Shown: positions 1 through 64,000 of the stretch, piece after piece
Numbering within the stretch: position 1 is the first letter of the stretch
How the letters are laid out: each line of letters opens with the position of its first letter
Assembly (NCBI RefSeq): GCF_030409225.1
Contig: NZ_JAUFPK010000001.1
Location: forward strand, 39,230-103,229
Length of the DNA: 64,000 nucleotides
From: Aquisalimonas lutea
GTDB lineage: Bacteria; Pseudomonadota; Gammaproteobacteria; Nitrococcales; Aquisalimonadaceae
Direction of reading: 5' to 3'
Notes under the pieces: model-generated
Seen by the model: the letters and a program-made list of their open reading frames with translations, nothing else
What the model was told of the DNA's origin: nothing
Database searches by the model: none
Position numbers and translations under genes: made by a program

Positions 1-24
1 CCCGCTCCCACGCCTGTTCGCGTG

Positions 25-981
25 CTACTCCACGAACAGCTCGCTCACCGACTCGTCGTTGCTGATGCGGCGGATGCTCTCCGCCAGCAGCTCGGCGATG
101 CTCACCTGCCGGATCTGCGGGCAGGCCTCTGCTTCCTCGCTGAGCGGGATGGAATCGGTCACCACCAGCTCGTCCAGCGACGAGGCGCTGATCTTGTCGA
201 TGGCCTTGCCCGACAGCACCGGGTGGGTGATGTACGCCAGCACCCGTTCGGCGCCGTGCTCCTTGAGGGCACCGGCTGCCTGGCACAGGGTGCCGGCGGT
301 ATCGACGATGTCGTCGACGATGATGGCGGTCTTGCCGCGGACATCGCCGATGATATGCATGATCTGGGACTCGTTGGCCTTGGGCCGGCGCTTGTCGATG
401 ATGGCGAGATCGGCGTCGCCGAGGCGCTTGGCCAGCGCCCGGGCCCGGACCACCCCGCCCACGTCCGGGCTGACCACGACCTTGTTCGGGTAGAGCTGGC
501 GCCAGATGTCCCCCAGCAGGATGGGGGAGGCGTAGATGTTGTCCACGGGGATGTTGAAAAAGCCCTGGATCTGGTCGGCGTGCAGATCCAGCGTCAGCAC
601 GCGGTTGATGCCCGCCGTCTGGATCATGTCCGCCACCAGCTTCGCGGAGATCGGCACGCGCTGGGAGCGCGGGCGGCGGTCCTGGCGGGCGTAGCCGTAA
701 TACGGGATCACCGCCGTGATGCGCGCCGCGGAGGAGCGCCGCAGGGCGTCGGCGATGATCAGCAGTTCCATGAGGTTGTCGTTGGTGGGCTGGCAGGTGG
801 GCTGGACGATGAACACGTCCTTGCCGCGCACGTGCTCGTCGATCTCGACGTTGACCTCGCCGTCGCTGAAGCTGCCCACGACCGCATAGCCCGGCCGGAT
901 TTTCAGGTGCTCGTTGATCGCCTTGGCGAGCTGCGGGTTGGCATTGCCCGCAAACACCATCATGTGTCCGTTTTCAGTCAC
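25..981 (-). CDS. prs: ribose-phosphate pyrophosphokinase
   Basis: Makes PRPP from ribose 5-phosphate and ATP, the shared precursor for purines, pyrimidines, histidine, tryptophan and NAD. The protein (up to 318 aa) carries the family signatures [30 protein letters not shown] and, near residue 220, the PRPP-binding loop [15 protein letters not shown] at 981 gives [10 protein letters not shown]; the ATGs at 963 and 960 start closer to the E. coli N-terminus (MKLFAGN), so the true start may be 963. A six-pair inverted repeat (972-977 with 983-988) brackets the GTG. The gene is last in the run TPR lipoprotein, lolB, ispE, tRNA-Gln, prs, an order known from Pseudomonas. Identity is certain; only the start is open. 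Confidence 0.97.
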
Positions 982-1013
982 GCTGAAACCCGTTCGTTTA
1001 CCTGCGGATGGAA

Positions 1014-1088
1014 TGGCTGGGGTGCCAGGATTCGAACCTGGGAATCACGGGATCAAAACCCGTTGCCTTACCGCTTGGCTACACCCCA
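1014..1088 (-). tRNA. tRNA-Gln (anticodon TTG)
   Basis: The minus strand folds as a 75-nt tRNA. The acceptor stem begins TGGGGTG and closes with CACCCCA followed by an encoded GCCA end. A D-arm, an anticodon stem ACGGG/CCCGT and a T-arm with GTTCGAATC are visible. The seven-base anticodon loop reads TTTTGAT, so the anticodon is TTG (complement at 1054-1056), which reads CAA/CAG glutamine codons. The 5' end lies 4 nt after the ispE stop codon, so the tRNA is probably cut out of an ispE-tRNA-prs transcript. Confidence 0.95.
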
Positions 1089-1092
1089 GTGG

Positions 1093-1983
1093 TCAGGAAA
1101 CCGTCTGCTCTCCCGCTGCCTCCGCATCCACCTGGCGATGCAGCGGCGAATGATTCAACCCTCGGGCCACGAAGCCGTCCCAGCCGGCCTGTCGGCAATG
1201 CTCCCAGACGGCCCGGGCCTCGGCCTCGACGGCGCAGGCCAGGAACACGCAGCCGCCGGTCCCGGTCAGCCGCGGTCGCCCGAACGCCGACAATGCATCC
1301 AGCGCCCGGGCAACGCCCGCGTATCGCGCCCGGACGACGGGCTCGCAGTCGTTCCGGCCGCCGCCCTCAAGAAAGTCGGTTATTCTGATGGGGGGCGAAT
1401 TTCTTGTCAATTCCGGTGCCTGGAAAACCTCCGCGGTCGACACCCGGCAGTCCGGCACCAGCACCACGAACCAGCACGGGTCCGGATCCAGGGGCTGCAG
1501 GTCCTCGCCCACGCCGTCCGCCCAGGCGGCGCGCCCGCGCACGAAGACCGGCACGTCCGCGCCCAGCTGCAGGCCCAGGCGGGCGAGAGCGTCCTCGCCC
1601 AGCCCGCATCCCCACAGGCGGTTCAGCGCCACCAGGGTCGTGGCGGCATCGGAGCTGCCGCCCCCGAGGCCGCCCCCGGCCGGGAGCACCTTGGTCACGC
1701 GGATGTCGGCGCCCAGGGCCGTGCCGCTGGCGCGCCGCAGGGCGCGCGCCGCCCGCAGCGTCAGGTCGTCGGCCTCGGGGATGCCGGGCAGATCCGCGCC
1801 GCGGCGGATGATGCCGTCGGCGCGCACCCGCAGGTGGACGGTATCGCAGCGGTCGAGGAACTGGAAAACGGTCTGGAGGCGGTGGTATCCGTCCGCCCGC
1901 CGGCCCAGGACGTGCAGGAAGCGATTGACCTTCGCGGGCGCGGGCCAGGCGGTCTCCGCCCCCGGGGCGGCGTCAGGTGCCAT
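1093..1983 (-). CDS. ispE: 4-diphosphocytidyl-2-C-methyl-D-erythritol kinase
   Basis: GHMP-superfamily kinase of the MEP isoprenoid pathway; phosphorylates CDP-methylerythritol at the 2-hydroxyl. The 296-aa protein has the N-terminal PAPAKVNRFLHV segment (residues about 15-26), the ATP-binding glycine-rich motif PAGGGLGGGSSDAA (about 101-114) and a C-terminal GTGGCVFLA motif. Length matches the family. The start codon lies inside the end of lolB (11-bp overlap), which suggests translational coupling, and the stop is 4 nt before tRNA-Gln. Confidence 0.96.
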   Translation of the reverse strand: MAPDAAPGAETAWPAPAKVNRFLHVLGRRADGYHRLQTVFQFLDRCDTVHLRVRADGIIRRGADLPGIPEADDLTLRAARALRRASGTALGADIRVTKVLPAGGGLGGGSSDAATTLVALNRLWGCGLGEDALARLGLQLGADVPVFVRGRAAWADGVGEDLQPLDPDPCWFVVLVPDCRVSTAEVFQAPELTRNSPPIRITDFLEGGGRNDCEPVVRARYAGVARALDALSAFGRPRLTGTGGCVFLACAVEAEARAVWEHCRQAGWDGFVARGLNHSPLHRQVDAEAAGEQTVS

Positions 1984-2596
1984 CCCGGCCCACCTCCCAG
2001 GAGCGGATGTGCGCGCGCAGGCTCACGCCGGGGCCTTCCATGGACAGCCGCACGGGCAGCGGCACGGGCCCGCCGCGGGCGTCGTAGCCGTCGTACTCGA
2101 TCACCCAGCCGGCCTGCTCCATGCGCTGCACCCGGCCCTGGCCGTCCAGCGCCAGCGCGTCGACCCCGAGCGCGGGCGACGGCAGGCCGCGCAACCACCA
2201 GGGCAGGACATCCACCGGCAGGTCCAGCCCCGTGTGCCGCTGCAGCAGGCTGGCGGCATCGTCGGCCCGCTCGCGGGTGCCCTCGGAGGTGCGCAGGATC
2301 ACGCCCTGGTCGTTGCCCTGCAGGCGCACGCTGCCGGCACCGAACGGCCCGCGCAGATCCACCCGGTAGGCGTCGGCCGCCTGCCGCCAGTCCAGGCTCA
2401 GGGTGACGCTGTCCTCCGGCGTGGTAATCGCCGCCCGCCCGACGGCCCGCCAGTGGGTCAGCGCCGCCACCGTCTCGCGGCGCTCCTCGTAGGCGGCCCG
2501 GCGGGCGTCGGGACCGGTCTCCTGCACGGCGGCGCATCCCCCGAGCACAAGGAGCACGAGCAACAGCGCCGCCATGCGCGGGCCACGGATCATCAT
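1973..2596 (-). CDS. lolB: outer-membrane lipoprotein receptor LolB
   Basis: Final step of the Lol pathway: accepts lipoproteins from periplasmic LolA and inserts them into the outer membrane. The start at 2596 (MMIRGPRMAALL) overlaps the stop of the upstream TPR gene as ATGA and gives 207 aa, the length of E. coli LolB. An N-terminal hydrophobic segment ends in the lipobox LGGC, and the body contains WRAVGRAAI and VDVLPWWLRGLP, characteristic of the family. It sits between the TPR lipoprotein and ispE as in Pseudomonas. An in-frame upstream extension to 2824 is open but lacks lipoprotein character and was rejected. Confidence 0.93.
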   Translation of the reverse strand: MMIRGPRMAALLLVLLVLGGCAAVQETGPDARRAAYEERRETVAALTHWRAVGRAAITTPEDSVTLSLDWRQAADAYRVDLRGPFGAGSVRLQGNDQGVILRTSEGTRERADDAASLLQRHTGLDLPVDVLPWWLRGLPSPALGVDALALDGQGRVQRMEQAGWVIEYDGYDARGGPVPLPVRLSMEGPGVSLRAHIRSWEVGRDGT

Positions 2597-4350
2597 TCCG
2601 GCAGCACCTCCGGCGCCAGACGCTCCAGGGTCTCGATCAGCACCCGGTGCTCCGGTGCGCGCTCCAGGGCGTCCCGCCATACGGAGCGCGCCCGCTCGCG
2701 CTCGCCCATCTGCCAGAGGACCTCGCCGAAGTGGGCGGCGATCTCGCCGTCCGGCTGCTGCTCGTGGGCCCGTTCCAGGTAGCCCGCGGCCTGGTCGTAC
2801 TCGCCCAGCCGGTAGTGGGCCCACCCCATGCTGTCGAGAATGGCGGGGTCGTCCGGGTCCTGCTCGTGGGCGCGGCGGATGAGCTCGAGCCCTTCGCGGA
2901 CGCGGTCGGTGCTGTCCACCAGGGTATAGCCCAGGGCGTTGAGCGCGTGCGTGTGCTGCGGGTTCTCGTCCAGGATGCGGCGCAGGTCTTCTTCCGCCGC
3001 CGCCACCTCGCCGCGGGTGGCGTGGATCAGCGCGCGCCCGTAGAGCAGATCCGTCTGCCCGGGATGGGCCGCCAGCGCCTCGTCGTAGACCCGGATGGCC
3101 TCCCGGGGCTGGCCGGCGTCGCGGAGCATATCCGCCTCCAGGAGGTAGGCGCGGATGGCATGCTCGGGGAAACGGGCCCGGTAATTGTCGAAGGCCTCGC
3201 GGGAGCGGACCATCCGGCCCTGCTGCCCCAGGATGACGGCGCGCCGCAGGGCCGCCTGGGAGCGGTACTCGCCTTCTTCGACCATGCCGTACCAGTGCAG
3301 GGCCTCGGTGATGCGGTCGCTGTCCTCGGCGATGCGCCCCAGGAAATAGTGCGCCGCACCCAGCCGGTCGCCGAGCTCCACCAGGGCGAGGAAGTACTCG
3401 CGTGCCTGCTCCGGATAGCCCGCCTCCAGGGTCAGCAGCGCGGTGGCGTAGAGGGCGTCGGCGTTGTCCGGGCGCGCCTCGTGGAGCTCCTCGAACTCTT
3501 GCAGCGCCTGCTCGCCGCGGCCGGCGTCCAGCAGCCGGCGCGCATAGTCCAGCCGCAGCTGCCAGTCGTCGGGATGCGCGCGGGCCAGGGACTCCATGGT
3601 GGCAAGGGCCTCATCGGTGGCTCCCAGCCTCAGCAGCGCCTGCACCCGCAGGCGGGTGAGATCCCGGTCCCGCGGCTCCAGGGCCAGTCCGGCCTCCGCC
3701 GCCTCCAGCGCGCGCGCCGGCTCGCCGGCCTCCAGCGCGAGCCGGGTCAGCAGCCGATAGCCGGCGGGCTGCTCCGGGTGCTCCTCGACCAGATCGGCAA
3801 TGACCTCCAGCGCCGCGCGCTTGTCCCGGGTCGATCCCAGGGCCGATTCCAGCCGCTGGAACAACTCCGCGGGCGGGCGCTCGCCGGCGGTGAGCACCTC
3901 GCGCAGATGGCGCCGGGCGGGTTCGGCGCGGCCGTCCCGGAGATAGAGGAAACCGAGGATCTGGTGCAGCTGCGGGCTGGCCGTGTCCACCAGCTCGGCC
4001 CAGCGCTCGGCCGCTTCCAGGGCGACGTCCTCGTTCTCCGCGTAGAGGGCCAGGCGGGTCGCGCGCTCGGCCACGCGGGGATCGTCGGTGAGGCTCATGG
4101 CCCGGCGCCAGGCGGCCAGGGCCTGCTCCACGTCGCCGGCGGTGCCGGCGAGCTCCGCCACCAGCACCTGGTACACCAGGTCGTCCTCCGGCGGCGGCAC
4201 CGGCTCGACATCCCGGACTTCCGCCCGGTCCTGCGTGCGCGGCGGCGGACCGTCCGGCGCCGTGGCACAACCGGCGAGCGTCAGCGCGACCGCACAGATC
4301 CAGGCCGGAAACACCCTCGCGGGACTCTTCGCCAGTGTCATCACCACCAT
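2593..4350 (-). CDS. TPR-repeat lipoprotein, LbcA-like
   Basis: About 585 aa with a short hydrophobic leader ending in the lipobox LAGC, so a predicted outer-membrane lipoprotein, followed almost entirely by tetratricopeptide repeats; typical units such as PADTLLYGRALIHATRGE-like and ALNALGYTL motifs recur through the C-terminal half. In Pseudomonas aeruginosa the gene in this same place (between hemA and lolB) is LbcA, a TPR lipoprotein that binds the protease CtpA and presents peptidoglycan hydrolases to it. Gene position plus architecture support an LbcA-like role; that is inference, and no ctpA lies in the window. The start at 4350 was chosen because it puts a normal leader before the lipobox; 4341 is also possible and 4389 would add a charged extension. 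Confidence 0.85.
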   Translation of the reverse strand: MVVMTLAKSPARVFPAWICAVALTLAGCATAPDGPPPRTQDRAEVRDVEPVPPPEDDLVYQVLVAELAGTAGDVEQALAAWRRAMSLTDDPRVAERATRLALYAENEDVALEAAERWAELVDTASPQLHQILGFLYLRDGRAEPARRHLREVLTAGERPPAELFQRLESALGSTRDKRAALEVIADLVEEHPEQPAGYRLLTRLALEAGEPARALEAAEAGLALEPRDRDLTRLRVQALLRLGATDEALATMESLARAHPDDWQLRLDYARRLLDAGRGEQALQEFEELHEARPDNADALYATALLTLEAGYPEQAREYFLALVELGDRLGAAHYFLGRIAEDSDRITEALHWYGMVEEGEYRSQAALRRAVILGQQGRMVRSREAFDNYRARFPEHAIRAYLLEADMLRDAGQPREAIRVYDEALAAHPGQTDLLYGRALIHATRGEVAAAEEDLRRILDENPQHTHALNALGYTLVDSTDRVREGLELIRRAHEQDPDDPAILDSMGWAHYRLGEYDQAAGYLERAHEQQPDGEIAAHFGEVLWQMGERERARSVWRDALERAPEHRVLIETLERLAPEVLPE

Positions 4351-4626
4351 TGTGTCGAACGCATCCTCCGTCACCCCCCGTGCGCGCATCCGCAGCCCGC
4401 ACCACTATACGCACCGCAGCCGGCGCGAGACAGACGGCAGCGCCGCGTCTCTTGTATTCCCGCAGGGAATTCCCGACAATCTGCGGCCTTCGTGCCGGCA
4501 ACGGACCGTGCTGGGTCGTTCGCCGTCACGCGGTGCGCTGACCTCCCGCCCATGCGGTATCATAACCGCATCAGCCCAGAGGTCAGTCGATCGCCGTTCA
4601 TGCATGCGCACACGTCCGGACCATTC

Positions 4627-5895
4627 ATGCCGCTGCTCACCCTCGGACTCAGCCACAAGAGTGCGCCGCTGGCCGTACGCGAGCGGCTGGTGTTCGACAG
4701 CGAGCACGTCGCCCCGGCACTGGCGCGGCTGCAGGCACACGAAGGGGTCCAGGAGGCGGCGCTGATCTCCACGTGCAACCGCACGGAGGTCTATACCGTA
4801 CTGGACAGCGCGGCATCGGCGAACACCGTGCTCCACTGGCTGGCGGAATCCCACCGGGTGGACCCCGGCTGGCTGCGCCCGTACATGTACGTCCACCAGG
4901 ACGCGGAAACGGTCCGGCACCTGCTGCGCGTCGCCCCCGGCCTGGATTCGCTGGTCCTGGGCGAGCCGCAGATCGGCGGACAGGCCAAGGCCGCCTACAA
5001 CGAGGCCCTGAACGCCGGCACCCTGGGCCAGATCCTCGACCGGCTGTTCCAGTACGCCTTCGCCGTGTCCAAGCAGATCCGCACGGAGACGGGCATCGGC
5101 GCCCACCCGGTGTCCGTCGCCTTCGCCGCCGTCACGCTGGCGCGGCAGATCTTCGGCGACCTGAAGGGCTACCGCGGCCTGCTCATCGGCGCCGGCGAGA
5201 CCATCGAGCTCACCGCACGGCACCTGCACGAGCAGGGCATGCGGGAGTTCATCGTCGCCAACCGCAGCCGCGAGCGGGCGCGGGAGCTGGCGGACCAGTA
5301 CAACGGCCAGGCCATCGACCTGGCGTCGTTGCCGGAGCACCTGGAAGCCGCCGATGTGGTCATCGCCTCCACCGGCAGCCAGCTGCCGCTGCTGGGCAAG
5401 GGCAGCGTGGAGCGGGCCCTGCGGCGCCGCAAGCACCGGCCGGTGTTCATGGTGGATATCGCCGTGCCGCGGGATATCGAGCCGGAGGTCGGCGATCTCG
5501 ACGACGTCTACCTGTACACCGTGGACGATCTCCAGGAGGTCATCGACGACAACATGCGCTCCCGCCGGGAAGCGGCGCGCCAGGCCGAGGAGATCATCGA
5601 CCTGCAGGTCGAGCGGTTCCAGCAGTGGCTGCGCAGCCTCGACTCCGTCCCCGTCATCCGCCGTTACCGGGACCAGGGGATCGCGCAGCGCGACGAGGTC
5701 CTCGCCCGCGCCCGGCGCCGGCTCAACCGCGGCGACGACCCGGACGAGGTGCTGCAATACCTGGCCCATACGCTGACCAATCGGCTGCTGCACGAACCCA
5801 CGGCCCGGCTGCGGGAGGCGAGCGAGTCCGGCCGCGCCGATCTGCTGGACGCCGCGCGCTTCCTGCTGGGCATCGACGACGATCGCGACCGATAG
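4627..5895 (+). CDS. hemA: glutamyl-tRNA reductase
   Basis: First committed step of C5-pathway tetrapyrrole synthesis: reduces glutamyl-tRNA(Glu) to glutamate-1-semialdehyde using NADPH. The 422-aa protein starts MPLLTLGLSHKSAP. The active-site cysteine is Cys50 in the motif STCNRTEVY, and the motif LGEPQI and the NADPH-binding region around LLIGAGETIELTARHL are present. The C-terminal helical dimerisation domain ends LLDAARFLLG. Alternative starts lie at 4600 and 4604 but add non-family residues. Its partner hemL is at 55801-57081. The 6-9 bp gap to prfA suggests a hemA-prfA operon, as in many gammaproteobacteria. Confidence 0.96.
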   Translation: MPLLTLGLSHKSAPLAVRERLVFDSEHVAPALARLQAHEGVQEAALISTCNRTEVYTVLDSAASANTVLHWLAESHRVDPGWLRPYMYVHQDAETVRHLLRVAPGLDSLVLGEPQIGGQAKAAYNEALNAGTLGQILDRLFQYAFAVSKQIRTETGIGAHPVSVAFAAVTLARQIFGDLKGYRGLLIGAGETIELTARHLHEQGMREFIVANRSRERARELADQYNGQAIDLASLPEHLEAADVVIASTGSQLPLLGKGSVERALRRRKHRPVFMVDIAVPRDIEPEVGDLDDVYLYTVDDLQEVIDDNMRSRREAARQAEEIIDLQVERFQQWLRSLDSVPVIRRYRDQGIAQRDEVLARARRRLNRGDDPDEVLQYLAHTLTNRLLHEPTARLREASESGRADLLDAARFLLGIDDDRDR

Positions 5896-5904
5896 GAGCC
5901 AGTG

Positions 5905-7005
5905 GTGAAAGAATCCATCCATGCACGGCTGGAGCAGCTGCAGGAGCGCTTCGAGGAGATCTCGGAGCTGCTCGCCCAGCCGGACGTGATCCAGGACCAG
6001 CGCCAGTTCCGCGATCTCTCCCGCGAGTACGCCCGCCTGGAGACCCTGGTGGCGACCTTCCGCCGCTACCACCGGGCCGAGGACGAGCTGGCCTCGGCCG
6101 AGGCCATGCAGGCGGATGCCGATGACGACATCCGCGCCATGGCGGACGAGGAGGCCGAGGCCGCACGGCGCCGCCTGGAGGAGCTGGAGCGCGAGCTGGA
6201 GGTCCTGCTCCTGCCGGAGGACCCGAACGATGACGCCAACATCTTCCTGGAAATCCGTGCGGGTACCGGCGGCGACGAGGCGGCGCTGTTCGCCGGCGAC
6301 CTCTACCGCATGTACACCCGCTACGCCGAGACGCGGGGCTGGCGGCTGGAGGTGGTCAGCGAGAGCCACGGCGAGCAGGGCGGCTACAAGGAGATCATCG
6401 TCCGGGTCATCGGCGAGGGCGTCTACTCGCGGCTGAAGTTCGAGTCCGGCGTCCATCGGGTGCAGCGCGTGCCGCAGACGGAATCCCAGGGCCGCATCCA
6501 CACCTCCGCGTGTACCGTGGCCGTCATGCCCGAGGCCGACGAGCTCGAGGAGGTCGAGCTCAACAGCAACGACCTCAAGGTGGACACCTTCCGCGCCTCC
6601 GGGGCCGGCGGCCAGCATGTCAACAAGACCGACTCCGCCATCCGCCTGACCCACCTGCCCACCGGCATCGTGGTGGAGTGCCAGGAAGAGCGCTCCCAGC
6701 ACAAGAACCGGGCCCGGGCCATGGCTTTTCTCCAGGCGCGCCTCATGGAACAGCAGCGAGCCCGGCAGGAGGCCGAGGAAACCGCCCAGCGCCGCTCCCT
6801 GGTGGGAAGCGGCGACCGCTCCGAGCGCATCCGCACCTACAACTTCCCCCAGGGCCGGGTGACCGACCACCGGATCAACCTGACGCTGTACAAGCTCGAG
6901 GACATCCTCCAGGGCGATCTCGACCCGGTGATCGGGCCGTTGATGCAGGAGCACCAGGCCAGTCAGCTGGCGGCCATCGCCCGGGGCGACGCCCCGGCCC
7001 GGTGA
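5905..7005 (+). CDS. prfA: peptide chain release factor 1
   Basis: Recognises UAA and UAG stop codons and triggers peptide release on the ribosome. The 366-aa protein has the family motif [14 protein letters not shown], the stop-codon-reading tripeptide region [14 protein letters not shown] (PQT at 190-192, where E. coli has PAT) and the catalytic GGQ (235-237) in [12 protein letters not shown]. Two GTG codons (5902, 5905) follow an AGGAG at 5894-5898. The second has the better spacing and aligns with the E. coli start, so 5905 was chosen. The GGQ glutamine is the substrate of PrmC, encoded at 13239. The gene converges on znuB. Confidence 0.96.
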
Positions 7006-7025
7006 CCGGCACCCGGGCCGGGGCG
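6990..7025. terminator. Bidirectional hairpin between prfA and znuB
   Basis: A perfect 13-bp GC-only inverted repeat (6990-7002 with 7013-7025, 10-nt loop) covers the prfA stop codon and ends 4 bp before the znuB stop. It separates two convergent operons, so it may terminate both. No clear U-tract follows on either strand, so intrinsic termination is not certain. Confidence 0.5.
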
Positions 7026-7029
7026 CCCG

Positions 7030-7878
7030 TCAGGCAGGGGTGTCGGCGGCCCGCTCCGCGATCCAGCGCTGGCGCAGCCAGAGTACGGCCCGGATCACGG
7101 CCACCAGCACGGTACCGAACAGCACGATGGCCGGGCCCGACGGCAGGTCCAGCCAGTAGGATCCGGCCAGCCCGCCGGTTGAGGTCACCAGCCCGGCCGC
7201 CACCGCGACCACCAGGACCAGGATGAACCGCTGCGCCAGCATCAGGGCGATGAGCGGCGGAATGGTGAACAACGCCATGAGCAGCACGATGCCCACCACC
7301 TGGATCAGCATGATCACCGACAGCGCCACCAGCACCAGCAGCAGCGTGGTCATGCGCCGCACCGGCACGCCCTGGACGGCGGCGAAGGTCTCGTCGAACG
7401 CCACCGCCACCAGCGGACGGTAGTACATGACCAGGATCACCACGACGACCACGGTCAGCGCCGCCAGCAACGCCACGTCCCGGCGGCTCACGGTCAGGAT
7501 GTCGCCGAACAGGTAGACCAGGAGATTGGGGGCGTAGCCGGGCGTCATGTGGATGAAGACGATCCCCGCGGCCATGCCGCCGGCCCACAGCAGCCCGATC
7601 ATGGCGTCCCGGGACCGGGCGCGGCTGTCGCCCAGGCCGCCCAGCAGCAGCGCCGCCAGCACCGCCACCACCACGGCGCCCAGCAACGGTGGCATGCCCA
7701 GCCAGTAGCAGAACCCCAGGCCGGCGAAGGCGGCGTGGCTGATGCCGCCGGCGATGAACACCAGGCGCTTGACCACCACGAAGGTGCCCACCGTACCCGC
7801 CAGGACGCTCGCCAGCAGCGCTGCGGCCAGGGCATTGCGGGCGAACTGGTAGTCGAACAGGCCCAGCAGCTCACTCAT
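7030..7878 (-). CDS. znuB: zinc ABC transporter, membrane permease
   Basis: Inner-membrane permease of the ZnuABC high-affinity zinc importer. The 282-aa protein (start MSELLGLFDYQFARNA) is mostly hydrophobic, with about eight membrane segments, and carries family motifs such as GGISHAAFAGLG and the ABC-2/ABC-3 type loop with DETFAAVQGVP. The start at 7878 overlaps the end of znuC by 8 bp; an upstream ATG at 7902 would add eight unrelated residues. Order znuA-znuC-znuB with overlapping ends indicates one transcript. Manganese specificity is possible in this family, but the His-rich ZnuA favours zinc. Confidence 0.93.
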   Translation of the reverse strand: MSELLGLFDYQFARNALAAALLASVLAGTVGTFVVVKRLVFIAGGISHAAFAGLGFCYWLGMPPLLGAVVVAVLAALLLGGLGDSRARSRDAMIGLLWAGGMAAGIVFIHMTPGYAPNLLVYLFGDILTVSRRDVALLAALTVVVVVILVMYYRPLVAVAFDETFAAVQGVPVRRMTTLLLVLVALSVIMLIQVVGIVLLMALFTIPPLIALMLAQRFILVLVVAVAAGLVTSTGGLAGSYWLDLPSGPAIVLFGTVLVAVIRAVLWLRQRWIAERAADTPA

Positions 7879-8647
7879 GGGCGGCCGCCTCGTCGCCGGC
7901 ATGCTCGTGGAGCACCCGGTGCGGTACGCCGTGGGCGATGAGCTCCACGGGGCAGCCGTAGGCCTCCGCCAGGTCGGCGTGACTCAGGCGGCCGGAGCCG
8001 TGATAGAACAGACGCCGGTTGACACAGGCGATCTGCTTGACCTGGGCGGCGAAACTGGTGATGTCGTGGGTGATCACCACCACGGGGATGCGCTGGTTGA
8101 GCTCGGCGAGCAGCGATTCCAGTACCTGGCGGGTCTCCACGTCCACGGAGGCCGTGGGCTCGTCCAGGAACAGGATCTCCGGCTCCCCGGCCAGGGCACG
8201 TGCGATCAGGGCGCGCTGGAGCTGCCCGCCGGAGAGCTCGGCCACGGGCACGTCCGCCTGGCGCCCCAGGTGCAGCCGCTCCAGGGTGTGCGCCACGGCC
8301 CGGTGATCGGCCCGCGTGTAGCGCCCGATCCAGCCGCCGCGGCCCAGGCGGCCGGTGAGCACGGCGTCCCGCAGCCGCAGCGGGAAGTTCTTGTCGAAGG
8401 TGGAGAACTGCGGCACGAAGCCGATCGCCCCGCGGGCGATGCCGGACGGCCAGCGGATGGTCCCCCGCCAGGGCGTCTCCAGGCCCAGGATCAGGCGCAG
8501 CAGTGTCGTCTTGCCGCCCCCATTGGGGCCGATGATGGCCAGGAAGTCCCGCGGGCCGATGCGCAGGTCCACGTCCCGGAGAACCGGCTCGCGGTCGTAG
8601 CCGAAGCTCAGCCCCCGGACTTCCAGGATGGCATCGTCGCCGCTCAT
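7871..8647 (-). CDS. znuC: zinc ABC transporter, ATP-binding subunit
   Basis: ATPase that powers zinc import with ZnuB. The 258-aa protein has Walker A GPNGGGKT (40-47), Q-loop FVPQFS (78-83), signature LSGGQ (138-142), Walker B ILFLDEP (158-164) and the switch histidine in VVITHDI. The C-terminal tail after about residue 215 is longer than a bare ATPase core and has several His residues (HEHAGDEAAAHE), as in ZnuC, where it is thought to sense or handle zinc. It overlaps znuA by 4 bp (ATGA) and znuB by 8 bp. Confidence 0.95.
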   Translation of the reverse strand: MSGDDAILEVRGLSFGYDREPVLRDVDLRIGPRDFLAIIGPNGGGKTTLLRLILGLETPWRGTIRWPSGIARGAIGFVPQFSTFDKNFPLRLRDAVLTGRLGRGGWIGRYTRADHRAVAHTLERLHLGRQADVPVAELSGGQLQRALIARALAGEPEILFLDEPTASVDVETRQVLESLLAELNQRIPVVVITHDITSFAAQVKQIACVNRRLFYHGSGRLSHADLAEAYGCPVELIAHGVPHRVLHEHAGDEAAAHE

Positions 8648-9633
8648 CGCGTCTCCGCATCGTGGATCGCCTCGGCGAACCGCCGCAGGTTGCCCGCCCA
8701 GTCCCGGGCCAGGGGATCGGCGGTCGCCACCACGGCGCCGATCTCCTCGGCGATGGTACGGGCGCTGCGCTCGGAGAAGCCCTGCTGGACGAAGATCACC
8801 TGCACCTCCTCCTGTCGCGCCTGCTCGATGAAACCGGCAAGCTGCGACGGCGACGGATCGCGCCCCCCGGATTCGATGGCCACCTGCTCCAGGTCGTAAT
8901 CGCGGGCAAAATACCCCCAGCCCGGATGATTGACAACGAAGCGCCGCCGCTCGAGGCCCCCGAGCAGGTCACGGATGTCCTCGTCCAGGGCGTCGATCTC
9001 CGCGCGCACCGCTTCCAGCCCGTCGCGGTAGTGTGCCTCGCCGGCCGGATCCGCCGCGATCAGGGCCTCGGCGACACGCCCCGCCGCAGCCCGCATGATC
9101 GCCGGCGACACCCACAGGTGGGGGTCCGTCTCGCCGTGGGCATGGCCCTCGTGTCCAGCCTCATCCCCATGCTCCGCGTGGTGTTCGTGGTCGTGGTCGT
9201 GGTCATGGTCGTGCTCGTGGCCGTGCTCGCCAGCCCCGTGCCCGTCGTGGTGCCCCGCGTGATCATCGCCGTGCCCGCCGTGCTCCTGCATGGCCAGCAC
9301 ATCGACGCCCTGCGAAAGATCCACCACCTGCACGTCATCGCGCCGCGACTCCAAGTGCTGGAGGAAACGGCGCTCGAAGGCGAAATCCGGATGCCCGACC
9401 TTGAAGTAGACGCGTGCCTCGTCGAACGCCACCAGCCGCCGCGGCGCCAGCGAGAAGGTATGCGGTGAGCCCCCCGACTCGATCATGACCGAGACATCCA
9501 CCCGGTCGCCGCCGATGCGCTCCACCAGGTAGGCCTGGGGCGGGACGCTGACCGTCACCGGCATGGCCGCCTGGACAGCGGCCGGGAGCAGCAAGGCCAC
9601 CACTGCGGCAAGGCCGCGCACGAGAGCATTCAT
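8644..9633 (-). CDS. znuA: zinc ABC transporter, periplasmic binding protein
   Basis: Periplasmic zinc-capture protein that delivers Zn to ZnuB. The 329-aa sequence has a signal peptide (residues 1 to about 23, cleavage near VQA-AMP). Family zinc ligands are visible at His58 (SPHTF), His172 (DPHLW) and His236 (VNHPGWGY). Between residues 118 and 166 lies a long His/Asp/Glu loop with runs of HDHDHDHDHE, longer and more regular than in many ZnuA proteins. This loop is typical of zinc rather than manganese family members and is thought to gather metal. It is first in the znuACB operon, downstream of a candidate Zur site. Confidence 0.94.
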   Translation of the reverse strand: MNALVRGLAAVVALLLPAAVQAAMPVTVSVPPQAYLVERIGGDRVDVSVMIESGGSPHTFSLAPRRLVAFDEARVYFKVGHPDFAFERRFLQHLESRRDDVQVVDLSQGVDVLAMQEHGGHGDDHAGHHDGHGAGEHGHEHDHDHDHDHEHHAEHGDEAGHEGHAHGETDPHLWVSPAIMRAAAGRVAEALIAADPAGEAHYRDGLEAVRAEIDALDEDIRDLLGGLERRRFVVNHPGWGYFARDYDLEQVAIESGGRDPSPSQLAGFIEQARQEEVQVIFVQQGFSERSARTIAEEIGAVVATADPLARDWAGNLRRFAEAIHDAETR

Positions 9634-9667
9634 GTCATCACCTGTTCTGCGTCAACCAACCGATTTT

Positions 9668-9687
9668 GCAACATGATAACATTATGC
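9668..9687. promoter_or_regulatory. Candidate Zur operator upstream of znuA
   Basis: An imperfect palindrome 35 bp before the znuA start (14 of 20 positions symmetric) resembles the gammaproteobacterial Zur consensus core ATGTTAT...ATAACAT; the minus strand reads AATGTTATCATGTTGC. It is also an AT-rich island in otherwise GC-rich DNA. Zur with zinc would repress znuACB here. The match is by eye only. Confidence 0.5.
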
Positions 9688-9714
9688 CTCTGGAGCGAGA
9701 AGCAACCGCGGAAA

Positions 9715-9787
9715 CGACAGACGGGCGGCCACCGCGAGGTGGCCGCCCGTCTGTCGCGGAGCGGGCCGGAGGATTCCGGCCCGCTCC
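9715..9787 (-). terminator. Tandem perfect hairpins after dksA
   Basis: Two adjacent perfect inverted repeats lie between dksA and the znuA promoter. The first is a 13-bp stem (9758-9770 with 9775-9787, loop GGAT). The second is a 19-bp stem (9715-9733 with 9738-9756, loop GCGA). Read from dksA they occur one after the other, and only a short TTT follows. They probably stop dksA transcription before it enters the Zur-controlled znu operon; a stable 3' end that protects dksA mRNA is an alternative. Confidence 0.6.
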
Positions 9788-9809
9788 ATCCACCGTGGCG
9801 GACGCGGCG

Positions 9810-10241
9810 TCAGGCCACGCGCTGCTTTTCCCGGATTTCCTCCAGGGTCTTGCAGTCGATGCACAGCGTCGCTGTCGGCCGCGCCTCGAGACGCCGCAGC
9901 CCGATTTCCACGCCGCACTGCTCGCAGTAGCCGTAGTCCTCGCGGCGGATCGCCTCGAGCGTCTGATCGATCTTGCGGATCAGCTTGCGCTCGCGATCCC
10001 GCGTGCGCAGCTCCAGGGCGAATTCCTCCTCCTGGGTGGCACGATCCGCCGGGTCCGCATAGTTGGTGGCATCGTCGCGCATGTGATGGACGGTCCGCTC
10101 GACCTCCTCCTGGAGCTGGCGCTTCCACGCCAGCAACAGCTGGCGGAAATGCTCCAGCTGCTCGGCGTTCATGTACTCCTCGCCGTCACTCGCCTGGTAC
10201 GGCGTGAAGTCCTCAACCGGCATCCTGTTTTTCTGATTCAT
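9810..10241 (-). CDS. dksA: RNA polymerase-binding transcription factor DksA
   Basis: Binds the RNA polymerase secondary channel and, with ppGpp, reshapes rRNA and amino-acid gene transcription. The 143-aa protein has the coiled-coil tip motif DPADRA with acidic residues Asp63 and Asp66, followed by [10 protein letters not shown]. It also has a complete four-cysteine zinc finger (Cys106, 109, 127, 130), so it is the zinc-containing form, not the Cys-poor DksA2. The start at 10241 has a strong GGAGGAACTGCC leader; an upstream ATG at 10280 adds residues foreign to the family. Strong tandem hairpins follow the gene. Confidence 0.95.
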
Positions 10242-10421
10242 GGCAGTTCCTCCTTCGTTCACGCCCCGCCAAAGTGTCATGGCCGGCTTCCCTGCCCGTA
10301 CGAGCGGGGCGCCTCCGCGACCCGGGTGACAAAGCCTTTCCGGGGCCGCGCATTCATGCTGCCGTCCGCCACGGACGGCTCCTTTATAGCAGCGCCTCGC
10401 TGCGAGCGCAAAGCCCGCTGC

Positions 10422-11510
10422 TTACTCCGTGCGCTGCTCGAGAACCCCCTGCAGCCGGGACGCCATGTCCCGCACCGAGCGCTCCGTGGTCTCCCAGTCG
10501 ATGCAGGCATCGGTAATGGAGACCCCGTAGGCCAACTCGGAGACATCGTCGGTGAGCTTCTGGTTCCCCCAGCCGATATTGCTCTCGACCATCATCCCCA
10601 CAAGGGAGCGATTGCCTTCCGTGATCTGATTCACGAGATTGTCGAGAACCAGCGGCTGCAGCGCCGGGTCCTTGTTGCTGTTGGCGTGGCTGCAATCCAC
10701 GACGATATTCCGCGGCAGCCCGCCCTCGGTAAGCTCCTTTTCGCACAGGGCAACGCTCACGGAGTCATAGTTGGGGGTTCCACCGCCGCCACGCAAGACG
10801 ATGTGGCCGTACGGGTTGCCGCGGGTGCGCACGATGGAGCACTGGCCCTGGTAGTTGATCCCCAGGAAGCTGTGGGGGTTGGCGACGGAGTGCAGGGCAT
10901 TGATCGCCGTCTGCAGGTTGCCGTCCGTGCCGTTCTTGAAGCCCACCGGCGTGGACAGGCCACTGGCCATCTCCCGGTGCGTCTGGGACTCCGTGGTGCG
11001 CGCGCCGATGGCCGTCCAGGTGATGAGGTCCTGGATGTACTGCGGGATAATCGGGTCCAGCGCCTCGGTGGCGGTGGGCAGTCCCATCTCGGCGCACTCC
11101 AGCAACAGCTGGCGGGCGTTGTACAGGCCCTCGTCGATGCGGAAGGAGTCGTCCATGTGCGGATCGTTGATGAAGCCCTTCCAGCCGACGGTGGTGCGCG
11201 GCTTCTCGAAGTACACGCGCATGATCACCAGCACGGAATCGGCCACCTCGTCGGCCAGGGCCTTGAGCCGCTGCGCGTAGTCACGCGCGGCCGCCATGTC
11301 GTGGATGGAGCACGGCCCGACCACCAGGAAAACGCGCGGATCGCGGCGGTCGAGGATGTTCTGCACCGCTCGGCGGCCGCCGAGCACGGTCTCCCGCGCC
11401 GCCGCGCTCAGCGGCAGGCGCCCGTGGACCTCCTCCGGCGTGGGCAGCAACTCCTGGGTAACGACGTTGACGTCGTCAATCGAGCCATTGACGGCAGCTG
11501 GATCAACCAT
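10422..11510 (-). CDS. 3-deoxy-7-phosphoheptulonate synthase (class I)
   Basis: DAHP synthase, the first step of the shikimate pathway: condenses phosphoenolpyruvate and erythrose 4-phosphate. The 362-aa protein has the class I alpha motifs GPCSIHD, EKPRTTVGWKG, GARTTESQTHREMASG and VDCSHANSNKD. It is slightly longer than E. coli AroG (350 aa). Which aromatic amino acid feeds back on it (AroF, AroG or AroH type) cannot be read safely from the sequence, so no symbol is given. It lies 81 bp downstream of the ClpX-like gene on the same strand. The start at 11510 follows AGGTGAG. Confidence 0.94.
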   Translation of the reverse strand: MVDPAAVNGSIDDVNVVTQELLPTPEEVHGRLPLSAAARETVLGGRRAVQNILDRRDPRVFLVVGPCSIHDMAAARDYAQRLKALADEVADSVLVIMRVYFEKPRTTVGWKGFINDPHMDDSFRIDEGLYNARQLLLECAEMGLPTATEALDPIIPQYIQDLITWTAIGARTTESQTHREMASGLSTPVGFKNGTDGNLQTAINALHSVANPHSFLGINYQGQCSIVRTRGNPYGHIVLRGGGGTPNYDSVSVALCEKELTEGGLPRNIVVDCSHANSNKDPALQPLVLDNLVNQITEGNRSLVGMMVESNIGWGNQKLTDDVSELAYGVSITDACIDWETTERSVRDMASRLQGVLEQRTE

Positions 11511-11591
11511 AGGGACTCACCTGACATGGGGACGGAGTCGGGTATTGTTCGTTCCAAAGTCCCGTATGGTAGCGACCTGCGGCGTCGTTGG

Positions 11592-12761
11592 CTACGCTGC
11601 CGACGAATCGGCGAAGACGCGGCGGCGGGGTACGAGCCGGGCCGCCACCTTGTCGCCGTCCACGTCCACATTCACGCGCTCGACGTCCGCGCGTCCCGGC
11701 ACCTCGAACAGGGCGTCGCGCAGGACGCCCTCGACCTCCGCGAACAGCCCGCGCGCGCCCATGCCCCGCCGCAGGGCGTTGCCGGCCATCCGCTCCAGTG
11801 CCGCGCCGGAGACCTGCAGCGCGCAGCCGTCCGCGGCCAGCAGCGCCTCCATCTGGCGAACCGGGGCATCCGGCGGCTCGGTGAGCAGCCGGCGGAGGAC
11901 GTCGATACCGGGGGGATCCAGGGGCACATGGACGGGGAACCGGCCGACCAGCTCCGGGATCAGGCCCTGCCGCAGCAGCCAGCGGGCGTCGTCCTCCCCC
12001 GGGCGCGCGCCGCCCGCGGCTCTCCCGTCCCGGGCGAACACGCCGCCGCCGACGAACAGCACGTCCCGCGTGCTGACGCTCAGCCAGCGGCCGTTGGGGC
12101 GCTGCACGCCGACCCGGCGCCCCTCGAGGCACTGCAGGAGGGTCTGCTGCACGCCGGCCCCGCGCCCGTCCGGGTCCGGCCCGCCCAGCTTGTCCAGCTC
12201 GTCCAGGTAGACGATGCCGCGGGCGGCGCAGGCCGGATCCCAGTCGCAGTCCCGCAGCAGGGCCTGGATCACGCTCTCGATGCCGGCCCCCTGATGGCCC
12301 GACGGGGTCAGCGTGGTGGCGTCCACCGCCGCGAAAGGCACGTCCAGGCACCGCGCCAGGGACTCCAGCAACCGGGTCTTGCCGCTGCCGGTGGGCCCGC
12401 TGAGCAGTACGTTGCACTTGCCGGGGCCCGCGTCGGTGCCGTGCATGCCCCGCCAGGCGAGCCGCTTGTAGTGATTGTGGACCTGCACCGCCAGTACGCG
12501 CTTGGCCTGCTCCTGGCCGACCACGCGGTGGTCCAGCCAGGCGTGGAGCCGGGCCGGGGACGGCAGCGCGCGCACGCGCTCGCGCAGGATCGCGTGCTGA
12601 TGATCCGCCAGCTCGTCCGCGAGAACGGCCGCGCAGTCGTTGCACATGGCGGCTTCGTGGCCGGCCACGAAGCCGTCGACGGCCTCGGCGTCGCGGCGGC
12701 AGAACGCGCAGATCTCGATGCTCGTGACAAGATCGTCGTGACGAAAGGCGGACAGGTCCAT
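11592..12761 (-). CDS. divergent ClpX-like AAA+ ATPase lacking pore and ClpP loops
   Basis: Clearly related to ClpX across its length (389 aa). It has an N-terminal zinc finger (Cys18, 21, 40, 43), Walker A GPTGSGKT (122-129), Walker B IVYLDELD (183-190), an arginine finger in GLIPELVGR (Arg274) and sensor-2 GAR (335-337). Three substrate- and partner-handling parts differ. The pore-1 loop GYVG of ClpX reads GHQG (155-158), so the aromatic residue that grips substrate is gone. The RKH loop is deleted (NGRW at 223-226). The segment that carries the IGF loop for docking ClpP is missing, about 25 residues shorter between FAR (242-244) and GLIPE. Known ClpX biology says these parts are needed for unfolding with ClpP, so I infer an ATPase with a different job. 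It is not the canonical clpX, which sits beside clpP in most genomes. Confidence 0.85.
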   Translation of the reverse strand: MDLSAFRHDDLVTSIEICAFCRRDAEAVDGFVAGHEAAMCNDCAAVLADELADHQHAILRERVRALPSPARLHAWLDHRVVGQEQAKRVLAVQVHNHYKRLAWRGMHGTDAGPGKCNVLLSGPTGSGKTRLLESLARCLDVPFAAVDATTLTPSGHQGAGIESVIQALLRDCDWDPACAARGIVYLDELDKLGGPDPDGRGAGVQQTLLQCLEGRRVGVQRPNGRWLSVSTRDVLFVGGGVFARDGRAAGGARPGEDDARWLLRQGLIPELVGRFPVHVPLDPPGIDVLRRLLTEPPDAPVRQMEALLAADGCALQVSGAALERMAGNALRRGMGARGLFAEVEGVLRDALFEVPGRADVERVNVDVDGDKVAARLVPRRRVFADSSAA

Positions 12762-12931
12762 GCATGGGCTCCCGGCGATCGACCCCGCGGTTCGGAATCA
12801 CTCCCTGCTCCCTGCAACGGCAACCGGGGCGATTTCTTTAAGGAAACGCTGAGCAATTCCTTCTAGAGTCGTCGCCGGCGCCCTCCAGGCGGTATGATGG
12901 GCGTACGGACTTCAAGGCAACGAGGCTACCC

Positions 12932-13198
12932 ATGGCCGTCGATCGCAAGCTGCTCGAGATTCTCTGCTGCCCCGTCACCAAGGTCCCCGTGGAGCCCCTG
13001 CCCCGGGAACGCCTCGACGCGCTCAACGCGCTGGTCGAGCAGGGGCAGGCGCTCTACCAGGACGGCACCCCCGTGACCGGGCCGGTGACCGAGGCCCTGA
13101 TCACGGAGAACGGCGAACGGATCTACCTGGTGGAGGACGGCATTCCGGTGATGCTGGAAGAGCGCGCCCTCACCGCGCGGGGGCTCGGCTGGATCTGA
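12932..13198 (+). CDS. Trm112-like protein (YcaR/UPF0434 family)
   Basis: Small 88-aa protein beginning MAVDRKLLEILCCPVTK, with the family CCPVT motif, a middle insert and the C-terminal ENGERIYLVEDGIPVML signature. Bacterial members (YcaR) have a Trm112-type fold. In eukaryotes and archaea Trm112 stabilises and activates several methyltransferases, including Mtq2, which methylates the termination factor. Only the first two cysteines are present, so zinc binding as in yeast Trm112 is unlikely. It ends 40 bp before prmC on the same strand. A partnership with PrmC is suggested only by this position. Confidence 0.88.
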   Translation: MAVDRKLLEILCCPVTKVPVEPLPRERLDALNALVEQGQALYQDGTPVTGPVTEALITENGERIYLVEDGIPVMLEERALTARGLGWI

Positions 13199-13238
13199 CC
13201 TGAGGCCTGACAAGATTTCTGGGAAGGTTCGTACCTAC

Positions 13239-14060
13239 ATGCAACTGCTGCGGCAGGGCCGCAACCGGCTAGCGGGACGCGAGGCCGACTGGCTGCTCGC
13301 CCATGCGGCCGGGCAGCCGGCGGCCCTGCTGCGGGCCGGCGTGGACGAGGCCGCCCCGTCGCGGGTCGCCGCGGCCTTCCAGCGGCTGCTGGACCGGCGG
13401 GCCGGCGGCGAGCCTCTCGCCTACCTGCTGGGCACGCAGCCGTTCCGGTCGCTGGACCTGGCGGTCAGCCCGGATGTGCTCATCCCGCGCCCGGAGACGG
13501 AGCAGCTCGTGGACCACGCCCTCGCGCTGATGCCCCGGGATGCGCCGGTCCGGGCGCTGGACCTGGGGACCGGCAGCGGCGCCATCGCCCTGGCCCTGGC
13601 CAGTGAGCGGCCGCGCTGGCACGTCACCGCGGTGGAGCACAGCGCCGAGGCCCTGGCCGTGGCCCGCGCCAACGGCGAGCGCCTGGGCCTGGCCGTCGAC
13701 TGGCTCGCCGGTGACTGGTTCAGCGCGGTAACGACAGGGCCCTTCGACCTGATCGTCAGCAACCCGCCCTACGTGGCCGCGGACGATCCCGATCTGGCCG
13801 CCGAGGTCGCCGCCCACGAGCCGCCAACGGCCCTGCGGGCGGGCGCGGACGGCCTGGCGGCGCTGCGGATCATCGCCGGCGGGGCGCCGGCGCACCTGCG
13901 CCCGGGCGGCTGGCTGATGGTCGAGCACGGGGCCCGGCAGGCGGCGGCCGTGCGGGGGCTGCTGCAGCGCGCCGGCATGACCGCGGTGGCCAGCCAGCAC
14001 GATCACCAGGGCCATGACCGTTTTACCGCCGGCCGGGCGGAGGAGAGCGACAATGGATGA
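13239..14060 (+). CDS. prmC: release factor glutamine methyltransferase
   Basis: Methylates the glutamine of the GGQ motif in release factors RF1 and RF2 using S-adenosylmethionine. The 273-aa protein has an N-terminal helical domain, the linker motif LIPRPETEQLVD (81-92), the SAM-binding motif DLGTGSGAIALAL (108-120) and the catalytic NPPY (175-178). The N-terminus is slightly shorter than E. coli PrmC; the frame stays open upstream but has no better start. prmC commonly follows hemA-prfA. Here it is about 6 kb away, with the znu, dksA, aro and clpX-like genes in between, although moeB still follows it. Confidence 0.94.
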   Translation: MQLLRQGRNRLAGREADWLLAHAAGQPAALLRAGVDEAAPSRVAAAFQRLLDRRAGGEPLAYLLGTQPFRSLDLAVSPDVLIPRPETEQLVDHALALMPRDAPVRALDLGTGSGAIALALASERPRWHVTAVEHSAEALAVARANGERLGLAVDWLAGDWFSAVTTGPFDLIVSNPPYVAADDPDLAAEVAAHEPPTALRAGADGLAALRIIAGGAPAHLRPGGWLMVEHGARQAAAVRGLLQRAGMTAVASQHDHQGHDRFTAGRAEESDNG

Positions 14061-14853
14061 CAGCGGACTGCTGCGCTACAGCCGCCAGATCATGCTGCCG
14101 GAAGTGGACATGGCCGGCCAGGAGGCCCTGTCCGGCAGCCACGTGCTCATCGTCGGCCTGGGCGGCCTGGGCTCGGCCGCAGCCCTGTACCTGGCCGCCG
14201 CCGGCATCGGCACCCTGACCCTGGCCGACGACGACCGGGTGGATCTCACCAACCTGCAGCGCCAGATCCTGCACGGCGCCGCGGACCTGGAGCGACCCAA
14301 GACGGAGTCCGCCCGGGACCGGCTGCACGCCCTCAACCCGGAGCCGGAGCTGCGCCTGCTGTCACGACGCCTGGAAGGCGACGCGCTGCTGGAGGCGGTC
14401 GCGGCGGCGGACGTGGTCCTGGACGGCACCGACAACTTCGCCACGCGCTTCAACGTGAACCACGCGTGCGTGATCACCGGCACGCCCCTGGTCTCCGGCG
14501 CCGCCATCCGCCTGGAGGGGCAGCTGGCCGTTTTCCGCCCGGATCGGGGCGGCGCCTGCTATGCCTGCCTGTTCCCGCCGGAGGCCGCGGACGAGGCACC
14601 CCGGGAGAGCTGCAGCGAGACCGGGATTCTCGGCCCGGTGGTCGGGGTCATCGGCAGCATGCAGGCCCTGGAGGCCATGCGCATCATCACCGGCTTCGGC
14701 ACCCCGGCGGACGGCCGCTTCAGCGCCTGGGACGCCGCCAGCGGCGAATGGCAGCGCTTCACCGTGGCCCGGGATCCGGATTGCAGCGTCTGCGGCGAAG
14801 CCCATGCCGGGGACGCAACCCCCACCTCACCGCAACTGAAAACTGAAAACTGA
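14053..14853 (+). CDS. moeB: adenylyltransferase of the MoeB/ThiF/HesA family
   Basis: Activates the C-terminus of a small ubiquitin-like sulphur carrier (MoaD or ThiS) by adenylation. The 266-aa protein has the nucleotide loop GLGGLG (35-40), DNFATR (127-132), zinc cysteines in CYAC (169, 172) and CSVC (244, 247), and the conserved Cys187 in ESCSETGILGP. The ATG at 14053 overlaps the prmC end by 8 bp. MoeB (molybdopterin) is favoured over ThiF by the prmC-moeB order. The last codons, QLKTEN, are encoded by a heptanucleotide tandem repeat, so this tail is not a conserved part of the protein. Confidence 0.88.
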   Translation: MDDSGLLRYSRQIMLPEVDMAGQEALSGSHVLIVGLGGLGSAAALYLAAAGIGTLTLADDDRVDLTNLQRQILHGAADLERPKTESARDRLHALNPEPELRLLSRRLEGDALLEAVAAADVVLDGTDNFATRFNVNHACVITGTPLVSGAAIRLEGQLAVFRPDRGGACYACLFPPEAADEAPRESCSETGILGPVVGVIGSMQALEAMRIITGFGTPADGRFSAWDAASGEWQRFTVARDPDCSVCGEAHAGDATPTSPQLKTEN

Positions 14854-14870
14854 AAACTGAAAACTGAAAA
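14834..14870 (+). repeat. Heptanucleotide tandem repeat, 5 copies of ACTGAAA
   Basis: Five perfect head-to-tail ACTGAAA units (14835-14869) span the 3' end of moeB and its stop codon and run into the gap before hslO. The period of 7 is not a multiple of 3, so each gain or loss of a unit changes the reading frame of the moeB tail. A-rich repeats of this kind stand out in this GC-rich window. Confidence 0.9.
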
Positions 14871-14891
14871 CACCACGATGCTGTCACGGTG

Positions 14892-15773
14892 TCAGTGCAG
14901 CGTCGTCTCCGGCGGGCCGATACCGCCCTCGCTGAACAGCTGCTCGACATCCACGGCGTCGAAGCGGTAGGTGGTGCCGCAGAACTCGCACGCCGCCTCG
15001 ATCTGGCCCTGCTCGGCGAGAATGTCCCGGGCCTCCGCGTAGCCCAGACCCTGGAGCACGCCGGCCAGGCGCTCGCGGGAGCAGTGGCAGCCGAAGCGCA
15101 CCGGATCCGCCGGGAACACGCGGATATCCTCCTCGTGGAAGAGCCGCCGGATCACTTCCTCGGGACCGAGCCCGAGCAGCTCGTCCTCGGTGATGGTCCC
15201 GGCCAGGTGCTCGGCCCGGTTCCAGGCATCGGCATCGTCGGCGTCCTCGCCCGGCAGTCGCTGGAGCAGCAGCCCCGCCGCCCGCTCGCCGTCGCAGGCG
15301 AGCCACAGACGGGTGGGCAGCTGCTCCGACTGGGCGAAGTAGTTCTCCACCGCCGCGTTCAGGCGCTCGGTCTCCAGGGGCACGATGCCCTGGTAGCGGT
15401 TGCCGCCGTCCTCGGGATCGATGGTGATCGCCAGGTAGCCGCCGCTGCACAGGGCATGCAGCGGCGTATCCGCCGCCGGCTCGCCCTCGAGCCGGGCCAG
15501 GCCGCGCAGCTCCTGCTCGTGGCTCGCCCGCGCCACCAGCATAGGCACCGGCCCCTCGCCCTGCATTTGCAGGATCAGCGCGCCGCGGAACTTGACGATG
15601 GACGACAGCAGCCCGGCCGCCGCCAGGGCCTCGCCCAGCAGCCGCGTAACCGCTTGCGGATAGGACCGGCGCGCGAGCACCTCGGCGAGGGTCTGATCCA
15701 GGTGGATCAGCTCCCCCCGCACGTTGGCGTGCTCGAAGACGAAGCGCTGCAGGGTGTCGGGACGGATGGGCAT
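14892..15773 (-). CDS. hslO: redox-regulated chaperone Hsp33
   Basis: Holdase chaperone switched on by oxidative unfolding, when its zinc centre loses metal and forms disulfides. The 293-aa protein has the four zinc cysteines Cys229 and Cys231 (CHC) and Cys262 and Cys265 (CEFC) in the C-terminal domain, and the core motif YFAQSEQLPTRLWL. Length matches the family. It converges on moeB and ends just past the heptanucleotide repeat. The 16-bp gap from gatB suggests read-through from the gatCAB operon. Confidence 0.95.
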   Translation of the reverse strand: MPIRPDTLQRFVFEHANVRGELIHLDQTLAEVLARRSYPQAVTRLLGEALAAAGLLSSIVKFRGALILQMQGEGPVPMLVARASHEQELRGLARLEGEPAADTPLHALCSGGYLAITIDPEDGGNRYQGIVPLETERLNAAVENYFAQSEQLPTRLWLACDGERAAGLLLQRLPGEDADDADAWNRAEHLAGTITEDELLGLGPEEVIRRLFHEEDIRVFPADPVRFGCHCSRERLAGVLQGLGYAEARDILAEQGQIEAACEFCGTTYRFDAVDVEQLFSEGGIGPPETTLH

Positions 15774-15789
15774 GATGGGGCCTATGGGT

Positions 15790-17226
15790 TCACTCCGCCA
15801 ACTTCTTCCGCAACAGCTCGTTGACCTGCTCCGGGTTGGCCTTGCCTTTGGAGGCCTTCATCACCTGGCCCACGAAGAAGCCCAGCAGCTTGTCCTTGCC
15901 CGCCTGGTACTGGGCCACCTGCTCGGGATTGGCGGCAATGACCTCGTCGATCATGGCCTCGATGGCGCCGGTATCGGTGACCTGCTTGAGCCCGTGCTTG
16001 TCGATGACGGTATCCGCATCGCCCTCGCCGTTCCACATGGCCTCGAAGACCTGCTTGGCGATCTTGCCGGAGATGGTCTGGTCGCTGACGCGCCGGAGCA
16101 TGCCGCCCAGCATGGCCGGGGATACCGGGCTCTCCGTGATGTCCAGGCCGGCCTTGTTCAGGGCCCCGGAGAGCTCGCCCATGACCCAGTTGGCGGCCAG
16201 CTTGCCCTCGCCGCCCGCGGCTTCCGCGGTGGCCTCGAAGTAGTCCGCCAGCTCGCGGCTGGCCGTAAGCACGGAGGCGTCATAGGCCGGCAGCGCGTAG
16301 TCGTCCATGAACCGCTGCTTCTTGGCATCGGGCAGCTCCGGCAGCTCGCTGCGGACCTCCTCTACCAGCGCCTCGTCGATCTCCAGCGGCAGCAGGTCCG
16401 GGTCCGGGAAGTAGCGGTAGTCGTTGGCCTCCTCCTTGGTGCGCATGGACCGCGTCTCGCCCTTGACCGCGTCGAACAGGCGGGTCTCCTGCACCACCTT
16501 GCCGCCGGACTCGATGACGTCGATCTGGCGCTCCACCTCGTGGTCCAGCGCCTGCTGGACGAAGCGGAAGGAGTTGACGTTCTTGATCTCCGTGCGGGTG
16601 CCGAACTCGGCCTGCCCGGCGGGGCGCACGGACACGTTGGCGTCGCAGCGGAACGAGCCCTCCTGCATGTTGCCGTCGCAGATGCCGAGGTAGCGCACCA
16701 GGGTGTGAATCTTCTTCATGTAGGCCACGGCTTCCGCCGAGGAGCGGATGTCCGGCTCGGAGACGATCTCCAGCAACGGCGTCCCGGCACGGTTGAGGTC
16801 GATGCCCGTCACGCCCTCGAAGCCCTCGTGCAGGGACTTGCCGGCATCCTCCTCCAGGTGCGCCCGGGTGACGCCGATGCGCTTGGTGCTGCCGTCGTCC
16901 AGCTCGATGGTCACGGCGCCGTCGTGGACCACCGGCAGATCGTACTGGCTGATCTGGTAGCCCTTGGGCAGGTCAGGATAGAAGTAGTTCTTGCGGGCGA
17001 ACTCCGAGCGCGGGGCGATGGTGCAGCCGGTGGCCAGCCCCAGCTTCACCGCCATGGCCACGGCGCCCTTGTTGAGCACGGGCAGCACGCCCGGCAGCCC
17101 CAGGTCCACGGCGCAGGCCTGGGTGTTGGGCTCCGCACCGTAGCTCGTGGACGCGCCGGAGAAGATCTTGCTGCGGGTGGCGAGCTGGGCGTGGATCTCC
17201 AGCCCGATGACCACTTCCCATTCCAT
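15790..17226 (-). CDS. gatB: Asp-tRNA(Asn)/Glu-tRNA(Gln) amidotransferase subunit B
   Basis: GatB is the kinase-like subunit of GatCAB: it binds the mischarged tRNA and phosphorylates the amino-acid side chain before amidation. The 478-aa protein has the start [11 protein letters not shown], the signature [14 protein letters not shown] (about residues 147-160) and a YqeY-like C-terminal domain ending in LLRKKL. It is the third gene of a gatC-gatA-gatB run on the minus strand. The window also has tRNA-Gln(UUG), a possible substrate if the organism lacks GlnRS. Confidence 0.96.
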
Positions 17227-17247
17227 CGTTTCGTCCCTCTTGCGCGG

Positions 17248-18708
17248 TTACGCGAACGCCCCGGGGGCGCGGGTGTGCCAGTCGGTGACCTGCTGGTAGC
17301 GGTGGGCGGCATTGAGAAGCCGGCCCTCGTCGAAATAGTTGCCGATGAGCTGCAGGCCCACCGGGCGGCCGCCGGCAAAGCCGGCGGGCAGCGAGATGCC
17401 CGGCAGCCCGGCCAGGTTCACGGCGATGGTGTACAGGTCGGACAGGTACATCTTCACCGGGTCGTCGGCGCGCTCGCCGATGTTGAACGCCGGCGTCGGC
17501 GAGGTGGGCCCGAGAATCAGGTCCACGTCCTCGAAGGCGGCCATGAAGTCGTTCTTGATCAGCCGGCGCATCTGCTGGGCCTTGCGGTAGTAGGCGTCGA
17601 AATAGCCGGCGGACAGGGCGTAGGTGCCCACCATGATGCGGCGCTTGACCTCGGCGCCGAAGCCCTCTCCCCGGGAGCGCTTGTAGAGGTCCTCCAGGTC
17701 CCGGGGCGATTCGCAACGGTAGCCGAAGCGCACTCCGTCGAAGCGCGAGAGGTTGGACGAGCACTCCGCCGGGGCGATGACATAGTACGCCGGCACGGCG
17801 AGCTCGGTATTGGCCAGGCTGATCTCGCGGAACTCCACGCCGAGCTCGCGGTATTCCCCGATGGCGGCATCGATGACCCGGGCGACCTCCGGATCCAGGC
17901 CGTCGCCGAAGTACTCCTTCGGCAGCCCGACCCGCAGCCCCTGGAGGCTGCCGGTGAGCTCCTGGCTGTAGCGGGGCACCGCCCGGTCGACGCTGGTGGA
18001 ATCGCGCTCGTCGAAACCGGCCATGGCCTCCAGCAGCAGCGCGCAGTCCTCGGCGGTGCGGGCCATGGGGCCGCCCTGGTCCAGGCTGGAGGCGAAGGCG
18101 ATCATGCCGTAGCGCGACACCCGGCCGTAGGTCGGCTTCAGGCCGGTGATCCCGCACAGGGCGGCGGGCTGGCGGATGGAGCCGCCGGTGTCGGTACCGG
18201 TGGCCGCCGGCGCCAGGCGCGCAGCCACCGCGGCGGCGGAGCCGCCGGAGGAGCCGCCGGGGACGGCATCCGTATCCCAGGGGTTCTTCACGGGGCCGTA
18301 GTAGCTGGTCTCGTTGGACGAGCCCATGGCGAACTCGTCCATATTGGTCTTGCCCAGGCACACCATGCCCGCCTGCTGGCACCGCTCCACCACGTGGGCG
18401 TCGTAGGGGGCGGTGAAGTTGTCCAGCATGCGCGAGCCGCAGCTGGTGCGCACGTCGCGGGTGCAGAAGATGTCCTTGTGGGCCAGGGGAACCCCGGTGA
18501 GGGGACCGGCGTCGCCGGACCGGCGCCGGTCGTCGGCCGCGCGCGCCGCCTCCAGGGCCCGGTCCCCGGTCACCGTGATGAAGGCGTTGAGATCGGCCCC
18601 GGCACCCTGGATGCGCTCGAGGTAAGCGCGGGTGATCTCCTCGCTGGAGAACGTCCCGGCCGCCAGGCCGGCAGCCAGTTCCGCGACGGTCTTGCTGGTA
18701 TCGGACAC
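17248..18708 (-). CDS. gatA: Asp-tRNA(Asn)/Glu-tRNA(Gln) amidotransferase subunit A
   Basis: Amidase subunit that hydrolyses glutamine and passes ammonia through a channel to GatB. The 486-aa protein has the amidase-signature segment [14 protein letters not shown] and the catalytic [11 protein letters not shown], with the active lysine in PLAHKDIF near residue 77, so the Ser-Ser-Lys triad is intact. The gap to gatB is 21 bp and to gatC 77 bp. Confidence 0.96.
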
Positions 18709-18785
18709 GATTGCTTCCCCGCTGTGTCAGGAAACGCTGGATGACAAACCCGGATCGGGACCCCGCCGGACGACGGTGCGCGCGA

Positions 18786-19073
18786 TTACTCGATCACCCG
18801 GGGGACCAGGTACAGCCCGGCTTCCACCTGCGGCGCCACGGCCTGGAAGCGCTCGCGCTGGTTCTCCTCGGTGACCGCATCCTCGCGCAGCCGCTGCGGC
18901 ATCTCCAGGGGATGGGCCAGGGGCTCGACGCCGGTGGTATCCGCGGCATTCATGGCGTCCACGAACGACAGGATGGCCGACAGGTTGCTGGCATACTCGG
19001 GCAGATCCGCCTCGTCCACGCGCAACCGGGCCAGATGGGCGATCTCGTTGACCTGCTCGTTGCTGAGCGACAT
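18786..19073 (-). CDS. gatC: Asp-tRNA(Asn)/Glu-tRNA(Gln) amidotransferase subunit C
   Basis: Small subunit (95 aa) that wraps around GatA and GatB and stabilises the complex. It starts [17 protein letters not shown] and has the typical [22 protein letters not shown] segment in the middle. The ATG at 19073 is preceded by GAGGAAGTC, a good ribosome site; a longer open frame to 19151 was rejected on homology. The gene heads the gatCAB operon and diverges from mreB, an arrangement shared with Pseudomonas. Confidence 0.94.
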
Positions 19074-19106
19074 GACTTCCTCGCACCGCTTGCCGGGAAA
19101 ACGGGA

Positions 19107-19136
19107 ATTGTCGGTGAATCGCCCGCGCAGCGCAAA
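19107..19136 (-). promoter_or_regulatory. Candidate gatC promoter
   Basis: The minus strand has TTTGCG (19136-19131) and GACAAT (19112-19107) separated by 18 bp, about 35 bp before the gatC start. It is a weak sigma-70 match found by eye. Confidence 0.3.
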
Positions 19137-19180
19137 CGTGATCCCTGCCACAAACCGCGAAGTTCTCCGCCGTTCGCTGC

Positions 19181-19209
19181 TTGCCGGGGGCCGGGTGCGC
19201 TGATAGATT
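19181..19209 (+). promoter_or_regulatory. Candidate mreB promoter in the 339-bp gatC/mreB gap
   Basis: TTGCCG (19181-19186) and TAGATT (19204-19209) lie 17 bp apart, a fair sigma-70 match. It would give mreB a leader of about 200 nt. The gap 19074-19412 holds no convincing gene; besides the two divergent promoter candidates I see nothing in it. Confidence 0.4.
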
Positions 19210-19211
19210 AG

Positions 19212-20456
<1,245 letters not shown>

Positions 20457-20541
20457 CCTGCGGGAGGCCGGCCCGTGCCCCCTCGGCGACACGCAGGCCG
20501 GTACCGGGAACCTCCGGCTGCCCCGCGCAGTGACCTGATTC

Positions 20542-20557
20542 ACGGAACGTTTTCCGT
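20542..20557 (+). other. Small hairpin in the mreB-mreC gap
   Basis: A perfect 6-bp stem (20542-20547 with 20552-20557, loop CGTT) lies in the 185-bp gap, in a local AT-rich stretch that also holds TTCACG and TACAGT. It could be a weak attenuator or part of an internal promoter; neither can be decided by eye. Confidence 0.3.
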
Positions 20558-20631
20558 TACAGTGGGAGGCTGACGGCTGGTGACCGCGTGCCACCCGATG
20601 GCACGCAGCGCGCAACATCCTGTACACGGAC

Positions 20632-20637
20632 GGGGAG
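20632..20637 (+). promoter_or_regulatory. Ribosome-binding site that sets the mreC ATT start
   Basis: GGGGAG lies 4 nt before the ATT codon at 20642. No ATG, GTG or TTG lies near it in frame downstream before the conserved N-terminus ends, whereas the in-frame GTG at 20588 has no Shine-Dalgarno sequence. Confidence 0.6.
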
Positions 20638-20641
20638 CACC

Positions 20642-21538
20642 ATTAAACCACTATTCGCCCAGGGCCCATCGGCGACGACGCGATTGATCCTGCTGGTTCT
20701 CGTATCAGTCGGGCTGATGACGCTTGACCACCGGGAACAACTGGGCGAGCCGATCCGCACCGCCATCCAGACCGCGGCACAGCCGGTGCACTATGCGGTC
20801 AACCTGCCGTTCGATCTGGCGCAGTTCACCTCCCGGCACCTGGCCAGCCGCGCCGCGCTGATCGAGGAGAACGCGCGCCTGCGCGACCAGCACCTGCTCT
20901 ACCAGGCGCGCCTCCAGCGGCTGGACCAGCTGGAGCGCGAGAACATCCGGCTGCAGGGTCTGCTGGGCTCCGCCTACGAGGTGGAGGAGTCCGTTCTCAT
21001 CGCCGAGCTGATGCGCGTGGACCTGGACCCCTACCGCCACATCATCCGCGTGGACAAGGGCTCGGAGAGCGGTGTCTTCAGCGGCCAGCCGGTCATCGAC
21101 GCCGAGGGGGTCATGGGGCAGGTGGACAGCGTCAGCCGGGGAAGCGCCGTGGTGCGCCTCATCACCGACCCCAGTCACGCGATCCCGGTCCAGGTCAACC
21201 GCAACGGCCTGCGGACCATCGCCTTCGGCAGCGGCAACCTGCGCGAGCTGGACCTGCCCCATCTGCCCAACAATGCCGACATTCGCAACGGCGACCTGCT
21301 GGTGACCTCGGGCCTGGGCGGGCGCTTCCCGCGCGGCTACCCCGTCGCCCGGGTCACCGCCGTGGAGCGCCAGCCCGGGGAGTCGTTCGCGCACGTCACC
21401 GCGCGCCCCCTGGCCCGCCTGGACCGCAGCCGCGAGATGCTGCTGGTCCGGGCCGAGGAGGAGCAGGAATTCGAGGAGCCGGACCTGGAGGAGCTCCAGC
21501 GCATGGAGGAGCTCGCCCGGGAGGATGACAGCCGATGA
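20642..21538 (+). CDS. mreC: rod shape-determining protein MreC (apparent ATT start)
   Basis: Periplasmic scaffold that links MreB to PBP2/RodA and activates elongation. Starting at the ATT (20642) gives 298 aa with N-terminus (M)KPLFAQGPSATTRLI, which aligns residue for residue with E. coli MreC MKPIFSRGPSLQIRLI. The only standard in-frame start upstream is GTG 20588, which would add 18 residues that the family lacks. A membrane segment (about 15-30), a coiled coil (about 60-100, SRAALIEENARLRDQ) and the beta-barrel domain with VTSGLGGRFPRGYPV follow. The last four bases overlap mreD (ATGA). An AUU start is rare and is known from infC, where it serves autoregulation. Confidence 0.9.
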   Translation: MKPLFAQGPSATTRLILLVLVSVGLMTLDHREQLGEPIRTAIQTAAQPVHYAVNLPFDLAQFTSRHLASRAALIEENARLRDQHLLYQARLQRLDQLERENIRLQGLLGSAYEVEESVLIAELMRVDLDPYRHIIRVDKGSESGVFSGQPVIDAEGVMGQVDSVSRGSAVVRLITDPSHAIPVQVNRNGLRTIAFGSGNLRELDLPHLPNNADIRNGDLLVTSGLGGRFPRGYPVARVTAVERQPGESFAHVTARPLARLDRSREMLLVRAEEEQEFEEPDLEELQRMEELAREDDSR

Positions 21539-22023
21539 TACCGGGACTCCAGCGCGGCGGCGGCATCATCTTCGCCAGCGTCATCGCCGCGTACATGCTG
21601 ACCATCATGCCGCTGCCGGACTGGGCGGGCATGGCCCGCCCCGAATGGGCGGCCCTGGTGCTCATCTACTGGTGCATGGCGGTACCGCACCGGGTCGGCG
21701 TGGTCATCGGCTGGCTGGTGGGCCTCGGCCAGGACGCGGTCCAGGCCACGCTGCTGGGCCAGCACGCCCTGGCCTATGCCATCATGGCCTATGTCGTGCT
21801 GCGTCTGCATCAGCGCATCCGCGTGTATCCGCTGCCGCAGCAGGCGCTGATCGTGATGCTGCTGTTGCTGCTGGTCCACGTCATCCAGGCCTGGATCAGC
21901 GGTCTCGCAACCCGGCCGGTTCCCGGGGTGGCGTACTGGCTGCCGCCGCTGGTCGGGACCCTGCTCTGGCCCTGGGTGTTCATTCTCATGCGCGGCGTGC
22001 GCCGCCGCTTCAGCGTTCAATAG
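21535..22023 (+). CDS. mreD: rod shape-determining protein MreD
   Basis: Integral membrane partner of MreC in the elongasome. The 162-aa protein is almost wholly hydrophobic, with about five membrane segments and the family motifs RPEWAALVLIYW and GLGQDAVQATLLGQHAL. It starts within the end of mreC and lies 15 bp before mrdA. Confidence 0.93.
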   Translation: MIPGLQRGGGIIFASVIAAYMLTIMPLPDWAGMARPEWAALVLIYWCMAVPHRVGVVIGWLVGLGQDAVQATLLGQHALAYAIMAYVVLRLHQRIRVYPLPQQALIVMLLLLLVHVIQAWISGLATRPVPGVAYWLPPLVGTLLWPWVFILMRGVRRRFSVQ

Positions 22024-22038
22024 CGACAACGGTCGGGC

Positions 22039-23922
22039 ATGGCCAACGGCAGGAACAGCGACGACAATCAGCTCCGGGACCGCACCGGCGAGAAGCGGCA
22101 GTTCACCCGCCGCACGTTCGTCGCCGGCACCGGCGTGCTCGCGCTCATGGGGCTGCTCGGCGGGCGCATGGGGCAGCTGCAGGTCGCCGGTCACCAGCGC
22201 TACAGCACCCTGTCCCAGGCCAACCGGGTCAAGCTCGTTCCCATCCCGCCCAACCGCGGCCTGATCTACGATCGCAACGGCATCGTCCTGGCGGAGAATC
22301 GCCCCAACTTCCAGCTGCTGGTCACCCCGGAGCAGATCCCGGACATGGAGGCGACGCTGAGCGGTCTCAGGCAGATCCTCGATATCAGCGACGCCGAGGT
22401 GGAGCGCTTCCGCGACCTGGTCGCCCGTTCGCGCTCGTTCGAGGCCCTGCCGCTCAAGGTGCGCCTCACGGACAGGGAGGTGGCCGTGTTCGCCACCAAC
22501 CGGCACCGCTTCCCCGGCGTCGAGGTGGAAGCGCGCCTGAGCCGCCATTATCCCCACGGCTCCCACGCGGCGCACGCCATCGGCTACGTGGGCCGCATCA
22601 ACGAGCAGGAGCTGCAGCGGCTGGACAGCCGCGGCTACGGCGGCAGCAGCCACATCGGCAAGACCGGCTCGGAGCTGCAGTTCGAGGAACGCCTCCACGG
22701 TGAATCTGGGCTGGAACGCGTGGAGACCAATGCCCTCGGCCGCGTCATCCAGCCCCTGGGGCGCCGTGCCCCCGAACCCGGGGACGACGTGGTCATGACC
22801 CTGGACAGCCGCCTGCAACGCGTTGCCGAGGACGCCCTGGGCGACCAGTCCGGGTCCGTGGTGGCCATCGACGTGCGCAACGGCGATATCCTGGCGCTGG
22901 CGAGCACGCCGAGCTTCGACCCGAACCTGTTCGTCAACGGCATCGACCGGGCCACGTATGCCGGCCTGCAGGAGAACCCGGAGCGCCCCCTGTTCAACCG
23001 GGCGGTGCGCGGCCAGTACCCGCCGGGCTCGACCATCAAGCCGTTCCTGGGCCTGGCGGGCCTCGAGCACGGAACGGTCGACCCCGACGACACCTACTAC
23101 TGTCCCGGGTATTTCACCATCGACAATGTCAATCATCGCTGGCGCTGCTGGCGGCGCGTCGGGCACGGGGACATGGACTTCGCGTCGGCCATGGCCCAGT
23201 CCTGCGATGTCTACTACTACAATCTCGGCTACGAGCTGGGCATCGACGCCATGGCGGCGTTCCTGGGACGGTTCGGCTTCGGGCGGAAGCCGGGAACCGG
23301 TATCCCCGGCGAGCGTGACGGCATTCTGCCGTCCCGGGAGTGGAAGCGGAACGCCCGGGGGGAGAGCTGGTATCACGGCGAGACCATCATCACCGCCATC
23401 GGCCAGGGGTACTTCCTCGCCACGCCGCTGCAGCTGGCCCATGCCACGTCCGTCATCGCCAACCGCGGCCTGTCGTTCCCGCCGCGCATCCTGCGCGCCG
23501 TGCGCGAAGCCGCCACGGGAAAGACCGTGGAGGCCGCCGCACCGGAGCCGGAGCGCGTGGTGGAGCTGGACAACCCGGAGCACTGGGACTATCTCGTCGC
23601 CGCCCTGGAGCGTGTCATCCACGGCGAGCGGGGCACCGGGCGCAGTGTCGGTTCCGATCTCGGCTACCGCATGGCGGGCAAGACCGGAACCTCCCAGGTA
23701 TTCAGCCTGGGCCAGGAGGAGGACTACGACGAGGAGAAGCTGCGCCGGGGGCTGCTCGACCACGCGCTGTTCACCGCCTTCGCCCCGGCGAACGACCCGC
23801 GCATCGCGGTCACCGCGGTGGTGGAGCACGGCGGCAGCGGCGGCGGGGTCGCCGCGCCCGTCGCCCGCAAGGTCATGGACGCCTACCTGAACCCGGCCGA
23901 CGGCGGGGGCGATCGTGTCTGA
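22039..23922 (+). CDS. mrdA: penicillin-binding protein 2 (elongation transpeptidase)
   Basis: Class B PBP that cross-links peptidoglycan during side-wall growth with its partner RodA. The 627-aa protein has one N-terminal membrane anchor (about residues 27-45), the pedestal domain with PPNRGLIYDRNG, the catalytic Ser331 in GSTIK (E. coli Ser330), the second motif SCD in QSCDVYYYNL, and KTGT (KTGTSQVF). A C-terminal acidic loop (GQEEDYDEEKLRR) follows KTGTS. The end overlaps rodA by 8 bp, which couples the two partners. Confidence 0.97.
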   Translation: MANGRNSDDNQLRDRTGEKRQFTRRTFVAGTGVLALMGLLGGRMGQLQVAGHQRYSTLSQANRVKLVPIPPNRGLIYDRNGIVLAENRPNFQLLVTPEQIPDMEATLSGLRQILDISDAEVERFRDLVARSRSFEALPLKVRLTDREVAVFATNRHRFPGVEVEARLSRHYPHGSHAAHAIGYVGRINEQELQRLDSRGYGGSSHIGKTGSELQFEERLHGESGLERVETNALGRVIQPLGRRAPEPGDDVVMTLDSRLQRVAEDALGDQSGSVVAIDVRNGDILALASTPSFDPNLFVNGIDRATYAGLQENPERPLFNRAVRGQYPPGSTIKPFLGLAGLEHGTVDPDDTYYCPGYFTIDNVNHRWRCWRRVGHGDMDFASAMAQSCDVYYYNLGYELGIDAMAAFLGRFGFGRKPGTGIPGERDGILPSREWKRNARGESWYHGETIITAIGQGYFLATPLQLAHATSVIANRGLSFPPRILRAVREAATGKTVEAAAPEPERVVELDNPEHWDYLVAALERVIHGERGTGRSVGSDLGYRMAGKTGTSQVFSLGQEEDYDEEKLRRGLLDHALFTAFAPANDPRIAVTAVVEHGGSGGGVAAPVARKVMDAYLNPADGGGDRV

Positions 23923-25042
23923 GCTCGCCGACAACGTAGCCACGCGCCGCACCACGCCGGTCCTCCAGCGCATCCTCCACCTGGACGTGCAGCTGGTCAC
24001 CGCGCTGCTGCTGCTGTCCATTGCCGGTCTCGCCATCCTCTACAGCGCCACGGACCGTTCCATGGAGGCGGTACAGAGCCAGCTCATCCGCATGGCCATC
24101 GCCTTTGCCACCATGGTCGTGGTCGCCCAGATCCCGCCGGACACCCTGCGCCGCTGGACCCCCTGGGTGTACCTCGGCGGGCTGGGCATGCTGGGGCTGG
24201 TCCTGCTGATCGGCACCATCGGCCAGGGCGCGCAACGATGGCTCGATCTGGGAATCGTGCGGTTCCAGCCCTCGGAGCTCATGAAACTGGCGATCCCCAT
24301 GGCCATCGCCTGGTACCTGAGCATGCGGCCGCTTCCCCCCTCGCTGCTTAACGTCCTGGTGGCAACGGTGGCGATCGGCGTGCCCACGGGGTTGATCATC
24401 CTCCAGCCCGACCTGGGCACGGCGCTGCTGGTCGGCGCCTCGGGATTCTTCGTCCTCTTTCTCGCCGGCATGCGCTGGCGGATCATGATCGCCGCCCTGC
24501 TCGCCATCGTGGCGCTGATCCCGGTGTTCTGGCTGTTCGTCATGCGGGATTACCAGAAGCAGCGCGTGCTCACGCTGTTCAACCCCGAGCGTGACCCGCT
24601 GGGGGCGGGCTACCACATCATCCAGTCCACCATCGCCATCGGCTCCGGCGGCGTGTTCGGCAAGGGCTGGCTCAACGGCACGCAGTCGCACCTGGAGTTC
24701 CTGCCCGAGCGCAACACCGATTTCATCTTCGCCGTCTTCGCCGAGGAGTTCGGCCTCATCGGCGTGCTCCACCTGCTGGCGCTGTACCTGTTCATCATCG
24801 GTCGCGGCCTGTACATCGCCGTCAACGCCCAGGACACCTACGGCCGGCTGCTGGCCGGCAGCCTCACCCTGACATTCTTCGTCTACGTGTTCGTCAACGT
24901 GGGCATGGTCTCCGGGCTGATGCCGGTGGTGGGCCTTCCCCTGCCGATGGTCTCCTATGGCGGCACATCCATGGTGACGCTCATGGCGGCCTTCGGTATG
25001 CTCATGTCCATCCGCACCCACCGGAAACTCTGGGCGTCGTAG
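23915..25042 (+). CDS. rodA: peptidoglycan glycosyltransferase RodA
   Basis: SEDS-family glycan-strand polymerase of the elongasome, working with PBP2. The 375-aa protein begins at a GTG inside the end of mrdA, has about ten membrane segments, and carries the extracytoplasmic loop HLEFLPERNTDFIFAVFAEE, whose Asp (NTDF) is the expected catalytic residue, and the C-terminal signature PLPMVSYGGTSM. GTG start and overlap imply coupled translation. Confidence 0.97.
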   Translation: MSELADNVATRRTTPVLQRILHLDVQLVTALLLLSIAGLAILYSATDRSMEAVQSQLIRMAIAFATMVVVAQIPPDTLRRWTPWVYLGGLGMLGLVLLIGTIGQGAQRWLDLGIVRFQPSELMKLAIPMAIAWYLSMRPLPPSLLNVLVATVAIGVPTGLIILQPDLGTALLVGASGFFVLFLAGMRWRIMIAALLAIVALIPVFWLFVMRDYQKQRVLTLFNPERDPLGAGYHIIQSTIAIGSGGVFGKGWLNGTQSHLEFLPERNTDFIFAVFAEEFGLIGVLHLLALYLFIIGRGLYIAVNAQDTYGRLLAGSLTLTFFVYVFVNVGMVSGLMPVVGLPLPMVSYGGTSMVTLMAAFGMLMSIRTHRKLWAS

Positions 25043-25099
25043 GCGGTCCGGATACAGAGCCGGACAGGCCGCACCGGGCTTTGCAGAGAGAAGCAGCAC

Positions 25100-26104
25100 A
25101 TGGACCGATTGTCCGCACGAGTACTTGCCTTCGCGATGCTTCTGCTGATCGCCGCCGGTAGCGCGGCCGCCGGGCCGCTGGACGAGCGTCGCGACGAGCT
25201 GGAGGCATTCTCCCGGGAGATGGCCCGGGAGCACGGCCTGGATCGGGAGGCCCTGCGGACGCTGCTGATGGACGAAGCCCGCCACCAGCCCGGGATCATC
25301 GAGGCCATCACGACCCCCGCGGAAGCCCTGCCCTGGCACCGGTACCGCCGCATCTTCCTCAAGGAGGACCGCATCAACGAAGGCGCGGCCTTTGTCGACG
25401 AGCATGCCGGGCTCCTGCGGCGGGTCGAAGAGGAGTACGGCGTCGACCGCCACATCATCGCGGCCGTTATCGGCATCGAGACCCGTTACGGCCGGCACCG
25501 CGGCGAACACCGGGTGCTCGACGCCCTGGTGACGCTCGCCTTCGACTACCCGCCCCGGGCCGACTTCTTCCGCAGCGAGCTCGAGGCGTTCCTGCTGCTC
25601 GCCCGCGAGGAAGGGCTGGAGACCACGGAGGTCCGGGGTTCCTATGCCGGCGCCATGGGGATTCCCCAGTTCATCGCCAGCAGCTACCGCCACTATGCCG
25701 TGGACGGCAACGGCAACGGACGCCGGAATCTTCTCGACAGCGTCCCCGATGCCGTCGCCAGCGTCGCCAACTACTTTCGCGAGCACGACTGGCGGCGCGG
25801 TGAGCCGGTGGCCGCGCCCGCACGGCTCGCCGACGGCGCCGACCCGGAGCCGTTCCTGGACGACGGCATGCGGCTGAACACCACCGTCGGGGCGCTGCGC
25901 GACGCGGGCATCGAGACGGACGCCGGTTTCCCCGCAGACGCCCGGGCGCTGCTGCTGGAGCTGGACACCGACGACGGCACGGCGTACTGGGTGGGGCTGC
26001 ACAACTTCCGGGTGATCACGCGCTACAACCACAGCCCCCTGTACGCCCTGGCCGCCCTGCAGCTGGCCGGTGCCATCGAGGAATCCGGAGGGCAAAACGA
26101 ATGA
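25100..26104 (+). CDS. mltB: lytic murein transglycosylase B
   Basis: GH103 lytic transglycosylase that cleaves glycan strands to form 1,6-anhydroMurNAc ends. The 334-aa protein has a signal peptide (1 to about 24), the catalytic Glu127 in GIETRYGRHRG and the family segment YAGAMGIPQFIASSYRHYAVDGNGNG. There is no lipobox cysteine at the expected position, so unlike E. coli MltB it looks like a soluble periplasmic form. It overlaps rlpA by 4 bp. Its products feed the AmpD and AmgK-MurU recycling genes in this window. Confidence 0.94.
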   Translation: MDRLSARVLAFAMLLLIAAGSAAAGPLDERRDELEAFSREMAREHGLDREALRTLLMDEARHQPGIIEAITTPAEALPWHRYRRIFLKEDRINEGAAFVDEHAGLLRRVEEEYGVDRHIIAAVIGIETRYGRHRGEHRVLDALVTLAFDYPPRADFFRSELEAFLLLAREEGLETTEVRGSYAGAMGIPQFIASSYRHYAVDGNGNGRRNLLDSVPDAVASVANYFREHDWRRGEPVAAPARLADGADPEPFLDDGMRLNTTVGALRDAGIETDAGFPADARALLLELDTDDGTAYWVGLHNFRVITRYNHSPLYALAALQLAGAIEESGGQNE

Positions 26105-27027
26105 CACGCCTGCTGCTGGTCGCCCTGCTGAGCGTGCTCCTCGCCGCCTGCGCCACCGGCCCCGCCGACCGCGCCCCCGACGACGAACGCGACCGGGGGC
26201 CGGAGGTGGCACCGGATCTCAGCGACGTCGAGGAGCCGGAGCCGCGGAACGAGCCGATGAGCCGGTACGGCAACCCGAGCAGCTACGAGGTCTTCGGCCG
26301 GCGGTATCACGTCATGGCCCCGGAGGAGGCCCGCGACTACTCGGAAGAGGGAACGGCCTCCTGGTACGGCGAGAAGTTCCACGGCCGGCGCACCTCCAGC
26401 GGCGAGCCCTACGACATGTATACCTTCACCGCCGCGCACACGCGCCTGCCGCTGCCCACCTACGCCCGGGTGACCAACCTGGACAACGATCGCTCCGTGG
26501 TGGTCAAGATCAACGACCGCGGGCCGTTCGCGCGCAACCGCATCATTGATCTCTCCTATGCCGCGGCGGACCGCCTGGGCATGCTGGAAGCGGGAACCGC
26601 CCCCGTGCGCGTGGAAAGCCTCAGCTTCGCCTATGACCCGGACAATCCGCCGCCGGCGCCGGCAGACGCCGCCGGGCCGTCCGGCAGCGAGGGCAGCACC
26701 GCGGACGGGACCGACGACGTCGTCACCAGTACACGCCGGGTCCCCGAACGACTGCAAGCGCAGGACGGCACCGCCGCGACCGCGCGGGAAGCCGGCGGGC
26801 GCTTCCTGCTGCAGATGGGCGCGTTCTCCAGCCGTGACAATGCCGAGACACTGCGCCAGCGGCTTGCCGCCCATGACGTCGGCACGGTGGCCATCCGTTC
26901 GGGCGGGGATATCCACCGCGTGCACGTGGGCCCGCTGGGCAGCCGGGCCGAGGCGGAAGCCATCGCCGAGCGGCTCCGGCAGAGCGGCTTCGCGGACGGC
27001 CACGTGATCACCGTGGACAATTCCTAG
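26101..27027 (+). CDS. rlpA: septal ring lytic transglycosylase RlpA
   Basis: Outer-membrane lipoprotein that cleaves peptidoglycan strands lacking stem peptides. The 308-aa protein has a lipobox (LAAC at residues 13-16), an acidic linker, a double-psi beta-barrel domain (about 85-180) with GTASWYGEKFHGRRTSSGE and VKINDRGPFARNRIIDLS, a disordered proline/glycine linker and a C-terminal SPOR domain (about 230-308) that binds denuded glycan. Catalytic activity is known for the Pseudomonas protein and is inferred here. It lies between mltB and dacA, as in Pseudomonas. Confidence 0.94.
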   Translation: MTRLLLVALLSVLLAACATGPADRAPDDERDRGPEVAPDLSDVEEPEPRNEPMSRYGNPSSYEVFGRRYHVMAPEEARDYSEEGTASWYGEKFHGRRTSSGEPYDMYTFTAAHTRLPLPTYARVTNLDNDRSVVVKINDRGPFARNRIIDLSYAAADRLGMLEAGTAPVRVESLSFAYDPDNPPPAPADAAGPSGSEGSTADGTDDVVTSTRRVPERLQAQDGTAATAREAGGRFLLQMGAFSSRDNAETLRQRLAAHDVGTVAIRSGGDIHRVHVGPLGSRAEAEAIAERLRQSGFADGHVITVDNS

Positions 27028-27162
27028 GGCCTGTTGAGGGCCCGGGCCGGCGTCGCCCGAGGGGTACACTGCCCGGGGGCTGCGCCTGGCATGATATGCT
27101 TCCGCGCCAACGATGCGCCGATACCCCCGAGACCGACACCATCATCCGGAACGAGACACGAA

Positions 27163-28311
27163 ATGCGCCAGCGCCTGATTGCCCAGCTCCTCGTCCTTGC
27201 CGTCCTGCTCCTCGCCACCAGCACCGCAGTCGCACAGTCCGTGCCCACACCGGCGCCGCCGTCCGTCGGCGCGCCCAGCTACATCCTGATGGACTACGAC
27301 AGCGGCCACGTGATCTCGGCACGCGACCCGGACACCGAGCACGAGCCGGCCAGCCTGGTCAAGCTGATGACCGCCTACGTGGTCTTCGGCGAGCTGCGGG
27401 ACGGGCACCTGAGCATGGACGAGCAGGTCACCATCAGTGAGAAGGCCTGGCGCATGGGCGGCTCCCGGATGTTCGTGGAGGTCGGCGATACGGTCTCCGT
27501 GGAGGAGCTGCTCCGGGGAATGATCATCCAGTCCGGCAACGATGCCAGCGTCGCCCTGGCGGAGCACATCGCCGGCAACGAGGAGACGTTCGCCCAGATC
27601 ATGAACCAGCACGCCAGCGAGCTGGGCATGAACAACACCAACTTCACCAACGCCACCGGCTGGCCCAATCCGGAACAGCAGACCACCGCCCGGGATATCG
27701 CCATCCTGGCCCGGGCCATGATCCGCGACTTCCCGGAGTACTACGAGTTCTACTCGGAGCGCCAGTTCACCTATGCCGGCATCACCCAGCGCAACCGCAA
27801 CCGGCTGCTGTGGCGGGATGACAGTGTCGACGGCCTCAAGACCGGGCACACGCAATCCGCCGGATACAACCTGGCGACCTCCGCCGAGCGCGACGGCATG
27901 CGCCTGATTTCCGTGGTCCTGGGCACCGAGAGCGCCAGTGCCCGGATGGAGCAGACCCAGGCCCTGCTGGGCTACGGCTTCCGCTTCTTCGGCACCTACG
28001 AGCTCTACGAGGCCGACACACCCCTGGCCGAGCCCGCCCTCTGGAAAGGCGCTACCGATACGCTGCCCGTGGGCCTGACCGAGTCCCTGTATGTCACCGT
28101 GCCGGAGCGGGAGTACGATAATCTCGAGGCGACCATGAACCTCCGCTCGACGATCATCGCCCCGGTCGATCAGGGCGAGCAGCTCGGCACCGTGGAGGTC
28201 CGCATCGGTGATGCGCTGGTCGCCGAAGCGCCGCTGGTCGCCCTGGAGGCCGGCGAGGAAGGCGGGCTATTCGGCCAGCTCGTGGACAGCATCATGCTGC
28301 GCTTCCAGTAA
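27163..28311 (+). CDS. dacA: D-alanyl-D-alanine carboxypeptidase (PBP5/6 type)
   Basis: Removes the terminal D-Ala from pentapeptides and so limits cross-linking. The 382-aa protein has a signal peptide (to about residue 25, TAVAQS), the catalytic Ser64 in SLVK, SGN (124-126) and KTG (226-228, KTGHTQSAGYNL), then a C-terminal beta domain. It ends with LFGQLVDSIMLRF, the amphipathic helix that anchors the protein to the outer face of the inner membrane. The start at 27163 was taken because it precedes a normal signal peptide. Nineteen bp separate it from ybeD. Confidence 0.96.
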   Translation: MRQRLIAQLLVLAVLLLATSTAVAQSVPTPAPPSVGAPSYILMDYDSGHVISARDPDTEHEPASLVKLMTAYVVFGELRDGHLSMDEQVTISEKAWRMGGSRMFVEVGDTVSVEELLRGMIIQSGNDASVALAEHIAGNEETFAQIMNQHASELGMNNTNFTNATGWPNPEQQTTARDIAILARAMIRDFPEYYEFYSERQFTYAGITQRNRNRLLWRDDSVDGLKTGHTQSAGYNLATSAERDGMRLISVVLGTESASARMEQTQALLGYGFRFFGTYELYEADTPLAEPALWKGATDTLPVGLTESLYVTVPEREYDNLEATMNLRSTIIAPVDQGEQLGTVEVRIGDALVAEAPLVALEAGEEGGLFGQLVDSIMLRFQ

Positions 28312-28330
28312 CGCACGCAGGTACGACGCC

Positions 28331-28603
28331 ATGCACTCGTCCGATGAAGACACACTGCTGGAGTTCCCCTGCACGTTCCCGATCAAGGCGATGGGGCCGG
28401 CGGATCCGGATTTCGTGCTGCACGTGCTGGCACTGGTACGCGAGCACGTCCCCGACGTGCCCGATGACGCGGTGACGACCAACTCCAGCCGGCGCGGCAC
28501 CTACGTCTCCGTGACGGTCACCGTCACCGCCACCAGCAAGGCCCAGCTCGACGCCGTCTATCGCAGCCTCCACGCCGACGACCAGGTGGTCATGACGCTG
28601 TGA
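28331..28603 (+). CDS. ybeD: YbeD-family protein (UPF0250, DUF493)
   Basis: Small 90-aa cytoplasmic protein with the family start [14 protein letters not shown] and the motif [16 protein letters not shown], which resembles a small ACT-like alpha/beta fold. Its role is not established; it lies between dacA and lipB here as in E. coli and Pseudomonas, which suggests a link to lipoate metabolism. Its stop overlaps the first in-frame GTG of lipB. Confidence 0.92.
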
Positions 28604-28617
28604 CCGGAACCGACCCC

Positions 28618-29292
28618 ATGGCCATCCGCGTACGGGAACTGGGCCGCGTGCCCTACGAGCCCACATGGCGGGCCATGCAGGCGTTCACCGAGGAGCGCAC
28701 GCCGGTGACGCCCGACGAGCTCTGGTCCCTGGAGCACCCCCCGGTTTTTACCCAGGGACTGAACGGGCGCCCGGAGCACCTCCTGGATCCCGGCGATGTT
28801 CCCGTGGTGCCGGTGGACCGGGGCGGCCAGGTCACCTACCACGGGCCCGGGCAGGCCGTGGTCTACGTCCTGGTGGACCTCCGCCGCCGCTCGCTGGGGA
28901 TACGCCGCCTGGTCACCCTGCTGGAGACGGCGGTGGTGGAGCTGCTCGCGGAGCACGGCATCGATGGACGGCCCCGCCCGGACGCGCCGGGGGTGTATGT
29001 CGACGGCGCCAAGATCGCCTCGGTGGGCCTGCGCGTGCGGCGCGGCGCCAGCTACCACGGCGTCGCCCTGAACGTGGACATGGACCTGTCGCCGTTCACC
29101 CGCATCAACCCCTGCGGCTACCAGGGCCTGGCGGTGACCCGGATGCGCGACCTGGGCGCGGCCATCGATGCGCCCGCGGCCGGCCGCGCGCTCGTGCAGC
29201 GCCTGTGCTCGGGCCTGCGGCCGTTCCCTGGTGCCGGTGCCGACGATCAGGATAAGGTAACGGCTGCTACCGATAACGACACAAGGCCCTGA
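28618..29292 (+). CDS. lipB: octanoyl-[acyl carrier protein]:protein N-octanoyltransferase
   Basis: Moves the octanoyl group from acyl carrier protein to lipoyl domains of pyruvate and 2-oxoglutarate dehydrogenases and to GcvH. The protein has [13 protein letters not shown], the active-site Lys132 in [13 protein letters not shown] and the acyl-enzyme Cys166 in NPCGYQG. The ATG at 28618 fits the family; a GTG at 28600, which overlaps the ybeD stop, would add six residues. lipA, the usual next gene, is absent; a hotdog thioesterase follows instead. The C-terminus has a low-complexity acidic tail. Confidence 0.95.
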
Positions 29293-29294
29293 CC

Positions 29295-29723
29295 ATGCCC
29301 CGACTGGATGCGCAGCAACTGGAAACCATCCTGCACGAATCCTTCCCGGAGGTCCGCGAGGGGACCTGGCGCATCGAGGCGGTGGAGGACCGCTACGCGC
29401 GCGTGCGCCTGCCCTACCATCGCTCCAACCTGCGCCCCGGCAACACCATCTCCGGCCCGGCGCTGATGACCCTGGCGGACACGGCCATGTACGCGGCCAT
29501 CCTGGCGGCCATCGGCCCGGTGCTCATGGCGGTGACCACGGCGCTGAACATCAACTTCATGCGCAAGCCCACCGGCGACATCATCGCCGAGTGCCGCCTG
29601 CTCAAGCTGGGCAGCCGCCTTGCCGTGGGCGAGGTCGCCATGTATGCCGACGGTGAGACCGAGATGTGCGCCCACGCCACCTGCACCTACTCCATTCCGC
29701 CGGAATCCCAGCGGGGCGAGTAG
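29295..29723 (+). CDS. PaaI-type hotdog-fold thioesterase
   Basis: A 142-aa protein of the hotdog superfamily, with the long helix SGPALMTLADTAMYAAILAA and the beta segments LNINFMRKPTGDIIAECRLLKLG and VGEVAMYADGE, which match PaaI/YbgC-like acyl-CoA thioesterases. The conserved Asp in LADTAMYA corresponds to the active-site position in PaaI. The natural acyl-CoA cannot be read from the sequence. It lies 2 bp after lipB, so it is probably on the same transcript. Confidence 0.85.
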   Translation: MPRLDAQQLETILHESFPEVREGTWRIEAVEDRYARVRLPYHRSNLRPGNTISGPALMTLADTAMYAAILAAIGPVLMAVTTALNINFMRKPTGDIIAECRLLKLGSRLAVGEVAMYADGETEMCAHATCTYSIPPESQRGE

Positions 29724-29770
29724 CCTCCGCGGCCCCGCCTCCACGCCATTGCATCCGGGCCGGGAACGGC

Positions 29771-31446
<1,676 letters not shown>

Positions 31447-31573
31447 AACTACGTGCCATTGCCGCGTCCTCCTGCCGGCATGATTGCCCGCAATTGTGCC
31501 CGAGGGCGCGCGGGCGTGCGAACCCGTTTGCCGCGCCCGCGCTTGTGTGCGACGTTACCCACCTCTCGACCCC

Positions 31574-31604
31574 TTGACGCCGGCCGCCGCCGTCGCGGTA
31601 TCCG
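31574..31604 (+). promoter_or_regulatory. Candidate lptD promoter
   Basis: TTGACG (31574-31579) and TATCCG (31599-31604) have a long 19-bp spacer, about 30 bp before the GTG start of lptD. Weak match by eye; the amgK-lptD gap shows no clear sigma-E site. Confidence 0.25.
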
Positions 31605-31632
31605 GTACTGTGCAGCCAGGGACACAGCACGC

Positions 31633-33957
31633 GTGCCACGGAATTCCTCCGCCATCCGCGCCGGTGCATGCGGCGGCCTGCTGATCGCCGTCACGGCGCT
31701 GGCCTGCCCCGCGGACGTTGCCGCGGACGACGACCAGTGGCCCCTGCTCAGCGGCGACAACGGACGCTGGGCCGGCTGCATCGCGCCCACGGGCCCGGCG
31801 ACTCCGCCGCAACCGTCGCTGGCGTCGCCCTCCCGGGAGGGAGCGCGCGCGACCATCGACGCGGACACCCTGTACCACCGCGGCGAGACCGGCGTCACCA
31901 GCCTGCGCGGCGACGTGCAGCTCAACCGCGCCGACCAGCGCCTCGACGCCGACGCGATGCGCTATGACCGCCGCAACAACCGCGCCGATGCCCGCGGAGC
32001 AATCCGCTACCGGGAGCGGGGCCTGCGGCTGGGCGCGGATGCCGGATTTCTGCTGCTCGACGACGACCGCGGCGAGATGAGCAACGCCCGGTACCTGCTG
32101 CCGGAGACCCTGGTCCAGGGCCGGGCGCGCCGCATGCAGCTGGTCGACGAGGACGTCTCCCGAATCCACGGCGCGACCTACTCCACCTGCGAGCCGGGGA
32201 ACGAGGAGTGGATGCTGCGGGCCGAGCGGGTGCGCCTGGACCAGGACACGGGCACCGGCGAGGCGTGGCACGCACGCCTGACCGTGGGCGATTTTCCGGT
32301 GCTGTACACGCCGTACCTGAACTTCCCCATCGACGACCGCCGCAAGAGCGGGCTGCTGCCGCCCACCATCAGCCAGTCGGAACGCAACGGCGCGGATCTC
32401 ACCATCCCCTACTACTGGAATATCGCGCCCAACTACGACGCCACCCTGGCGCCGCGCTACCTGAGCCAGCGCGGGCTCATGCTCAACGGCGAGTTCCGCT
32501 ACCTGCAGCTGTCGTTCTCCGGCGCCCTGGAAGGGGGCTACCTGCCCGGTGACGACCAGGCCGGTCGCGATCGCTGGCAGGTCGGCATGGAGCACCGGCA
32601 CCGCTTCACCAGCCGCCTGCGCGGTCGCCTGGACCTGGCCCGCGTCAGCGACGATGCGTACTTCCAGGATTTCGGCGACAGCCTGCGCACGTCCACGACG
32701 CGGCACCTGCGCTCCCTGGCGCAGCTGCGCTACAGCACCCGCAGCGTTTCCGGGCGCCTGGAGGGCCAGGTCTATCAGACGGTGGATGCGGACATCCCCC
32801 GCGCGGGACGACCGTACCGGCGCCTGCCGCGCATCACGCTGAACCATCACCCCGGCGACCTGCCCCTGGGGCTGCGCTGGCGGATGAACAGCGAGCTGGT
32901 CCGCTTCGACCATCCGGCCCCCGATCGGCGCATCACCGGCTCGCGCCTGGACCTGGCGCCGCGGCTGTCGCGCCCCTTCGTCGGTCTGGCGGGCTTCTTC
33001 ACGCCGGCGGTGACCCTGCGGCACACGCAGTACGACCTGGACAGCGCCACCGATCCCCGCAACACGACCCTGGATACCACGGAAGACGAGTCGCGCAGCC
33101 GCACGCTGCCCGTGGCCAGCCTCGACACGGGCCTGTACTTCGAGCGCCGCTTCAGCGCTTTCGACCAGCCCCTGCGGCAGACGCTGGAGCCGCGGCTGTT
33201 CTACCTGTACGCTCCCGAGCGCGAGCAGAGCGATCTGCCGCTGTTCGACACCGGGGAACCGGTGCCGGGCCTGTTCCAGTACTACTCCGAGAACCGGTTC
33301 AGCGGTCCCGACCGCATCGGCGACGCCAACCAGCTGACCACGGGGCTGACCAGCCGGTTTCTCAGCAGCGAGACCGGGGCGGAGTTCTTCCGCGTCGGTG
33401 TCGGGCAGATCCAGTACTTCGATGATCGCGAGGTCGTCCTGCGCGGCGAGCCGGGACCCGAGGAAGAGCGCGCGCGCTCGGACGTCATCGGCGAAGCGCG
33501 CCTGACGCTGCCGGACGGCTTCCAGGCCAGTACCCAGGTGCAGTGGAACCCGGATGCCGGGCGGACGGACCTCACCGGCGTGCGTCTGAGCTACCGGCCG
33601 GCCCCGGACAGCATCGTCAGCGCCAGCTACCGCGCGCGCCGCGACGCCATGGGCGATCTGGAGCTGGAGCAGCGCAACATCAGCGCCGCCTGGCCGGTCC
33701 ACCCGCGCTGGCACGTACTCGGCGGCTGGCGGTACTCGATGCTGGAGGATCGAACACTGGAAAGCTTTGGCGGTCTACAATACCGCGATTGTTGCTGGAG
33801 CGTGCGGCTGGTGGGCCGCTACTACCAGGAAGAGGCGAGCGACGAGCCGGACCGCTCGGTGATGCTGCAGTTCCAGCTGCGGGGCCTGGGCTCGCTGGGC
33901 GACGACGTCCAGTCCTTCCTGGAAGACTCCATGTTCGGATACGGCAGGCGGAGGTAA
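31633..33957 (+). CDS. lptD: LPS-assembly outer-membrane protein LptD
   Basis: Outer-membrane beta-barrel that, with LptE, inserts lipopolysaccharide into the outer leaflet. Starting at GTG 31633 (AGGGA about 12 nt upstream) gives 774 aa with a signal peptide (MPRNSSAIRAGACGG...VAADDD), close to the 784 aa of E. coli. The N-terminal jellyroll (about 70-200) carries the OstA/LptA-like repeats, e.g. DTLYHRGETGVTSLRGDVQ. The barrel contains YTPYLNFPIDDRRKSGLLPP and strands ending in FQLRGLGSLG. Cysteines occur near the N-terminus (C44 region), in STCEPGN and in DCCW near the C-terminus, consistent with the paired disulfides of LptD. surA follows 8 bp later. Confidence 0.94.
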   Translation: MPRNSSAIRAGACGGLLIAVTALACPADVAADDDQWPLLSGDNGRWAGCIAPTGPATPPQPSLASPSREGARATIDADTLYHRGETGVTSLRGDVQLNRADQRLDADAMRYDRRNNRADARGAIRYRERGLRLGADAGFLLLDDDRGEMSNARYLLPETLVQGRARRMQLVDEDVSRIHGATYSTCEPGNEEWMLRAERVRLDQDTGTGEAWHARLTVGDFPVLYTPYLNFPIDDRRKSGLLPPTISQSERNGADLTIPYYWNIAPNYDATLAPRYLSQRGLMLNGEFRYLQLSFSGALEGGYLPGDDQAGRDRWQVGMEHRHRFTSRLRGRLDLARVSDDAYFQDFGDSLRTSTTRHLRSLAQLRYSTRSVSGRLEGQVYQTVDADIPRAGRPYRRLPRITLNHHPGDLPLGLRWRMNSELVRFDHPAPDRRITGSRLDLAPRLSRPFVGLAGFFTPAVTLRHTQYDLDSATDPRNTTLDTTEDESRSRTLPVASLDTGLYFERRFSAFDQPLRQTLEPRLFYLYAPEREQSDLPLFDTGEPVPGLFQYYSENRFSGPDRIGDANQLTTGLTSRFLSSETGAEFFRVGVGQIQYFDDREVVLRGEPGPEEERARSDVIGEARLTLPDGFQASTQVQWNPDAGRTDLTGVRLSYRPAPDSIVSASYRARRDAMGDLELEQRNISAAWPVHPRWHVLGGWRYSMLEDRTLESFGGLQYRDCCWSVRLVGRYYQEEASDEPDRSVMLQFQLRGLGSLGDDVQSFLEDSMFGYGRRR

Positions 33958-33965
33958 GCGGATCG

Positions 33966-35282
33966 ATGTACGGACCAAACGCGATGCACCGGCCCGGGCG
34001 GGCCGCGGTCGGCGTGCTGCTGACCCTGGCCCTGGTCCTGGCGAGCACGGCGGCGCCGGCGGCCCAGACGCTGGATCGCATCGTTGCCGTGGTCAACGAG
34101 GACGTCATCCTGGAGTCGGAGCTGGAAGCGGAGCTCAATCGCGTGCGTCAGCGCATGCAGTCCCAGAACCGCCGGCCGCCGCCCCGGGACGCCCTGGTGA
34201 ACCAGGTCATGGATCAGCTCATCATGGAGCGGCTGCAGCTCGCCCAGGCGGAGCGCATGGGCATCACCGTGGATGACAACACGCTCAACGCCGCCGTCCG
34301 GCGTATCGCGCAGCAGAACAACATGAACCTGCAGCAGTTCCGCCGGGCGGTCACGCGGCAGGGCATGGATTTCGCCCGCTTCCGCGAGGACCTGCGCCGC
34401 GACATCCGCCTGCAGCGGCTGCGGCAGCAGCAGGTCCAGCAGCGCGTGGACATCTCCTCCCGGGACATCGAGGAGTTCCTGGAGAGCCGTGCCGGTCGGG
34501 CGGATGACACGGAGTTCCGGGTCTCCCACATCCTCGTCAGCGTGCCCGGCACTGCGGAACCCGAGGCCATCGACGAGGCCCGGTCGCGGGCCGAGGAGCT
34601 CATGCAGCGCCTGCGCGAGGGCGACGAGAAGTTCGCCCGCGTGGCGGCGGAGGTCTCCGACGCCGAGGACGCCCTGGAAGGCGGCGACCTCGGCTGGCGG
34701 CAGGCGGGCGAGCTCCCCAGCATGTTCCAGGACCAGGTACTGAACCTCAGCCCCGGCGAGCTCGCCGGTCCCATCCGCAGCTCCAGCGGCTTTCACATCG
34801 TCAAGCTGGAGGACACCCGGGCGGCGGATCCCGAGATCGTCGAACAGACCCGGGCCCGGCACATCCTGATCCGGCCCAACGAGGTCGTCAGCGACGCCGA
34901 CGCCCGCGTCCGGCTCGAGGACCTGCGCAACCGCATCCAGCAGGGCGAGTCCTTCGCGGAGCTGGCCCGCGCCCATTCCGACGACCAGGGCACCGCTTCG
35001 GAAGGCGGCGACCTCGGCTGGACCAGCCCGGGCGAGCTGGACCCGGATTTCCAGGAGGCCATGGATCAGCTCGCCCCGGGGGAGGTCAGCCAGCCGTTCC
35101 GCACCCGCTTCGGCTGGCACATCGTCCAGGTGGAGGAGCGCCGGGAGCACGACAGCACCCAGGAGCGACGCCGGGCCCGGGCCGCGCAGCAGCTGCGCCA
35201 GCGCCGCAGCGAGGAGACCGTGCAGTCCTGGCTGCAGCAACTCCGGGATGATGCCTACGTGGACGTCCGGCTGGATCAATGA
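33966..35282 (+). CDS. surA: periplasmic chaperone and peptidyl-prolyl isomerase SurA
   Basis: Folds outer-membrane proteins, LptD among them. The 438-aa protein has a signal peptide (to about residue 36, [16 protein letters not shown]), an N-terminal chaperone domain and two parvulin domains (about 173-274 and 284-384). The second of these carries [14 protein letters not shown] and [20 protein letters not shown]. The start at 33966 follows GGAGGTAAGCGG; the ATG at 33984 is an alternative. The stop overlaps pdxA by 4 bp. Confidence 0.95.
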
Positions 35283-36304
35283 CCATGGATGCCGGGGGAT
35301 TGCGCATCGCTCTCAGCACCGGCGAGCCGTCCGGGATCGGCCCGGACCTGGCGGTGATGCTGGCGGCTCGCGGCGCCCTGGCCGACACGGTGGTCATCGG
35401 CGACCCGGAGGTCCTGACGGCCCGCGCCCGGCAACTGGGCGTGACACTGCCGCCGATCCGCCGCGTGGCAGCCGGGCACGACCCCGGCGCGCACGACGGG
35501 CTGGCCGTGCTGCCCGTGCCGGTGGCCGAAGCCGTCACGCCGGGCCGCCTGGACCCCGGCAATGCCCCGGCGGTCGTGGAGATGCTGCGCGTCGCCTGCG
35601 ACGGCGCCGTGGCCGGCGACTTCGACGCCATCGTCACGGCCCCGGTGCACAAGGGCGTGATCAACGAGGCGGGCGTGCGGTTCACCGGCCACACGGAGTA
35701 CTTCGCCGAGCGCACCGGCGCTGCGGTTCCCGTCATGATGCTGACGGCCGGATCGCTGCGGGTTGCCCTGGTCACCACGCACCTGCCCCTGCGGGAGGTG
35801 GCCGATGCCGTCACCGCCGGGCGCCTGGAGCAGGTCGCCCGCGTGCTGGCCCGGGACCTGCGCACCAAGTACGGCCTGGACCGGCCGCGCATCCTGGTCA
35901 GCGGCCTCAACCCGCACGCCGGCGAGGGCGGCCACCTCGGCCACGAGGAGCAGACGATCATTACGCCGGTTCTGGAGAGCCTGCGGCGGGAAGGCCTGGA
36001 TCTCCGCGGCCCATTGCCCGCCGATACCCTGTTCACGCCCGACGCGCTGGCCGGGGCCGATGCCGTGCTGACCATGTACCACGACCAGGGGTTGCCGGTG
36101 CTCAAGCACGCCGGCTTCGGCAGCGCCGTCAACGTCACCCTGGGCCTGCCCATCATCAGAACGTCCGTGGACCACGGTACCGCCCTGGACCGCGCGGGCA
36201 CCGGGGAGGTGCATACCGGCAGCCTGGACGCCGCCCTCGCGCTGGCCCGCGAGCTGGTCCGGCGCTCCGGGACCCGCACCGGAAGCGCGGCCCGGCCGTC
36301 ATGA
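35279..36304 (+). CDS. pdxA: 4-hydroxythreonine-4-phosphate dehydrogenase
   Basis: Oxidises 4-phosphohydroxy-L-threonine on the route to pyridoxal 5'-phosphate. The 341-aa protein has [10 protein letters not shown] at the N-terminus (usual form GDPAGIGPE), [23 protein letters not shown], and metal-site histidines in [15 protein letters not shown] and [12 protein letters not shown]. Ends overlap surA and rsmA by 4 bp each, so translation of the four genes lptD-surA-pdxA-rsmA is likely coupled, as in E. coli. Confidence 0.95.
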
Positions 36305-37092
36305 AGAGCGGTCACCGGCCGCGCAAGCGGTTCGGCCAGAACTTCCTCCACGACCCCGCGATCATCCGGCGCATCGTCGGCGCCATCGCGCCGCAACCGG
36401 GCGACGCCCTGGTGGAGATCGGCCCCGGCCAGGGCGCCCTGACCGCTCCCTTGCTGCGCGCCGCGGGACGGCTGGAAGCCATCGAGATGGACCGCGACCT
36501 AGTCGCGCCCCTGCAGGAATCCCTGGCCCCACTGGGCGAGCTCGTCGTGCACCAGGCGGACGCGCTGGAAGCGGACCTGGGCCGCTTCCACGACGGCCGT
36601 GCCCTGCGCGTGGTCGGCAACCTGCCGTACAACATCTCCACGCCGCTGCTGTTCCACCTGTTCGGCCAGGCGCACCGGATCCGGGACATGCACTTCATGC
36701 TGCAGCGGGAGGTCGTCGACCGCATGGTCGCCTCCCCGGGCAGCCGGACCTACGGGCGGCTGTCCGTGATGACCGCCTACCACTGCCGCGCCGAGCGCCT
36801 GTTCACGGTGGCCCCGGGGGCATTCCGCCCCGCCCCGGCGGTAGAATCGGCCATTGTCCGCCTGGTTCCCCGCGCCGGGGCCGTGGATGACCCCGTCGCC
36901 GCGGAACGGCTGGCCCGGGTGGTCACGCAGGCGTTCGGGCAGCGGCGCAAGACGCTGCGGAACACCCTGCGCGGGCTGCTGACGGAGGACGATCTGCGCG
37001 CCTGCGGGGTCGATCCCGGCCAGCGGGCCGAGCAGCTGGATCTGGCCGCATTCCGGCGCCTGGCCGGGCGACTCTCGCATTGCGCCGAATAG
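36301..37092 (+). CDS. rsmA: 16S rRNA dimethyladenosine transferase
   Basis: Dimethylates two adjacent adenines (A1518 and A1519 in E. coli numbering) near the 3' end of 16S rRNA; loss gives kasugamycin resistance, hence the older name ksgA. The 263-aa protein has [10 protein letters not shown], the SAM motif [11 protein letters not shown], the EAIEMDRDL segment and the catalytic NLPYNIS. The ATG is inside the pdxA stop. In E. coli apaG and apaH follow directly; here a 2-kb insertion of a usp gene, a small ORF and tal separates them. Confidence 0.96.
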
Positions 37093-37144
37093 CGGCCCTA
37101 TACTGGTTCACGAACGCGCCGGAGCGCAGCCGGGAGGCCGAGCC

Positions 37145-37579
37145 GTGACACCCTACAACACCATCCTGCTGGCCGTGGACTTCACCCCGGATGCCAGCCT
37201 GATCGCGGACCGCGCCCGCCGCCTGGCCCACGCCAGCGATGCGCACCTGCACCTGATCCATGTCGTCGAGCACATCCCCATCGACGCCGCCGGCGAGTTC
37301 ATGGGCCCGCCGCAGACGGACCTGCACGAGGAGATGATCGAAACCGCCCGGGAACGCCTGCGTGACTATGCCCGTGCCGAAGGCCTGGAGCACGCCGCGC
37401 GGCACGTCGCTGCCGGCTATACCAAGCAGGAGATCCTGGTGCACGCCGAGACCATCGCTGCCGACCTGATCGTCGTCGGCAGCCACGGACGCCACGGCCT
37501 GGCCCTGCTGCTCGGCTCCACGGCCAACGCCGTCCTCCACGGCGCGCCGTGCGACGTCCTCGCCGTCCGGCTGTACTGA
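37145..37579 (+). CDS. universal stress protein, UspA family
   Basis: A 144-aa single-domain Usp protein with the start YNTILLAVDFTPDA and the ATP-binding motif VVGSHGRHGLALLLGSTANAVLHGAPCDVL (read as G-2x-G-9x-G-S/T), which places it in the ATP-binding UspA/UspFG branch. The GTG start follows GGGAGGCCGAGCC. A TATACT lies at 37099-37104 upstream, without a clear -35. Its trigger cannot be told from the sequence. Confidence 0.92.
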   Translation: MTPYNTILLAVDFTPDASLIADRARRLAHASDAHLHLIHVVEHIPIDAAGEFMGPPQTDLHEEMIETARERLRDYARAEGLEHAARHVAAGYTKQEILVHAETIAADLIVVGSHGRHGLALLLGSTANAVLHGAPCDVLAVRLY

Positions 37580-37586
37580 ACCGTGC

Positions 37587-37679
37587 CTACAGCGACGTGA
37601 CGATGACCGCCACCACGACGGCAACGGCCAGCACCAGGAGCGGATCCGGCCTGCGGAAACGTGAACGATGCCTTGACAT
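37587..37679 (-). CDS. possible small membrane peptide
   Basis: A 30-aa open frame that reads MSRHRSRFRRPDPLLVLAV and then continues as a hydrophobic stretch to VIVTSL: a basic N-terminus followed by one predicted membrane segment. A GAGAAGG lies about 11 nt before the ATG. It occupies the 363-bp gap 37580-37942 and its upstream DNA is AT-rich, as a promoter region would be. Short peptides with a basic RRPDPLL start and one membrane span seem familiar from gammaproteobacteria, but I cannot name a family. It could be a chance frame. Confidence 0.4.
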   Translation of the reverse strand: MSRHRSRFRRPDPLLVLAVAVVVAVIVTSL

Positions 37680-37856
37680 GATCGAATCAACCTTCTCGCC
37701 TTGTCCGGTCCGTAGTGGGAGCCGGTCAAAGGTTCTTCTGTTTGTTGTTGTGTTCATGCACTGAGAGTACGGCATGCAGCAAGCCGCAGATCATTGATTA
37801 TTCCAGATTTTACCCCGGCTTACCAGCCACTCGGGGCGCTACCGGGACCCGCGCCC

Positions 37857-37885
37857 TTTTTGGGGGGACCGCGAACCGTTAGACT
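37857..37885 (+). promoter_or_regulatory. Candidate tal promoter
   Basis: TTTTTG (37857-37862) and TAGACT (37880-37885) have a 17-bp spacer and lie about 57 bp before the tal start, at the edge of an AT-rich stretch (37680-37820). In the rest of the gap I see only the small ORF noted separately. Confidence 0.4.
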
Positions 37886-37942
37886 AGAGGGCTCCGAAGA
37901 GGCCGCCCGGACGTCCGGGCAAGCAAGGCGAGAGCGTTCCCC

Positions 37943-39046
37943 ATGAGTACGAACCCCCTGAAGACCCTCGGTCAGCTGGGCCAGAGCGTCTGGTATGACA
38001 ACATTCACCGGGACATGCTGGAACGTGGCGACCTGGCGCGCCTGGTCAGCGAGGACGACCTGCGCGGCGTCACCTCGAACCCGACCATCTTCGACAAGGC
38101 CATCTCCGGCGGCGACACGTACGACCGGGCCATTGCCGACCTGCTCCGGGACGAGCCGTCCCTGTCCTCGGCGGAGCTGTTCAATCACCTGGCCATCGCG
38201 GATATCCAGGCGGCCGCGGACGTCCTGTTCCCGGTCTACGAGCGCACCGACGGCGTTGACGGCATGGTCAGCATGGAGGTGTCCCCGGAGCTCGCCCACG
38301 ACACCGAGGGCACCGTGGCCGAGGCGAGGCGCCTGTGGGCCTGGATGGACCGGCCCAACGTCATGGTCAAGGTACCGGCGACCGCCGCCGGCGTGCCGGC
38401 CATCGAGACGCTGATCGCCGAGGGCGTCAACGTCAATGTCACCCTGCTGTTCTCCCTGGATCGCTACCGCGAGGTGGTGGACGCCTACCTGGCCGGGCTG
38501 CAGCAGCGCGCCCGCCGCGGCGAGGCGGTGGCGGGCGTGCGCTCGGTGGCGAGCTTCTTCGTCAGCCGCGTGGACAGCGCCGTGGACCCTCTTCTGGACG
38601 ATTCACATGCGGAGCTCCGGGGCGCGGCCGCCATCGCCAATGCCCGCTGCGCCTACGCGCACTTCCAGGACGTCTTCGACGGCAGCCGCTTCGACGACCT
38701 CCGGGCGCTGGGCGCCCGCGAGCAGCGCCTGCTGTGGGCGAGCACCGGCACCAAGAACCCGGACTACAGCGATGTCCTGTACGTGGAGGCGCTCATCGGC
38801 GACCGCACGGTGAACACCCTGCCGCCGGCCACCTACGATGCCTACAAGGATCACGGCGACCCCCGTGCGCGCATCCAGGACGGGATGGACCAGGCGGCGG
38901 CCGTGCTCGAGCGCATCGAGCGCGCCGGCATCGATCTCGCGGAGATCACCGCGACGCTGGAACGCGACGGCGTGCAGGCGTTCCTGGACTCCTACACCAA
39001 TCTCCTCCGGAGCCTGGACGAAAAGGCGAAGGCGCTGGCCGCGTGA
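37943..39046 (+). CDS. tal: transaldolase (long form)
   Basis: Transfers a dihydroxyacetone unit between sugar phosphates in the non-oxidative pentose phosphate pathway. The 367-aa protein has GVTSNPTIFDKAI, the Schiff-base lysine in NVMVKVPATAAG, NVNVTLLFSL and LWASTGTKNPDYSD. It is about 50 residues longer than E. coli TalB and resembles the longer class of Actinobacteria, cyanobacteria and some proteobacteria. It stands alone between rsmA and apaG with its own candidate promoter. Confidence 0.95.
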   Translation: MSTNPLKTLGQLGQSVWYDNIHRDMLERGDLARLVSEDDLRGVTSNPTIFDKAISGGDTYDRAIADLLRDEPSLSSAELFNHLAIADIQAAADVLFPVYERTDGVDGMVSMEVSPELAHDTEGTVAEARRLWAWMDRPNVMVKVPATAAGVPAIETLIAEGVNVNVTLLFSLDRYREVVDAYLAGLQQRARRGEAVAGVRSVASFFVSRVDSAVDPLLDDSHAELRGAAAIANARCAYAHFQDVFDGSRFDDLRALGAREQRLLWASTGTKNPDYSDVLYVEALIGDRTVNTLPPATYDAYKDHGDPRARIQDGMDQAAAVLERIERAGIDLAEITATLERDGVQAFLDSYTNLLRSLDEKAKALAA

Positions 39047-39069
39047 AGCGGCAAGGGACCGACACAACG

Positions 39070-39459
39070 ATGACAATGACCGAAAGCACGCGCTACAGCA
39101 TCGAAGTGGATGTCGAGCCGGCCTATCTGGACGAGGAGTCCGAGCCGGAGGAAGACCGGTTCGTGTTCAGCTACACCATCACCATCCGCAACGTCGGCGA
39201 CGTCCCGGCACGGCTGATCAGCCGCCACTGGGTCATCACCAACGCCAACGGCGAGGAGCGGGAGGTGCGCGGCGACGGCGTCGTCGGCGAGCAGCCGCAC
39301 CTGGAGCCCGGCAAGGGCTTTCGCTATACCAGCGGCGCCATGCTGGAGACGCCCGTGGGAAGCATGCACGGCAGCTATGAGCTGCTGGCCGACGACGGGG
39401 TCACGTTCACGGCGGAGATCCCCGCGTTCACGCTGGCCGGCCCACGGACACTCCACTGA
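39070..39459 (+). CDS. apaG: ApaG (CorD), FN3-like protein
   Basis: A 129-aa protein of the ApaG family (fibronectin-III-like fold) with SYTITIRNVGDVPARLISRHWVITNANG and GEQPHLEPGKGFRYTSGA, and the C-terminal PAFTLAGP. Its exact role is unclear; loss has been tied to altered Co2+ and Mg2+ efflux in enterobacteria. ATGs at 39070 and 39076 are both possible starts. It precedes apaH by 14 bp, as in E. coli. Confidence 0.94.
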   Translation: MTMTESTRYSIEVDVEPAYLDEESEPEEDRFVFSYTITIRNVGDVPARLISRHWVITNANGEEREVRGDGVVGEQPHLEPGKGFRYTSGAMLETPVGSMHGSYELLADDGVTFTAEIPAFTLAGPRTLH

Positions 39460-39473
39460 CGCGCGGACACACC

Positions 39474-40316
39474 GTGGCTATCTACTGCATCGGCGACATC
39501 CAGGGGTGCAACACCGAGCTCCAGCGGCTCCTGGCGCAGCTGCGGTTCGACCCGGCCCGGGACTGCATCTGGTTCGTCGGCGACATCGTCAACCGGGGTC
39601 CGGAATCGCTGGACGCCCTGCGGTTCGTGCACTCCCTGGGTGACAGTGCCATCACCATCCTGGGCAATCACGACATTCATCTGCTGGCGGCCTGGCGGGG
39701 CTACGCGACGCTCAAGCCCGCGGACACGCTCCAGGAGGTGCTGGATGCGCCCGACTGCGAGGAGCTGCTGCACTGGCTGCGGCGGCAGCCGCTGATGCAC
39801 GAGGACCGGGACCTGGGCTACGCCATGCTGCACGCCGGTCTCTATCCCGGCTGGAGCCTGGCGGACGCCCGTTCCCTGGCGCCGGAGGCCGAGGACGCCC
39901 TGCGCGCCCCCGAGGACGCGTTCGACGCGTTCATGGCGAACCTGTACGGCGATCAGCCCGACCGCTGGTCGCCGGAGCTCGCCGGGTGGGACCGCCTGCG
40001 CTTCATCATCAATGCGTTCACGCGCATGCGCTACTGCGATGCGGAGAAGCGCATGCTCATGGATTACAAGGGCGCGCCGGACACGCGCCCGGAAGGCTAC
40101 TGGCCGTGGTTCGCCGTGCCGGGGCGTCGACCCGCCGGGGAACCCCTGACCATTGTCAGCGGCCACTGGTCCACCCTGGGGTTCGAGGAAGGCGACGATT
40201 TCATCGCCCTGGACACCGGCTGCCTGTGGGGCGGCGAGCTCACCGCGCTGCGTCTCGACGGCCCGCGGGAGCGAGTCGCCTGCAAGTGTCACGGTGCACT
40301 GACGCCGGGCGCGTGA
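39474..40316 (+). CDS. apaH: bis(5'-nucleosyl)-tetraphosphatase, symmetrical
   Basis: Hydrolyses Ap4A to two ADP and removes Np4 caps from RNA. The 280-aa metallophosphoesterase has the metal motifs GDIQGC (7-12), FVGDIVNRGP and GNHDIH, a central His in MLHAGLYPG and a late GHWSTLG. It starts at GTG 39474 and ends 30 bp before the convergent ampE. Confidence 0.95.
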   Translation: MAIYCIGDIQGCNTELQRLLAQLRFDPARDCIWFVGDIVNRGPESLDALRFVHSLGDSAITILGNHDIHLLAAWRGYATLKPADTLQEVLDAPDCEELLHWLRRQPLMHEDRDLGYAMLHAGLYPGWSLADARSLAPEAEDALRAPEDAFDAFMANLYGDQPDRWSPELAGWDRLRFIINAFTRMRYCDAEKRMLMDYKGAPDTRPEGYWPWFAVPGRRPAGEPLTIVSGHWSTLGFEEGDDFIALDTGCLWGGELTALRLDGPRERVACKCHGALTPGA

Positions 40317-40346
40317 TGGCCGTTCGGGCGGGGTGCCGCGCCCGGA

Positions 40347-41222
40347 TCAGGCCAGCCAGCCGGTCAGGGTCAGCAGGGCGATGGCGACCAGCCAGACGAC
40401 CAGGGTACGGAACAGCAGCTGCCGCGCCTCCTTCACCCAGCGTTCGGGCTCATCCAGGGCGCCGCCGTGCTCCGGGAAACGCAGGGCGCCGAACCCGGCG
40501 CCCCAGAGCACGGCCCGGTGGCTGTCGCCCTCGGTGGCACGGGCCAGCTGCCATCCCCGCCAGGCATCGCTGAGGCTCCCGGCGAGCCCCAGGGCCAGGG
40601 CCGTCAGCCGCGCCGGAATCCAGGCCAGGACCACGAACACCCGCCGGGCACTGCGCCGGAACCGCGGGCCGGGATTGGCGGCCCGGGCGCCGTAGCGCCA
40701 CGCCAGGTAGCTGACCCGGTAGAGCACGATCCCCACCGGCCCCAGCACCAGAAACCAGAAGACGGGGGCGAAGACGGTATCGCCGGCCCTCTGGAACGCC
40801 CCCGCCAGGGCCGTGCGGACCTGCCCGTCTACGTCCCGGGGCACGACCACCCCCGGTGCCAGCCTCCCCGCTTCCCGGGCGGCCGCGACGCCGTCACCCC
40901 CGGCCAGGGCCCGGTCGAGGCGCTCCAGGGAACGGTCGATGCGCCCCTCGCCCAGGGCCCAGAGCAGCAGCACGAGCCCCAGCCCGAGCTGCGGGATCCC
41001 CATGAGAACGCCGGCCAGGAGCCACTGCGCCAGGGCCACCAGGGCCACCGGCGGCAGCATCACCAGGATCAGCCCCACGGGACTGTCCCAGATCCGCGCC
41101 TGCGCCAGCCTGCCGTGCAGCCGACCCAGGCTCCCGAGCTGCCGCTGCTCGTCCCTCCAGGGGGCATGCCCGTCGATCCGGCCGTGCAGCCAGAGGGCCA
41201 CGAGAATGGTGATCAGATGCAT
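40347..41222 (-). CDS. ampE: AmpE-like regulatory membrane protein
   Basis: A 291-aa inner-membrane protein (CobD/CbiB-like superfamily) with about four membrane segments and the family features MHLITILVALWLHG at the start, FAPVFWFLVLGPVGIVLYR in the middle and a WIPARLTALALGLAG segment. AmpE lies after ampD in enterobacteria and Pseudomonas and was described as a sensory protein in beta-lactamase control; its function is not settled. The start at 41222 is 16 bp after the ampD stop. Confidence 0.85.
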   Translation of the reverse strand: MHLITILVALWLHGRIDGHAPWRDEQRQLGSLGRLHGRLAQARIWDSPVGLILVMLPPVALVALAQWLLAGVLMGIPQLGLGLVLLLWALGEGRIDRSLERLDRALAGGDGVAAAREAGRLAPGVVVPRDVDGQVRTALAGAFQRAGDTVFAPVFWFLVLGPVGIVLYRVSYLAWRYGARAANPGPRFRRSARRVFVVLAWIPARLTALALGLAGSLSDAWRGWQLARATEGDSHRAVLWGAGFGALRFPEHGGALDEPERWVKEARQLLFRTLVVWLVAIALLTLTGWLA

Positions 41223-41238
41223 GGTCGCTGCCCCCGCG

Positions 41239-41859
41239 TCAGTCGTCCCCCCGCCCGGCAAGCCCTCGCCACAGGCGCTGCCAGTCGAATGCCGGGCCAG
41301 GGTCCGTCTTGCGCCCGGGGGCGATGTCGCAGTGCCCCACGATCCGGTCCGGCCCGAGATCAGGATAGGCGGCCATCAGGGCCCGACACAACGGCACCAG
41401 GACCGAATACTGGGCCTCGCTGTAGGGATGGTCGTCCGTGCCCTCCAGCTCGATGCCCACGGAGAAGTCATTGCACGCCTCGCGCCCCTGCCAGAAGGAC
41501 CGTCCGGCATGCCAGGCGCGCCGGTGCAACGGCACGTACTGCACCAGGTCGCCGTCGCGGCGGATGAAAAGATGGGCGCTGACCCGCAGCGCGGCGATCT
41601 GTGCGTAGAACGGGTGGGCGGCGGGATCCAGGGTATTGGTGAACAGCGCATCGACGCCCCCGCCGCCGAACACGCCCGGGGGCAGGCTGATGCCGTGGAG
41701 CACCACCAGCTCCGGGCGCGCGCCGTCCGGGCGTGCGTCCTGGTTGGGCGAGTGCGCCCGGAGCGCGCCCTGTACGCAGCCACTGGCCACATCCACGCTC
41801 AGTCCTGTTCCCGTCGCCACGTCCCGGCTCCCGTGAGGCCCGGCAACGGATGCTACCAT
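41239..41859 (-). CDS. ampD: 1,6-anhydro-N-acetylmuramyl-L-alanine amidase
   Basis: Cytosolic zinc amidase that cuts the stem peptide from recycled anhydromuropeptides and so keeps the AmpR inducer level low. The 206-aa protein has the zinc ligands His55 (VVLHGISLPP), His176 (GHCDIAPGRK) and Asp186 (TDPGP), with spacings equal to those of enterobacterial AmpD (34, 154, 164). An N-terminal extension of about 20 residues precedes the core. No ampR or ampC is in the window. Confidence 0.94.
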   Translation of the reverse strand: MVASVAGPHGSRDVATGTGLSVDVASGCVQGALRAHSPNQDARPDGARPELVVLHGISLPPGVFGGGGVDALFTNTLDPAAHPFYAQIAALRVSAHLFIRRDGDLVQYVPLHRRAWHAGRSFWQGREACNDFSVGIELEGTDDHPYSEAQYSVLVPLCRALMAAYPDLGPDRIVGHCDIAPGRKTDPGPAFDWQRLWRGLAGRGDD

Positions 41860-41912
41860 GACCGTCAGGCAACCGGGTGACGGCCGTCACCCCGCGATTC
41901 CCGGAGTCCCCC

Positions 41913-43970
<2,058 letters not shown>

Positions 43971-44023
43971 CAGCGACGGTTGCTTCTATACTGCCGGGAA
44001 TCCCCGGACGGCGGGAGGTCCCC

Positions 44024-44875
44024 ATGACGCCGGATACCATGGTCGCTCGGCTGGACAACCTGGTTTCGTTCCCGGACGCCTACTACCGGGTCGAGCACCT
44101 GATCGCCGATCCCTACGCCACCTTCTCGGAGATCGGCGCCGCCCTCAGCGGCGACCCGGCCATGGCGAGCCGCGTCCTGGGCGTGGTCAACAGCGCCTTC
44201 TACGGTTTCCCCAGCCGCATCGACTCCATCCCCATGGCGATCACCATCATCGGCACGCGGGGGCTGCGCGACCTGATGCTGGGCATGGCGGTGGCCCGGC
44301 AGTTCCGGAACATCGGCACTGATCTGGTGGACATGGAGCGCTTCTGGGAGCACTCCATCTACTGCGGCCTCATGGCCCGGGCCCTGGGGCGGGAGGCGGG
44401 CGCGCAGGAGGCGGAGCGGCTGTTCCTGGCAGGGTTGTTCCACGACCTGGGCAAGCTGGTGATCTACCAGGTCGTCCCGGCCGAGGCGGAGGCCATACTG
44501 CGGGAGCTCGCCGGCGGCGACCGGCCCCTGCAGGAGCTGGAACGGAGGCGTCTGGGCTGCGACCACGCCGAGGTGGGTCACGAGCTCCTGCGCCGCTGGC
44601 AGATGCCGGCCATGCTCCAGGAGGCAGTCGCCTGGCACCACGCACCCGACCGGGCCGCGGAGCATCCGCAGGCGACGGCCCTGGTTCACGTGGCGGATGC
44701 CCTGGCCCAGCGCGTGGAATCCGGCTACCGCTTCACCCCCGGGGAAGACGGCGAGGCCGTCCACCCGGCCGCCCGTTCCCTGGCGCCGAAGGACGAGGCG
44801 ACCCGGGAGCGATTGCGCCTGACGGTGGACCTGGAGACGGTGGAGCTCTACGAGCTGCTGTTCGCCGAGCCCTGA
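44024..44875 (+). CDS. HDOD-domain protein
   Basis: A 283-aa protein made essentially of one HDOD domain (about 15-215), a relative of HD phosphohydrolases seen in signal-transduction proteins; LFLAGLFHDLGKLVIYQVVP keeps an HD pair, which many HDOD proteins have lost. The N-terminal helices carry DPAMASRVLGVVNSAFYGFP. There is no receiver or GGDEF domain, so any input must come from a partner. The start has a strong GGGAGG 7 nt upstream, and TATACT lies at 43987-43992. Its last 28 bp overlap the 3' end of purD on the other strand. Confidence 0.88.
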   Translation: MTPDTMVARLDNLVSFPDAYYRVEHLIADPYATFSEIGAALSGDPAMASRVLGVVNSAFYGFPSRIDSIPMAITIIGTRGLRDLMLGMAVARQFRNIGTDLVDMERFWEHSIYCGLMARALGREAGAQEAERLFLAGLFHDLGKLVIYQVVPAEAEAILRELAGGDRPLQELERRRLGCDHAEVGHELLRRWQMPAMLQEAVAWHHAPDRAAEHPQATALVHVADALAQRVESGYRFTPGEDGEAVHPAARSLAPKDEATRERLRLTVDLETVELYELLFAEP

Positions 44876-46155
44876 TCCCGGCCCACGGCCCGGTAGCCGA
44901 TATCCCGGCGGAAGTACACGCCGTCCCAGTGGATGCCCTCGGCCAGGGCGTAGGCATTGGCCCGCGCATCGGCGACGCTGTCGCCCAGGGCGCACGCGCA
45001 CAGCACGCGGCCGCCGCTGGTGACGATGGCGCCGGTCTCGTCCAGCGCCGTGCCGGCGTGGAACACCTTACGTCCCGGCGCCTCCGTCTCCGGCAGGCCG
45101 TGGATGACATCCCCCTTGCGGTAGCTGCCCGGGTAGCCGCCGGCGGTCATGACCACGCCCAGGCCCGCCTGCGGCGTCCAGTCGGCGCTGGCGGCATCCA
45201 GGCGGCCGTCCAGCGCGGCGTCACACAGCTCGGTGAGGTCCGACTGCAGACGCATGAGCAACGGCTGGGCCTCGGGATCACCCAGCCGGCAGTTGAACTC
45301 CAGCACCCGCGGCGTGCCGTCGGGGGTGATCATCAAGCCGGCGTAGAGAAAGCCGGTATACGGCTGCCCCTCGGCGGCCATCCCCGCCACCGTGGGCCGG
45401 ATGACCTCCTCCATGACCCGCCGGTGCACGGCGTCGGTGACCACCGGCGCCGGCGAGTAGGCGCCCATGCCGCCGGTATTGGGCCCGACGTCGCCCTCGT
45501 CGCGGGGCTTGTGGTCCTGGGACGAGGCCAGCGGCAGGGCGTGCTCGCCGTCCACCAGGCAGATGAAGCTGGCTTCCTCGCCTTCCAGGAAATCCTCGAT
45601 CACCACCCGGGCCCCGGCCTCGCCGAAGACGCTGGCGTCCAGCATGCTGTCCACCGCCGCCAGCGCCTCGTCCACGGTGCCCGCCACGACCACGCCCTTG
45701 CCGGCGGCCAGGCCGTCCGCCTTGACCACCAGCGGCGCACCCCGCTCGGTGATGTAGTGATACGCCTCGCCGGGATCGGTGAAGCTGGCATAGCCGGCCG
45801 TGGGGATGCCGTGACGCTCCAGGAAGGCCTTGCTGAAGGCCTTGGACCCTTCCAGCTGCGCCGCGGCCATGGTCGGCCCGAAGCAGCGCAGCCCCGCCTC
45901 GCGGAACGCATCCACCACGCCCACGACCAGTGGCGCCTCCGGGCCGACGATGGTCAGCCCCACGTCGTAGTCCCGTGCCAGGGCGACCAGCGCCGGCACG
46001 TCCTCGGCGCCCACCTGGACATTGACGCATTTCGGCTCGCCGGCCGTACCGGCATTGCCGGGAGCCACGTAGACGGTGTCCACGCGCGGCGAGCGGGCCG
46101 CCGACCAGGCCAGCGCATGCTCGCGTCCGCCGCCGCCGATAATCAGTACGTTCAT
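44848..46155 (-). CDS. purD: phosphoribosylamine-glycine ligase
   Basis: Second step of purine synthesis: joins phosphoribosylamine and glycine using ATP. The 435-aa ATP-grasp protein starts MNVLIIGGGGREHALAW and has PLVVKADGLAAGKGVVVAG, EASFICLVDGEHALPLASSQDHK in parts, and LEFNCRLGDPEAQPLL. The start at 46155 matches the family; five further residues upstream are open. It is 24 bp after purH and its 3' end overlaps the convergent HDOD gene by 28 bp. Confidence 0.96.
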   Translation of the reverse strand: MNVLIIGGGGREHALAWSAARSPRVDTVYVAPGNAGTAGEPKCVNVQVGAEDVPALVALARDYDVGLTIVGPEAPLVVGVVDAFREAGLRCFGPTMAAAQLEGSKAFSKAFLERHGIPTAGYASFTDPGEAYHYITERGAPLVVKADGLAAGKGVVVAGTVDEALAAVDSMLDASVFGEAGARVVIEDFLEGEEASFICLVDGEHALPLASSQDHKPRDEGDVGPNTGGMGAYSPAPVVTDAVHRRVMEEVIRPTVAGMAAEGQPYTGFLYAGLMITPDGTPRVLEFNCRLGDPEAQPLLMRLQSDLTELCDAALDGRLDAASADWTPQAGLGVVMTAGGYPGSYRKGDVIHGLPETEAPGRKVFHAGTALDETGAIVTSGGRVLCACALGDSVADARANAYALAEGIHWDGVYFRRDIGYRAVGRDQGSANSSS

Positions 46156-46179
46156 GGTGACTGCACCCAACGCTGCCTG

Positions 46180-47760
46180 TCAGTGCCGGAAATGGCGCAT
46201 GCCGGTGAAGACCATGGCCATGCCGTGCTCGTCCGCCGCCGCGATGACCTCGTCGTCGCGTACCGATCCGCCCGGCTGGATCACCGCCCGGATGCCGGCC
46301 TCGGCGGCCTGGTCGATGCCGTCCCGGAACGGGAAGAAGGCGTCCGAGGCCATCACCGCCCCGGCGACCTCCAGCCCGGCATCGATGGCCTTGTCCCGTG
46401 CCAGGCGCGCGCTCCACACCCGCGACATCTGGCCGGCGCCGATGCCGATGGTACCGCCGTCGCGCCCGTATACGATGGCATTGGACTTGACGAAGCGCAC
46501 CACCTCCCAGACGAAGCGCAGATCCCGCAGCGTCTGCGCATCGGGCTGCACAGTGGTGACCACGCGCAGGTCGGCATCGGCGACGAAGCCGATGTCGCTG
46601 TCCTGCACCAGCAGGCCGCCGGTGACCCGCTTGTAGTCCGCCTGCCCCTGGCGCTGCCCGTGCCACTCGCCGCACACCAGCAGACGCACGTTGCGGCGGG
46701 CGGCGACGATCTCCGGCACGCCGTCGGCCACCGCGGGCGCGATGATCACCTCGACGAACTGGCGCTCGACGATGGCATGCGCGGTGGCCGCATCCAGGGT
46801 CCGGTTCACGGCGATGATGCCGCCGAACGCCGATACCGGGTCGCACGCGAAGGCGCGCTCGTAGGCGCGGGCCAGATCCCCCGCTTCGGCGGCGCCGCAC
46901 GGATTGGCGTGCTTGACGATCACGCAGGCCGGATCCCGGAAGCGCTTGACGCACTCCAGGGCCGCGTCGGTGTCGGCGACGTTGTTGAACGACAGCTCCT
47001 TGCCCTGGAGCTGGCGGGCCGTGGCCACGCAGGGCTCGGCGGGCGCCGGCTCGCGGTAGAACGCGGCGCTCTGGTGGGGGTTCTCGCCGTAGCGCATGCT
47101 CTGCACCCGCTGGAACTGGAGGTTCAGCGTCCGCGGATAGCCCTCCGGCTGCAGGTCGGCGTTGAGCCGGCCCAGATGGGAGGCGATGGCGCCGTCATAG
47201 GCCGCGGTGTGCTCGAAGGCCTTGACCGCCAGCTCCAGGCGCAGGTCGAAGCGCAGGCCCCGCTCGCGCGCGAGCGCCTCCAGGACGCGCGGATAGTCCG
47301 CCGGATCGGTCACCACGCCGACGCCGTCGTGATTCTTGGCCGCCGCCCGCAGCATGGCGGGCCCGCCGATGTCGATGTTCTCCACGGCGTCGGCAAAGCT
47401 GCTGTCCGGCCGCGCCACCGCCTCCCGGAAAGGATAGAGATTCACCACCAGGAGATCGATGGGCTCGATGCCGTGCTCCGCCATGACGGCATCGTCGATG
47501 CCCCGACGTCCGAGCAGGCCGCCGTGCACGGCGGGATGGAGGGTCTTCACCCGTCCGGCCATGATCTCGGGAAACCCGGTCAGGTCCTCGACCTCGCGCA
47601 CCGCCAGGCCGTCGTCGCGCAGGGCGCGCGCGGTGCCGCCGGTGGAGATCAGCTCGATGCCGTGCCCGGCCAGGGCACGGGCGAGATCAACGATCCCCGT
47701 CTTGTCGGAGACACTGATCAGGGCGCGGCGCACGGGGCGCAGACCGGCGGTGGCAGTCAT
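46180..47760 (-). CDS. purH: bifunctional AICAR transformylase/IMP cyclohydrolase
   Basis: Last two steps of IMP synthesis in one 526-aa protein. The N-terminal cyclohydrolase domain has [23 protein letters not shown] and [15 protein letters not shown]. The C-terminal transformylase has [24 protein letters not shown] and [11 protein letters not shown]. It lies between fis and purD on the same strand, a gammaproteobacterial order. Confidence 0.97.
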
Positions 47761-47811
47761 GGTGAACGGGATCCTCGGTTGGTCAGGGTCGGCATGTTCC
47801 CCCGGGAGCGG

Positions 47812-48102
47812 TCAGGTGCGGATATCGTACTGCAGCAGCTTCTTGCGCAGGGTGCCGCGGTTCAGGCCCAGAAGGCGGGCAGCGCGGGTCTGGTTGCCCT
47901 GGCAGTGGTCCAGCACCGCCCGCAGCAGCGGCGGCTCCACCTGGGACAGCACGAGATCGTGGAGATCGCTGCAGTCGTGCCCGTCCAGCTGGTACAGGTA
48001 CTCGCGCACGGCCTGGTCCACACACGCCCGGATGGGGCCTACGCCGGTTTCGTCATCGGCCTGCTGCAATCGACTTGCCTGCTCGCTCATGGCGGTTGTC
48101 AT
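47812..48102 (-). CDS. fis: DNA-binding protein Fis
   Basis: Nucleoid protein and growth-phase regulator that bends DNA at rRNA, tRNA and many other promoters. The 96-aa protein has the N-terminal beta-hairpin region and the C-terminal helix-turn-helix QGNQTRAARLLGLNRGTLRKKLLQY. The start may be the ATG at 48102 or at 48090 (MSEQASRLQQ). It sits downstream of the prmA and DUF3426 genes; in E. coli dusB occupies the place of the DUF3426 gene. Confidence 0.95.
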   Translation of the reverse strand: MTTAMSEQASRLQQADDETGVGPIRACVDQAVREYLYQLDGHDCSDLHDLVLSQVEPPLLRAVLDHCQGNQTRAARLLGLNRGTLRKKLLQYDIRT

Positions 48103-48229
48103 CCTGGATCACGGCTGTGGACTGCCGGACATGCACCGGAGTGGAGAGGGCCGGCATGATACCCCAAAGGCGGCGCCCGGGAAACGCCGCGCCCGACTCG
48201 TCCGGGGGCCTGGAGCCCGTTACGGGGAC

Positions 48230-49288
48230 CTAGCGCAGGTCGAAGATGTACTGCCGTGCGCCCGTGCCCGGATCCTCGAGGACCAGCCGCACCCGGCTCG
48301 TCGCCCCGGGTGCCATGCCCGCCGTCCAGTCGCGCCGTCCCGCCCCGTCGCCGAGATAGTCCTCGGGGTGGAACCAGCGCTCCCCCGAAATATTCTGGTT
48401 ATTATCCAGAAGTGACAGCTGAAGCAAAGGGTACGGTTGCCGGAAGGAGGCATCATTGACCAGCGCAGCGGTCGCGACCAGGGCGCCGGGGATCTCCGGA
48501 TGCTCGGTCACCCGTCCCCGAACCAGGCGAATGGCGTCGACATCCCGCATCAGCGGCAGCTCGCAGCCGGCGACGCTGCACATCGCCTCCAGCCAGGGGC
48601 GCCAGCGCGCGTCGCCGGCGAGATCGTCGCGCATGACATAGGCGGCCTGGAGCCCCAGCGTCGCCGTCAGCAGGACGATCCCCGCCAGCCAGCCGTACCG
48701 CCGTGACCGGCGCGCCGGTGCAGCCGGCGGCGCACTCTCGATCTCCATGCGGGAGAGATCGTGCCAGTCCGCCGCCAGGCCGGCCCCCATGGCCACCCCG
48801 GGGTCCGGCTCGGGCACGCCCGCGGGTCCGGCCTCGGGGGCGTCCGCCGCGGCTGCGGCAGCATCTGCTTGCACCGGTGCATGCGCCGACGCGTCGGCCC
48901 GGTGGCCCGCGCCCGCGCTCGGTTCGGGGGCAGCCGCCGCTGACCCCGGCGATGCCGCCGGCGACCGGGACGCGGACGAGCGCCCGGAATGCCCGGGGAT
49001 CACCGGAACCGGCCCGGAGAGCCAGTCGATCTGGCGCCGGCGGGGGGCCGCGGCAGGCTCGGGTTCGGACTCGGGTTCGGACTCCGGCTCCGGCTCCGGT
49101 TCCGGTTCCGGTTCCGGTTCCGGTTCCGGCAACAAGGCTGCCATGGCCTCGGGGAGCGCGGTCGCCAGGCGGCGGCGGGCGTCGAAGGCCCGCAGGCAGT
49201 AGCCGCAGCACACCACCCCGTCCGCGCAGGCGAGTTCCTGCTCGCTCACCCGGAAAACGGTGGCACAGGTGGGGCACTGGGTGTACAT
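48230..49288 (-). CDS. zinc-ribbon and DUF3426 membrane protein
   Basis: A 352-aa protein with four parts: an N-terminal zinc ribbon of the MJ0042 type (Cys5, 8, 28, 31); an acidic Pro-Glu/Ser-Glu repeat (55-78) coded by a hexanucleotide microsatellite; a long Ala/Pro/Glu-rich disordered linker; and a membrane segment (about 199-219) followed by a DUF3426 domain with VTEHPEIPGALVATAALVND and LLQLSLLDNNQNISGERWF. Cytoplasmic zinc ribbon and periplasmic C-terminus are inferred. Family function is unknown; the gene is regularly found between prmA and fis. Confidence 0.86.
   Translation of the reverse strand: MYTQCPTCATVFRVSEQELACADGVVCCGYCLRAFDARRRLATALPEAMAALLPEPEPEPEPEPEPEPESEPESEPEPAAAPRRRQIDWLSGPVPVIPGHSGRSSASRSPAASPGSAAAAPEPSAGAGHRADASAHAPVQADAAAAAADAPEAGPAGVPEPDPGVAMGAGLAADWHDLSRMEIESAPPAAPARRSRRYGWLAGIVLLTATLGLQAAYVMRDDLAGDARWRPWLEAMCSVAGCELPLMRDVDAIRLVRGRVTEHPEIPGALVATAALVNDASFRQPYPLLQLSLLDNNQNISGERWFHPEDYLGDGAGRRDWTAGMAPGATSRVRLVLEDPGTGARQYIFDLR
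49056..49130 (+). repeat. Hexanucleotide tract (5 GGTTCC, 2 GGCTCC and variants)
   Basis: Five perfect GGTTCC units (49098-49127) follow two GGCTCC units (49086-49097) and a less regular upstream part. On the minus strand they encode the Glu-Pro repeat of the DUF3426 protein. Because the period is a multiple of 3, slippage would change repeat length without breaking the frame. Confidence 0.88.
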
Positions 49289-49357
49289 GGCTGCGTCCGG
49301 CGGCCGCCTCGTCAGGGTTGCATTGTCGGGACGCCCGTACGGACTGTAAAGAAGAAC

Positions 49358-50242
49358 TCAGGCGCCCCGCCGGACGCCGGCGAGAAGGGTCCAGCCGTCC
49401 CGGAAGCGCGGGCGCTGGAAGTCGACGAACTCGCGGTAGGCTTCCTCGACGGTCCCGGCCTGCTGCTCCATGATGCCGGACAGGGCCACCTGCCCTCCGG
49501 GCCGCACCAGGGCCATCAGCCGGGGCACCAGGTCGATGAGAATCCCCGAGAGGATGTTGGCGACCAGCACGTCGGCCACCGGCGGGTCCGCTTCCTCGTT
49601 GTCACGCAGGTGCAGGCGGGACTCGACCCCGTTGCGCCGGGCATTCTCCCGGCTGGCGACCAGGGCCTGGCGGTCGTTGTCCACGCCGTGGGCCTCGCCG
49701 GCGCCGAGAAGCAGCGCGGCCACGGCGAGGACGCCGGACCCGCAGCCGTAGTCGAGCACCCGCCGGCCGGCGACGTTCTGCTGATCCAGCCACTCCAGGC
49801 ACAGCGCCGTGGTGGGATGCGTTCCCGTGCCGAAGGCCAGGCCCGGGTCCAGGCGGATGTTGACGGCCCGGGGATCCGGCGGCTGATGCGTGCTGGGGCA
49901 GACCCAGAGGCGCTGGCCGAAGCGCATGGGCTCGAAGGTGTCCATCCACGCCCGCTCCCAGTCCTGGTCGGGGATGGTTTCCTCGTGCCAGCCGGCGAGC
50001 ACGTCCGGGCCCAGGGCTTGCTCCAGGGCGGTGCGGATCCCGGGCACGTCCACATCACCATCGAACAGGGCCAGCATGACCACCTGCTCCCACAGCGGGC
50101 TGCTGCCGGGATCGGGTTCCAGGATCGGCTCACCGCCGGAGTCCTGCAGGGTGACGGAGTACGCCCCCTGGTCGACGAGCACGGTCTCGGCGCGCGCGCA
50201 CGCGGCTGCCGGCAACGTGCAGCGGATCTGACGGTGATGCAT
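49358..50242 (-). CDS. prmA: ribosomal protein L11 methyltransferase
   Basis: Trimethylates lysines and the N-terminus of ribosomal protein L11. The 294-aa protein has the N-terminal substrate domain, the linker RLDPGLAFGTGTHPTT, the SAM motif VLDYGCGSGVLAVAALLLGA and the motif VLVANILSGILIDL. It heads the run prmA, DUF3426, fis, purH, purD. Confidence 0.95.
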   Translation of the reverse strand: MHHRQIRCTLPAAACARAETVLVDQGAYSVTLQDSGGEPILEPDPGSSPLWEQVVMLALFDGDVDVPGIRTALEQALGPDVLAGWHEETIPDQDWERAWMDTFEPMRFGQRLWVCPSTHQPPDPRAVNIRLDPGLAFGTGTHPTTALCLEWLDQQNVAGRRVLDYGCGSGVLAVAALLLGAGEAHGVDNDRQALVASRENARRNGVESRLHLRDNEEADPPVADVLVANILSGILIDLVPRLMALVRPGGQVALSGIMEQQAGTVEEAYREFVDFQRPRFRDGWTLLAGVRRGA

Positions 50243-50251
50243 CGGGAATCC

Positions 50252-50596
50252 CTACCGGGTCTCGTTCTCGCCGCGGGCGACCAGCTCGGCCGCCTGCGCC
50301 CGGGTGAAGAACTCGCCCTCGCGCTCGAAACCGGCTTCCAGGGTCGGCTTGACACAGACAACCTGCCCGCCCGTGCCGCGCTCGGTAACCACTTCAGCGG
50401 GCAGGCCGTCCAGGCAGTGGAAGGGGCAGGGGGACCCGCTCGCATTCAGGGACGGATAGATCGCCCCGGTCTCGCCGTCCTTGAACGCCGGCCGAAACCC
50501 GAAGCACCGGTTGTGCTGGCTGACGCCGCCGGTGGCCCCGTAGGCCTGGTTCTCCCGCTCAAGACGCCGCTTGCCCATGACCCCTGCCGTCGCCAT
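50252..50596 (-). CDS. uncharacterised four-cysteine protein
   Basis: I do not recognise a named family. From the ATG at 50596 (GGAG 8 nt upstream) it is 114 aa: a basic start (MGKRRLERENQAYG), then GATGGVSQHNRCFGFRPAF, DGETGAIYPS, and SPCPFHCLDGLPAEV. Cysteines occur in NRC, SPC, FHC and VVC, so metal or redox binding is possible, and the C-terminus is short and acidic. There is no signal peptide or membrane segment. It sits 9 bp before prmA and may share its transcript. Similar conserved hypothetical proteins seem to exist in related bacteria, but this could not be checked. Confidence 0.7.
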   Translation of the reverse strand: MATAGVMGKRRLERENQAYGATGGVSQHNRCFGFRPAFKDGETGAIYPSLNASGSPCPFHCLDGLPAEVVTERGTGGQVVCVKPTLEAGFEREGEFFTRAQAAELVARGENETR

Positions 50597-50792
50597 GAAG
50601 CCAACTCCGTCCGCCTGTTTGTCGCACGCGTGTGCCACCTTCCGGCCGCGCCTCGGCGCGGCATGCTGCACTGCATCGAGGCCCGATTATAGGCCGGCTG
50701 CAGGCCATGTCCACCCCTGCGGAACCGTGTTCTGCAGGTCGGCAGCCCCATGGCACCACAGCCGGGCGCCAAATGCACGCGTCGCCGCGGAT

Positions 50793-51326
50793 TCAGCCCT
50801 CGCGCTGGTAGCGATCGACGGCGTCGCGGAGCTCCTGGCGGGCGGCCTCGGCCCCCTTCCAGCCATCGACGCGCACCCACTTGCCCTTCTCGAGGTCCTT
50901 GTAATGCTCGAAGAAGTGGCCGATCTGCTCCAGCAGCATGGGCGGCAGATCCTCGGGCTCGTGCACCCGGTCGTAGAGGGGCGTCAGCTTGCTCACCGGC
51001 ACGGCGACGATCTTGGCATCCTCGCCGGCCTCGTCGGTCATCTCCAGCACGCCCACGGGGCGGCAGCGGATCACCGAGCCGGGGACCAGGCCGAACGGAG
51101 CGATCACCAGGACATCCGCCGGGTCACCGTCACCGCAGAGCGTATGGGGCACGTAGCCGTAGTTGCACGGGTAGTGCATGGCGGTGAACATGAAGCGGTC
51201 CACCTGCAGGGCGCCGCTGTCCTTGTCCACCTCGTACTTGACCGGATCCGCGTTCTGCGGGATCTCGATGATCACGTTGATATCGTCGGGCACGGACTTG
51301 CCGACCGGGATGTTGTCCACGTTCAT
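50793..51326 (-). CDS. ppa: inorganic pyrophosphatase
   Basis: Soluble family I pyrophosphatase that hydrolyses PPi to phosphate and pulls biosynthetic reactions forward. The 177-aa protein has [17 protein letters not shown], the active-site signature [10 protein letters not shown] and the segment [15 protein letters not shown]. Length equals that of E. coli Ppa. It lies 60 bp downstream of the PPi-dependent phosphofructokinase gene on the same strand, although both compete for PPi. Confidence 0.96.
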
Positions 51327-51386
51327 GGGTGCACCTCTCTTCGTTGCCAGTAACTGAATTCCGGGATTGCCGCCGGGCGGCCCGCC

Positions 51387-52649
51387 CTACACGTCGAAAC
51401 CGGTGCCCAGCACCCGCGGCACGGATACGTTCTTGAGCGTCACGTAGGCGGGCAGCCCGTCCCGGTAGGGCGGGTAGTCCTCGCCCTGGATCAGGGGCGT
51501 CAGGTAGCGCCGGCACGCCTCCGTGATGCCGAAGCCGTCCTCGGTAATGTAGTGCGCCGGGACCTTGCGTTCCACGTTGGCGACCTGCGCCAGGGGCACG
51601 GTGCCGATTTCCCACTGGTAGGGCTCGTCGGCCTTGCGGACGATGGTGGGCATAATGGCGTTGTCGCCGGCGACGGCGCGCTCCACGGCCGCCCGGCCCA
51701 CGGCGTACGCCTGGTCCACGTCGGTCTTGGAGGCCAGATGCCGCGCGGAGCGCTGCAGGTAGTCCACCACGGCGCAGTGGTGCTTGTAGCCGAGCCGTTC
51801 CTTGCACAGATCCGCGATGATGGGGCCGACGCCCCCCAGCTGCGTGTGGCCGAAGGCGTCCTGGCTGCCGCCGTCGGAGATGTACCTGCCGTCGCGGTCC
51901 TTGAGCCCCTCGGAGACCACCACCACGCAGAAGCCGAAGCGCTCGACGCTGTCCCGGACCCGGGCCAGGAATGCATCCGGGTCGAAGGTGACTTCCGGAA
52001 ACAGGATGACATGGGGCGCATCGCCGGTGTGCTCGGCGGCCAGGCCCGAGGCCGCGGCGATCCAGCCCGCGTGCCGGCCCATGACCTCCATGACGAACAC
52101 CTTGGTGGAGGACTCGGCCATGGAGCGCACGTCCAGCCCCGCCTCCCGGGTGGACACGGCCACGTATTTGGCGGTGGAGCCGAAGCCGGGACAGGTATCC
52201 GTCTCGGCGAGATCGTTGTCCACGGTCTTGGGGATGCCGATGCAGGTAATGGGGTAGCCCAGATGCTCGCCCAGCTGCGAGACCTTCTGGGCGGTATCCT
52301 GGGAATCGCCGCCGCCGTTGTAGAAGAAGTAGCCGATGTCGTGGGCGGCGAAGACCTCGATCAGGCGCTCGTACTCGGCGCGGTTGTCCTCCAGGCCCTT
52401 GAGCTTGTAGCGGCAGGAGCCGAACGCCCCGGCCGGCGTGTAGCGCAGCGCCGCGATGGCCTCGGCGGACTCCTGGCCGGTATCGATCATGTCCTCGCGC
52501 AGGGCGCCGATGATGCCGTTGCGCCCGGCGTAGACGTGGCGGATATGGTCGGGGTGCTGTCGTGCCGCCTCGATGACCCCGCAGGCACTGGCATTGAGCA
52601 CGGAGGTTACGCCGCCGGACTGGGCGTAGAAGGCGTTCTTCGGAGGCAT
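51387..52649 (-). CDS. pfp: pyrophosphate-dependent 6-phosphofructokinase
   Basis: Reversibly phosphorylates fructose 6-phosphate with PPi instead of ATP. The 420-aa protein has YNGGGDSQDTA (110-120), in which the position that is Gly104 in ATP enzymes is Asp (Asp115), and PKTVDND (140-146) with Lys where ATP-type enzymes have Gly. Both changes mark PPi use. MGRHAGW (190-196) binds fructose phosphate. The start at 52649 has GGAG-type leader AGGGACAGCCC and fits the family; a 41-residue extension is open but not conserved. In methylotrophs such enzymes also act on sedoheptulose phosphates. The neighbour ppa shares its PPi pool. Confidence 0.93.
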   Translation of the reverse strand: MPPKNAFYAQSGGVTSVLNASACGVIEAARQHPDHIRHVYAGRNGIIGALREDMIDTGQESAEAIAALRYTPAGAFGSCRYKLKGLEDNRAEYERLIEVFAAHDIGYFFYNGGGDSQDTAQKVSQLGEHLGYPITCIGIPKTVDNDLAETDTCPGFGSTAKYVAVSTREAGLDVRSMAESSTKVFVMEVMGRHAGWIAAASGLAAEHTGDAPHVILFPEVTFDPDAFLARVRDSVERFGFCVVVVSEGLKDRDGRYISDGGSQDAFGHTQLGGVGPIIADLCKERLGYKHHCAVVDYLQRSARHLASKTDVDQAYAVGRAAVERAVAGDNAIMPTIVRKADEPYQWEIGTVPLAQVANVERKVPAHYITEDGFGITEACRRYLTPLIQGEDYPPYRDGLPAYVTLKNVSVPRVLGTGFDV

Positions 52650-52920
52650 GGGCTGTCCCTCGCTGGGTTGCACTGGTCGCGACCGGACCGTCTTGCCGGG
52701 CCCGGGGGCGGCGGCCGCCAGAAAGCGCCGCAAGGATAGCTCAAACCACCCCGTTCCCGAAATCCCGGGCAAGGCGCCGCCCGGACGCTGTTACCGACAA
52801 CCCGGGCGTACCGCCGGATTCCGGCGCCGTTGCGCGATCCTCCGGGCGCGGGTCCTACCCAAGAATGCGCCGCTCCGGTAGCCTCTCCGGCAATCACCGA
52901 CCTTTCAGGAGCACGCCCCG

Positions 52921-54285
52921 ATGCACATCCACATCCTGGGCATCTGCGGCACCTTCATGGGCAGCCTGGCCCTGCTCGCTCGGGAAGCCGGGCACCGGGT
53001 CACCGGCTCGGACCGGGGGATCTATCCGCCCATGAGCGATCTGCTGGCCGCCCAGGGCATCCCCGTGGGCCCGGATGACGACCCGGAGCAGCTGGTACCC
53101 GCACCGGACTGCGTCATCATCGGCAACGCCCTGTCCCGCGGGCACCCGCTGGTGGAGGCGGTGCTGGACCGCCGCATCCCCTACACCTCCGGGCCCCAGT
53201 GGCTGGCGGACAACCTGCTGCGGGACCGCTGGGTGATCGCCGTCAGCGGCACCCACGGCAAGACCACCACGGCCGGTCTGACGGCCTGGCTGCTGGAGGA
53301 CGCCGGGCTGGCACCGGGCTTTCTCATCGGCGGCGTGCCCGGCAACTTCGACGTCTCGGCCCGCCTGGGGGCATCGCCGTTCTTCGTCATCGAGGCCGAC
53401 GAGTACGACAGCGCCTTCTTCGACAAGCGCTCCAAGTTCGTGCACTTCCGCCCGGATACGCTGGTGGTCAACAACCTGGAATTCGACCACGCCGACATCT
53501 TCCCGGACCTGGACGCCATCCAGCGCCAGTTCCACCACCTGGTCCGCACGGTGCCCGGGCGCGGCCGCATCATCGCGCCGCAGGACGACCCCGGGGTCCG
53601 GGACATGCTGGCCATGGGCTGCTGGAGCGAGCTGGAGGCCATGGACGACCCACAGGGCTGGCACGTGGAGCCGCAGGGCGCCGGATTCCGCGTCATGGCG
53701 GGCGATCGCGCGCAGGGAGAGCTGAACTGGTCGCTGGCCGGCGTTCACAACGCCCGCAACGCCCTGGCGGCGCTGCTGGCCGCCCGCCATGCCGGCGTGC
53801 CCGTGGCGCAGGGGCTGGCATCGCTGGCGGGCTTCCGCGGCATGCGGCGGCGCCAGGAGCTGCGGGGCACGGTCAACGGCATCCGCGTGGTGGACGATTT
53901 CGCCCATCACCCCACGGCCATCCGCGCGACCCTGGAGGCGCTGCGCCCGGCCGGGCGCCTGCTGGCGGTCCTGGAACCGCGCTCCAACACCATGCGCCTG
54001 GGCGCCCAGCGGGCCGCCCTGCCCGGCGCGCTGGCCCCGGCCCAGCGCGCGTTCCTCTATCAGCCGCCGGGCCTGGACTGGTCGGTGGCGGAGGTCAGCG
54101 ACGCCATGGCCGGCACCGGCGCCTGGTCCGACGACCTGGCGGAGCTGGTCGAGCGGATCGCCGCCGAGGCCCGGCCAGGCGATCAGATCGTGGTCATGAG
54201 CAACGGCAGCTTCGGCGGCATTCACCAACGCCTGCTGGATGCCCTGGCCAGCCGCCACCACGCCCCCATCGAGGTACCGGCATGA
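52921..54285 (+). CDS. mpl: UDP-N-acetylmuramate:L-alanyl-gamma-D-glutamyl-meso-DAP ligase
   Basis: Recycling ligase that joins the tripeptide released by AmpD/LdcA to UDP-MurNAc, saving three Mur ligase steps. The 454-aa Mur ligase-fold protein starts [17 protein letters not shown] and has the ATP loop SGTHGKTTT (108-116), [17 protein letters not shown] and a C-terminal [10 protein letters not shown]. It diverges from pfp and overlaps ubiX by 4 bp. The gap 52650-52920 between the divergent genes shows no clear promoter. Confidence 0.95.
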
Positions 54286-54911
54286 ACATCCGCGACGACG
54301 GCATCACCCTGGCGCTCACCGGCGCGTCCGGCGCCCAGTACGGGCTGCGGCTGCTGGCCTGCCTGCTGGCGGCCGGCCGCCCCGTGCACCTGCTCATCTC
54401 CGATCCGGCGCGGGTGGTCATCGGCATGGAGACGGAGGAATCCCTGCCCGGGCGCAACCGCGACGCCGAGCGCTACCTGGCCCAGCGCTACGGGGCCGCG
54501 GACGGGCAGCTGCGCCTGCTGGGCCAGAACGAGTGGACCGCCGCCTGCGCTTCCGGCTCCGGCGCGCCGCGGCGCATGGTGATCTGCCCCTGCACCACGG
54601 GCACCCTGGCGGCGCTGGCCGCCGGCACCAGCAACAATCTCATCGAGCGCGCCGGCGACGTGGCCCTGAAGGAGCGGGGGCAGCTCATCGTCGTACCGCG
54701 GGAGATGCCCTTCTCCACCCTGCACCTGGAGAACATGCTGCGCCTCAGCCAGGCCGGCGCCGTGATCATGCCGCCGAGCCCGGGCTTCTACCACCACCCG
54801 CAACGCGTCGAGGATCTGGTGGACTTCGTGGTGGCGCGCATACTGGACCATCTGGACATCCCCCAGGAGCTCATGCCGCGCTGGGGGCACGGCCCGGAGA
54901 ACGCGACGTGA
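54282..54911 (+). CDS. ubiX: flavin prenyltransferase UbiX
   Basis: Makes prenylated FMN, the cofactor of the UbiD decarboxylase in ubiquinone synthesis. The 209-aa protein has [16 protein letters not shown], the [23 protein letters not shown] segment (in parts), [15 protein letters not shown] and the C-terminal [14 protein letters not shown]. It starts inside the mpl stop and ends inside the start of the LON-domain gene. Confidence 0.94.
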
Positions 54912-55513
54912 CCACCGAAGGACCCGAAAGTGCCCGGGAGATCGCGATCTTCCCCCTGCGTACGGTGCTCTTCCCCGGGGGGCCCCTGCCCCTGCGGATC
55001 TTCGAGCCGCGCTACGTGGACATGGTCAGCCGCTGCCTGCGCCAGGAGCAGCCCTTCGGCGTCTGCCTGATCCGGGAAGGGCGCGAGGTGGCCGACGCGG
55101 CAACACCCCACGGCCTCGGCACCCTGGCGCGGATCGTCGACTGGGAGCAGCGCAGCGACGGCCTGCTGGGCGTCACCGCCCTGGGCGAGGAGCGTTTCCG
55201 GATCCTGCGCAGCCGCCTGGCCCCGGACCGCCTGCGGCTGGCGGAGATCGAGCGCCTGGGCCCGGAGCCGGCGGTCACCCTGCCGCCGCAGCCGGCGGAC
55301 ATCACGCAGCTCCTGGACCGGGTACTGGCCATGACCAGCCTGGGCTACCACCACTGCCCGCGCCGTGACACCGACGCCGCGTGGCTCGCCGGCCGGCTGG
55401 CCGAGGTCCTGCCGGTCTCCCTGGAGCACAAGCAGCAGCTGCTCAGCCTGGACGACCCCGTGGACCGCCTGCGCACCCTGCAGGAGATCGTGCCGCAGCT
55501 GCGGCTGGAATAG
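54908..55513 (+). CDS. LON N-terminal-domain protein
   Basis: A 201-aa protein that consists of a Lon-protease-type substrate-binding domain alone, with no ATPase or protease part. It has [37 protein letters not shown] and [14 protein letters not shown], then a helical tail ending in [14 protein letters not shown]. Free-standing proteins of this kind are common next to mpl and ubiX in gammaproteobacteria and their role is unknown. GTG start, 4-bp overlap with ubiX. Confidence 0.88.
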
Positions 55514-55640
55514 TCCGGAACGACAGCCGCTCAGAAGAAGGTCTTTCCCGTACGTCCGGTTGTCACTGGCGGGGGTTCCGGTTCCGGACACGCCGTGAAT
55601 ACCTGCTGCGCTTCGCTGTCCTGCTCCGCTTGCAGGCCCT

Positions 55641-55698
55641 GGGCTCGCCATCCCTGGCGAGCCCGTTCGGCCGGCGGGAGCGCCACTGGCGCTCCCGC
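55641..55698. terminator. Tandem hairpins between the LON gene and hemL
   Basis: Two perfect inverted repeats lie in the gap between convergent genes: 10-bp stem 55641-55650 with 55655-55664 (loop TCCC) and 12-bp stem 55674-55685 with 55687-55698. They resemble the paired hairpins after dksA and could terminate both genes. No U-tract is evident. The rest of 55514-55800 holds nothing I can call. Confidence 0.5.
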
Positions 55699-55800
55699 TG
55701 AATCGGCCTCACCCATGTAGGCTCGACTGCGGCCGTCCTGGCCGCAGACGGTCCGGAACCGGGATCCCCGCCAACGCGCCCCGGATACCCGCCCGCGATG

Positions 55801-57081
<1,281 letters not shown>

Positions 57082-57132
57082 GGAATTGCGCTCCTCCGAA
57101 GGAAAGTTCGGTCCTCTGGGTCGGCCAGTGTA

Positions 57133-57768
57133 TCAGCCTTGCGCGTACAGGGCCGCGATCCGCGCCGCGGCGGCCTCGGGGTCGTCGACCGCGAACACGC
57201 CGCTGATCACGGCCACGGCGTCGACACCGAGCGCCGCCAGGGGCGCCGCGTTGTCGGCGGTAATGCCGCCGATGGCCACCACCGGCTGGCGGTACCGCGC
57301 CACGGCCGCCTCCAGGGTCTGCCAGGCCACCGGCGGGGCGTCGGGCTTGGTGGGCGAGGGATAGACGCGGCCGAACGCCAGGTAGTCGGCGCCGGCGGCG
57401 GCCAGAGCATCGGCGCGCTCCAGCGAGCCGTAGCACGACACCCCCAGCATCACGCCGGCGCCCAGGCGCTGCCGGGCGGTGGCGAGGTCCGGGTCCTCCC
57501 GCCCCAGGTGGACGGCCGGCGCGGCCACCGCCGCCGCCAGCTCGACGTCGTCGTTGACCACGAACAGCGCCCCGTGCTCCCGGCACAGCCGCAGCAGTGC
57601 CGAGGCTTCCTGCCGGCGCCGGGGGGCGTCGTCGCTCTTGTCGCGATACTGGATGACGGCCGCGCCGCCGCGCAGCACGGCCTCGACCTGCGCCAGCAGG
57701 GTCTCGCCCCGATGGCGGGTGGTGTCCGTTACGGCGTAGAGGCCGCGCACCGATTGCCCAGCCGGCAT
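57133..57768 (-). CDS. thiE: thiamine-phosphate synthase
   Basis: Joins the thiazole and pyrimidine halves to make thiamine phosphate. The 211-aa TIM-barrel protein has RGLYAVTDTT, VIQYRDKSDD, VNDDVELAAA, VHLGREDPDL, LGVSCYGSLE and AIGGITADNAAPL. The ATG at 57768 follows GGGAGGAGCAAC. The frame stays open upstream to 58284 but through non-coding DNA and rubredoxin antisense. The rubredoxin-thiE-hemL grouping is known in other gammaproteobacteria. Confidence 0.95.
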   Translation of the reverse strand: MPAGQSVRGLYAVTDTTRHRGETLLAQVEAVLRGGAAVIQYRDKSDDAPRRRQEASALLRLCREHGALFVVNDDVELAAAVAAPAVHLGREDPDLATARQRLGAGVMLGVSCYGSLERADALAAAGADYLAFGRVYPSPTKPDAPPVAWQTLEAAVARYRQPVVAIGGITADNAAPLAALGVDAVAVISGVFAVDDPEAAAARIAALYAQG

Positions 57769-57797
57769 GTTGCTCCTCCCGTGTTGCATCCCCCGGT

Positions 57798-57826
57798 TTG
57801 GACCGCCGGGGCCGAGCAGGTAGAGT
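57798..57826 (+). promoter_or_regulatory. Candidate rubredoxin promoter
   Basis: TTGGAC (57798-57803) and TAGAGT (57821-57826) are separated by 17 bp, 35 bp before the rubredoxin ATG. Fair sigma-70 match by eye. Confidence 0.45.
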
Positions 57827-57861
57827 ATCGCGCCTGCACAACAGGCATCAGGGCGGAAACC

Positions 57862-58032
57862 ATGGAATACAAGTCGTACATGTGCGTGGTCTGCGGGTGG
57901 ATCTACGAAGAGGAGGACGGCCTGCCGGAAGAAGGGATCGCGCCGGGTACGCGCTGGGAGGACATCCCGGACAGCTTTACCTGCCCGGAATGCGGCGCCG
58001 GCAAGGAAGACTTCGAGATGATCGAGATCTGA
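57862..58032 (+). CDS. rubA: rubredoxin
   Basis: Small electron carrier, 56 aa, with one iron held by Cys8 and Cys11 (CVVCGWIY) and Cys41 and Cys44 (CPECGAGKEDF). The start MEYKSYMCVVCG, the spacing and the acidic surface are typical. Likely partners are a rubredoxin reductase and an oxygenase or peroxide-detoxifying enzyme, none of them in this window. It diverges from thiE. Confidence 0.96.
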   Translation: MEYKSYMCVVCGWIYEEEDGLPEEGIAPGTRWEDIPDSFTCPECGAGKEDFEMIEI

Positions 58033-58054
58033 ACCGGCCCCGGTAGCCGCCGTA

Positions 58055-59248
58055 TCAGGCCAGCCCGCCCAGGAACCAGAACGCCGCACCCGACAACCCG
58101 GCCAGCAGCAGCACCAGAGCCGCCACCGTCGGCCAGCGGGTCCGGCTGCGCTGTTCGTCATCGGCGGCAGGCGCCGGCGCAGGCTCCGCGTCCCGCTGCG
58201 CCGATGGCGCCGCCGAGCCGGACGGGCTGCCGGTTGCCCGGGCGGGCGAGGGCGTCGCGAACGCCCCGGAACGCCGCTGTGCATCGCGTTCGCGGCGACG
58301 ATCCGCCTCGCGCTCGTCCTCGCGTTCCACCTGCTCCTGCAGGCGCCGCAGCTTTTCCCGGTCCAGGGACGTATCCGCCTGGATCAGCTGGAATTCGTCG
58401 GCCAGCTCCGCTCCCAGGGACAGGGTGTTCTCGTCGGCGGCACCAGCGCCGTCATTCCCGCTGTCGCCGTGGGCCGCGCGGAGCACCGCGTTGGCCTCGG
58501 TCAGGTCCACCGGCACCGGATTGCCGGCACCGCTGCGGGCGGGGGCCTGCCCGGGCGCTGACGCGGTCGGCGTTTCGGCCTGCCGCGCGGATCCGTCGCG
58601 CTCCTGGCCGGCCTGCAGCGCCACCAGCTTCTCGGCCAGACGCACGGCCCGCTGATTCGCCTGGCCGCGGCCCCGCTCCGAGAGGTTCAGCGCCTTGCGC
58701 AGCGTGGTCACCTCCTCCAGGAGCGCCGCCTCGCGGTCCTCGTCACTGGCGCCTTCCAGCCCCTGGAGGCTGCTGAGGGTCTCCTCGAGCTGGCGATTGC
58801 GCTCCTGGGCCTGCTGGAGCTCGCGCCGGGCCTCGTTGAGGGCCTTCTCCATGCTGCCCAGCTCTTCTTCCGCGCTCTGCCAGGCGGCACGGGCGGCGGC
58901 CCGGGTCTGCGCCACCTGCTCCTCGGCGTTGAGGCGCGCGTTCTCTTCCTGCTGGAGATACTGGCGATTGAGCTCGTCGTAGCGGCGCTGGAGGCGATCG
59001 GCGTGCTCGCGGATCTCGCGCAGCTCGGTCTGGGTCCGGGCGAGCTGGTCCTCGACCTCGCGCCGGCGGGCAACCTCCTGGGCATGAATGCGGAGCTGTT
59101 CCGCCTCCACCCTCTGGCGCGTGGTCTCCGTCTCCGCCTGGTAGTAGGCGACCTCGTCGTGCAGCCGCTGCCGCACCGCCGCGAGCTCGCGCTTGAGGCG
59201 CTCGACCTCGCTGCCGCCGTCCTGCCGTCGGGCTTCCTGTGCCGCCAT
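58055..59248 (-). CDS. tail-anchored coiled-coil protein
   Basis: A 397-aa protein of unknown function. Residues about 12-225 are a long, charged coiled coil (repeats such as RLKRELAAVRQRLHDEVAYY and QLEETLSSLQGLEG). An acidic and Ala/Pro-rich linker with a second short helix (DREKLRRLQEQVERE, about 298-312) follows, and the protein ends in one hydrophobic segment (about 373-397, TVAALVLLLAGLSGAAFWFL). There is no signal peptide, so a cytoplasmic rod anchored by its C-terminus in the inner membrane is inferred. It converges on rubredoxin with 22 bp between them. Confidence 0.78.
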   Translation of the reverse strand: MAAQEARRQDGGSEVERLKRELAAVRQRLHDEVAYYQAETETTRQRVEAEQLRIHAQEVARRREVEDQLARTQTELREIREHADRLQRRYDELNRQYLQQEENARLNAEEQVAQTRAAARAAWQSAEEELGSMEKALNEARRELQQAQERNRQLEETLSSLQGLEGASDEDREAALLEEVTTLRKALNLSERGRGQANQRAVRLAEKLVALQAGQERDGSARQAETPTASAPGQAPARSGAGNPVPVDLTEANAVLRAAHGDSGNDGAGAADENTLSLGAELADEFQLIQADTSLDREKLRRLQEQVEREDEREADRRRERDAQRRSGAFATPSPARATGSPSGSAAPSAQRDAEPAPAPAADDEQRSRTRWPTVAALVLLLAGLSGAAFWFLGGLA

Positions 59249-59345
59249 GTGCCCTCCTTAACTCCTGCGTCGCGACCCTTCTTGCCGGGGCCTGCTCGCC
59301 GCGGGCGTGCTGCAACCGCCCTGCCGCCGCCGTCACGCGGGCGGG

Positions 59346-60176
59346 TCAGTAGCCGGCGAGATCCAGGTCGAGCCCCGCCGGGACCCGGGTCAGGCGCTCG
59401 ACCCCCGTTGCCACCGTGCCGCCCGGCCCCAGCTCCAGCCAGCGATACCCCGGAGGCTGCGGGTCGATACTGAAATCGTCGCTGCTGGGCGAGAACTGGA
59501 TGCAGGTGCTCGGGCTCGCCAGCAGCCGGACCGGCCCGTGCCAGTCATCGTATTCCTGGTGGATATGCCCCCAGATCACCGCGCGAACAGTGTCGTGACG
59601 ATCGAGGATGCGGAACAGGGCATCGCCGTTGTCCACTCCGATGCGATCGATCCAGCGGCAGCCGACGGACACCGGATGGTGGTGCAGCCCGACGAGCACA
59701 TGGCGATCGGGATTGGCCCCGAGGCAGTCATCCAGCCACTGGAGCTGCTCGTCGGAGAGGTGGCCGCCCGTGGCTCCGGGAATCGTGGAGTCCAGCATGA
59801 TGAACAGCCAGTCGCCGGCGACGAGGTGCGCGGTACGCTGCACCGGGCCGGTGTGGAACACGCGCGCCATGGCGTCGGCATCGTCGTGGTTCCCCGGAAT
59901 CACCAGCCCGGGCATGCCCAGGGCATCGAAACGCCGCTTGGCCTCGCGATAGGCGGACTCGCGGTCACGGGCGCCGTCATGGACCAGGTCGCCGGTGAGC
60001 AGCAGCAGGTCGGCCCGGTCCCAGCGGCGGCGCACCTCGTCGACGACGGCGTCGCAGGTGGCCTCGGTATCAACACCGGCCAGCCGCCCGCTGTCGCCGT
60101 ACAGGTGCGTATCCGTGATCTGCAGCACCCGCAGGGTCCGCCCCCGCGGCAAGTCGGCTAAATGCATACGCGCCAT
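59346..60176 (-). CDS. cpdA: 3',5'-cyclic AMP phosphodiesterase, CpdA-type
   Basis: Class III metallophosphoesterase expected to hydrolyse cAMP. From the ATG at 60176 the 276-aa protein has metal ligands Asp22 and His24 (ITDTHLYG), then TGDLVHDG, IPGNHDDADAM, LHHHPV and WGHIHQEYDD, all of the CpdA pattern. With this start the first two ligands have the same numbers as in E. coli. ATG 60167 and an extension to 60260 are also open. Substrate is inferred; related enzymes act on other phosphodiesters. Confidence 0.87.
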   Translation of the reverse strand: MARMHLADLPRGRTLRVLQITDTHLYGDSGRLAGVDTEATCDAVVDEVRRRWDRADLLLLTGDLVHDGARDRESAYREAKRRFDALGMPGLVIPGNHDDADAMARVFHTGPVQRTAHLVAGDWLFIMLDSTIPGATGGHLSDEQLQWLDDCLGANPDRHVLVGLHHHPVSVGCRWIDRIGVDNGDALFRILDRHDTVRAVIWGHIHQEYDDWHGPVRLLASPSTCIQFSPSSDDFSIDPQPPGYRWLELGPGGTVATGVERLTRVPAGLDLDLAGY

Positions 60177-60307
60177 GGCCTCTGGATGATGCCCTTCCCA
60201 GGCACTGATATGATGACGAGTCTTGCGTGAACAAACCCTTGTTTCTGTTGTGGCCGTCACATTTCACGGGTCCGGTCTGCATCCGGACCCCATCCGCCGG
60301 AAGTGCC

Positions 60308-60973
60308 ATGACCGAAAAGACGCTCAACCTCGACACACGCCTTCACGACTACCTGCTGGACATCCTGCCGCCGGAGAGCGACGTGGAGGCCCGCCTGCGA
60401 CGGCGTACCGCGGAGTACGCCGCCCCGCAGATGCGCATCGGCCTGGAGCAGGCGCGCTTCATGCGCGTTCTCGCCCGGGCAATGGCGGCTCGGCGGGTGC
60501 TGGAGATCGGCACGTTCACCGGCTACTCCGCCCTGGCCATGGCCCAGGCCCTGCCGCCCGACGGCCGCCTGGTGACGCTGGACCATGACCCGGAGAGCAC
60601 GGCCGAGGCGCGCGGGTTCTGGGAGCAGGCCGGGGTCGCCGACCGCATCGAGCTGCGCCTGGGGGATGCCGCCGAGTCGCTGCAGGCACTGATGGACGAG
60701 CACCGGGCGGGAACGTTCGATCTGGCGTTCATCGACGCCGACAAGGAACGCTACCACCACTACTACGAGTGCGCCCTGGAGCTGATCCGGCCCGGCGGCG
60801 TCATCGCCGTGGACAATGTCCTGTGGTCCGGCGCGGTGGCCGACCCGGAGGACACGCGGGCGAGCACCGAAGCGCTGCGGGCGTTCAACCGGCGGCTGCG
60901 GGACGACGCCCGGGTCGACGTCAGCGTCATCCCCATCGGCGACGGCGTCACGCTGGCCACCAGGCTGAGCTAA
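60308..60973 (+). CDS. SAM-dependent O-methyltransferase (CCoAOMT-like)
   Basis: A 221-aa class I methyltransferase of the caffeoyl-CoA/catechol O-methyltransferase type, with the SAM motif VLEIGTFTGYSALAMAQAL, the metal aspartate in FIDADKERYHHYYE and VIAVDNVLWSGAV. Bacterial members act on catechol-like small molecules; the substrate here is unknown. The start at 60308 fits the family, and 27 residues upstream are open. Upstream lies the divergent cpdA. The gap 60974-61193 to the convergent regulator holds no feature I can support. Confidence 0.9.
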   Translation: MTEKTLNLDTRLHDYLLDILPPESDVEARLRRRTAEYAAPQMRIGLEQARFMRVLARAMAARRVLEIGTFTGYSALAMAQALPPDGRLVTLDHDPESTAEARGFWEQAGVADRIELRLGDAAESLQALMDEHRAGTFDLAFIDADKERYHHYYECALELIRPGGVIAVDNVLWSGAVADPEDTRASTEALRAFNRRLRDDARVDVSVIPIGDGVTLATRLS

Positions 60974-61193
60974 CCGGGCTCTGTCGACAACGTTGCCCGC
61001 GGAGACACGCCGACGAACGCCGGCTTTGCGGCATTGGCAACCCCATGGAGGCGCTGTGGATCCTGGTTCAGCATACCCGGGGATCGACAATGCGCCATGA
61101 CCACCCGTCCAGCGTCTCCGCCCCTCGGGGCTGGAGCACCGCAGCACGGCGGCGGCCAAAGCGACCCACGACGTCGTATTGGTCACGACCCCG

Positions 61194-63179
61194 TCAGGAT
61201 CCGGCAGGCAATCCACCGCTTCGCCGATCGATTCCGTGGCGGCGCATCCTCCGGTAGAGGGTGCTGCGGCCCAAGCTGAGCGCTTCGGCCGTACGCGTCA
61301 CGTTCCAGTCGTGGCGGCGCAGGCAGTCGATGAGCACATCGCGTTCCGCGTTGGCAAGACGGGTCGCTTCCGTGGGCCGTACCCGCGGCCGCGATCCATT
61401 GGCCTGCGGGATTTCAGCGATTCCGGTGCTCAAGTCTTCCGCATGAATGACCCCGGCGTCAGACAGCGCTGCTGCGGTACGCAACTCGTTCCGGAGTTCC
61501 CGCAGATTGCCCGGCCAGTGATAGTTCAACAGACGGGCGCGGGCCTGCTCACCAAGATGCAGCTCCGGACCACCCTCCTCGCGGAGAATTCTGTCGATCA
61601 GATCATCGAGATCACTCCGGTCCCGGAGCGCCGGCAGCTCGACTTGCAGGCCCTTAAGGCGGTAGAAAAGATCCTGGCGGAACTGTCCCTGGCCCACCCG
61701 TGCCTGGAGGTCGCAGTGGGTCGCGCTGACCAGATGGATATCGACGGGGATGGCACGGTCCCCTCCCAGCGGGATCACCTCGCGCTGCTCCAGTACGCGG
61801 AGAAGCCGGCTCTGCAGCTCCAGGGGCATATCTCCGATCTCGTCGAGGAACAACGTCCCACCGTCAGCCTGGGCGATCTTCCCTCTTCTTCCGCCCTTTT
61901 GCGCCCCAGTGAACGCACCGGCCTCATAGCCGAACAGCTCGCTCTCTATGAGGTGCTCCGGGATGGCGGCACAGTTCACGGCAACGAAGGGTTGATCACG
62001 GCCGGCACACCCATCATGCAGCGCCCGCGCAAACCACTCCTTACCGGTGCCGGTCTCACCCTGGAGCAGAATCGGTATACCCCTGGTCATTACGCGCCGG
62101 GCACGCTCTGCTTGCCGCTGCACGTTGTCATCCTTGCCCAGGGATGCCTGGCCACCCGCGTTACGCCTCGCCGATGTTATGCCTAGCGCATTTCTTGCCT
62201 CTCTCGCCCGGTCTCCGGGCACGCCCATATCGCGGCCGTGCTCGGCACTCGCAAAGTACTGCGTGCCGTGATTCAGCGAGCGGATGGGTCGCAGACGAAT
62301 CTGCCGGGCCCCCGCCAGCTGGTCCAGTTGCGCCAGGTCCAGATCGAACACCTGGTCGACGCGGGAGCCGACGAGCGCATTGCGGTCAGCGACGCCCAGA
62401 TAGTTGAGAGCGTTCTGATCCACCGCAAGAATCAGGCCCTGCTCACTCACCGCCATAGCGGCATCATTGATCAGACCCACGTACTCGGGGCGCGCATGGA
62501 ACCGAAGCAGAAGGGCGTCCGGGAAGTTCCGGACAAAGTAGCACTTGGCAATATGTTGCGCCGACATGGTCACCAGAGCCAACGTATGGAGTTGGCTCTC
62601 CGGGGTATCCCGGGCATTGACGGAAGATGCATCCAGCACGCCGAGAAGCTCTCCCCGAGGATCCAGAATCGGAGCGCCGGAGCAGCTCAGGGCATGGTGA
62701 CGACTGCGGAAGTGCTGGTCCCGGTGAACGGTCACCGGCTGACGTTCGACGATGCAAGTCCCCACTCCGTTCGTCCCCTCGGTACGCTCGTCCCAGACCG
62801 CACCAAGCCATAATCCCGCCGCGCGAAAATCGCGCTTCAGGTTGGGGTCGCTGACCGAGTCGAGAATCAATCCGTCCGCGGACGTCAGAAGAAGGGCGTA
62901 ACCGGAACCCGCGATTTGCTGATAGAGAGTGCTTATCTCCGCGCGGGCCAACCGGACGAATTCGCCGTACTCATCCACGCGCTCGGAAAGTGTGGCATTC
63001 TCTACCACCGTCGGCTGCGAGCGTTCACCACGATCAATCCCGTACTGCTCGTCACACCGGCCCCAGGACCGGAGGATCATGGACTGGTTGACTTGCTGCG
63101 GCCGCGGGACGCCTCGTCCGGTGGCAATCCGTGAACTCGCTGGTGCCTCCGGAAGCGCACCACGTTGCACGCGCGGCAT
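61194..63179 (-). CDS. sigma-54-dependent activator, AcoR-type
   Basis: A 661-aa enhancer-binding protein. The N-terminal GAF-type sensor region (about 60-215, with EGTNGVGTCIVERQPVTVH) is followed by a PAS-like segment (about 225-310), the AAA+ domain with Walker A GETGTGKE (374-381), the sigma-54 contact loop GAFTGA (421-426) and Walker B GGTLFLDEIGD, and a Fis-type helix-turn-helix (about 615-650, NVTRTAEALSLGRSTLYRRM). This order is that of AcoR, which responds to acetoin or alcohols and aldehydes. The DUF779 and alcohol dehydrogenase genes upstream on the same strand are the likely targets. The start follows AGGAGGAGAGACACC. Its DNA looks less GC-rich than the rest of the window. Confidence 0.92.
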   Translation of the reverse strand: MPRVQRGALPEAPASSRIATGRGVPRPQQVNQSMILRSWGRCDEQYGIDRGERSQPTVVENATLSERVDEYGEFVRLARAEISTLYQQIAGSGYALLLTSADGLILDSVSDPNLKRDFRAAGLWLGAVWDERTEGTNGVGTCIVERQPVTVHRDQHFRSRHHALSCSGAPILDPRGELLGVLDASSVNARDTPESQLHTLALVTMSAQHIAKCYFVRNFPDALLLRFHARPEYVGLINDAAMAVSEQGLILAVDQNALNYLGVADRNALVGSRVDQVFDLDLAQLDQLAGARQIRLRPIRSLNHGTQYFASAEHGRDMGVPGDRAREARNALGITSARRNAGGQASLGKDDNVQRQAERARRVMTRGIPILLQGETGTGKEWFARALHDGCAGRDQPFVAVNCAAIPEHLIESELFGYEAGAFTGAQKGGRRGKIAQADGGTLFLDEIGDMPLELQSRLLRVLEQREVIPLGGDRAIPVDIHLVSATHCDLQARVGQGQFRQDLFYRLKGLQVELPALRDRSDLDDLIDRILREEGGPELHLGEQARARLLNYHWPGNLRELRNELRTAAALSDAGVIHAEDLSTGIAEIPQANGSRPRVRPTEATRLANAERDVLIDCLRRHDWNVTRTAEALSLGRSTLYRRMRRHGIDRRSGGLPAGS

Positions 63180-63276
63180 GGTGTCTCTCCTCCTCTGGCG
63201 CGTTCCGGCGCCCTGATTATCGTTCCAAGCTAGCAGCCCCCCACGCTACTGTCATCCTGGAGGAGCCGACCAGGAA

Positions 63277-63672
63277 TCACCGATCACCCGAGGCAACTGG
63301 CTGTCGCTCAAGTTGCTCCTGCTCCTGCTCGGAAAACAGCCGCGAGCGCGTCAGGAAGCGAACCCCTTCCGGCCCTTCCAGCGAGAACATTCCTCCGCGC
63401 CCCGGAACGACATCGATGATCAACTGGGTATGGGCCCAGTACTCGAACTGCGACCGGCTCATGTAAAAGGGAGAGTCGCCGATTTCACCGAGCTTCACAT
63501 CGGAGCTCCCGACCCGGAGCTCGCCTTGCGGATAACACATCGGCGAGCTGCCGTCGCAGCAGCCTCCCGACTGGTGAAACATCAGCGGTCCGTGCTCCGC
63601 CCGCAGCTGTTCGATGAGCTCCAGGGCCGCGTCCGTCGCAACCACTCTTGCCACCGGTTGATCCACCATCAC
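63277..63672 (-). CDS. DUF779 protein
   Basis: A 131-aa protein of the DUF779 family with the cysteine motif SGGCCDGSSPMCYP (Cys38, 39, 46), then DSPFYMSRSQFEYWAHTQLIIDVVPGRGGMFSLEGPEG in several family blocks. Such genes accompany acetaldehyde or alcohol dehydrogenase genes; the cysteines suggest metal binding, but the role is unknown. It lies between the alcohol dehydrogenase end and the AcoR-type regulator, all on the minus strand. GGAGGAGCGTG precedes the ATG. Confidence 0.9.
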   Translation of the reverse strand: MMVDQPVARVVATDAALELIEQLRAEHGPLMFHQSGGCCDGSSPMCYPQGELRVGSSDVKLGEIGDSPFYMSRSQFEYWAHTQLIIDVVPGRGGMFSLEGPEGVRFLTRSRLFSEQEQEQLERQPVASGDR

Positions 63673-63700
63673 GCTCCTCCTTGCAACAGGCGTTTCAGGC

Positions 63701-63731
63701 CATTCCGGCCTGGAGAGTGCAGGCCGGAATG
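63701..63731 (-). terminator. Hairpin between alcohol dehydrogenase and DUF779 genes
   Basis: A perfect 12-bp inverted repeat (63701-63712 with 63720-63731, 7-nt loop) starts 16 bp after the alcohol dehydrogenase stop. There is no U-tract. It could be a partial terminator that lowers expression of DUF779 relative to the dehydrogenase. Confidence 0.45.
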
Positions 63732-63746
63732 AAGGGAAGGCGGGGT

Positions 63747-64000
63747 CTATCCGCTTGCCAGATCGAGCACGACGCGACCGTCGATCTTGCCGTCCCGCAT
63801 CTCCTGGAGGACGCCGTTAATATCTTCCAGCCGCGCCGTGCGAACCGTCGGACTGACAAGCCCCTCCTTCGCAAAGTCCAGGGACTCCTGCAGATCCAGC
63901 CGTGTACCCACAATGGACCCGCGCACCGTGATGCCATTGAGAACGACGTCAAAGATGGGCAGCGGAAAATCACCCGGCGGCAGGCCGTTCAAGGCCACGG
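63747..64000 (-). CDS. zinc-dependent alcohol dehydrogenase, C-terminal part
   Basis: Cut by the window end, so the N-terminal part with the zinc ligands and most of the Rossmann fold is missing. The 84 visible residues have LNGLPPGDFPLPIFDVVLNG, ITVRGSIVGTRLDL and the terminal MRDGKIDGRVVLDLASG, which are typical of propanol-preferring AdhP-type medium-chain dehydrogenases. It would oxidise short alcohols with NAD+. It is followed by DUF779 and the AcoR-type regulator. The upstream promoter, where a sigma-54 site would be expected, is outside the window. Confidence 0.88.
   Translation of the reverse strand, partial: VALNGLPPGDFPLPIFDVVLNGITVRGSIVGTRLDLQESLDFAKEGLVSPTVRTARLEDINGVLQEMRDGKIDGRVVLDLASG

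Follow-up and report, generated by a model that had tools for sequence, protein, structure and literature searches.

The Mtq2/N6AMT1–Trm112 holoenzyme of eukaryotes and archaea joins a Trm112-family protein to a HemK-family glutamine methyltransferase. According to excerpts of PMC6796863, N6AMT1 residues I48, L72, M74, A83, L87, P99, V100, I101, L108 and L112 are buried against Trm112 in the human complex, the Trm112 side of the interface comprises L4, L8, L9, F41, M45, I113, P114 and L117, and N6AMT1 is without the N-terminal release-factor-recognising domain. Excerpts of a review (PMC5372719) describe bacterial Trm112 as having no known function and the PrmC of bacteria as being active by itself; the available portion of PMC9425974 holds one archaeal mention. 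Two bacterial relatives have deposited structures. The first, YcaR/UPF0434 (E. coli ycaR; PDB 2JS4, 2JR6, 2PK7), is a protein of ~60 amino acids, mostly with CPxC cysteines, which is encoded beside kdsB. The second, XF2673 of Xylella fastidiosa (PDB 2K5R), is an uncharacterised structural-genomics entry, and a literature search on that name found no paper. No title or abstract start among the literature matches listed concerned a bacterial Trm112–PrmC link, which is not proof of absence from print.

Here we describe a locus of Aquisalimonas lutea in which a long form of trm112 lies directly upstream of prmC. It was analysed within a 64,000-nucleotide stretch of DNA, referred to as the window (Table 1). 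What is new is a Trm112 variant and its order-wide coupling to prmC, rather than a demonstrated new enzyme.

Table 1. The trm112–prmC pair and neighbouring features, in window coordinates
Feature	Position	Strand	Basis and remarks
znuA (ZnuA gene near the pair)	8644–9633	−	PF01297 213.9 bits
dksA	9810–10280	−	PF21157 113.8 bits, PF01258 45.4 bits; neighbour in paired relatives
aroG-type DAHP synthase	10422–11510	−	PF00793 270.5 bits; neighbour in paired relatives
ClpX-like AAA+ gene, divergent from trm112	11592–12761	−	PRK05342 290.9 bits, below cut-off 359; ClpX zinc-finger match
trm112-like gene, long form (88 aa)	12932–13198	+	ORF with ATG start; PF03966 31.4 bits
trm112–prmC gap, 40 bp (stop to ATG)	13199–13238	+	GGGAAGG before ATG resembles a ribosome-binding site (by eye)
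prmC, peptide chain release factor N5-glutamine methyltransferase (273 aa)	13239–14060	+	TIGR03534, PrmC_N and MTS domains, NPPY motif
moeB/thiF-family adenylyltransferase	14053–14853	+	PF00899 251 bits; PRK05690 301.6 bits; overlaps prmC end by 8 nt
hslO (Hsp33), convergent, at the end of the block	14892–15773	−	PF01430 276 bits

The Trm112-like protein matches PF03966 (Trm112p) along the entire profile (positions 1–40 of 40; 31.4 bits against a cut-off of 22). A profile search of the A. lutea genome gave no other match above the cut-off; a second, sub-threshold match lies inside a 743-aa frame. An earlier note on this DNA had spoken of a Trm112-like protein of the YcaR family located 40 bp before prmC. 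The gap, the common strand and the Pfam family stand; the attribution to YcaR does not. Against the YcaR equivalog model NF008806 the protein scores 22.2 bits, far under the cut-off of 126 bits, and we rejected YcaR identity on this score; it is also of a longer form and has two cysteines fewer. Among the best 80 of 91 relatives in named genomes, the nearest are those of three Aquisalimonas MAGs (84–89% identity), and the median length of the window protein and these 80 relatives is 88 aa.

In the alignment of these 81 long-form rows L7, L8, L11, C12, C13, P14, L56, T58 and P72 are invariant, including in lineages without an adjacent prmC. Position 16 is T or S and position 58 is T in all 81 rows, both columns being C in E. 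coli YcaR, the single reference used for the cysteine columns, and the CxxC pair is absent from 81 of 81. The window protein thus lacks the zinc-binding cysteines of bacterial and archaeal Trm112 members, and the long form would be without the usual zinc site and, presumably, without zinc. Loss of zinc cysteines is also described for metazoan Trm112 in excerpts of PMC5372719, and human Trm112 likewise has a non-zinc-binding motif, as stated in excerpts of PMC6796863. Two short YcaR-type proteins encoded beside kdsB (L108:1432-1623 and L112:1432-1623) are also without the second cysteine (CPVTKG); since they have T there, this loss is not limited to the long form. In two further loci, L023 and L027, the long-form trm112 directly follows znuC/znuB-like transporter genes (the ABC ATPase of L027 is assigned by Pfam, the znu names by eye). 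A cysteine-poor Trm112 next to zinc uptake genes, as in these loci and near the ZnuA gene of the window, would fit a zinc-saving role.

The AF2 model of the window protein (pLDDT 80.8, pTM 0.67) has a helix at residues 25–37, in the stretch that is missing from YcaR. The Foldseek search with this model ranked 2K5R first, followed by UPF0434 entries and the Trm112 chains of the archaeal methyltransferase complexes 6ZXW and 6F5Z. Only 2K5R had E < 0.001 (E 4.1e-8, TM-score 0.75 by query, 38% identity, yet an rmsd of 8.9 over 82 columns). A Trm112 zinc-knuckle fold is thus predicted for the window protein, with the reservation that the top match superposes at this rmsd. The sequence profile likewise matches 2K5R (5.1e-26 over positions 3–87). 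XF2673 has the same long form and is the closest solved structure by both sequence and fold.

The class sample comprised 143 gammaproteobacterial families, each represented by a single genome. A PF03966 match above cut-off is present in 128, and the long form, called by a match span of ~200 nt as opposed to ~120 nt, is found in seven of them (G000, G012, G042, G072, G093, G104 and G111). All seven carry that match as their only one, and a single PF03966 match is also usual across the class sample. One contig of another genome bears two equal-scoring PF03966 matches 1.7 kb apart (G213:C17:6036-7885), possibly a tandem duplication.

The second gene of the pair encodes a bona fide PrmC: the product scores 278.8 bits against TIGR03534 (RF_mod_PrmC; cut-off 199.1) and retains the N-terminal release-factor-recognising domain (PrmC_N, PF17827; 44 bits, residues 3–65). 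This domain had been described in the earlier note as slightly short, which is correct. The shortening is a loop deletion of ~6 residues common to the window and the three Aquisalimonas relatives (L003–L005); among the 18 other aligned paired loci, a gap at this loop occurs only in L012, and there it is one column wide. As a local deletion unrelated to the pairing, it was rejected as a mark of Trm112 dependence. A CTG at 13200 was considered as an alternative start of PrmC and not adopted: the ATG at 13239 was kept because of its plausible ribosome-binding site (judged by eye) and because it aligns near the L003 start.

In 21 paired relatives, with prmC starts picked by the analyst among the listed candidates, the distance between the trm112 stop and the start of prmC ranges from −8 to +34 nt. 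It is −8 to +13 nt in 19 of the 21 loci and negative, i.e. the genes overlap, in eight; looser junctions are those of L016 (+34 nt), L025 (+23 nt) and the window (+40 nt). Such short distances and overlaps are the usual picture of translational coupling, which may accordingly be expected to operate in the cell. The promoter scan of positions 12760–14900 found no sigma-70-like promoter, and the sole terminator-like site in this stretch is on the opposite strand. A trm112–prmC transcript is therefore not marked out by signals, and that the two genes share one is likely rather than evident.

The pairing holds throughout the order Nitrococcales. Of the 54 order genomes sampled, 50 contain a Trm112 match with E ≤ 0.01, in 49 cases above the cut-off, and in 48 of these 50, across five families, prmC is directly downstream of trm112 on the same strand. 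In the remaining two the contig stops 137 and 300 nt past the Trm112 match, and the two genes were never found apart (48/48 contigs that are long enough). The four order genomes without a Trm112 match are also without a strong PrmC match: G178 has none at 1e-50, G168 and G155 reach 180 and 193 bits, and the match of G145 (207.9 bits, profile positions 2–222) resembles that of the second HemK-family copy in G144, which is of the same genus. The trm112–prmC locus is probably missing from these four assemblies.

Outside the order the pairing is rare. In the class sample Trm112 is matched at E ≤ 0.001 in 129 of the 143 genomes, and a listed prmC accompanies it in 122; of these 122, 120 were compared computationally, and the other two (G011, with its match under the cut-off, and G079) by eye, the genes being on different contigs. 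Adjacency was found in three genomes, two inside the order and G104 outside it, which amounts to 1/120 outside the order. The phylum sample, which shares several genomes with the class sample, has Trm112 in 116 of 120 genomes and a listed prmC in 114 of those, and the genes are adjacent in the window genome only (0/113 others). Of the 80 named loci (the best 80 of 91 relatives), 19 have trm112 followed by prmC; the contig of L011 is too short to tell and some others also end nearby. The possibility raised with the earlier note, that the neighbourhood is found in this genome alone, is thereby disposed of: in addition to the order genomes, the pair occurs in G104 and L053, which do not belong to the main clade.

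The tree of the long form was built from 100 of 113 rows, identical ones having been removed, with L011 and L155 unlabelled as their contigs end too early. The prmC label needs two changes on it, and one clade, with support 98/75, contains 38 of the 40 paired rows. The pairing is thus far above chance yet inherited. The two remaining paired rows, L053 and L113, are placed outside the main clade on long branches, and these placements would count against an account with a single origin.

The surroundings suggest how the pair may have come about. The common block of the paired loci, with arrowheads giving gene direction, is hemA>prfA> (<znuA) <dksA<aroG(<clpX-like) >trm112>prmC>moeB <hslO<gatB<gatA. 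The ClpX-like gene adjoins trm112 in many paired loci and is missing in others; by eye, its product in the window is without the IGF loop, which we take to be the ClpP-docking motif of ClpX. Also by eye, the 3' end of the window moeB carries a short head-to-tail repeat of gaaaact units (14830–14875). The block is not rigid: aroG is flipped or relocated in L031, L113 and L114, moeB points the other way in L006, L009 and L134, and no moeB was found within the flank, in some cases a short one, in L008, L053, L113, L114, L129 and L142. In 26 of 29 unpaired gammaproteobacterial genomes prfA is upstream of prmC on the same strand at a distance of at most 1.5 kb, L162 being more distant than the rest; this group was hand-picked (35 genomes searched, 30 loci, the paired L184, which is G104, excluded). 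Where the flank of a paired locus is long enough, prfA is on the far side of aroG and dksA and, in some loci, of znuA as well.

Since prfA is near prmC elsewhere and here, though still close by, is split from it by dksA–aroG–trm112, a single insertion or fusion would account for the arrangement. We consider it reasonably probable that the pair is an inherited operon rearrangement, made once, which gave rise to a coupled trm112–prmC unit, with Trm112 serving other methyltransferases and PrmC acting alone. The usual hemA–prfA–prmC(–moeB) series would have been split as a dksA–aroG–trm112 segment came between prfA and prmC; prmC would then have become dependent on trm112 for its transcription and for translational coupling, and the unit, followed by moeB in most relatives, would have been inherited by the whole order. 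Trm112 would bind and stabilise one or more class I methyltransferases, most likely other than PrmC, and PrmC would modify RF1 and RF2 by itself. That the pair is never apart while aroG and moeB move could reflect selection on the pair rather than passive inheritance, and this retention amid rearrangement is the strongest point for a functional link.

How such a link is read depends on what trm112 is coupled to elsewhere. Of the 30 class-sample loci with the highest PF03966 scores, 28 have kdsB downstream, 22 of them at −4 to +16 nt; in these loci, each of at most 3.1 kb, the proteins of the window neighbourhood other than Trm112 found no match. The ycaR and kdsB genes of E. coli K-12 overlap by 4 nt. 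Long-form trm112 has nadC behind it in 12 loci (family checked for L042), the distance being −4 to +8 nt in 11, and a redoxin gene in five, at close range in four. Three Woeseia-type loci (L063, L079 and L080) share another context, in which long-form trm112 stands after a YidD gene and before DNA polymerase III delta and nadD-like genes (families checked in L079; no delta gene was detected in L063). As kdsB and nadC, the products of which are not methyltransferases, are coupled just as tightly in other lineages, tight coupling is a habit of the family and not specific to prmC. This bears on a purely regulatory explanation in which Trm112 and PrmC make no contact and the level of PrmC is matched to another translation-linked methylation system served by Trm112. 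The stop/start overlaps in 8 of 21 loci and the persistence of the pair while other neighbours move would suit it. However, the coupled gene varies by lineage (kdsB, nadC, redoxin, prmC), so that no common regulatory logic is evident, and in the window itself the gap is 40 bp; we regard this explanation as unlikely.

The equivalents of the Trm112 hub face, mapped from the human residues by motif and by eye, rank with the best-conserved residues of the long form: L7, L8 and P72 in 81 of 81 rows, L75 in 80 and I71 in 78, in lineages with and without an adjacent prmC. Furthermore, three ORFs of 342–361 aa from other gammaproteobacterial genomes (L120:3083-4111, L121:3541-4623 and L122:3237-4322) fuse a Trm112-like N-terminal segment to a class I methyltransferase domain; Methyltransf_11 is above cut-off in all three, with Trm112p at 29.9, 21.2 and 21.5 bits, respectively, against a cut-off of 22. 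More PF03966 matches inside long frames occur in the phylum sample, and Trm112–methyltransferase fusions in bacteria are also mentioned in excerpts of the review (PMC5372719). Because the methyltransferase-binding face is conserved and fusion ORFs occur, long-form Trm112 is likely a hub for some methyltransferase, and the enzymes it serves are probably others than PrmC.

By analogy with Trm9, CmoM would be a natural partner of Trm112, and in E. coli cmoM lies four genes downstream of ycaR. For A. lutea we rejected this candidate, the best match in the genome reaching 40.6 bits against a cut-off of 366.

PrmC itself could be the enzyme served. Trm112 would then be a genuine partner of PrmC throughout the order, as it is of Mtq2/N6AMT1, binding the edge of the methyltransferase domain and either stabilising the enzyme or aiding release-factor recognition. 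The coupled order-wide pairing, which survives rearrangement of its surroundings, and the conserved hub face speak for such a partnership; the methyltransferase side speaks against it. We located the ten N6AMT1 patch positions in PrmC by motif anchors (the SAM site and NPPY) and fixed offsets; as the anchor spacings differ slightly (25 versus 26 and 16 versus 19), L112 is the least certain position. Whether PrmC is paired or not, polar or charged residues predominate at the equivalents of I48, L72, L87, I101 and L112; in paired PrmC they also do so at that of M74, which makes six of the ten positions when paired. The equivalents of A83, P99 and L108 are hydrophobic in all PrmC, that of V100 in 59% of the paired proteins and in 76% of the unpaired ones. 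Overall, the ten positions are slightly less hydrophobic in paired PrmC (mean difference −0.48, a value exceeded by 98.5% of random 10-column sets), and PrmC is without the hydrophobic Trm112-binding patch whether paired or not.

We also modelled the two proteins jointly with AlphaFold, using the neighbouring frames of L018 with the stop read through. The model (pLDDT 92.9, pTM 0.80; alignment partly misaligned, no control pair) shows no clear docking but leaves room for some, which was judged from pTM and secondary structure, the output being without coordinates or inter-domain error. No strand forms at Trm112 residues 73–75, where a beta-zipper of the C-terminal Trm112 strand with methyltransferase beta3 would be expected, and the short E71–72 is the same as in Trm112 alone, a result to be read in light of the flawed alignment. 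That alignment contained 52 separate Trm112 rows of 81, 15 separate PrmC rows and five joined rows. In the PrmC-only rows the N-domains were laid over Trm112 (visible in 5 rows inspected of 15); because of this misalignment, the PrmC N-domain of the model rests on the five joined rows.

In contrast to N6AMT1, PrmC keeps an N-terminal domain of its own, and bacterial PrmC is stated in excerpts of PMC5372719 to be active alone; the equally tight coupling of kdsB and nadC in other lineages argues in the same direction. With the Mtq2/N6AMT1–Trm112 holoenzyme the present pair has in common a Trm112-family protein that retains the hub-face residues and a HemK-family glutamine methyltransferase. We hold a genuine order-wide partnership to be decidedly unlikely. 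A related proposal is that a Trm112 devoid of the usual zinc site became a working subunit or stability partner of PrmC in the clade to which Aquisalimonas, Halorhodospira and Spiribacter belong, converging on Mtq2–Trm112 and locked in place by translational coupling; this seems to us about as doubtful. Of the bacterial Trm112–methyltransferase partnership suggested in the earlier note, the general idea is consistent with the conserved face and the fusions; its PrmC-specific version is at odds with the patch and with the kdsB and nadC coupling, and as such is unsupported, possible as it is, with a small chance of being right.

That long-form Trm112 is a decayed, non-functional relative retained merely as a leader reading frame for prmC translation can hardly be correct: two cysteines are gone in 81 of 81 rows and the junctions are tight, but nine residues are invariant in the same rows, also in lineages where prmC is not adjacent, and a folded relative has been deposited as an NMR structure (2K5R).

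The inherited rearrangement, with Trm112 as a hub for methyltransferases other than PrmC, thus remains our preferred explanation. Two findings should be kept apart: the existence of a long form that lacks the usual zinc cysteines and takes the place of YcaR in 7 of the 128 gammaproteobacterial families with a match, and the pairing of its gene with prmC across the order. For the Trm112 family, gene neighbourhood on its own should not be taken as partnership. The long form offers a handle on the function of bacterial Trm112, because it has kept the methyltransferase-binding face and lost the zinc site. Finally, the order-wide pair constitutes a natural and easily cloned system for a yes/no test of whether PrmC uses Trm112 in bacteria.
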